The translations under genes were made by a program, and so were the position numbers. A stretch of 32,896 nucleotides of DNA, from the NCBI GenBank assembly GCA_903926205.1, contig CAIYID010000080.1, forward strand, positions 1-32,896, written 5' to 3'. Below are positions 1-32,896 of the stretch, one piece after another. Below the pieces are notes generated by a model, which was not told the origin of the DNA, did no database searches, and worked only from the letters and a program-made list of their open reading frames with translations. This stretch comes from an uncultured Bdellovibrionales bacterium. Its GTDB lineage: Bacteria; Bdellovibrionota; Bdellovibrionia; Bdellovibrionales; Bdellovibrionaceae. The first letter of the stretch is position 1. Every line of letters starts with the position of its first letter.

Positions 1-449
1 ATTCGTCGAGAGCCTTGCTCTACAGCCAATGTTACCGAGAGCGGTTTACATTTACTGTGCTCGAAAGTCTCAAGATCATCGAACTCCATGATATTCACTT
101 TTGGATGAAGGTCGTTGATTTGTGGTAAAAAAATATTTGCGGCTTGACCCAGAAAAATAAACTTACGGACGACTGTTTTACGATTGATTCCTAGAAGTAG
201 ACTGGCTCTTCTTTGCGAGACACCACTCACTAAATATTTTAACACGGCTCCATTGAACTGTCTTTTCTTTTGACCAAAACAAGCACTGTAACTCGCATCA
301 GAAAAAGATTTTTTGCAATTTTGGCAACGATACCGTTGGACTCTGACTTGATCGCTTTTTCTGGAATAAAAACCACAAGCGACAACGAGCGTCCGGCTTT
401 CAGATGGACGAGGGATTGAGCTTGAGGAACATGAACATTTTGGCTTCAT
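1..449 (-). CDS. IS1-like transposase, N-terminal part (partial)
   Basis: The frame stays open from the ATG at 449 to the window edge (149 codons). A zinc-binding N-terminus has C5 and C7, then a CQNC pair in the segment QRYRCQNCKKSF. This matches the InsA pattern of IS1 (recalled as QRYLCSHCRKTW). Next comes a helix-turn-helix-like stretch (SGVSQRRASLLLGINRKTV). The segment MEFDDLETFEHSKCKPLSV follows and would carry the first catalytic Asp of the DDE domain. Zinc finger and DDE start share one frame, so no InsA/InsB -1 frameshift is needed, as in the single-ORF IS1 subgroup. The family call is by motif; the exact IS name is unknown. Confidence 0.8.
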   Translation of the reverse strand, partial: MKPKCSCSSSSIPRPSESRTLVVACGFYSRKSDQVRVQRYRCQNCKKSFSDASYSACFGQKKRQFNGAVLKYLVSGVSQRRASLLLGINRKTVVRKFIFLGQAANIFLPQINDLHPKVNIMEFDDLETFEHSKCKPLSVTLAVEQGSRR

Positions 450-500
450 ATGCCAAAATATCAGCAAGCTCTAAGCCATCACCATGTTAGGGGGCCAGTT
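441..500 (-). repeat. IS end, left copy of a 60-bp inverted repeat
   Basis: Read on the minus strand, positions 500 down to 441 are identical, base for base, to 32756-32815 on the plus strand. The repeat covers 51 non-coding bases plus the first three codons of the transposase. Similarity stops at 501. It probably holds the transposase binding end and the transposase promoter and leader. Confidence 0.9.
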
Positions 501-508
501 TGTAAAAT

Positions 509-2419
509 TTAAAGATCCTCTAGAAATGGATTTAGGTTTCTGGGTTTACATTTTACAGGTTTAATTGCTTTCGTTAAAAGCTCTGCCACGATAGGAACTT
601 TTACTACCCGTGAACCGCATATAGGAAATACAGATACTATATCTCCTTTTGTAAAAATATCGTTGGGACGATTGACATCAACACACTTTGGAACCTCACA
701 AACAACAACTCTGACAACATGATCTTCATTTGCAATTTTAATTTTCGCGTCGAAGCCGAATGCTTTGGCCTCATCGACAGGTATTTGCCCAGCAAGCACC
801 TCTTTTGCCTTGTTATCTGGCACCCATTTCCCTTTGTATGATTTGACAGCTGCCACAACCTCATCAAAAGAAGTATCAGTTAAGACACTTGTTTCCGCAT
901 AAGACCTTGCCAATTCTTCTGGAGAACGACTCATGCTAAAATGCTGACTTGAATGCGTAGAAGAGTGATTTGTCAGCTTAATCTCGTTTGAACAAAAATC
1001 ACAATCAGTCTTCCGGGCCACCTGTTCAACAGAGGGGTGGGCCTGAGTCAAAGAACTGATGTCAATTTTTTCAGCTCCCACTTCTTTACTATGAAGCATT
1101 CCTGTCGCGGCTGCGCTTTCCTCGACAAGAGGCTTCGCCGCAGATTTGACGGCCCACTTGTTCCCGGCATCAGCAATGCTCTCTCCAAAATCTCTACCGA
1201 CTTTGCCAAATTCGTCCAGGGCCTTGAAAAACTTTTTTCCGCCTTCCGAGCTAACTTGCATAATCTTTGAAGGCGCGTGAAATAAAATTTTGTCCGCATT
1301 TTTTGCGGTTGTACTTGCTGCTTTACCTAACCAAGAAGTCGAAACACGACTGAGTGTTTCGCCAGTTGCCTCCCCGACGCGAACGCTGAGCTCTGTCACT
1401 TGAGTGAATTTGGGCAGCTGCGCTCCGACGACCTCCATCGCTTTAGCAAACTTCGCACTCTTGCTGATGTATCCAAAGGCCGCTTCACCCGTGAGGAACT
1501 GAACGGCTTCACCGCCGAGATATCCTAAGACTGTACAGACGGCATTAATTCTCGTATTGCAATCGGCACAGATGAATTTTTCTCCAAGATATTTACTGAT
1601 GGCTTCGTTGGCCTCACTAAAAATTTGCTTCACTTTGTTTGTAACAAATTCTTTCATGCTGACCTTGGCAGAAGCGACTTCCCGATTCGTCGTTTGATAT
1701 CCTAATAAGGCTTTATCCGATTCTTTATTTTCGAGAGCGTCTCCGCTGGCCCAGGAAAGAGTATAAGTGATATCGGCTTTGGCTTTAGCAAAGCCTGCTT
1801 TAGCACCAGAAAGCGCGAGTTTTGCAACGTCCTTGATCGTACCCCAGATATTATCTAAGATTCCTAATGCAAATTTCTCTGCACAGTCCCCTTGCTTCAA
1901 ATCCATACAAGAGTTTGGCACTTTGGTTGGGGATTCAAAAATTCGATTGAGTCCATGGGTATTCAAAGTATCCATCGTTCGAGCGACATTACAAGCTGCG
2001 GCTTTAGCACAAGTTCCCGAAAAAATGGGTTGATTGTCACAAGAAACTTTTTTCAAAACTATCGACATATCCTTTGCTTGCTGCTGAGGGCCTTTTTGAA
2101 GGGAGCAGGCATTGGCTTGTTTGTTTTGTTTTAACTGAACCAACGAATCGTTGTATGACTTTGCTGACTGACGGTAGAGCTCAGCAGCGGCTTCGCAACC
2201 CTCGTTCGAATCGATCAGCTGGCCATTCGAAAAACAGCCCAAACCACCTTTGACTGTCGAAGTTTCTAATATGTGCTCTTGAGTCTCGAGACTCTTTCTT
2301 TTTTGCTCTAAGGCTTTTATTTCCGCGGGCATTTCCGTTGCCGACACAGGCACGGTCGTTGTCACCGTCACTGAAAACGCAAAAAACCAAACTATGAAGA
2401 GAATAACTAGTTTTTGCAT
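509..2419 (-). CDS. large Cys-rich secreted protein, unknown function
   Basis: This 636-residue protein has a clear signal peptide (MQKLVILFIVWFFAFS..., probable cleavage after VSA at residue 27). No lipobox is visible. It contains about 17 cysteines, several in close pairs (CADC, CDFC), which suggests disulfide bonding in the periplasm or outside the cell. Residues around 185-400 are rich in Ala, Gly and Lys with amphipathic helices, and include a Cys-containing core (FICADCNTRINAVC) followed by a hydrophobic stretch. A mixed C-terminal domain follows. The layout resembles a secreted toxin-like protein with a helical pre-domain, but I recognise no catalytic motif. The gene overlaps the end of the upstream gene by 13 bp, so the two are probably co-translated. 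Its stop lies only 8 bp from the IS end, so the C-terminus may have been altered by the insertion. Confidence 0.8.
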   Translation of the reverse strand: MQKLVILFIVWFFAFSVTVTTTVPVSATEMPAEIKALEQKRKSLETQEHILETSTVKGGLGCFSNGQLIDSNEGCEAAAELYRQSAKSYNDSLVQLKQNKQANACSLQKGPQQQAKDMSIVLKKVSCDNQPIFSGTCAKAAACNVARTMDTLNTHGLNRIFESPTKVPNSCMDLKQGDCAEKFALGILDNIWGTIKDVAKLALSGAKAGFAKAKADITYTLSWASGDALENKESDKALLGYQTTNREVASAKVSMKEFVTNKVKQIFSEANEAISKYLGEKFICADCNTRINAVCTVLGYLGGEAVQFLTGEAAFGYISKSAKFAKAMEVVGAQLPKFTQVTELSVRVGEATGETLSRVSTSWLGKAASTTAKNADKILFHAPSKIMQVSSEGGKKFFKALDEFGKVGRDFGESIADAGNKWAVKSAAKPLVEESAAATGMLHSKEVGAEKIDISSLTQAHPSVEQVARKTDCDFCSNEIKLTNHSSTHSSQHFSMSRSPEELARSYAETSVLTDTSFDEVVAAVKSYKGKWVPDNKAKEVLAGQIPVDEAKAFGFDAKIKIANEDHVVRVVVCEVPKCVDVNRPNDIFTKGDIVSVFPICGSRVVKVPIVAELLTKAIKPVKCKPRNLNPFLEDL

Positions 2420-2949
2420 TTGAGACTCTTAATGATTTGTTCAGCGGCCTGTTGGTGCTGGATTTCTTGAGTTTTGCTCAGTAAAATTTTGGCTTTGTAG
2501 ACGGTCTTTGGACAAACCAGATAATAAGATTTTTCGACAAACTGTGTCTCGTAAAGCGAGTACATATAACCCGCTTGATAAATCTCGATCCCCGAATTTT
2601 CTTTACTCGTCTTGAAGGGAAAAAAAACAGCGTCATGGCCGCCGCGCTCGTCCAGCCATTTCAACCGACCTTTTTTGTAATCTAAATACGTGGCATTCAA
2701 GGCCGCAGAATCAAACTTCAGCTCCCCTTTGGACACTTGAAGAATCGTCACCACTGGACGTCCCTGGCCTTGCACCGGCCCCAACATCATCACCGGAACT
2801 CCATAAAAATCCTGCATTTTTTCCCAGCCAGATGGCGTAAAGACTGAAAATGAATCAAGTGGATCACTTGAATTTTCGGCATATATAGATAGTGGCAAGC
2901 CAATCAATAAAAGCGTAAAAATAAGCCGAACAATGAGATGAATTTTCAC
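2407..2949 (-). CDS. small exported protein, PsbP/DcrB-like pattern
   Basis: I chose the GTG at 2949 (180 residues) because it starts a compact signal peptide (VKIHLIVRLIFTLLLIGLPL, cleavage near SIYA). The longer frame to a TTG at 3018 would add 23 polar residues and lacks a ribosome site. The mature protein opens with FSVFTPSGWEKM, then alternates strands with a C-terminal helix (QQAAEQIIKSLKC). That pattern recalls PsbP/DcrB (DUF1795)-type small alpha-beta proteins; the match is by eye and weak. It is the first gene of a two-gene unit and overlaps the large secreted protein by 13 bp. A partner, chaperone or immunity role for that protein is conceivable but only inferred. Confidence 0.7.
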   Translation of the reverse strand: MKIHLIVRLIFTLLLIGLPLSIYAENSSDPLDSFSVFTPSGWEKMQDFYGVPVMMLGPVQGQGRPVVTILQVSKGELKFDSAALNATYLDYKKGRLKWLDERGGHDAVFFPFKTSKENSGIEIYQAGYMYSLYETQFVEKSYYLVCPKTVYKAKILLSKTQEIQHQQAAEQIIKSLKCKN

Positions 2950-3352
2950 AAAGTGCTTATCGGCAGAGATCGACCTGCGCTCAACTGGTCGTTGGGCCGT
3001 GGAGGTCGCCCCATCCAATCCGTCGTTTCAAAAATAAAGCGAACTTTTGTTCCATGGGAACGTCCTTCAACACTTTTTTCACCGCAAGGGGATCTTCACT
3101 AGAAAAAGACACTTACACAACTTGCCACCCTCTCCAAAATAACGACTTATTTTTCAAAGCCCAAAGGGCTTATGAAAAACTTGGGCGGCTCTACCTCACA
3201 ACTCTAGCCCGCAGTACGTCCTCGACAAGTACGAAACATAATCACCTGAATTTTTTATTTTTAATGATATCAGGATCAAAGACTCGTCAACACTTCCACC
3301 GGGGCTCTGAATCAGCTATACTAAATCTTTAGAAGGTGATGGTTATTTCTTC
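2950..3352. other. intergenic region between divergent genes
   Basis: This gap of about 400 bp must hold the promoters of the leftward two-gene unit and the rightward CheX-type gene. I see an inverted repeat GTTCC-ATG-GGAAC at 3049-3061 that could be an operator. A small perfect hairpin, AAGCCC-AAA-GGGCTT, lies at 3157-3171. A -10-like TATACT at 3317-3322 is placed sensibly for the rightward gene but has no good -35. A plus-strand open frame of 92 codons (3054-3332) has no ribosome site or recognisable protein and was not called. Confidence 0.4.
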
Positions 3353-4270
3353 ATGAAGCAGTTTGTACTTATAGCAAACAGAGACACTGACAAGTTAAAT
3401 GAGCTCAAGAAAGCCTTATCCGCCGATGATATCATTGTCAACTTGGCGGTGGATGGCCATGATGCCTACATGAAGTCGACCAATCAAAAGTATGACCTTA
3501 TCATAACCGCTTACCGCCTGCCAAAGCTTGAGGCGGCTCCTTTAATCAAATCATTTAGAGATCACCGCGCCAATGCGAAAACCCCCATTTTGATCATCAC
3601 TTCGGAAGCCACTGAAGTGGAAAATACTTTGCAAAGCCGGAGCTTGAATCGAAATATCTCCATTGTCCCTCTGACCAAAGATCTCAACGAAACAATAAGT
3701 ATCGCCAAAAAAATCCTCGAAAACCAAGATGAGGTCGCCTCGACGGCGGAAACAACTTCTGCAACCACGGCTCCAGCGCCAAAAGCACTTGTCGCCGATG
3801 TTAATTTTTTGAATCCCTTTATTTCCTCCATTCAAAAAGTCATCGCAGAAATGGCTTCAGTCAAAGATATCACTCCCAAAAAAGTCGTCGTAATGAAACC
3901 CAATGGGGATGTCGAAGCTGATATTTTTTCTATTTTATCGGTCCAATCTTCTTACTTTAATGGAAGTCTTGTCTTAGCCTTTCCTAAAGACACCTATTTT
4001 GAAATTCAATTTCGAATGCTTGGAGAACGCTCCGACACTCTGAATTCAGAAAGTGCCGACATGGCTGGAGAGTTAGGAAATATTATTTTTGGTGCCGCAA
4101 AAAAAATATGGAATGAAATGAAATACGAAGTTCAAAAAACCATTCCCAGTGTTATTTGGGGAAATAAGCCGAGCATTCTTTTAGATAAAAAAAATCCCAC
4201 TTTGCTGATCAATTTTACATCCGATGCCGGACGATTCTGTGCCTTGATCAATGTTTCCTTCGATAAATGA
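3353..4270 (+). CDS. pseudo-receiver / CheX-type phosphatase fusion
   Basis: The 305-residue protein has two domains. Residues 1-124 follow a response-regulator receiver fold, but the beta-3 segment reads YDLIITAYRLP: Ala53 (GCT at 3509-3511) replaces the phospho-acceptor Asp. The beta-4 Thr83 and a Lys109 are kept. An Ala/Thr-rich linker (about 127-145) leads to a CheX/CheC-like domain (about 150-305). It carries the family's E-x-x-N motif as E240-L-G-N243 inside SADMAGELGNIIFGAAKKIW. CheX proteins dephosphorylate CheY-P, so a role in chemotaxis or related two-component signalling is expected. The receiver probably senses or docks without being phosphorylated. The ribosome site AGAAGGTG (3331-3338) is rather far from the ATG. 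The gene stands alone. Confidence 0.85.
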   Translation: MKQFVLIANRDTDKLNELKKALSADDIIVNLAVDGHDAYMKSTNQKYDLIITAYRLPKLEAAPLIKSFRDHRANAKTPILIITSEATEVENTLQSRSLNRNISIVPLTKDLNETISIAKKILENQDEVASTAETTSATTAPAPKALVADVNFLNPFISSIQKVIAEMASVKDITPKKVVVMKPNGDVEADIFSILSVQSSYFNGSLVLAFPKDTYFEIQFRMLGERSDTLNSESADMAGELGNIIFGAAKKIWNEMKYEVQKTIPSVIWGNKPSILLDKKNPTLLINFTSDAGRFCALINVSFDK

Positions 4271-4309
4271 TCGGATAAATGATCGGATAAATGATCCAAC
4301 AAATGATCG
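4262..4309 (+). repeat. 12-bp tandem repeat, four units, over the stop codon
   Basis: The unit GATAAATGATCG occurs four times, the last two copies slightly changed. The first unit encodes the last two codons and the stop of the CheX-type gene. Because the unit is 12 bp, every copy places a TGA in the same frame (4268, 4280, 4292, 4304). Each copy also carries a GATC site. Confidence 0.95.
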
Positions 4310-4325
4310 TTTTTTTCAGGTCACG

Positions 4326-4360
4326 CTGAGGCAAATAGGGAAGGACCTTCCGTCCCTCAG
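4326..4360. terminator. hairpin between convergent genes, possible terminator
   Basis: An outer stem CTGAGG/CCTCAG encloses an inner stem GGAAG/CTTCC. It lies between the 3' ends of the convergent CheX-type and icmF genes, 4 bp after the icmF stop. No good U-tract follows on either strand, so a simple intrinsic terminator is uncertain. Confidence 0.35.
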
Positions 4361-4363
4361 TCC

Positions 4364-7300
4364 TTACAAATTTCTTCGATACTGACCGCCGACTTCGTAC
4401 AGAGCCTCGCTCATTTGCCCCAAAGTGCAATGACGAGCGGCTGTCATCAAAGCTTCAAAAATATTTTTACCTTGGAGAGCCGCCATTTTTAATTTCGCGA
4501 GCTCCGACTCCGCTTGCTGCCTGTGCTGAGCCTTGAACGCCTCACAATTTTTAAGTTGGAAGTTTTTCTCTTCATAACTTGCTCTGGCCATCTCAATTTT
4601 CACTGGCACATAGTCCGCCGCTAAAGTTTTGGGATTGATGTAGGTATTCACACCAATCACCGGCAATTGACCATTGTGTTTGAGCTGTTCGTAATGCATG
4701 GACTCTTCTTGAATCTTGGAGCGTTGATATTGAGTCTCCATGGAGCCCAACACGCCTCCGCGCTCATTCAAACGCATAAACATATCCAAAACCGCTTCTT
4801 CCATTAAATCCGTTAACTCTTCCATAAAATAAGAGCCCTGCATCGGATTTTCATTCATACTCATGCCGAATTCTTTATTGATAATCAGTTGAATGGCCAT
4901 GGCCCTGCGAACTGATTCTTCTGTTGGAGTTGTGATCGCTTCATCGTAAGCGTTGGTGTGCAGACTATTGCAATTATCATAAAGCGCGATCAAGGCCTGC
5001 AAAGTCGTTCGAATATCATTGAAGTCAATTTCTTGCGCATGCAAAGATCGACCACTGGTTTGAATATGATATTTAAGTTTTTGCGATCTTTCATTTCCCT
5101 GGTAAAGATCTCGAAGCGCAATGGCCCAAATTCTTCGCGCCACGCGACCTAAGGCTGAATACTCCGGATCCAAGCCATTCGAAAAGAAAAATGAAAGATT
5201 GGCCGCAAAATCATCAATTTTCATCCCGCGAGCCAAATAGTATTCCACGAATGTGAAACCATTCGAAAGCGTGAAGGCCAACTGACTTATCGGGTTCGCA
5301 CCCGCCTCCGCGATATGATAACCCGAAATTGAAACCGAATAAAAATTGCGCACACCTTGTTCAATAAAATATTTTTGAATATCCCCCATCATTTTCAGAG
5401 CAAATTGAATAGAGAAAATACAGGTATTCTGACCTTGATCTTCTTTCAAAATATCCGCTTGCACCGTGCCGCGCACTTGCTGCATTGTCCACGCACGAAG
5501 TTCTTGCTCTTCTTTGTCGCTCAATTTACGAGTCAGCTCTTTTTCTTTTTTCTCAATTTGTTGATCAATGGCAGTGTTAAAAAAGAAGGCCAGCATCATC
5601 GGTGCGGGTCCATTGATTGTCATACTCACCGAGGTACTCGGCGCGCACAAATCAAAACCCGCGTAGAGTTTTTTCATGTCTTCTAAAGAACAAACACTCA
5701 CTCCGGATTCACCCACTTTACCAAAAATATCCGGTCGCAAATGAGGATCTTGACCATAAAGGGTGACACTGTCAAAAGCCGTGGAAAGCCTTTGCGCTGC
5801 CTCGCCCTCACACAAATAGTGGAATCGTTTATTTGTCCGTTCGGGAGGTCCTTCACCAGCAAACATGCGCTTAGGATCTTCATCCTGACGCTTTAGCGGA
5901 AACACTCCGGCGGTATAAGGAAATTCACCGGGAACATTTTCTAATTTCAAATAGCGAAAACGATCGCCCCAATCTTTGAATTTAGGCAGCGACACTCGAC
6001 GGATCTTTGTTCCACTGAGACTTTCTTTAACCAAGGGTTGAAAAAAATCTTTATCCCGAACCTTGAAGGCCAATTTATCGCCCGCATATCTTTTTTGCAA
6101 ATCCTCAAAGGTCTCAAGCTGACGAAGCTCTTCTGCCGTAAATTCTGCTGACAATTCTTGATAAAGTTTGTCGAGCTCTTGCGTATTAGCTTTAAGCACA
6201 TGGCGAATTTTTTTAACGGCCCCCATCTGTGAAGCTTTATCTGCTAACTCTTCTGTCCGTTTTTTGTACTTTCGTACAGCAGAAACAATCTCGGCCAGAT
6301 AATTCTGACGTTCGCTCGGAATAATGATGTGCTCTTCTGCCGCCATCACGGTTTTTCGGTAATCCTCGGTCAGAGTCCAACTCTTCGACTCTTTTTTTTC
6401 TAAAGAGTTAGCATCTAAAGATTTTTCAGCTAGAACTTCAGTGAGTTTAAAAAATAATTGATTTAGACCACTGTCATTAAACTGACTGGCTTGGGTTAAG
6501 TAAACTGGCACCGGAACATTCTGATCAAATATTTTTCGCGAACGCCGAAACTGCTTAGAAACATCACGGATAGCATCTTGTGCCCCTCGCCGATCTGCCT
6601 TATTGACCGCGATCAAGTCAGCAAAATCAATCATGTCGATTTTTTCTAACTGTGACTGTGCGCCATAGTCAGAGGTCATCACATACATCGAGATATCGCT
6701 CACTTCCGTGATCGCCACATTGCCCTGACCAATCCCGGAAGTCTCTGCTATGATCAAATCGAAATCCAATTTTTTTAACACTTCCAAAACCGCGGGCAAG
6801 CGATCCGCGATTTCTTTGCCGCTCCCGCGAGAAGCCAAAGATCTCATAAAAACTTTAGCGCGCGAAAGACTATTCATCCGAATCCGATCACCAAGAAGTG
6901 ATCCTCCGGTTTTTCGTTTCGAAGGATCGACACAGACCACCGCTAATTTTTTTTGAGGATAAGCATTGAGAAATCTTTGAATCAATTCATCAATCAAAGA
7001 GGACTTTCCGGCGCCACCGGTGCCGGTAATTCCTAAAACAATCGGTGCTGTTTTACTTTGTTTTAGAAAACTGGCTAAGCCATATTTTTCAAAATCTAAT
7101 TTTATCGCAAATTCAACAGCCTGTTCTTCGCCATTCAAGCCCGGATCATTTTCTACTTTGGAAATAAGAAGCCCCAATTCACGATGAGGCAATTCCAGAT
7201 TGGATAAATCGTGATTTCGATTGAGTTCACTCTTCGCCGTCATGGAAGCTTCGGTCTCTCGTTTTCTCAGATGGCTTTGTGAATCAAAATCACAAGCCTT

Positions 7301-7711
7301 CATAATAAATTCGATCATTCCCTCAAGGCCTAATCTGCGCCCATCCTCGGGATGAAACACCTGAGAAATTCCATAATTTTCAAGTTCTCTTTTTTCTTCA
7401 TGAATGATGACTCCGCCGCCACCACCAAAGATTTTGACATCCGTTGCACCGGACTGATTCAGAAGATCACGCATGAATTTGAAATATTCCATGTGTCCGC
7501 CTTGATAAGAAGACACACAAACTCCTTGCGCTCCTTCTTGCAACACCGCACGAACCACCTCTTCGACAGAGCGATTGTGTCCAAGGTGTATGACTTCAGC
7601 GCCGGCTTCCTGAAGCAGTCGTCGAATCATATTGATGCTCGCATCATGGCCATCAAACAAGGACGCGGCTGTGACTATTCGTACTGGATGTTTCGCGTGA
7701 TATCTGGTCAC
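4364..7711 (-). CDS. icmF: fused isobutyryl-CoA mutase with built-in G-protein chaperone
   Basis: The enzyme isomerises isobutyryl-CoA and n-butyryl-CoA using adenosylcobalamin. The 1115 residues run in IcmF order: B12-binding domain (10-140, with D20-G-H22 of the cobalamin motif and HLGHNRS), a MeaB-like GTPase (about 222-425, P-loop GITGTGGAGKSS at 227-238), a linker, then the mutase barrel (about 560-1110, SGYHIAEAG with H799). Specificity residues separate it from methylmalonyl-CoA mutase. F617 (MFAGEG) stands where MCM has its substrate Tyr (QYAGFS). Q761 (EDQGQNT) stands where MCM has its carboxylate-binding Arg (EYMVRNT). The Phe/Gln pair is the known isobutyryl-CoA signature. It is the last gene of the hbd-hydratase-icmF operon, 2 bp after the hydratase stop. 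All domains look intact. Confidence 0.95.
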   Translation of the reverse strand: MTRYHAKHPVRIVTAASLFDGHDASINMIRRLLQEAGAEVIHLGHNRSVEEVVRAVLQEGAQGVCVSSYQGGHMEYFKFMRDLLNQSGATDVKIFGGGGGVIIHEEKRELENYGISQVFHPEDGRRLGLEGMIEFIMKACDFDSQSHLRKRETEASMTAKSELNRNHDLSNLELPHRELGLLISKVENDPGLNGEEQAVEFAIKLDFEKYGLASFLKQSKTAPIVLGITGTGGAGKSSLIDELIQRFLNAYPQKKLAVVCVDPSKRKTGGSLLGDRIRMNSLSRAKVFMRSLASRGSGKEIADRLPAVLEVLKKLDFDLIIAETSGIGQGNVAITEVSDISMYVMTSDYGAQSQLEKIDMIDFADLIAVNKADRRGAQDAIRDVSKQFRRSRKIFDQNVPVPVYLTQASQFNDSGLNQLFFKLTEVLAEKSLDANSLEKKESKSWTLTEDYRKTVMAAEEHIIIPSERQNYLAEIVSAVRKYKKRTEELADKASQMGAVKKIRHVLKANTQELDKLYQELSAEFTAEELRQLETFEDLQKRYAGDKLAFKVRDKDFFQPLVKESLSGTKIRRVSLPKFKDWGDRFRYLKLENVPGEFPYTAGVFPLKRQDEDPKRMFAGEGPPERTNKRFHYLCEGEAAQRLSTAFDSVTLYGQDPHLRPDIFGKVGESGVSVCSLEDMKKLYAGFDLCAPSTSVSMTINGPAPMMLAFFFNTAIDQQIEKKEKELTRKLSDKEEQELRAWTMQQVRGTVQADILKEDQGQNTCIFSIQFALKMMGDIQKYFIEQGVRNFYSVSISGYHIAEAGANPISQLAFTLSNGFTFVEYYLARGMKIDDFAANLSFFFSNGLDPEYSALGRVARRIWAIALRDLYQGNERSQKLKYHIQTSGRSLHAQEIDFNDIRTTLQALIALYDNCNSLHTNAYDEAITTPTEESVRRAMAIQLIINKEFGMSMNENPMQGSYFMEELTDLMEEAVLDMFMRLNERGGVLGSMETQYQRSKIQEESMHYEQLKHNGQLPVIGVNTYINPKTLAADYVPVKIEMARASYEEKNFQLKNCEAFKAQHRQQAESELAKLKMAALQGKNIFEALMTAARHCTLGQMSEALYEVGGQYRRNL

Positions 7712-7713
7712 TT

Positions 7714-8511
7714 TTATTGCCCTTTAAAAATCGGTTTGCGTTTTTCCACAAAGGCCGAAGTGCCTTCCTTAAAATCCTGCGTAGAGAATAGTTCAGAAAA
7801 ATGCAGTGCTTCTGTGAGCATGCCCTCATCTATCGCTTGATCATCGGCATCCATGATGGAAGATTTCGCATTTTTCACCGCGACAGAACCTCGCAAAGCA
7901 ATCGTGTTGGCAGTTTTCAATGCCGCAGGCAAGAGCTCCGCGAGCGAAAACACTTTATTGGCTAAACCAATTTCCTGCGCCTCTTTCGCTCCGACAAAAT
8001 CTCCACTAAAAACCATTTCTTTTGCCCGAGCCACGCCCACTCTTCGAGCGAGTCTTACCGTGCCACCAAAACCGGGAATCAGACCCAGCGTGACTTCGGG
8101 AAGTCCGAGTTTTGCATTTTCAGAGGCATAAATAAAATCACAAGCAAGAGCCAACTCCAAGCCCCCGCCCAAACAAAATCCATTCACCGCAGCGATGACA
8201 GGAACCTGCAATTTTTCAAACCGTCGGAAAAGTTTTTGACCCGCTTCTGCAAATTTTTTCCCCGAAACCGAATTTAGAGAATTCAGCTCTTTGATATCCG
8301 CTCCAGCGACAAAAGCTTTTTCGCCAGCACCGGTCAAAATCACACAGCGACACTCAGAAAAACTTCGTGAAGCCAAATCCTCCAGAGCTTGACCAAGCTC
8401 TGTCAACACTTGGGAATTAAGAGCATTCATCGCTTCTGGGCGATTGATGGTGAGTAACCACACCGCCGCTTCGTTTTTAAGTTCAATGGTTTGAAACTTT
8501 TGACCAGTCAT
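7714..8511 (-). CDS. enoyl-CoA hydratase (crotonase family)
   Basis: The protein hydrates trans-2-enoyl-CoA to 3-hydroxyacyl-CoA in the cytoplasm. Its 265 residues span the usual single crotonase domain. The oxyanion-hole segments are AFVAGADIKEL (67-77) and NGFCLGGGLELALACD (110-125). Both catalytic glutamates are present: E119, and E139 in GLPEVTLGLIPGFGG. A strong ribosome site (GGAGGAAGAA) precedes the ATG. It is the middle gene between hbd (37 bp upstream) and icmF (2 bp downstream), and likely supplies crotonyl-CoA/3-hydroxybutyryl-CoA interconversion. Crotonases differ widely in substrate, so chain length is not settled by sequence. Confidence 0.9.
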   Translation of the reverse strand: MTGQKFQTIELKNEAAVWLLTINRPEAMNALNSQVLTELGQALEDLASRSFSECRCVILTGAGEKAFVAGADIKELNSLNSVSGKKFAEAGQKLFRRFEKLQVPVIAAVNGFCLGGGLELALACDFIYASENAKLGLPEVTLGLIPGFGGTVRLARRVGVARAKEMVFSGDFVGAKEAQEIGLANKVFSLAELLPAALKTANTIALRGSVAVKNAKSSIMDADDQAIDEGMLTEALHFSELFSTQDFKEGTSAFVEKRKPIFKGQ

Positions 8512-8547
8512 TTCTTCCTCCGAGGCAGTAAATAATTAATTTAAAAA

Positions 8548-9426
8548 CTAGTATTTGTAAAAGCCACGACCAGATTTTCGACCAAGCCAGCCCGCTTCCA
8601 CATATTTCACCAAGAGCGGACAAGGGCGATATTTTGAATCTCCTAAGCCTTCATGCAAAACATTCATGATGGCCAAACAGGTATCAAGTCCAATAAAATC
8701 CGCCAAAGTCAAAGGCCCCATGGGCTGGTTCGTTCCGAGCTTCATGGCATTATCGATGGACTCCACACTCGCGATCCCCTCGTGAAGAGTGTAAACCGCC
8801 TCATTGATCATCGGCATGAGAATCCGGTTAACGATAAAGCCTGGCATGTCTTTCACACTCTCAACAAAAACTTTTTCCATTTTTTCAGCCAAAGCCTTGG
8901 TGAGCCCAAAAGTTTCATCGGAAGTTTGTAATCCCCGAATTCCTTCGACTAATTTCATCAAAGGAACAGGGTTCATGAAATGCATCCCTACCACTTGCGT
9001 CGGACGTTTTGTCGCTGAAGCAATTTTCGTGATGGAAATGGAAGAGGTGTTACTCGCAAGAATCGCGCTCGGCTTTGCGACTTGATCAAGCTCGGTAAAA
9101 ATCTTTAATTTCAAATCCAAATTTTCAGTCGCGGCCTCAATGATGAGGTCCGAGTCTTTATGCGCGGCTAAGCCGACTTGAGTTTTGATACGGGAAAGAA
9201 TTTGTTTTTTCTGATCTTCGTTCAAAGTATTTTTTTTGATCAGACGATCCAAGCTTCCAGAAATTGTTTGCAGACCTTTTTGTAAGGCCGCTTCGGAAAT
9301 ATCGGTCATCAAAACCTCATAACCAAAGCTCGCCGCCACTTGCGCAATGCCATTGCCCATTTGACCGGCTCCAACAATTCCCACCAAACGAATATTTTGC
9401 ACTGATTTTTGTCCTGACTCTTGCAT
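8548..9426 (-). CDS. hbd: 3-hydroxybutyryl-CoA dehydrogenase
   Basis: The enzyme oxidises 3-hydroxybutyryl-CoA (or reduces acetoacetyl-CoA) with NAD(P). Its 292 residues match the stand-alone family. The N-terminus has a Rossmann motif VGIVGAGQMGNGIAQ (15-29) with D42 at the end of beta-2, which favours NAD. The catalytic dyad is H149 (GMHFMNPVP) and E161 (KLVEGI). The substrate-side segment has SNTSSISIT. The C-terminal helical domain ends LGRKSGRGFYKY, as is typical. A ribosome site TAGGAGAA lies upstream of the ATG. It is the first gene of the operon with the hydratase and icmF. The promoter must lie in the 344-bp gap before it. Confidence 0.92.
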   Translation of the reverse strand: MQESGQKSVQNIRLVGIVGAGQMGNGIAQVAASFGYEVLMTDISEAALQKGLQTISGSLDRLIKKNTLNEDQKKQILSRIKTQVGLAAHKDSDLIIEAATENLDLKLKIFTELDQVAKPSAILASNTSSISITKIASATKRPTQVVGMHFMNPVPLMKLVEGIRGLQTSDETFGLTKALAEKMEKVFVESVKDMPGFIVNRILMPMINEAVYTLHEGIASVESIDNAMKLGTNQPMGPLTLADFIGLDTCLAIMNVLHEGLGDSKYRPCPLLVKYVEAGWLGRKSGRGFYKY

Positions 9427-9770
9427 AATTTTATTCTCCTAAAATGAATGGTATTTTTTTACATAAAGCTTGTTCTTAGTCACGCCCATGCGTAGCGCCA
9501 TCGAATTTTAATTGACGAGCTCTGGAGCCGGAGCCAAAACAATTTCTGTCTTTTGCAACTTCTCTGTCTATGGCAAAGGCCTCTCACTGTGAATATCGAA
9601 TACACTTATTTTTATGCTGTAATATCATATAATTAGCCCTTTCCTGCAAAACCTCATGTTTCATTGTTTCTTTCCAACTCAGCTAAAATAATAGCGACAA
9701 GTCTCAGGGTGGAAATTAACTCCCTGTTAGAAAACTAACAGGCGAAATTTATTTTTCCATCAAGTACTAA
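9427..9770. other. intergenic region between divergent transcription units
   Basis: The gap separates the leftward hbd operon from the rightward NlpC/P60-like lipoprotein gene and must drive both. Apart from a perfect hairpin at 9723-9742 (listed separately), I see no convincing -35/-10 pair and no open frame with a ribosome site. Confidence 0.4.
9723..9742 (+). promoter_or_regulatory. perfect 8-bp hairpin in the leader of the lipoprotein gene
   Basis: CCTGTTAG-AAAA-CTAACAGG is an uninterrupted 8-bp stem with a 4-nt loop, 28 bp before the start codon. A T-rich stretch (ATTTATTTTT) follows after six bases. It could be an attenuator or terminator, an mRNA-stabilising 5' hairpin, or a palindromic operator; sequence alone does not decide. 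Confidence 0.5.
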
Positions 9771-11300
9771 GTGATGATGAAAACTCAAAATAACCACTTC
9801 TTACTCTTATTAATTATTTTGGCGTTCGTCGCTGTCACTAGCGGCTGCAGCAAAGCGACTCCAAATTCGGGCACACTCCTCCATTCAGTCTTGGATGCTC
9901 CGAGCATTCAGTCTGCCGCAGAAGCGGCCACCAATTCCTTAGGATGTAAGGACCTCGAGAGTCACCTTTGGGACGTTTCCTACGCTGTAGTTTTAAATCA
10001 GAACTCAAAGCTTACACAAAACCCAGCGATTAAAGCTCCTGAGATGTCCAAGGCTATTTTAAACTCGAAATTCAGTCAAAAATTCAGCGAACACTCGCGC
10101 TCAACTTTGCTCCAACTGATACAAAAATTCTATGAAATTCATGAGGCGCTCTTAAATTCGAAGGGATCAAAACAAGAGAAATTAGAAATGCTGACCTCTC
10201 TAGAAATCGGAAAATCTTCTGATCCTGAGTCCAAAAATATCCAAGCACAATTGCGAGCTTGGCGCCAAAAAGTGAGTGGGGCCCTGGACTCAGAAAACAT
10301 CACCTGTGCGCGGCCCGAACCTTTCGCGCTGCAATTTCAATCTTTCGTTGACTCACTCGATACGAATAATGACGTTTCAGTGCAAATGATGACCGGAGCA
10401 CGAAAGACCTTTGCCGTGGCTTATCAAAGCTGTGAGCTAGAAAAACTCCCTCCGATCAGCAAAGAATTCCCTTCCCTTTCTGGAATTGAGACTTTAGGCA
10501 AAGCTTCCAATGGCGGTGTTATTCGAAAAATCACCGATCTGTCCGCCTTTTTAAAATCTGATTATTACTACCGGGATTTTAGTTTAGGTCCGCAATGCAA
10601 AGATCTTCGTACCAACCCGCTGATCTATAATTTCGGTGGAAAACCAGACATCGTGACCTCAGGGGATGAAGTTTTATTTGATCTTTTTGCCCATGGCAAA
10701 GAGGGCGAAGGCGTTTCTCCGCAACTGGGGATTGATTGCTCCGGATATGTATTTACCTCGATTGCCACATCAGGCTTGCGGCTTGCACCAGATAAGGATT
10801 TAAAACCTATTCTTGTTTACGGTTTGGGTTCAAAAATGTATTTAGAACCTGAAAACAATGGCCTGACTTGTTTGAAAAAAGTGAGCATGGGTCAATCGGG
10901 AACATTAAAAGACGGCGATATTATTGCCGTCGATGGTCATGTCGCCATTTTTGGCCAGGTGGGAGCCGATGCCTTAGGAATCCAAAAAATAACCCAAGAG
11001 TCAGACTGTGACAAGCTCACCGACGAAAATTTTGATTTTGTTATTTATCAAAGCTCCTCAAGTAAAAATGGTCTAGGAATTAACAAGTATCTCGGCAAAG
11101 ATTTTCTCAGTGAAGATTCGACTTTTCGGCGGGGCTTAGTGACCTACGCCCAACAGGCTTGCCACGCCCGTCTTCAACAAAAGGACGTGGAAGTTTATTC
11201 AAAAGAAATTCAAGTTGATCGCTTTATTAACACAGCAGCCTGCCAAGAATCCCCGATCCACTTGGTGGGGGAATCTTGTGTCCGTCAGTGTTTTGAATAA
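9771..11300 (+). CDS. NlpC/P60-like lipoprotein (putative cell-wall hydrolase)
   Basis: The N-terminus is a lipoprotein signal with lipobox VTSGC (C26), so the 509-residue protein should be membrane-anchored in the periplasm. The first 250 residues are mostly helical and unknown to me. Residues about 300-430 carry an NlpC/P60-type signature: C323 in GIDCSGYV, H390 in KDGDIIAVDGHVAIFG, and a plausible third polar residue at Q427 (VIYQSSS). NlpC/P60 enzymes cut peptidoglycan stem peptides, so a wall-remodelling role is likely. The C-terminus is Cys-rich (CHARL, CQES, CVRQC) and may be disulfide-bonded. The start may be GTG 9771 or the ATG next to it. No strong ribosome site is visible. Confidence 0.78.
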   Translation: MMMKTQNNHFLLLLIILAFVAVTSGCSKATPNSGTLLHSVLDAPSIQSAAEAATNSLGCKDLESHLWDVSYAVVLNQNSKLTQNPAIKAPEMSKAILNSKFSQKFSEHSRSTLLQLIQKFYEIHEALLNSKGSKQEKLEMLTSLEIGKSSDPESKNIQAQLRAWRQKVSGALDSENITCARPEPFALQFQSFVDSLDTNNDVSVQMMTGARKTFAVAYQSCELEKLPPISKEFPSLSGIETLGKASNGGVIRKITDLSAFLKSDYYYRDFSLGPQCKDLRTNPLIYNFGGKPDIVTSGDEVLFDLFAHGKEGEGVSPQLGIDCSGYVFTSIATSGLRLAPDKDLKPILVYGLGSKMYLEPENNGLTCLKKVSMGQSGTLKDGDIIAVDGHVAIFGQVGADALGIQKITQESDCDKLTDENFDFVIYQSSSSKNGLGINKYLGKDFLSEDSTFRRGLVTYAQQACHARLQQKDVEVYSKEIQVDRFINTAACQESPIHLVGESCVRQCFE

Positions 11301-11321
11301 ATCTAGTATTATAGTAAAACA

Positions 11322-11345
11322 CTCAATATAAAATCTTATTTTGAG
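11322..11345 (+). terminator. weak hairpin after the NlpC/P60-like gene
   Basis: CTCAA...TTGAG with an inner ATAA/TTAT stem, interrupted by one mismatch, lies 22 bp after the stop. No U-tract follows. It is a possible processing site or weak terminator before the next lipoprotein gene. Confidence 0.25.
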
Positions 11346-11459
11346 ACACCTCTGAAGATTCTACCAAGGCGAAAGTGTCCCCTATTGATGTATAAAACAG
11401 ATCAAAATTAAGGACTGAGCTTTAGTTCCCTCTTTTAGTGACCGATAAATTAACTGAAT

Positions 11460-12821
11460 ATGAAACATGACTTCTCAATTTATTTTCAGCTAGTGGTACT
11501 TTTCGGACTTGTTGGTTGTTCCAACCCCAACGACGGCGAAAGTCCATCGACCAATTTATTTCTTAACCTCCCTCCGGTGGTCGCTAGCATTTCACCTGCC
11601 TCATGGGGAGGCGGGGGAGCTCCCGTAACAATCACTGGCTTCAACTTCAGTAGTCATGCAAAAGTTTCTATTGGTGGAGTTTCTTGCTCCGCCCTTTCCG
11701 TTGTCAGCTCCACTCAAGTCACTTGCGTCACTGGTGCTCGCGGAGTCGGTCTTGTCAATGTCACAGTCACAAATGCGGATGGACAATCTTCGACTCTTTC
11801 GAATGCTTTTACTTATTTAAATTTTTATTATGTTTCTGGAGAATCAAACCCTGGAAAAATTTATGGCTATCAGCAAGATCCAACCACGGGAGCTTTGACC
11901 GCTTTGGCAGGAAGTCCTTTTGCCACGGGAGGCAATCTGGCCTACGGAATTGCCATAGATCCAGCGAATCGATTCCTTTATGCCATCAATTATGGATCAT
12001 CGACTATTCAACCCTACACGATCAATTCCCAAACAGGAACCATCACAGCGGTAGGCTCCCCGGTGGCCACCTTGGCAAGTCCCGCCTGCGCTGTGGTTTC
12101 TGCAAACTCAGGTTTTTTATATGTTTCTAGTTTTGCTGCCGGCGGAACAACGATCGAATCTTATTCGATCGACGTCACCACTGGAGCCTTGACCGCAATG
12201 ACAACTTATCCCGTCGGCGGAAATCAAGTGAATCGAGTCATCACAGATCCTGCCGGAAAATTTTTATTTGCGGATGCTTGGGCCTCGGGCAAAGTGGCTG
12301 TGTGGTCCATCAATGGAGATGGGTCTTTGACTGCAGCTCCCGGAAGTCCTTTTTCAGTTGGGAGCAGTCCCGATGGCATGGCCACCGATATTAGCGGCAA
12401 ATATTTATATGTTGGAAATGCAACAACTTCAGGAGCACTCAACGCCTTTTCGATTGATCAAACAACGGGAGCCTTATCTTCAATTGCAACTTACGCCATC
12501 GGAAACGCCAATGGAGGCACCGGAGTGGACGTCGACCCCGGCAGTCGATTTGTTTATGCAACAAATTTCACAGATGGAACAATCTCAGGATTCTCTATGG
12601 ATGCCACCACTGGGTTGTTAACGTCACTAGGCTCTGCTGTCACCGCTGGAGCAGGAGCAAATGACTTTGCCTTTTCTGCTCTTGGAAATTTCACTTATGT
12701 CGCCAACACAACGGGTAACTCATTATCGGCCTATTCAGTCAATCAAAGTACAGGAGCTTTAAATCTTATTAATACCTACACAGGAATTACAGGTGCAGGT
12801 CTCACGACCTCAACAAAATAA
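11460..12821 (+). CDS. lipoprotein with TIG domain and seven-bladed beta-propeller
   Basis: A lipoprotein signal ends in lipobox LVGC (C20), followed by a short polar linker. Residues about 38-120 form an IPT/TIG immunoglobulin-like domain (ASISPASWGGGGAPVTITG ... VNVTVTNADG). From about 122 to the end, seven repeats of 40-50 residues each carry a blade signature of the form TTGALT (DPTTGALTAL, DVTTGALTAM, DQTTGALSSI, DATTGLLTSL and similar) plus SGKYLYVGN-type strands. This is the lactonase-like (6-phosphogluconolactonase fold, PF10282-type) propeller. In envelope proteins it often acts as a binding scaffold, so no reaction is assigned. The protein is very rich in Gly, Ser and Thr, as surface proteins are. 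It is downstream of the NlpC/P60-like lipoprotein by 159 bp. Confidence 0.85.
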   Translation: MKHDFSIYFQLVVLFGLVGCSNPNDGESPSTNLFLNLPPVVASISPASWGGGGAPVTITGFNFSSHAKVSIGGVSCSALSVVSSTQVTCVTGARGVGLVNVTVTNADGQSSTLSNAFTYLNFYYVSGESNPGKIYGYQQDPTTGALTALAGSPFATGGNLAYGIAIDPANRFLYAINYGSSTIQPYTINSQTGTITAVGSPVATLASPACAVVSANSGFLYVSSFAAGGTTIESYSIDVTTGALTAMTTYPVGGNQVNRVITDPAGKFLFADAWASGKVAVWSINGDGSLTAAPGSPFSVGSSPDGMATDISGKYLYVGNATTSGALNAFSIDQTTGALSSIATYAIGNANGGTGVDVDPGSRFVYATNFTDGTISGFSMDATTGLLTSLGSAVTAGAGANDFAFSALGNFTYVANTTGNSLSAYSVNQSTGALNLINTYTGITGAGLTTSTK

Positions 12822-12846
12822 ATTTAATTCTCAAACAAAATTCGAT

Positions 12847-13995
12847 TTAGCTCTCAAATGAAGTTTTAAGTTCATTTTTTTCTTGATGAAATTCGATGGC
12901 CAAGCGAATCAACTCGTCCAAAAGTTGTCCGTAGGGAATTCCACTGGCGGCCCACAATTTCGGGTACATACTAATACTGGTAAAGCCAGGAATCGTGTTG
13001 ATCTCATTTAAGAAGAGCTGATTCGTGTTTTTATCTAAGAAAAAGTCCACTCGAGCTAAACCTCGACATTCAATGGCTTGGAAACCTTTGACCGCAAAAT
13101 TTTGCAACTGAGTGACTTGTTGCGGAGTCAAACCTTCCGCCGGAATTTTTAATTTTGCACCATTTTCATCTAAATACTTAGCTTCGTAAGAATAAAACTC
13201 ATGAGTAGGAATGATTTCTCCAACAATGCTGGCCTTAGGATCATGATTTCCCAAAATGGAAATTTCTAACTCTCGCGCGGCAACGGCTTGCTCGACTAAA
13301 ACTTTTAAATCATAGCAAAAAGCGTCCTTCAATTTTTCTTCAGCGTCGGCACGCGACTTCACCTTATGTACTCCCACCGAAGAGCCCATGTTCGCAGGCT
13401 TCACAAAATACGGATAAGAAAATTCTTTTTCCAACTCGTCTAAAATTTCTTTGCTGTGTTTTTTGAATTCATGCTTCCTGACGGTGCGCCAAGGCACCAC
13501 CGGAATTCCTGCTGCTTGAAAAAGTCTTTTGGAAGCATCCTTGTCCATTCCCAATGAAGAGCCCAGCACTCCTGAGCCCACATAAGGAATATTCGCTAGT
13601 TCAAAAAGTCCTTGAATCGTTCCGTCTTCACCATAAGTTCCATGAAGAATTGGCACGATCACATCAAAGGTTTTTCTGCCATCGACTTTGATTTGCTGGT
13701 CTGTCAGTTGCTGATAGGTGCTGGACAAAGGAAGAAGTTGTTTTTCGGACTCAAAAGGCAAAAAACTCACAGGGTGAAATTCTTTACTGAGATCCAGAGC
13801 GCGTGGTGAATTTTGGTGTTCTAAAAGAGAAGCCTTGTCCGGCAAAGTCCATCGACCGGTCTTATCAATTCCAATCATGGTCACCTCATACTTCGAGGGA
13901 TCGAGCGCTCGCTGAACAGACATCGCTGAAACAATGCTCACTTCGTGCTCGCCAGATTTACCACCAAAAATAATACCAACTCTTATTTTTTCCAT
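12847..13995 (-). CDS. ddl: D-alanine--D-alanine ligase
   Basis: The cytoplasmic enzyme joins two D-alanines with ATP for peptidoglycan precursors. Its 382 residues are on the long side of the family. Motifs include IFGGKSGEHEVSIVSA (9-24), the HGTYGEDGTIQG loop, YPYFVKPANMGSSVGV of the ATP-grasp domain, an omega loop with YSYEAKYLD, and the metal-binding end segment FLNEINTIPGFT. The tyrosines in the omega loop fit a D-Ala-D-Ala rather than a D-lactate specificity, by family knowledge. The ribosome site AAGGA is well spaced from the ATG. It follows the outer-membrane protein gene by 13 bp, so the two are probably one transcript. It is convergent with the propeller lipoprotein gene, 25 bp away. 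Confidence 0.95.
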   Translation of the reverse strand: MEKIRVGIIFGGKSGEHEVSIVSAMSVQRALDPSKYEVTMIGIDKTGRWTLPDKASLLEHQNSPRALDLSKEFHPVSFLPFESEKQLLPLSSTYQQLTDQQIKVDGRKTFDVIVPILHGTYGEDGTIQGLFELANIPYVGSGVLGSSLGMDKDASKRLFQAAGIPVVPWRTVRKHEFKKHSKEILDELEKEFSYPYFVKPANMGSSVGVHKVKSRADAEEKLKDAFCYDLKVLVEQAVAARELEISILGNHDPKASIVGEIIPTHEFYSYEAKYLDENGAKLKIPAEGLTPQQVTQLQNFAVKGFQAIECRGLARVDFFLDKNTNQLFLNEINTIPGFTSISMYPKLWAASGIPYGQLLDELIRLAIEFHQEKNELKTSFES

Positions 13996-14008
13996 AAATC
14001 GTCCTTAC

Positions 14009-15064
14009 TTAATTCAAATATCGAGAGTTCAAACGAAAAATCACTTGGGCTTCATCATTAGGAACTTCCGTTCCTTCCTGATTTTTTATTCCTATCAAAG
14101 TGAAGCTTTGTAATTTATCTTTCGAGGTCAACATAAAACCCAAAGAGGTGGCTTTCACCGCGGTGGAATAATCCGACAAATTGGGTTGATCTTGCTCGAA
14201 GCGTAAGAGGATTTGCAAATCGCCACCCATTCGAAAGGCAAGATCCAAATGAGCAAAGGCAAAAGAATTCTTCATTGAAGTTTGAAGGATATCGCCAGAG
14301 CCGCCCTCTAAAAGATACAAGGATTTTCCATCGTCTTTAAAAAGCGCCAAAGCACCCACTCGAATTTTAGCATCGGAATTAGGATTAAAAGCAAATTTGT
14401 ATTTACTAGCCGCCAAGGAGGGAGAAACTCCTCCTGTCGATAGTGCGGTCGTTTCACCCACCTGAGCCGTAACCAACGCTCCATAACCTTCGGAATTTTT
14501 AATTTTCCACAAAGCACTGTACCAAAACTTATTATCAGAATTGGTCATGGAAGACTCACCATTAGAAATTGTCATCACCGTCGTGAAGGGATAGGTCGAA
14601 AAATGAAATTGAAATCCAAAATCGCGACCCAACATCCACGCCTGCTGATGAAAATGAGTCGGTGGCAAAACCCAGGCCCACTCAGGCTCTGCGCCTTCGT
14701 AACCCATTTGTAAATTCACCAGTCCAGCGCGAAAATCCCCAAAGGGACTTTTTCCTTCAAGAAAGGCTTCCACAATTCCGAAAGAAGGTTGATTTGTGGG
14801 ACCGAACCAAATGCCAGGTTGAATCATATCGTTGCTACCAAGCAGCAACTCTCCCCGCAAATTTTCATCTCGCTTCCATTCAAATCCCAGGTAAGTGGTC
14901 TGCAGAGCAAAAGCGCTTCCGGACTCTTCCTGAACACGCAACAGCGGCTTCAAGGAAAATTCTGAGAACCTAAACGTTCCCAAATTTTCTTGATTTTCGG
15001 CCTTGACCGAAGTCGAGGTTAAAATAAAAAAACCGATAAAATAAGCCCAAATTAATCGAATCAC
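14009..15064 (-). CDS. putative outer-membrane beta-barrel protein
   Basis: The start is a GTG at 15064 opening a signal peptide (VIRLIWAYFIGFFILTSTSV, cleavage near VKA-ENQ). The remaining 330 residues alternate hydrophobic and polar residues in short strands with many aromatic and Gly residues (TTYLGFEWKRDENLRGELLLGS, AFAHLDLAFRMGGDLQILLRF), the pattern of a transmembrane barrel. The C-terminal strand ends FRLNSRYLN, not a textbook final Phe. No family is recognisable, and substrate or pore function is unknown. It shares a transcript with ddl (13-bp gap). It diverges from an exported-protein gene, with only about 50 bp for both promoters. Confidence 0.7.
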   Translation of the reverse strand: MIRLIWAYFIGFFILTSTSVKAENQENLGTFRFSEFSLKPLLRVQEESGSAFALQTTYLGFEWKRDENLRGELLLGSNDMIQPGIWFGPTNQPSFGIVEAFLEGKSPFGDFRAGLVNLQMGYEGAEPEWAWVLPPTHFHQQAWMLGRDFGFQFHFSTYPFTTVMTISNGESSMTNSDNKFWYSALWKIKNSEGYGALVTAQVGETTALSTGGVSPSLAASKYKFAFNPNSDAKIRVGALALFKDDGKSLYLLEGGSGDILQTSMKNSFAFAHLDLAFRMGGDLQILLRFEQDQPNLSDYSTAVKATSLGFMLTSKDKLQSFTLIGIKNQEGTEVPNDEAQVIFRLNSRYLN

Positions 15065-15113
15065 GTAAAAAGCCTAACATGATTTGGGAGCTTGGACATT
15101 TAAATTTTCTTCA

Positions 15114-16358
15114 ATGATAATGAATGAAATGTCGTTTCAAAGATTTTTTAGCATTTTAGTCCTTATTTCTTCATATTATTCAGCCTTTTCCTATGCCTCC
15201 ACCATCGAACGCGGACTTTTCTTTTACCGCAACCCTCAAAGTCTCTTTCCCTCCGGTCAAGCCAATCGTAATGAACTCAGTCATTCCTTCCTTCGTAAAG
15301 AAAATGACAAAACCTATCTCATTGAAAAAGACCATCGACAGATGTGGATTTCCGCTCAGCATATTCTTCGTGATGTTGATGTTTCGAAAATTTTGAGTAA
15401 AGAAGGCCTGCCCGTCATGGAAGATTTGGGCTTAGCTAAAAATCTAAGTTTTTGCTCGCTCCGAAATCGACCAGAGTGGACCGCCGATGCTATCATCTCC
15501 GTGCCCGCTTTAACTTCACTCAGTCTGATTGGGATTAGCTCTGAATGGGCTCTCGTTGAATTCAAATCCGGAAAGGAATCTTTGCAGGGCTATCTGGATT
15601 TGAACAATTTGGTTCTCAAGGCGGACTTTGCCTCTTTTGTTCTTACAAAAAAAAATCAATGGAGACCTGTGCAATATCGTGATCAAGGTCAGTTAGTCCT
15701 TGATCAGAATGAGCGAATGCTCCTGATGGACGCCAGAGCTCTCATCACACAACCCGATCTTGGTGTCGTGATTCGAAAAAATGATCGACTGCGCTTGAGC
15801 CTTAAAAATCATATTCGCATTCGTCGATTCGAGGCTGGCGAATGGAACATCAGTGCGCTCAAAGGGCATGGTGAAGTTTTCTGGCATGATGAACCTCCTG
15901 AGGCCTGGCAACCTTTGATCGAAGCGGAAAGTCTAACCACAGAAGACTTACTTAAAAGAGAAATCACTTCCGTCGCTTTCCACCCTCACAATCCCCGCTG
16001 GGGAGTGGCCTCCAGCCAAGGGATCTATATCACCACTGACGGTGAGAAATGGTATCCAGTAAAAAATTTCGGTCACCGCGATTTTCCCGTAGCAATCAAT
16101 TCAAAAGGTGACATCATTGTCGGCAGTTTTCTCAGTAAAAATTTTGATCGACATTTTGAGCCTTATTTGCGATGGGAACAGCTCGCACGCACCATTGAAA
16201 CTCAAACAAAACGAAATTTACCCGCATTGCAAATAAAAAATGTGAGTTTTTTAGAAAACGATGAGCTCAAGCTTTCCCTCGACACAGGTAGCAGCCCCAT
16301 TGAAGTGAAAGGTCATCCGTCTAAAACTGATTCCTGGCAATTAGTTAAAATAAGGTAA
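15114..16358 (+). CDS. exported protein of unknown function with an Asp-box-like motif
   Basis: I start at the ATG at 15114; ATGs at 15120 and 15129 are also possible. All keep the signal peptide MSFQRFFSILVLISSYYSAF (cleavage near YAS). An in-frame TTG at 15084 adds only unlikely residues. The mature protein, about 385 residues, is beta-rich. Near its C-terminus it has GIYITTDGEKWYPV, which resembles an Asp-box (BNR) turn of beta-propellers, followed by SKGDIIVGSFLSKN. The preceding half has paired strands (GYLDLNNLVLKADFASFV). No catalytic site is seen. Its 3' end overlaps the convergent acyltransferase gene by 18 bp. Confidence 0.7.
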   Translation: MIMNEMSFQRFFSILVLISSYYSAFSYASTIERGLFFYRNPQSLFPSGQANRNELSHSFLRKENDKTYLIEKDHRQMWISAQHILRDVDVSKILSKEGLPVMEDLGLAKNLSFCSLRNRPEWTADAIISVPALTSLSLIGISSEWALVEFKSGKESLQGYLDLNNLVLKADFASFVLTKKNQWRPVQYRDQGQLVLDQNERMLLMDARALITQPDLGVVIRKNDRLRLSLKNHIRIRRFEAGEWNISALKGHGEVFWHDEPPEAWQPLIEAESLTTEDLLKREITSVAFHPHNPRWGVASSQGIYITTDGEKWYPVKNFGHRDFPVAINSKGDIIVGSFLSKNFDRHFEPYLRWEQLARTIETQTKRNLPALQIKNVSFLENDELKLSLDTGSSPIEVKGHPSKTDSWQLVKIR

Positions 16359-17063
16359 CATGCTTTCACGAACTCGCCGTGAAAGATCGCCGCGAGTCTC
16401 GACGGTGTAACTGGTTGTTGAAACCGACGGCAAATATTCCACGATGATTTCTTCGTGACAGGCTTTTATGCAGGGAAAAAAAGAACCTTTGGACCAAGCG
16501 GAATGAGCACCCTTAATCACCACCGGCACGACCGGAACTCCGGCTTGAATTGCAAAAATAAAGGGACCAGCCTTAAAAGGTAAAAGCTTTTCCTCGTGAT
16601 TTCGGCCACCTTCCGGCGACAAAGCGAAGCGCTCCCCTTGTCGAGCTCGCTCTTCAGAATCACGCAAAACTTTGATTGCCTTTTCGCGATTTTTTCGTGC
16701 TATCGGCAATACGCCACCTGCTTTGAGAGCCAACCGAAAAACTGGAATCGAAAAAAACTCCGCCTTTGCTCCAAATCGAATACCGTAAACATTTTGCACC
16801 ATTACAAAAATATCAAAAAAACTCGTGTGATTAAAAAGAAAGAGGCATCCTGAAGTGGGAATATTTTCGCGCCCTTTTGTGATCAACCGAATTCCTAAAA
16901 AAAAAATAACGGACCTTGCCCACCAATTGGCACAACGGTCGATGATTTTTCGATTTCCCGTCAATTGATAAGAGAACGCGCCGACGGCACTTAACACCAG
17001 CGTTGCTAAAGGAAAAAAGAAAAAAGTGAAAATGAGCGCACGCAAAAAGAGAAGAACTTTCAT
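16341..17063 (-). CDS. plsC: 1-acylglycerol-3-phosphate acyltransferase (PlsC family)
   Basis: The enzyme acylates lysophosphatidic acid at the inner membrane to give phosphatidic acid for phospholipid synthesis. Its 240 residues have the usual length. N-terminal hydrophobic segments (res 5-30 and 50-60) anchor it. The motifs are in order: NHTSFFD with H79 and D84 (catalytic HX4D), KAEFFSIPVFRLALKAGGVLPIAR (motif II), SPEGGR at 149-154 (substrate phosphate binding) and AGVPVVPVVIKG (motif IV). The start ATG overlaps the upstream gene's stop as ATGA, so translation is likely coupled to the RelA/SpoT-like protein. PlsC paralogues exist in many genomes, so it may be an accessory copy. Confidence 0.88.
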   Translation of the reverse strand: MKVLLFLRALIFTFFFFPLATLVLSAVGAFSYQLTGNRKIIDRCANWWARSVIFFLGIRLITKGRENIPTSGCLFLFNHTSFFDIFVMVQNVYGIRFGAKAEFFSIPVFRLALKAGGVLPIARKNREKAIKVLRDSEERARQGERFALSPEGGRNHEEKLLPFKAGPFIFAIQAGVPVVPVVIKGAHSAWSKGSFFPCIKACHEEIIVEYLPSVSTTSYTVETRGDLSRRVRESMLPYFN

Positions 17064-18181
17064 TTTCTTTCGTCCAGCTCAGGCAAAACTCGGCGGCGAG
17101 CCGCCAAGCGCTGTCGTTCTTTATAAGCCTGATGCTCAGCAGGACCTGATAAGACTTTCTGATGTGATTCTTGATCCATAATTTGAATTTCGTAAGGAAA
17201 AAAGAACGAAAATTGACCTTTTTTATCTGGAAGAGTTAAACGAATCAGCTTGCGAGAAATAAACTTAATAAATTTATAATCTGGGCCAGAGAAAAAATTT
17301 TCTTTACGCAAATATTCAACTGAATGTTTTTGTTCTTCAAGTTTAGCTTTAAAATAGCTCTCTACTTCTTCGTCAGTGCCCGTGAATTTCGCATCTTTTA
17401 ATTGCTTTGCAACTTCACAAAATAAATTAATTGGATATAAGTTATTCGAAGATTGATCTGGCATGATATGAGGATAACTGATCAAATTTTCATTGACCAA
17501 AAAACGAACAACTCGAAAAGCATCAACCATTGAATGCGTCACAAAGCGCACGCCTAATTTATCATAAACACTCATGGCCAAGGCATCCGGTTTCGCCAAG
17601 AGTTTAATGACGGTGCTTGTGCTTGTTTTAAACGGCTTAATTTCAAAGCCGAGTAATGCCAAGGAATCTTTATCGAAGACCCCGTCTAAGGAGGACGCTT
17701 TTTTTAACCAGATTTTTCCACTTGTTCCATCATGCAAAATGCAATTTTGAAAAGGCGACAAAATCTGTTTTTGGATTTCTTCAGAAAAGCTTGAAAATAA
17801 ATCATTTTCGGTGTGAACGAAGATATGGATGACTCGCAAAAGCGCACAAGACCATTTTTGTAAATTATGTTCGGAAGCTTGAGAGCTAGAAGCGAATAAG
17901 AGCAACTGTCGAATATCACCGAGTTGCTTGGGGTCGCGAAGTATTTCAGGAATTTCTGTTGTGGAAAAACCGAGTTTTTCCTCCAGAAACACCAGGGCCC
18001 GCCGATGAAAATACCAGAGCTTTTTCAGATCACCTTCTTGCTCGATATCAAAACCGTATCCCTGAAGAAAGGCCGTAGCATCTGCCGTATTCTTAATATT
18101 TAACTTAGGCATGTCGAGAGAAGACTTACCGCCAACCACAGATTTTAATACTGACTCACTAAAATTAAACCGCTGAAACAT
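17060..18181 (-). CDS. RelA/SpoT-like nucleotidyltransferase-fold protein (divergent)
   Basis: This 373-residue cytoplasmic protein has no signal peptide. The N-terminal 180 residues are mostly helical. The middle and C-terminal parts keep the order of motifs of the RelA/SpoT synthetase domain. K193/K197 are followed by VYDKLGVRFVTHSMVDAFRVV (206-226; compare RelA's LFDVRAVRIVAERLQDCY), with D207 at the metal site and R212. Then come IMPDQSSNNLYP (239-250; RelA has an NP.PNGYQS loop) and YEIQIMDQESH (330-340; RelA VEIQIRTKQMH), with E331 and Q333 at the catalytic positions. An insert of about 80 residues separates the last two motifs. The alignment is mine by eye. Activity as a (p)ppGpp synthetase is uncertain because the Y-Q-S-x-H loop is not kept. 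It has its own promoter and is coupled to plsC. Confidence 0.65.
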   Translation of the reverse strand: MFQRFNFSESVLKSVVGGKSSLDMPKLNIKNTADATAFLQGYGFDIEQEGDLKKLWYFHRRALVFLEEKLGFSTTEIPEILRDPKQLGDIRQLLLFASSSQASEHNLQKWSCALLRVIHIFVHTENDLFSSFSEEIQKQILSPFQNCILHDGTSGKIWLKKASSLDGVFDKDSLALLGFEIKPFKTSTSTVIKLLAKPDALAMSVYDKLGVRFVTHSMVDAFRVVRFLVNENLISYPHIMPDQSSNNLYPINLFCEVAKQLKDAKFTGTDEEVESYFKAKLEEQKHSVEYLRKENFFSGPDYKFIKFISRKLIRLTLPDKKGQFSFFFPYEIQIMDQESHQKVLSGPAEHQAYKERQRLAARRRVLPELDERK

Positions 18182-18189
18182 AACCCGGC

Positions 18190-18217
18190 ATTATATAGCC
18201 TCTGAGCTTATTGGCAA
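18190..18217 (-). promoter_or_regulatory. sigma-70-type promoter giving a near-leaderless mRNA
   Basis: On the minus strand TTGCCA (18217-18212) and a perfect TATAAT (18195-18190) are separated by 16 bp. The expected start of transcription, seven bases after the -10 box, is at about 18183, two bases before the ATG at 18181. No purine-rich ribosome site precedes that ATG. The -35 box lies just upstream of the stop codon of the preceding lipoprotein gene. Confidence 0.65.
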
Positions 18218-18882
18218 GTAAAGAAGCCACCACAAGATTGTGTCGTAAAATCACCCAAATACGTCCAACTGGTCGCCGTCGTATACTGGCCAGATCCGTA
18301 ATAAACTCGGCCGTTGAAAGTGGTTGTATTCAAGTTACCTGAAATCATGATCCAGCCATACTGATCTTGAAACACCATTTGAGTCGTCTCATAATTTTGA
18401 CCAGAGACCAAAGAAAGAGTGCCATAGCTCGAAGAATTCATACCCACCGCAATAACAAAGGGTCCGTATTGGTTAGGATTCGATAAGGCAAGGCTATCTT
18501 TGATTTGAATTTCTACATAAGATTGATTTGAAATCATATTTTGAGTTGGAGAGGCTGCATCAAAATGCACTTTTCCAGTGATTGTCATCCCGTTATTTGC
18601 ATCCACTGTACCCATGTTACTTCCAGAAGGAAGACTGAGCTGCAATAAACCCTGAGCCGCAGCTGTTGCGCTGCCGCCAGTCACTGAAGTACTATAAACC
18701 AAATTTCCAGTGCCTGCGAGTGTCGTATTAATAGCGGCAGCATTATTTGGATTACGGCCACTCAAACGAGCACCATTATTAGAATTGTTATTTGCACAGC
18801 CCACCATTGTCAGCATAGCCATTGTCGCTACTAAGATCGATTTTGCCATCTGACTGTTTTTCATCCCGTTTTGATTTTTCAT
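18208..18882 (-). CDS. small lipoprotein of unknown function
   Basis: The 224-residue protein opens with a lipoprotein signal ending in lipobox MVGC (C29), then an Asn-rich linker (CANNNSNNGARLSGRNPNN) typical of surface lipoproteins. The rest is a beta-rich domain with strands such as MTITGKVHFDAAS, YVEIQIKDSLAL and YGWIMISGNLNTTTFNGRVYYG. A Cys pair at the end (SCGGFFTCQ) probably forms a disulfide. The ribosome site GGAGGG five bases before the ATG fixes the start over the internal ATGs at codons 7 and 12. It lies 26 bp before the RelA/SpoT-like gene on the same strand, but that gene has its own promoter. No family is recognised. Confidence 0.75.
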   Translation of the reverse strand: MKNQNGMKNSQMAKSILVATMAMLTMVGCANNNSNNGARLSGRNPNNAAAINTTLAGTGNLVYSTSVTGGSATAAAQGLLQLSLPSGSNMGTVDANNGMTITGKVHFDAASPTQNMISNQSYVEIQIKDSLALSNPNQYGPFVIAVGMNSSSYGTLSLVSGQNYETTQMVFQDQYGWIMISGNLNTTTFNGRVYYGSGQYTTATSWTYLGDFTTQSCGGFFTCQ

Positions 18883-18979
18883 AATCCCTCCATTTTAAAT
18901 TCAATTTGTTGCTACAACTTGTATATAGGCAAGGATGGTGCCACCAAAAACCCCAGTACTTTGGCGATGATTGACTCAG

Positions 18980-19068
18980 CTCGAGACAAAAATCAAAAAT
19001 GCGCTTAAAAAGAGCGCACAAGTGTTAGAAGTCTCGACAGTTTGGAAGTTTGATTTTTTTGTCTCAAG
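18980..19068 (-). ncRNA. candidate structured RNA ending in a terminator (tentative)
   Basis: On the minus strand, CTTGAGAC followed by an A-run and TCAAA (19068-19049) can pair with TTTGATTTTTGTCTCGAG (18997-18980) to form an outer stem of about 18 bp. Inside it sits a perfect TGCGCT/AGCGCA hairpin (19018-19000) followed by TTTTTGATTTTTG. A second GTCTCGAC-type copy lies between the arms, which would allow alternative pairing. It follows the fadJ terminator, so it would need its own start. No promoter was identified, and it may simply be a second terminator or a relic repeat. Confidence 0.3.
18986..19018 (-). terminator. intrinsic terminator-like hairpin, leftward
   Basis: The stem TGCGCT/AGCGCA has a 7-nt loop. 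On the minus strand it is followed directly by five T and then GATTTTTG. It would stop leftward transcription before the lipoprotein gene, and could serve as back-up to the fadJ terminator or as the end of a small RNA. Confidence 0.6.
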
Positions 19069-19143
19069 ATGAGAATGGGGAGTGAGGCGAGCGATAAGGA
19101 TCAGTAGCAAGAAAACCAGGCACAGGAAAATGTGACCGATACT

Positions 19144-19176
19144 AAAAAAAATCGAGCGTCCTCGATGGACGCTCGA
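19144..19176 (-). terminator. intrinsic terminator of the fadI-fadJ operon
   Basis: CGAGCGTCC (19153-19161) and GGACGCTCG (19167-19175) form a perfect GC-rich 9-bp stem with a 5-nt loop, extended by one T-A pair. A run of eight T follows on the minus strand (19151-19144). It lies 48 bp past the fadJ stop. Confidence 0.92.
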
Positions 19177-19223
19177 AATGAGATTAAGAGTGCAAAGCTC
19201 TTTTAATCAGAATGATCTCACCC

Positions 19224-21386
19224 TCACTTATAAAACTTGGAATTATTCTTAGCCAAGTTCACCAGCGGAGTCGCTGGTTTCAATCGCGCAGCACCCTTAG
19301 ATAAGTAATGGTCAAGCTGGTCACAAATGTATTTCGTACCGATGGAGTCCGCGTATTTCAAAAGCCCCCCTCGGAATGGCGGAAATCCTGTTCCCATGAT
19401 CATCGCCAAATCCACTTCGTCTGGAGTTTCCACGATACGATCTTCGATCAAAGCTAAAGAGCACTCGTTGATCATCGCGAACACGCCGCGCTCGATACAA
19501 TCTTTGTTCGCGAGCGGATTTGTCGGAGCCGAAAGTCCTAGCTCTGAATAAATATTAGGATCCACTTGCAAACGTTTACCACTGGCATCGTATTGATAAA
19601 AACCTTTTAAGTTTTTCTTGCCCAAACGACCGGATTTTTCAATTTTTTCCATGCAAGGAGCAATCTCTACTCGAGCCCCAAAAGCTTTTTTGAAAATTTT
19701 CAAAACTTTCAAACAAACATCCAAGCCCACTTCATCCATCAAAGCAAAAGGACCCATCGGCATGCCGAACTCTTTCACATAAGCCCGATCCACGCGATCA
19801 ATGTCCATTCCTTCTTGCATCAAGAACGCTGCTTCCGCCATGTATGGAAGTAAAAGTCGGTTCACTAAAAAGCCAGGACCGTCTTTCACTACCACAGGCA
19901 TTTTTCCCATTTTCTTCGAGAGCTCGAAAATAGTCGCCACAGTTTCATCGCTGGATTTCGCCCCGCGAATCACTTCCACCAAAGGCATTTTGTGAACCGG
20001 ATTGAAAAAATGCATTCCAGCAAAATACTCAGGCCTTGGATGACCATTCGCCATCTCCGTCACGGACAATGAAGAGGTGTTCGTCGCAATGATCGCATCA
20101 GGTCGCATATTTTTTGCGGTCTCTGCAATCACCTTCTTTTTAATTTCCATGTCTTCAACGATGGCTTCCACCACCACATCCGATTGTCCGAACCCTGCGT
20201 AAGTCACTCCACCGGTGACCAAGTCAATTTTTCGACGAAAATCATATTCTGTGAGACTTCGACGCTTCACCAATTTCTGCCACAGATCACGAGCGTGCTT
20301 CACGCCTTTTCCAACGGCATCCATATTGATATCTTTCATGCGAGTATCAATGCCTTTGTCCGCAGCCACATAGGCTATTCCTCCGCCCATGGTTCCTGCT
20401 CCAAGAATTCCTAAATGCTTCACGTCTTTTCCTTTGACGCTTGAATTAGCCACGCCCGTTTGTTTTTTCACCATTTCAGTGAGATAAAAAACGTGAATCA
20501 AATTTTTCGAAATCGCTGTGATTCCTAATTCACAAAAATTTTCGAGCTCAATTTTTAGGGCTCGAGTGCGGTCAGACATTCCATAAGTCTTTTCGATCAC
20601 AGAAATCGCCGTGAGCGGAGCCGGATAATGCCCATGAGTCATCTTCAGAACACCTTTTCGCGCTTGTGAAAAAACAATTCCGCGTCCCAATCCACTTTCA
20701 AGGAATTTATTCACCAAACCCGTAGGGCAAAAAGTCTTGCGACGTTTTTTACCACCCTCTTTTAAAAGGTCAGCCGCATAACGCAAAGTTTGTTCGGCTA
20801 AAATAGAAGGATGAACCACTCGATCCACCAGACCCATTTTTGCGGCTTTTTTCGCCGCCACCGCTTTACCTTGTAAAATAATATCTAGTGCTGCTTGTAA
20901 GCCAATGATTCGCGGCATACGGATGCAACCACCAAAGCCCGGAATAATTCCCAATTTTGTTTCTGGAAGTCCAATGCGAGTCTCTGACGCTTCCGAAGCA
21001 ATTCGATAATCACAAGCCATGATGAATTCACAACCACCACCCATGCAGGCACCATGAACCGAGGCCAAGGTTGGCATTGGAAGATCTTCCACTAAATTGA
21101 AGATTTCCTGTCCCGCCCCCACCGCTTTGGTGAAAGATTCCTTTGTATTGAGACTTTTGATCTCTTCGATGTCCGCGCCGGCAATAAAAATTTTCGGTTT
21201 GGCCGAACGGAAAATAATTAATTTATAAGATGATTTGGCGAGCTCCTGCACCACTTCTTTGAATCGAGTCATGGTTTGGGTGTTCCACTTATTGACTTTT
21301 TCCCCAACGAGGTCGAACTCCACAATGGCAATAGAAGAATCACCGATTTTTTGAGGAATGACGTTGATACTTTCTTGGATGCTCAT
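19224..21386 (-). CDS. fadJ: multifunctional enoyl-CoA hydratase / 3-hydroxyacyl-CoA dehydrogenase
   Basis: The protein carries out the second and third steps of beta-oxidation as the alpha subunit of the FadIJ complex. The ATG at 21386 (720 residues) has GAGG seven bases upstream; an upstream TTG at 21404 has nothing comparable. The N-terminal crotonase domain (1-190) has E120 (GGGCEFIMACD) and E142 (GLPETKLGIIPGFGG). The NAD domain follows (LGILGAGTMGGGIAYVA, about 325-345), with catalytic His in GMHFFNPVHKMPLVEVIRG. The tandem C-terminal helical domains contain GRLGKKNLKGFYQYD and end GFPPFRGGLLKYADS. Length and domain order are normal. It begins one base after the fadI stop, so the two are translated together. 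An intrinsic terminator follows. Confidence 0.93.
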   Translation of the reverse strand: MSIQESINVIPQKIGDSSIAIVEFDLVGEKVNKWNTQTMTRFKEVVQELAKSSYKLIIFRSAKPKIFIAGADIEEIKSLNTKESFTKAVGAGQEIFNLVEDLPMPTLASVHGACMGGGCEFIMACDYRIASEASETRIGLPETKLGIIPGFGGCIRMPRIIGLQAALDIILQGKAVAAKKAAKMGLVDRVVHPSILAEQTLRYAADLLKEGGKKRRKTFCPTGLVNKFLESGLGRGIVFSQARKGVLKMTHGHYPAPLTAISVIEKTYGMSDRTRALKIELENFCELGITAISKNLIHVFYLTEMVKKQTGVANSSVKGKDVKHLGILGAGTMGGGIAYVAADKGIDTRMKDINMDAVGKGVKHARDLWQKLVKRRSLTEYDFRRKIDLVTGGVTYAGFGQSDVVVEAIVEDMEIKKKVIAETAKNMRPDAIIATNTSSLSVTEMANGHPRPEYFAGMHFFNPVHKMPLVEVIRGAKSSDETVATIFELSKKMGKMPVVVKDGPGFLVNRLLLPYMAEAAFLMQEGMDIDRVDRAYVKEFGMPMGPFALMDEVGLDVCLKVLKIFKKAFGARVEIAPCMEKIEKSGRLGKKNLKGFYQYDASGKRLQVDPNIYSELGLSAPTNPLANKDCIERGVFAMINECSLALIEDRIVETPDEVDLAMIMGTGFPPFRGGLLKYADSIGTKYICDQLDHYLSKGAARLKPATPLVNLAKNNSKFYK

Positions 21387-21387
21387 C

Positions 21388-22734
21388 TTAAGCCTCACTT
21401 TCAATGATCATTGAGCCACCTTGACCGCCACCGATACACAAAGTCGCTAGACCAAATTGGATATTTCTCCGTTTCATTTCTTTCATCAGAGTGATTATCA
21501 AACGACTTCCTGTTGCTCCCACTGGATGTCCCAGAGCAATAGCGCCACCGTTCACATTGCAAATTTCTTCGCGAATTTCTCCGATTTTGGAACTTAAACC
21601 CAATTTTTCTTTAGCAAAAGTGTCACTATCAAAAGCTTTTCGGCAAGAAAGCACTTGTGCTGCAAAAGCCTCATTCAGCTCAACTAAGCCAATGTCTTTC
21701 ATCGTCAATCCCGCTCGTTTCAGCGCCACTGGCGTGGAGTACACTGGTCCTAGTCCCATGCGTTCTGGCTCAAGTCCCGCGAAGCCATAACTCCGAATTT
21801 TTGCAATGGGTTTGTAACCCAAGGCCTGCGCTTTTTCTCTCGACATCAAAAGTAACATGGCTGCGCCATCAGTGATCGGACAAGAATTACCCGCGGTGAT
21901 GGTGCCAGTGAGTTTATCAAAAAATGGTTTTAATTTAGTGAGAGCTTCAATGGTTTGAGTCTCACGAGGTCCAATATCTTCAGTGAGAGTCTCTTTATAA
22001 TCTGGTGGCAACATGAAAGGGGCAATTTCTTCTTTCATGCGACCTTCTTTGGTCGCTTTAGCCGCCAACAAATGCGAGCGCAGTGCAAACTCATCTTGCT
22101 CTCTTCGGCTGAGGTTCCACTCTTTGGCTAAAATCTCTGCCGTTTGTCCCATATTGATTCCCACAAAAGGATCTGTCAGTCCTTGCATCACTCCATTCAC
22201 AGGCTTGAACTTTGTGTTCAACATCGGTGGAGTGCTGACAAGTTCCCAAACTTGTTTAAAATCCGCATTGAGAAGCGCACCAAGAACTCCCAATTTTTGT
22301 CCTGTGCTTCGAGCGGCCACTAACTGATTGAGCAAGTCCTGAAATTTCTGTGGCATCAACCAAGGAATCTGAGACATATTCTCAGTGCCGCCGGCGATAA
22401 TCACATCCATGGTGCCTGCTTTAATTTTTTCAAAGCCATGAGAAATGGACTCCATGGCAGAAGCACAATTTCTGTGCACTGTGTACGCGGATGTCTTTTG
22501 AGGAATGCCGGCATTCAGAGCCACCACGCGAGCGATGTTCACGGCATCAGCGGGGTTTCCCGTGTTTCCAATGATCACCTCATCAACCACATCCACATCT
22601 AAATTTGTTTTAGCAATCAGCTCCTTCAGAGCAACTCGGCCAATCTCTGCCGGATGAATTTTTGCTAGCTTTGTTCCTGATTTTACGAAGGGAGTTCGCA
22701 AACCCTCCACGATGACGACATCACGTGCTGACAT
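21388..22734 (-). CDS. fadI: acetyl-CoA acyltransferase (beta-oxidation thiolase)
   Basis: The enzyme cleaves 3-ketoacyl-CoA to acetyl-CoA and a shortened acyl-CoA, as the beta subunit with FadJ. Its 448 residues are slightly longer than classical thiolases, as FadI proteins are. The nucleophile is C90 in HRNCASAMESI. H403 lies in GGAIALGHPVGATGSR and C433 in LATLCIGGGQGG. The ribosome site AAAGGA sits eight bases before the ATG. It is the first gene of the fadI-fadJ operon and divergent from the malic enzyme gene, with about 214 bp between start codons. I call it FadI rather than FadA on size, the order thiolase-then-FadJ and the partner's type. Confidence 0.9.
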   Translation of the reverse strand: MSARDVVIVEGLRTPFVKSGTKLAKIHPAEIGRVALKELIAKTNLDVDVVDEVIIGNTGNPADAVNIARVVALNAGIPQKTSAYTVHRNCASAMESISHGFEKIKAGTMDVIIAGGTENMSQIPWLMPQKFQDLLNQLVAARSTGQKLGVLGALLNADFKQVWELVSTPPMLNTKFKPVNGVMQGLTDPFVGINMGQTAEILAKEWNLSRREQDEFALRSHLLAAKATKEGRMKEEIAPFMLPPDYKETLTEDIGPRETQTIEALTKLKPFFDKLTGTITAGNSCPITDGAAMLLLMSREKAQALGYKPIAKIRSYGFAGLEPERMGLGPVYSTPVALKRAGLTMKDIGLVELNEAFAAQVLSCRKAFDSDTFAKEKLGLSSKIGEIREEICNVNGGAIALGHPVGATGSRLIITLMKEMKRRNIQFGLATLCIGGGQGGSMIIESEA

Positions 22735-22948
22735 ATACCAATCCTTTGGTGAATGTTTAAATCGCTTTCTCTCTCAAGAAAGAAAGCTCTTAACTTTTTA
22801 CATTGCTAATTAGTCTATATGCAGTGCCGTTCATTTGGAAAATCTGGTTTGCAGTTTCTGCCTCGCATTACGCAAAAATTTTGACTAGTTGAGCCGTGCC
22901 AGCCTTCTCTGCTTTTGCCATACTTTCCCATTCATGGAAGGAAGTCTC
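22735..22948. promoter_or_regulatory. divergent promoter region of fadIJ and malic enzyme
   Basis: This 214-bp stretch separates the start codons of fadI (leftward) and the malic enzyme gene (rightward). It contains an inverted repeat, GCTTTCT (22764-22770) with AGAAAGC (22781-22787), in the leader of fadI. I found no clean -35/-10 pair on either strand and no recognisable FadR- or PsrA-like site. Confidence 0.4.
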
Positions 22949-25240
22949 ATGTCAAATTTAGAACAAGAAGCGCTGGATTTTCACTCGAAGGGAAAGCCCG
23001 GAAAAATCGAAGTCATTCCTAGCAAGCCCACCAATACTGAAAAGGCACTGAGTCTAGCCTACACGCCAGGAGTTGCGGTTCCTTGCATGGCCATCGCCAA
23101 AGATCCAGGAAAAGTTTATGATTACACCGCGAAGGGAAACTTAGTCGCCGTCATATCTAATGGAACGGCCGTGCTCGGCCTGGGTAACATTGGCGCCTTA
23201 GCGTCTAAACCCGTGATGGAGGGAAAGGGAATTCTCTTTAAACAATTTGCCGGAATCGATGTTTTCGATATCGAACTCAACACGACTGATGTCGAAGGCA
23301 CCGTCGCGGCGGTTAAAGCTCTTGAACCTACTTTCGGAGGGATCAACCTCGAAGATATTAAAGCGCCTGAGTGTTTTGAAATTGAAGAACGTTTGAAAAA
23401 AGAAATGAAGATTCCGGTTTTTCATGATGATCAACATGGAACGGCCATTGTTTCTGGCGCCGCTCTTTTAAATGCCTGCCACTTAACTGGAAGAAAATTG
23501 CAAGACACCCGCATCGTGATGAATGGAGCAGGTGCCGCCTCGGTGGCTTGCGCGAAAATTTTCGTTTCTCTTGGTGCACGCAAAGAAAATATCATTATGT
23601 GTGATACCACGGGTGTCATTTACAAAGGCCGCAAAGAGGGCATGAATAAATACAAAGAACTTTTTGCTTGTGAAACAGAAGCACGCACGCTGGCTCAAGC
23701 CCTCGTGGGAGCCGATGTTTTCGTTGGTCTTTCCGCAGCCAACTCTTTGACGGCAGAGATGATTCAACCCATGGCAAAGAGTCCCATCATTTTTGCCATG
23801 GCAAACCCAGATCCAGAAATCGATCCTATTATTGCTAAACATGCTCGCCCGGATTGCCTCATGGCCACTGGTCGCTCTGATTATCCCAATCAAGTGAACA
23901 ACGTTCTTGGCTTTCCTTCGATTTTCCGCGGAGCTTTGGATACACGATCGACTCAAATCAATGAAGCGATGAAGCTTGCTGCCGTGGATGCCCTCGCACG
24001 TCTTGCTCGCGAAGATGTCCCTGATCATGTTTCTGCAAGCTACGGTGGTAAATCCTTTAAATACGGGCCGGAATATTTGATTCCAAAACCTTTCGATCCT
24101 CGCGTCCTTTTATGGGTCGCACCCGCGGTGGCTCAAGCCGCCATGGATAGTGGAGTGGCGCAAAAACGCATCGATGATTTCGATGTTTATCGCGACACTT
24201 TGGAAAGTTTCCAAGGACCTTCAAAAGTTTTCATTCGCTCGGCGATTCACAAAGTTCACGCCAATATTGCGACAAACAATGGCGTTTTACCAAAAATCGT
24301 TTTCCCAGAAGGCTCTAGCTCGAAAATTTTAAAAGCAGTTTCAATTTTAGTGGACGAGCAAATTTGCGAGCCCATTCTTTTGGGTTATCCCGACCAATTG
24401 GAAGAGAAAATTCGCCATCTTGAAATTAAAAACTTGGATCGAATCAAAAAAATCCAACCTTCAAGACATCCTAGTTTCCGTGTTTATGCTCAAGAGCTGC
24501 ACAAGCGACGCGCTCGCAAAGGTGTTTTTGCTGGTGAAGCCGATCGCTTGATGCGCGATCCAAACTATTTTGCCGCGATGATGGTGGATATGGGCGACGC
24601 TGACGGAATGGTCACGGGCTCAACCATTAATTTCGCCGATGCGGTTCGTCCGATTCTGCAAACCATTGGCACGGCTCGCGAAGGTCTCGCGGCAGGTTTA
24701 AATTTTATTTTGCTTGAAGATCGATTTATTTTGCTTGCGGATACGACGGTGAATTTTGATCCTTCGGCAGAGCAATTAGCAACGATCGCTCTTCAATGCG
24801 CTCGCGTTGCAGAGTATTTCGAAGTGGAACCGAAAATTGCCATGCTGAGCTACTCAAACTTCACAGGCTCTTCAGGCTCCCCGGCTAAAATGCGCAAAGC
24901 CGTCGAGCTGGTCAAAGCGAAACGCCCAGATCTTACCGTTGATGGAGAAATGCAAGCCGACACGGCCGTTAGCTCGGAAATTCAAAATCGAATTTTTCCT
25001 TTCTGTGACCTTAAGGGTGGCGCTAATATTTTGATTTTCCCTAATTTGGAAAGTTCAAATATTGCCTATAAGCTTTTGCAACAGTTAGGAAAAGGAGAAG
25101 TTATAGGTCCTTTCCTTATGGGGATCAAAAACTCTGCCAACGTTCTGCAAAGAACCACCACAATTGATGCTATTGTCAGCTCCGTGGTTTTAACAACCCT
25201 GGAATCTCAATATCTGAAAGAGCGTCGAAAACGTCGTTAA
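22949..25240 (+). CDS. maeB: malic enzyme with phosphotransacetylase-like C-terminal domain
   Basis: The enzyme decarboxylates malate to pyruvate, normally with NADP in this MaeB class. The ATG at 22949 (763 residues) is preceded by GGAAGGAAG; an upstream TTG at 22889 adds only a non-conserved tail. The N-terminal domain opens with [15 protein letters not shown] and [12 protein letters not shown]. The core has [20 protein letters not shown] (metal and catalytic region) and the Rossmann motif [15 protein letters not shown]. From about residue 430 the PTA-like domain begins ([17 protein letters not shown]), with [15 protein letters not shown] and [12 protein letters not shown] later. That domain is usually regulatory (acetyl-CoA binding) and not an active phosphotransacetylase. 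It diverges from fadIJ. Feeding pyruvate and NADPH from C4 acids while acetyl-CoA is made fits the neighbourhood. Confidence 0.92.
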
Positions 25241-25243
25241 TAA

Positions 25244-25306
25244 AGTGAGACATTTAAAATGGCCGCTGAAAAATGTTTTTTAGCGGCTAATTTTGGCTCA
25301 CTTTTT
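25244..25306 (+). terminator. long hairpin terminator after the malic enzyme gene
   Basis: A nested hairpin begins 4 bp after the stop. Its outer arms are AAGTGAG/CTCACTT, its middle arms AAAAT/ATTTT, and its apical stem is GCCGCTGAAAAA/TTTTTTAGCGGC (25262-25287, one G-T pair). The outer arm runs straight into a T-tract. It should end the malic enzyme transcript before hflX. Confidence 0.75.
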
Positions 25307-25309
25307 TCT

Positions 25310-25337
25310 TTGTAAAAATAAATGCTCCTGCTATCCT
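25310..25337 (+). promoter_or_regulatory. possible promoter of hflX
   Basis: TTGTAA (25310-25315) and TATCCT (25332-25337) are separated by 16 bp, just after the terminator and 40 bp before the hflX start. Both boxes match the consensus only at four positions or so. Confidence 0.35.
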
Positions 25338-25377
25338 ATTAAAGAGCGTCAACCTTAGCAGGAGGCTAATCAGTCCT

Positions 25378-26640
25378 TTGAATAAAGCACAAATTAGACC
25401 CAATGACCGTGCCATTATTATGGGAGTAGGACTCAAGTCCGAAGCCACTTCTGAAATCAAAGAAAATTTATTGGAGCTTGAAGACCTCGTTCGCTCAGCA
25501 GGTGGCGACATCGTCGGTTCCCTCATTCAAGCACTTCCACAGTGGAATCCGGCCTCACTCATTGGCTCCGGAAAAGTGGAAGAGGTCAAAGAGATGGTTC
25601 AAAGTGCGCAAGCCAACCTCTTAGTGATGGACCATCATCTTTCAGGCGTACAAACACGTAATCTTGAACAAGCCATCGGATGTAAAGTTCTGGATCGTAA
25701 CCAACTCATTCTAGATATTTTCGCTCAGCGCGCCCACACCTTTGAAGGAAAACTTCAAGTGGAATTAGCGCAGATGCTCGATCAATTGCCTCGCATGGTG
25801 GGCGCTTGGATGGAATCCCTTTCTCGTCTAGGTGGTGGAATCGGCACTCGCGGCCCAGGGGAAACCGCGCTAGAGAATGATCGCCGGCGAATCAGAGAAC
25901 GTGCCCACAAAATCAAAAAACAATTAGAGGTCGTCAGCAAAAATCGCGCTCAACATCGGCAGTCGAGAAGACGCCATGAAATTCCAAGCTTTGCTTTGGT
26001 GGGCTACACCAATAGCGGAAAAAGTTCGATTCTCAATCGCCTGACGGGCTCTCAAGTTTTATCAAAAAATCAGGTTTTTGCGACACTTGATCCCACGACA
26101 AGAAAAGTATTTCTAGCGGATGGACCACCAGCGGTTGTGACCGATACCGTGGGTTTTATTCGAAAACTGCCTCCGCAATTAATTGAAGCCTTCAAAGCCA
26201 CGCTTGAAGAAAGTACTGAGGCGGACGTGCTCTTGCATGTGATCGATCTTTCTTCGCCGAATATGCAAAGACAAATTGAAGTGGTGGATCAATTGATCGA
26301 GGAATTTGGTTGGCAAAACAAACCGATCATTCACGTCTTTAATAAAATGGATGTGGCTCCGATGGAGGCCCAATTTCGGGTGAACAAATTTCCTCGCGCC
26401 TTTATCTCTGCCGTCACTGGCCAGGGAATTGAACAACTAAAGAAAATGATGGCGGATGCTATTGCAGGCTTGCAAGCCGACGTTGATTTATATTTCTCAA
26501 AAACAGAAGAGCACAAAATCTTTGATCTTTCCCGCGAAGGACGCATCGTGAAAAAAGAATCGGCCACTGAAGGCACTTTCTGCAAAGTTCAACTCACACC
26601 CGCTCAGCTCACGAAATGGAAAGACTTTCTTGTTAAGTAA
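25378..26640 (+). CDS. hflX: ribosome-associated GTPase HflX
   Basis: HflX binds stalled or stressed 50S/70S ribosomes and splits or rescues them using GTP. The 420 residues have the normal length. The N-terminal domain contains NPASLIGSGKVEEV and VLDRNQLILDIFAQRAHTFEG. The glycine-rich HflX segment LGGGIGTRGPGE (151-162) is followed by a basic coiled linker. The G domain has G1 GYTNSGKSS (209-217), G3 DTVGFIRKLP (256-265) and G4 NKMD (322-325). The start is a TTG at 25378. The preceding AGGAGG (25360-25365) is strong but 12 bases away, and no in-frame ATG lies nearby upstream, so the TTG is the best choice. It is convergent with the giant metalloprotease gene. Confidence 0.93.
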   Translation: MNKAQIRPNDRAIIMGVGLKSEATSEIKENLLELEDLVRSAGGDIVGSLIQALPQWNPASLIGSGKVEEVKEMVQSAQANLLVMDHHLSGVQTRNLEQAIGCKVLDRNQLILDIFAQRAHTFEGKLQVELAQMLDQLPRMVGAWMESLSRLGGGIGTRGPGETALENDRRRIRERAHKIKKQLEVVSKNRAQHRQSRRRHEIPSFALVGYTNSGKSSILNRLTGSQVLSKNQVFATLDPTTRKVFLADGPPAVVTDTVGFIRKLPPQLIEAFKATLEESTEADVLLHVIDLSSPNMQRQIEVVDQLIEEFGWQNKPIIHVFNKMDVAPMEAQFRVNKFPRAFISAVTGQGIEQLKKMMADAIAGLQADVDLYFSKTEEHKIFDLSREGRIVKKESATEGTFCKVQLTPAQLTKWKDFLVK

Positions 26641-26662
26641 GCCGTCAGTTTTACCTGACGGC
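26641..26662. terminator. hairpin between convergent genes, likely terminator
   Basis: GCCGTCAG-TTTTAC-CTGACGGC is a perfect GC-rich 8-bp stem. It begins directly after the hflX stop and lies 6 bp from the stop of the convergent gene. On the plus strand AGTTTGCTATTT follows, a poor U-tract; it may serve both directions. Confidence 0.6.
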
Positions 26663-26668
26663 AGTTTG

Positions 26669-29600
26669 CTATTTCAGCTCAGGGTGCACCATCAATAAAA
26701 TTTGATTCATTTTTTGAAGGTTATTAACCATCATTCCATGCATCCCAGACAAGGTCGTGTCAGGTAATAATGTCGTCGCAATTTTCTTTTGATCATCGGT
26801 GAGCGTGCTTTGCATCGCTTTAAACCCTACAAAAAACAGAGGCTCGCTCTTGGCGACAAAAGCATTGGTGTTAATCATTGATTCAACATCCTTAGGATCT
26901 AACTCCACCTTTGATTTTGCCAGATTTTTGGAGATCGCCCCAATGTCTTCCTTCAGGCCATCAAGCAAGCCGAATTCTTGAGCAATCATTTCCTCAAAGT
27001 TTCCTCCGTCCTTAATTTCAGCAGCGGACAAGAGTTGATTGGACTTATTCAATTCTTGTAACTTAGCCACTAGTGCTGCCACAGCGATTTTTCGTTCATC
27101 TGTTTTTACTGTTAAGACCTTCGCGTAAAGATCTTGCAATTCCTTCTGATTCTCGATGATCAATCGTGTTCGACTTGTGGCCTCGATCACTCCCTTGGAA
27201 TGATAGGCGTTATCAAAAGACCAAAATTTCAATGAGGAGGAACTATTTAATTTATCATCTAGCTTCGCTACAACCACTCGACCATCGTTGATTGCTTGCG
27301 TGGTACTACCAACTCGGAAAAGTGAAGCGAAATTATCTTTATCCTGTAGAGCATCGGCATCCAAATAGACGGTGCTGGCCAAGATGGAGTAAAAGCGCAA
27401 AATATCTGTGGTCTCAGGTTGATAACGAGGTGGCAACCACATAGGACCATTGCCACTCATTATCAAGGTCTGTGGAGTCTCTGAAATCGTTTGATAGAGC
27501 GCCGTCAACAAAAGGGACCCCTCACCCGTCAAACCAATAACCTTTTCAAAGTCAGCGTAAGAAATTTTTAAGCCAATGCTGTCATACCGAGGATTATCAA
27601 CCCCTCGTTGAGTCAACATCATTATTGACAATGCTTTATCGTATTCATTACCACGCGTCTGAATGAGATTCGTTTGTTCTGGAGTCGCTCCAGGTAAATA
27701 CTGATCTTTGACGGCTTTTTTCTCAACAACCAAAGCGTTGTAAATTTTCTTTCCCGTTGGGTCTCCTTTATCATTGGTCTGCTCTTGTTTATAGGAAACG
27801 ATTGAGTAACGGCCGCCATCCCAAACTGGTTTATCTGTCGTCGGGGACGTATAAATCTCTGTAAATGTTTTTAATCCAAGCACTGCGGCTGGCACATAAC
27901 TTCGAATCGTTGGCATATCACTGCCAGACACTAATAAATAAAAAGTTTCATCTAAAAAGGCTCGGACGCGGAAGAATTCATAAGTCATTCGTCCAAGGTA
28001 AGAACCAGAATTTGGCATATTGATTCTATCATTCATTGCATTGGCCGTTGGATACATATTTTTGTATTCGTTGACATAAAAGTTTGCAACTTCGTTCGGA
28101 GTTGTTCCCAAGTCCCAACGATTACACATGGGATCGCCACCAACATGAACGTCAGTGCAATAATGATATTTTTTCACCGCAACACTTGCCGCTGATGTTT
28201 GATTTAAGGTCCACCAAGAATTATCGCCGAGTGCAACTTTTTTAATGTCGTCAATATGAATAAGATTATTGCCTCGTAATTCGGCCTTGAATGGCTGCCC
28301 GCCTTTATCAGACAATTTCAATACTGATTTTCCATTTTCTTGAATGATATTGGTTTTATTCGAATCATCTAATTCCACATAACCTGTATACGCCGCTCGT
28401 AAGGCAAAGACATCGTAAGGTCCAGGTCCAAAATAGCCCATGTAGTTGTTAGGGAAATAATCCATCACAGAAGAGTGACGACGAGCCACATTTTCACCAG
28501 AGAACTTCCAGTTGGCCGCATCGACAGATCCTTTGAAGTTATGAGTCAAACCCAAGGAGTGGCCGATCTCATGAGATAAAATGAGTTTGTATTTTTCAGA
28601 AAAAATATCCTCCACACTCATGTTCAACATTTTCGCCACGTCCGAAGATTCAGAGCTGGTCGCCGCTGAGGTCAGCAAACAATTAGGACCATGACTAAAG
28701 CTTTTGGTAAACTCCACCATCAACTTGAGACGATTCACCTGAAGACTCAATAATTTTCGCTGATCCGGACTCAGCCGATTTCCATAAGCATTGAGCACTT
28801 CAGTGGCTGACAAGGCCTGCAAAGCCAAAGGATCGGAAGTGATATGCTGATCAATGGCCCCTTTAAATATTTTTTGCAAATAGTCGACTGAGTTGATCCC
28901 CAGTTTATTAGTCGCAATTAAGTTTTGCCCAGAAGTGGCTTTAAGTTCATTCAAAAACTTTTGTGTCAAAGGAGAATTAATCCCTTTCATCGCCAAATTG
29001 AGATTCATCGGAGTATAAAGTTGGTAAGCTCCGTGACTCACTCGTTTCCAATTCTTAAATGCATTCAAATCAAAACGGGCCATGTTGACACCCATATTTG
29101 CATTTGGCTTCGCATTGCTCGTTGGAGCGGGCTGCTCACTCGATATTGGAGTGGCATTACTGGCAGGTGCCGCACCATCGGCACCATCGGCACCATCGGC
29201 ACCTTCTGACTCTGCCTCTTTCACTTCAGTTCCAAGCTCGGGATGCGCTGACGCATAGTCATTGACCACTTTATTTTTTAGCTTTGCATATTCTGTTTGA
29301 ATTTTGGCAATTTCAATTTCTTGTCCAATCATACTCAAGACACCGCCGCTGTACATGAGAACGTTATTAGCGATACTCATACCAGAACGTGGATTTGGTG
29401 CCGCTTGTGATAAGCCCAAAGTTCCAGAATCTAAACGTTTATCAAAATTCCAAATATAATTTCGATCCAAATCACCCAAGTGACCCGGCGAAATATCTTC
29501 TCCATCAATTTTCAAATCAATATAGTCTTGATTCGAGTCCAAGTTCGTTGAAGCAAAAGCCTTATGTAACGAAGTATTCCAATCAGCGATCACTTGTCTT

Positions 29601-31528
29601 GTTGCCTCAACAAAAGCTTTACGAATCTTTGGATCTTCTGGAAGGCCCCCAAGAACATAGGTCAATTTTTTTCCATTTTTAAAATCCTGCAAAACTGGGT
29701 AAGCCGATTCGGTCCCAGTGTGTCCTGTGTTGCCGAATTTGTCCGGATTGATAGTACCCATGGTAAAAGCGCCAAAACCCAATAAATTCTGCGCTCGGAA
29801 AGGCAGATTTAAACTTCCAGGTTGGTCCAAAGAGTGATCATTAGATTTAAAAGAAATCCGTTCTTTAATATTGAAGGCCGATTGAGAATTCGCTCCATAC
29901 CAATAATCATTGAGCTGATAAAAGCTGGAACATTCTGATCTAAAATTATAGGTTCCATCAATCGAAAAATTGAGCACTCCCTGATCTAGACGCATATCCA
30001 TGTCTGCAACTGTTTGACTGCCGATGGAGTCAAAACAAGCACCGTTCTGCATCCAAGAAAGTGGCGAATTAGTGAATCGAATATCATTTTGAGTCCAATC
30101 AATTGACACAATATCCGCTTTGTCCAGCGTGGTCTCTTGTGGATTGTTCAAGACAAATCCTTGTTTATCTTTAGTGATAAAATATTTTGCAGGAAAAGAC
30201 ATTACACTTTCTAAGTCGATCGGTTTTGCATTTTTATCGCCGTTAACAGACAGCACTCGTTGAATGACGAGATGGCTCGGAGTCAACACGAAGCGAACGA
30301 TGTCCATATTTCCACTCTCACCAGGGCCAAATGGTGCGATTGTTGCCGCAGCATCTTCTAGCGTACGACGAAGAAAAAATTCTTTATCTTTAATGTCAGC
30401 AATCTTGATGGTATTGATCGGGTTTTGACTGGGTGTCGAAGTGCCTGGCACTTGTTTAGATGTGATTCTAAGAATTCCAGTTCCTGCCTGCAAGGGAGCT
30501 TCGATATAATTAATTTCGCTCGTTGACACGCCATTGTTCGTTTTAGCACGTGGCTGAACAAATTTTGCACTTAAACTATTGATCTGCTGAAGAACACAAT
30601 CATTTTTATTTGTGAGGGACAATTGCTTAAGCAAATCTGCAGAACAATAAAGAACGTCTTCTTGCTCTTTACTCGAATCCAACTCTGCCAATAAATTCTT
30701 GTCTTGAATGTCCGATCTTTTCACAATTTGGTAAAGCAACACTCGAGTTTCTACACTGGACAAGGGTGTCGACTTAGAGATTCGTACAAATAAATTGGAC
30801 TGATCTTGACTAGCGCTCAAACCTAAATTTGTTTGAAATAGTAAATTCACCGCCGCTACTGTCATCAAACGATTATCGACTTGATCCGCATAAAATAATT
30901 CTCTGTGGTCCTCAACTGAATCCGGAGAAACTTCAACCGGAGTTACCCCAGTATCTAAATCCAGTTGCAAGTGAGTCGCTAAATCAAGACTGGTTTTGAA
31001 TAAACTCAAATTACTGGTTTCTTCACCTACATCATTTTTATCTCTTTTTAAAACACCCGCAGCCAAAATTTTTATTTTTATTTTAGGTACTAAAATATTA
31101 TTTTGTTCTTGCACTGAAATCTGTTGATCAAAAAGATTCAATTGATTTTTCGAATTAGCCACGCGATAGATGGTCACAAATCCAGTGTCATTTTTCATTT
31201 CTACTCGAAAAATAATAGGGAAAGATTCTCCGGAATTTCCTACGACTGAAACTTTTCCCAAGGAACTCGTCAATTTATCAGGCGCCTTCAGTGATTGCAC
31301 CGCCGCTTTATTCTTTTGAGTTTGAACCACTGCTTTATCGGAATTATCCATCGGAGCAATGGTATTTCCCAGACTCATACTAAAGCCACTGCCTTGCAGA
31401 TCAGAAATAGCAATCACTTGTGCGGCAACCTTATCATCTTTGATAGTCGCAGTTCGACTTTTCGTACACGCAGTGATCATCGTGATCGCCAAGCTCAGTG
31501 CGCAGAGGTCTCGTAATTGCTTTTTCAT
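26669..31528 (-). CDS. giant metzincin-type zinc metalloprotease lipoprotein
   Basis: The 1619-residue protein starts with a lipoprotein signal and lipobox ITAC (C21), so it should be tethered to the cell envelope. The ribosome site AAAGGAG is well placed. Residues 30-650 are beta-rich and unrecognised. A flexible linker with GADGADGADGAAP separates helical stretches (around 750-830). The catalytic site is HEIGHSLGLTH (H986, E987, H990, H996) followed by NFKGS and a Met-turn SSVMDYF (M1022). This is the HExxHxxGxxH metzincin pattern, in the form seen in DUF5117/DUF4953-type zinc-dependent proteases. It is about twice the length I would expect for those. The last 400 residues are helical. It follows the outer-membrane protein gene by 26 bp on the same transcript. 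Substrate unknown; surface or periplasmic protein degradation is inferred. Confidence 0.88.
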   Translation of the reverse strand: MKKQLRDLCALSLAITMITACTKSRTATIKDDKVAAQVIAISDLQGSGFSMSLGNTIAPMDNSDKAVVQTQKNKAAVQSLKAPDKLTSSLGKVSVVGNSGESFPIIFRVEMKNDTGFVTIYRVANSKNQLNLFDQQISVQEQNNILVPKIKIKILAAGVLKRDKNDVGEETSNLSLFKTSLDLATHLQLDLDTGVTPVEVSPDSVEDHRELFYADQVDNRLMTVAAVNLLFQTNLGLSASQDQSNLFVRISKSTPLSSVETRVLLYQIVKRSDIQDKNLLAELDSSKEQEDVLYCSADLLKQLSLTNKNDCVLQQINSLSAKFVQPRAKTNNGVSTSEINYIEAPLQAGTGILRITSKQVPGTSTPSQNPINTIKIADIKDKEFFLRRTLEDAAATIAPFGPGESGNMDIVRFVLTPSHLVIQRVLSVNGDKNAKPIDLESVMSFPAKYFITKDKQGFVLNNPQETTLDKADIVSIDWTQNDIRFTNSPLSWMQNGACFDSIGSQTVADMDMRLDQGVLNFSIDGTYNFRSECSSFYQLNDYWYGANSQSAFNIKERISFKSNDHSLDQPGSLNLPFRAQNLLGFGAFTMGTINPDKFGNTGHTGTESAYPVLQDFKNGKKLTYVLGGLPEDPKIRKAFVEATRQVIADWNTSLHKAFASTNLDSNQDYIDLKIDGEDISPGHLGDLDRNYIWNFDKRLDSGTLGLSQAAPNPRSGMSIANNVLMYSGGVLSMIGQEIEIAKIQTEYAKLKNKVVNDYASAHPELGTEVKEAESEGADGADGADGAAPASNATPISSEQPAPTSNAKPNANMGVNMARFDLNAFKNWKRVSHGAYQLYTPMNLNLAMKGINSPLTQKFLNELKATSGQNLIATNKLGINSVDYLQKIFKGAIDQHITSDPLALQALSATEVLNAYGNRLSPDQRKLLSLQVNRLKLMVEFTKSFSHGPNCLLTSAATSSESSDVAKMLNMSVEDIFSEKYKLILSHEIGHSLGLTHNFKGSVDAANWKFSGENVARRHSSVMDYFPNNYMGYFGPGPYDVFALRAAYTGYVELDDSNKTNIIQENGKSVLKLSDKGGQPFKAELRGNNLIHIDDIKKVALGDNSWWTLNQTSAASVAVKKYHYCTDVHVGGDPMCNRWDLGTTPNEVANFYVNEYKNMYPTANAMNDRINMPNSGSYLGRMTYEFFRVRAFLDETFYLLVSGSDMPTIRSYVPAAVLGLKTFTEIYTSPTTDKPVWDGGRYSIVSYKQEQTNDKGDPTGKKIYNALVVEKKAVKDQYLPGATPEQTNLIQTRGNEYDKALSIMMLTQRGVDNPRYDSIGLKISYADFEKVIGLTGEGSLLLTALYQTISETPQTLIMSGNGPMWLPPRYQPETTDILRFYSILASTVYLDADALQDKDNFASLFRVGSTTQAINDGRVVVAKLDDKLNSSSSLKFWSFDNAYHSKGVIEATSRTRLIIENQKELQDLYAKVLTVKTDERKIAVAALVAKLQELNKSNQLLSAAEIKDGGNFEEMIAQEFGLLDGLKEDIGAISKNLAKSKVELDPKDVESMINTNAFVAKSEPLFFVGFKAMQSTLTDDQKKIATTLLPDTTLSGMHGMMVNNLQKMNQILLMVHPELK
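29172..29203 (-). repeat. 9-bp in-frame tandem repeat encoding a Gly-Ala-Asp run
   Basis: The unit GCACCATCG (plus strand) is present three and a half times without a mismatch and encodes the Gly-Ala-Asp repeats of the metalloprotease linker. Exact repeats of nine bases can gain or lose units without breaking the frame. Confidence 0.9.
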
Positions 31529-31554
31529 TTATGCTCCTTTAATTCCTTAACAGC

Positions 31555-32400
31555 TTAGTAAGTAACTCCAATTTGAGCGTAGACAATCGAGTTCTGAGCG
31601 TCCGCCAAATTAAAATTAAAATCTTGTCCATTCGCTTTCAACGTCGACACATAAGGCAATCCCCAGCTGTGCCCCAAGGCAAAGGTGATTTGCGGACTGA
31701 ACTTGATGTCTAGTTCTTCATTGTGAGATAAAAAATCGCGATAAGTACCAAAATAAGAAACGGTGTTAAAGTGATAGACCTCAATAATGACTTGTAATCG
31801 ATCATTAAAGCTCCAGCTGAGAGAACTTGATTCCGTGAATATTAAAGAAGTATTCACTTGGCCGACAGAGTTGGTCTCATAGGCATGAAAATTTTTGGTT
31901 CCTTTGACCGCAAAACTCATATCGAGTTTTTTTGTAACAAAATAAGAGTTATTAACACTCGCTTTTATTCCCGCCGAAGTCGAGGCTTGTAAAGAGCTTT
32001 CATAAGTAGATTTGGAGATTGGCAAACCCACTGTCCCGATGAGAGAAACATTCAAGTGATCGCCAAATAACTGATATCCAGACTGGGTTAGACTTATCAA
32101 ACCACGTCCGTAATCGCCCGTTTCCGCAACCGTGTCATAGGAATACTCAAAGAGTCCCGACAAACTCAAAGTTTTACTGAGCTCATAACTAGGATTCGCA
32201 GAATAATCCCAAGAGCCTTTCTCTGTTCCGTCTTGATAATTATATAGACTGAGGGATCGCCCAGCCGTCGCCGCTATGGAAAAAACATTGGTTGGAATTT
32301 GAGCAGAATTATCTGCCGCAAAGACTGACGACGACACCAACGCCGCAGCCAGTATCATTAAGAATAAAAAAAGCCTTTTAAGGCGAATACAAGCTCGCAA
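31555..32400 (-). CDS. putative outer-membrane beta-barrel protein
   Basis: I favour the TTG at 32400. It follows AAAGGTG and gives a good signal peptide (LRACIRLKRLFLFLMILAAA, cleavage near VFA-ADN). An in-frame ATG at 32460 would give a 301-residue product with an unusually long polar N-terminus and no ribosome site. The mature part is a series of alternating strands rich in Ser, Tyr and Thr (LSLSGLFEYSYDT, GLISLTQSGYQLF, HLNVSLIGTVGLP, LSWSFNDRLQVIIEVYHF). It ends IVYAQIGVTY, with a C-terminal aromatic as required for barrel assembly. About 12 strands could fit. No family recognised. It is the first gene before the metalloprotease lipoprotein (26 bp), so the two probably act together at the outer membrane. 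Confidence 0.72.
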   Translation of the reverse strand: MRACIRLKRLFLFLMILAAALVSSSVFAADNSAQIPTNVFSIAATAGRSLSLYNYQDGTEKGSWDYSANPSYELSKTLSLSGLFEYSYDTVAETGDYGRGLISLTQSGYQLFGDHLNVSLIGTVGLPISKSTYESSLQASTSAGIKASVNNSYFVTKKLDMSFAVKGTKNFHAYETNSVGQVNTSLIFTESSSLSWSFNDRLQVIIEVYHFNTVSYFGTYRDFLSHNEELDIKFSPQITFALGHSWGLPYVSTLKANGQDFNFNLADAQNSIVYAQIGVTY

Positions 32401-32460
32401 GATTTCACGACACCTTTCAAAAGTTGCTGGGATTAATTTCCCATCAGCTTCCCCTAACAT

Positions 32461-32755
32461 TGCGAAGGCTATGCCAAAAAAATTGCACCCAAGTCGGCAA
32501 TAGCACCTGCTGCCTGCAATTATTACAGAGCCCCCTGTTTATTTACTAAACACCACTGCCGCTTTTAGGTTTTTGGGGAGGGTTCTCCATTTGCAATGAC
32601 GTATTAACCACTAAAAACTGTTGAGAAGTTCTACAGCTATACACTTTGAATTGTCTGAAAAATATCAGGCGAACTTTATTTTTGAAGCAGGTACCTTACG
32701 CACATCAAGCGACTTGCTGGAAAATTAATTTCATTCAAGTTGTATTGGTATCATC
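32461..32755. other. non-coding stretch between the OMP gene and the right IS copy
   Basis: This 295-bp stretch should hold the promoter of the leftward OMP-metalloprotease unit. I see no clear -35/-10 pair, no stable hairpin with a U-tract and no open frame with a ribosome site. It ends abruptly at the IS border. Confidence 0.4.
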
Positions 32756-32815
32756 AACTGGCCCCCTAACATGGTGATGGCTTAGAGCTTGCTGATATTT
32801 TGGCATATGAAGCCA
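32756..32815 (+). repeat. IS end, right copy of the 60-bp inverted repeat
   Basis: It matches 441-500 in reverse complement without a mismatch. It begins AACTGGCCCCCTAACATGG and includes a GGTGATGG...CTGATAT segment that resembles the IS1 terminal repeat. Flanking bases at 32755 no longer match. Confidence 0.9.
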
Positions 32816-32896
32816 GAATGTTCGTGTTTATCAAACTCAAACCCACGTGCATCTGAAAATCGGACACTCGTTGTTGCTTGTGGGTTTTATTCTAGA
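32807..32896 (+). CDS. IS1-like transposase, N-terminal 30 codons (partial)
   Basis: The ATG at 32807 opens MKPECSCLSNSNPRASENRT followed by LVVACGFYSR, aligned without gaps to the left-hand transposase (MKPKCSCSSSSIPRPSESRT...). The zinc-binding cysteines at residues 5 and 7 and the Cys at 25 are kept. The frame is open to the window edge. Confidence 0.8.
   Translation, partial: MKPECSCLSNSNPRASENRTLVVACGFYSR

Follow-up and report, generated by a model that had tools for sequence, protein, structure and literature searches.

The 32,896-nt stretch of DNA analysed here (the window) carries an orphan gene whose product joins a response-regulator receiver domain to a CheX domain (Table 1). Its frame is uninterrupted and full length. 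Both domains are recognized by Pfam, the receiver with 32.6 bits over residues 5-88 (Response_reg, cut-off 30.2) and CheX with 48.9 bits over residues 194-289 (PF13690, cut-off 27). The AlphaFold2 model, built from 22 sequences, has a mean pLDDT of 89.2; both domains are well defined, with their mutual placement being uncertain (pTM 0.56). The receiver half consists of five strands alternating with five helices at a pLDDT of ~90. The CheX half can be superposed over 148-155 residues on experimental CheX structures, with VIA-align Z values of 22.8 for Vibrio CheX (6vpw), 20.7 and 21.0 for T. maritima CheX (1xko and 1squ, respectively) and 18.7 for B. burgdorferi CheX in the CheX-CheY complex (3hzh, chain B).

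Table 1. Features of the receiver-CheX gene and its product, with positions in the window.
Feature	Position	Strand	Basis
Receiver-CheX fusion gene, orphan, 305 aa	3353..4270	+	ORF; Pfam Response_reg and CheX above cut-off; AlphaFold2
Predicted pseudo-receiver domain, residues 1-133, last helix extended (111-133)	3353..3751	+	Model secondary structure; structural similarity to receivers (Z ≤19.1)
N9-R10 in place of the Mg-binding acidic pair	3377..3382	+	Column 9 Asp/Glu in 69/82 fusions
Ala53, codon GCT, in the phospho-Asp position	3509..3511	+	Alignment of 82 fusions; β3 end in the model
L107 in place of the active-site Lys	3671..3673	+	Column 107 Lys in 70/82 fusions; just past β5
Linker, residues 134-148; pLDDT <50 at 133-144	3752..3796	+	AlphaFold2 model
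CheX domain, residues 149-305	3797..4267	+	Pfam; VIA-align Z to solved CheX
E240-x-x-N243 catalytic motif, inside GELGN	4070..4081	+	Matches GE-x-x-N of five solved CheX-like chains

A sequence-only reading of the window had proposed that the receiver has no phospho-acceptor, with Ala53 standing where the aspartate should be. The alignment, the codon GCT (one base off the Asp codon GAT) and the position of A53 at the end of β3 (49-53) in the model all bear this out. That reading was right about Ala53 and too narrow about the extent of the loss, since the acidic pair and the lysine are gone as well. In the model, N9 and R10 come after β1 (3-8), and L107 comes after β5 (102-106). T83, which closes β4 (79-83), is the only receiver catalytic position kept, three of the four places being lost. 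Thus, of the acidic pair, Asp, Thr/Ser and Lys that mark a phosphorylatable receiver, the window protein has T83 alone. No other acidic residue was seen in the acceptor position, either in the alignment or from the strand positions. A Response_reg sequence and a receiver fold with A53 in place of the phospho-Asp are the marks of an aspartate-less receiver, and on sequence and predicted structure the domain is classed as an aspartate-less pseudo-receiver. The claim that the CheX domain retains E240 (codon GAG) and N243 (codon AAT) also stands: both lie in helix 232-255 of the modelled CheX half and align with their counterparts in five solved relatives. The PF13690 sequence, the predicted fold (Z 18.7-22.8) and the presence of E240/N243 in the active-site helix all identify the domain as CheX.

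The source genome is a draft of 3.34 Mb in 94 contigs. A Pfam scan of 21 of the 43 window ORFs of at least 80 aa places the gene among those for CoA and fatty-acid metabolism, a D-Ala ligase, a GTPase (presumably HflX-like), malic enzyme, a Met-zincin and unknowns. CheX phosphatases are usually encoded near chemotaxis genes, which is a common though not strictly defining trait; in contrast, no chemotaxis family was found among the 20 other window ORFs scanned, in agreement with the earlier remark that a chemotaxis operon is absent. The 92-aa ORF just 5' of the fusion gene (3054-3332) has no family match and looks spurious. A promoter scan returned no more sites than in shuffled sequence, and no terminator was found. 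Elsewhere in the window, the Met-zincin (DUF4953) match lies at residues 976-1053 of a 1619-aa protein encoded at 26669-31528 on the reverse strand. The proteins encoded at 509-2419, 2407-3018 and 9771-11300 have no Pfam match above cut-off; one of them, of 509 aa, has a weak NlpC/P60 match.

Signalling genes of the chemotaxis type are present on other contigs of the genome. On contig C87, a gene for a 136-aa CheY-like receiver (92.5 bits) directly adjoins one for a stand-alone 171-aa CheX; this CheX and the window protein are the only PF13690 matches in the genome. Contig C52 has two CheW-domain ORFs, of 158 and 667 aa, the larger of which is taken for CheA from its length and layout. Three chemoreceptors are also encoded. 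With CheW-domain ORFs, chemoreceptors and a CheY-like gene beside CheX, candidate substrates for the window protein exist in the same genome.

With the window protein as query, a second receiver-CheX fusion was found in the source genome, a 289-aa protein on contig C64 (L033:5234-6103) that is 22% identical to the window protein over 221 columns. The C64 receiver is complete (D11, D12, D56, S86 and K107) and matches Response_reg with 65.3 bits. In its CheX half, A227 and S230 occupy the Glu and Asn positions, and Pfam detected Response_reg alone in this protein, with no match to the CheX family. The C64 neighbour genes look like housekeeping genes when their sequences are read by eye. As judged from sequence, two paralogues of one genome show opposite decay: the window protein would have lost the receiver site and the C64 protein the CheX pair.

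Receiver-CheX fusions are widespread in Bdellovibrionota. A contig scan with the window protein as single query gave no match; the same kind of scan with alignment A1 as query gave 58 loci, among them L105 with the receiver-CheX gene of Bdellovibrio bacteriovorus. When 368 genomes of the phylum were searched with six candidates scored in each, ten matches to the window protein had E values of 1e-30 or better, with 30-36% identity. Among these ten nearest matches, residue 53 is Asp in eight, Glu in one and Ser in one, and the lysine and the Glu/Asn (E/N) pair are kept in all ten. The best match, in genome G308, has every receiver residue. The window protein is the only sequence of its exact lineage, no homologue being matched in the single same-genus genome, which is 54% complete. 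Nine of the ten nearest matches belong to other orders than that of the window, and within its own family even the top-scoring one is weaker (2.2e-29), which hints at transfer, or at an old paralogue retained by few. The placement of this long branch is unstable across trees. The window protein groups with L188 in a 63-row tree (SH-aLRT 91) that omits 19 Bdellovibrio-type rows, lies beside the L004 group in a CheX-only tree (82/74), and falls inside the group of the C64 paralogue in a receiver-only tree (88/89). On the 63-row tree, the minimum number of state changes is 10 for Asp at position 53, with Glu counted as a departure, and seven for the E/N pair.

To place these residues in a family context, 82 distinct fusions were collected, with tree rows spanning nine family codes. 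It should be mentioned that this set, pooled from several searches, is a sample and not a census: the phylum searches scored six candidates per genome, and one of them contributed its best rows. Residue 53 is Asp in 68 fusions, Glu in 4, Phe, Ser and Arg in 2 each, and Ala, Pro, Leu and Asn in 1 each. It is therefore non-acidic in 10/82, and Ala occurs in the window protein alone. The alignment with other fusions called for in the sequence-only reading thus gave a negative answer: with Ala in 1/82, Ala53 is ruled out as a conserved feature of the family. Since Ala is found in one of 82 fusions and the ten nearest relatives have Asp, Glu or Ser, Ala53 is, on these sequences, a lineage-specific loss and not a family design.

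Both residues of the E/N pair are kept in 73 of the 82 fusions and changed in nine, five of which retain the Glu and not the Asn. Since the pair is changed in these nine, CheX domains of the family may have non-catalytic roles. Taken together, 59 fusions combine Asp53 with the E/N pair, 10 have a non-acidic residue 53 with the pair, four have Glu53 with the pair and nine have Asp53 with a changed pair; the pair is thus retained in every one of the ten fusions with a non-acidic residue 53. Under a stricter definition of the receiver site (acid at 9, D53, S/T83 and K107), the counts are 52 for complete sites with E/N, 21 for incomplete sites with E/N, seven for complete sites without it and two for incomplete sites without it. 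Mutual exclusion of the two losses was considered as a family rule and rejected: no fusion combines a residue 53 other than Asp with a changed pair in the first table (0/82), and two (L009 and L191) are altered on both sides in the stricter one (2/82). L245 of genome G327, fetched later and outside the 82, has Glu at position 53 and Glu for the catalytic Asn, as read by eye, and is also altered on both sides.

Before counting, identical CheX domains were merged, and L029, in which CheX comes first, was left out; its reversed order of CheX then receiver is encoded in a single 331-aa frame (L029:1069-2064). Forty proteins with an N-terminal part that has no receiver HMM match were also left out. 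These may conceal very degenerate receivers, and the non-Asp cases may consequently be undercounted. The N-terminal part of one of them, L015, is a STAS domain by Pfam, and those of L016, L018-L021, L025, L026 and others among the 40 resemble it by eye.

Genomes with a non-acidic copy tend to encode more than one fusion. At least two were found in seven of the eight such genomes searched in detail (G000, G131, G097, G265, G326, G364 and G164), and a single, non-acidic one in the eighth, G367, which is 73% complete. By match span, at least two fusions occur in three of 23 control genomes (G308, G172 and G327), the two copies of G172 being nearly identical. The resulting Fisher p value of 0.0003 is post hoc, relies on hand-picked controls and ignores relatedness. 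The controls are 23 of 24 hand-picked genomes in which the first-found fusion has Asp, G326 having been moved to the other group when it proved to be a non-acidic carrier. The p value becomes 0.0026 when the second copy of G097, a weak one (match 4-200, CheX 28 bits), is disregarded, and 0.0067 without both this copy and G164, a genome that was sampled for its Glu copy and in which the non-acidic copy was found afterwards, which biases the comparison toward association. As to the other second copies, the receiver of that in G364 is very weak (14 bits), and that in G164 has Glu. G131 encodes four fusions (L056, L064, L199 and L222), one with Asp and three without (Phe, Leu and Phe), all with the E/N pair. 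The association with copy number fits a division of labour and a relaxed constraint on spare copies alike.

Each half of the window protein has well-known counterparts. The CheX half resembles CheX (PF13690; 1xko/1squ, 3hzh) in its fold and in the E-x-x-N motif on a long helix. However, the matched CheX chains are single domains of 149-159 residues, whereas the window protein carries its CheX domain C-terminal to a receiver. The receiver half resembles the aspartate-less receivers in having the fold without the phospho-Asp, with Ala in its place as in FrzS, and differs from them by its junction to CheX; the word CheX is absent from the main text of PMC4395418 and PMC12632262. No receiver-CheX fusion is described in the literature searched, a body of partial texts from which subscription papers are mostly absent. 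Acceptor-keeping fusions of Bdellovibrionota such as G308:C209 (L181) and G156 (L188) share the architecture and the E/N pair with the window protein at 35-36% identity, but they retain Asp53 and Lys107 and the window protein does not. In the CheA-CheC/CheX fusions of Leptospirae (PMC10542144), CheX is also joined to a signalling module, which is a kinase and not a receiver.

Whole-model Foldseek matches to RssB (6od1, 8t85) have a TM score of ~0.35 and an rmsd near 20, from which it follows that one domain carries the match. RssB likewise combines a receiver with a phosphatase-type effector, although this effector is not CheX. The RssB effector is a pseudophosphatase adaptor. The C64 paralogue would be its closer analogue; the window protein has decayed on the receiver side. 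On the whole, an aspartate-less receiver joined to CheX is made of familiar signalling parts in an uncommon but recognisable combination.

CheC/CheX-type phosphatases insert a water-orienting Asn and an acidic side chain that forms a salt bridge with the active-site Lys of the substrate (PMC3035606). Aspartate-less receivers that act via protein contact are known, such as FrzS with Ala in the acceptor place (PMC4395418; PMC12632262); according to these papers, FrzS is bound by SgmX, and the receiver and pseudo-receiver of PleD interact. By analogy with these systems, and from the sequence and model, we propose that the product of the window gene is probably an orphan phosphatase of the CheX type that acts in trans, its pseudo-receiver serving for docking or dimerisation. 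A switch by phosphorylation of its own receiver would be impossible. Having neither the Asp nor the Lys, this receiver would not serve the CheX domain of the same chain as a substrate, and would be a poor pseudo-substrate for it. With no such switching and no substrate in the same chain, the CheX site would be free for action in trans on the C87 CheY, the receiver of the C64 paralogue or another response regulator. Like other aspartate-less receivers, the pseudo-receiver would be retained for protein contacts that serve docking, dimerisation or localisation, and it could determine which substrate is met. The missing Lys, which makes it a poor pseudo-substrate, favours such a contact role over self-inhibition. 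A docking or regulatory module, as the sequence-only reading had suggested, appears to be the most plausible role of the pseudo-receiver by analogy.

An assembly or base-call error might give a false Ala53, as GCT and GAT are one base apart and the genome is a draft of 94 contigs. This is very improbable: N9, R10 and L107 are altered too, and a single error cannot account for the decay. It is also possible, though unlikely, that the receiver has been drifting in a spare copy since a duplication or transfer, in which case it would have no role and the protein would be an unregulated CheX or one being lost. The sporadic, scattered losses in the family and the presence of another fusion in most genomes with a non-acidic copy agree with such drift. 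On the other hand, the ORF is full length, the receiver fold is predicted at a pLDDT of ~90, the receiver still scores just over the Pfam cut-off and the CheX pair is kept.

It is rather doubtful that the window protein stands in for the lost phosphatase site of a phosphorylated C64 protein, for example in a CheX-CheX heterodimer. The idea draws on the C64 protein having a complete receiver and a CheX without E/N, with the reverse in the window protein; on a similarly opposite pair in G097, in which L069 has Pro53 and keeps E/N and L223 has a complete receiver and a changed pair; and on the excess of genomes with at least two fusions (7/8 vs 3/23). However, the window and C64 genes are on separate contigs and do not form a sister pair in the tree, and the copy counts are post hoc, with hand-picked controls and uncorrected relatedness. 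Opposite decay is no rule, given that L009, L191 and L245 are altered on both sides. All G131 copies have E/N, so none of them is without the phosphatase pair, and G010 has a C64-like copy (L009) for which no window-like partner was found in that genome. A little less probable again is a split two-protein switch, in which paralogues with opposite halves lost would jointly restore, in trans, a response regulator capable of erasing its own signal.

How pseudo-receivers are switched on and off is described as mysterious in a review from 2025 (PMC12632262). A pseudo-receiver fused to an enzyme whose activity is simple to measure would offer a clean assay for the role of such domains. What makes the locus interesting is that two paralogues show decay on opposite sides, and that the acceptor has been lost repeatedly while E/N was retained. 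Should the paralogue pair prove real, it would represent a natural case of reciprocal loss dividing a self-erasing response regulator between two proteins.

Some further arrangements of these domains were observed. A tandem double-CheX protein of 365 aa is encoded in a Bdellovibrionales MAG (L115:4758-5855), and a 637-aa protein of Acanthopleuribacter pedis has a tandem double CheX with PilZ (L143:4230-6143). The gene neighbourhoods of six fusions (L085, L086, L089, L237, L238 and L239) were compared by eye, with nine other context loci (L087, L088, L090, L091 and L240-L244) left out; no neighbour genes common to several genomes were seen among the six, except in genomes G199 and G198 (L238 and L239). 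In these two genomes, the receiver-CheX genes occur in tandem pairs (L238:6795-8692; L239:6249-8111) that adjoin a long ORF resembling an aminoacyl-tRNA synthetase by eye, and one copy of each pair has Lys for the catalytic Asn.
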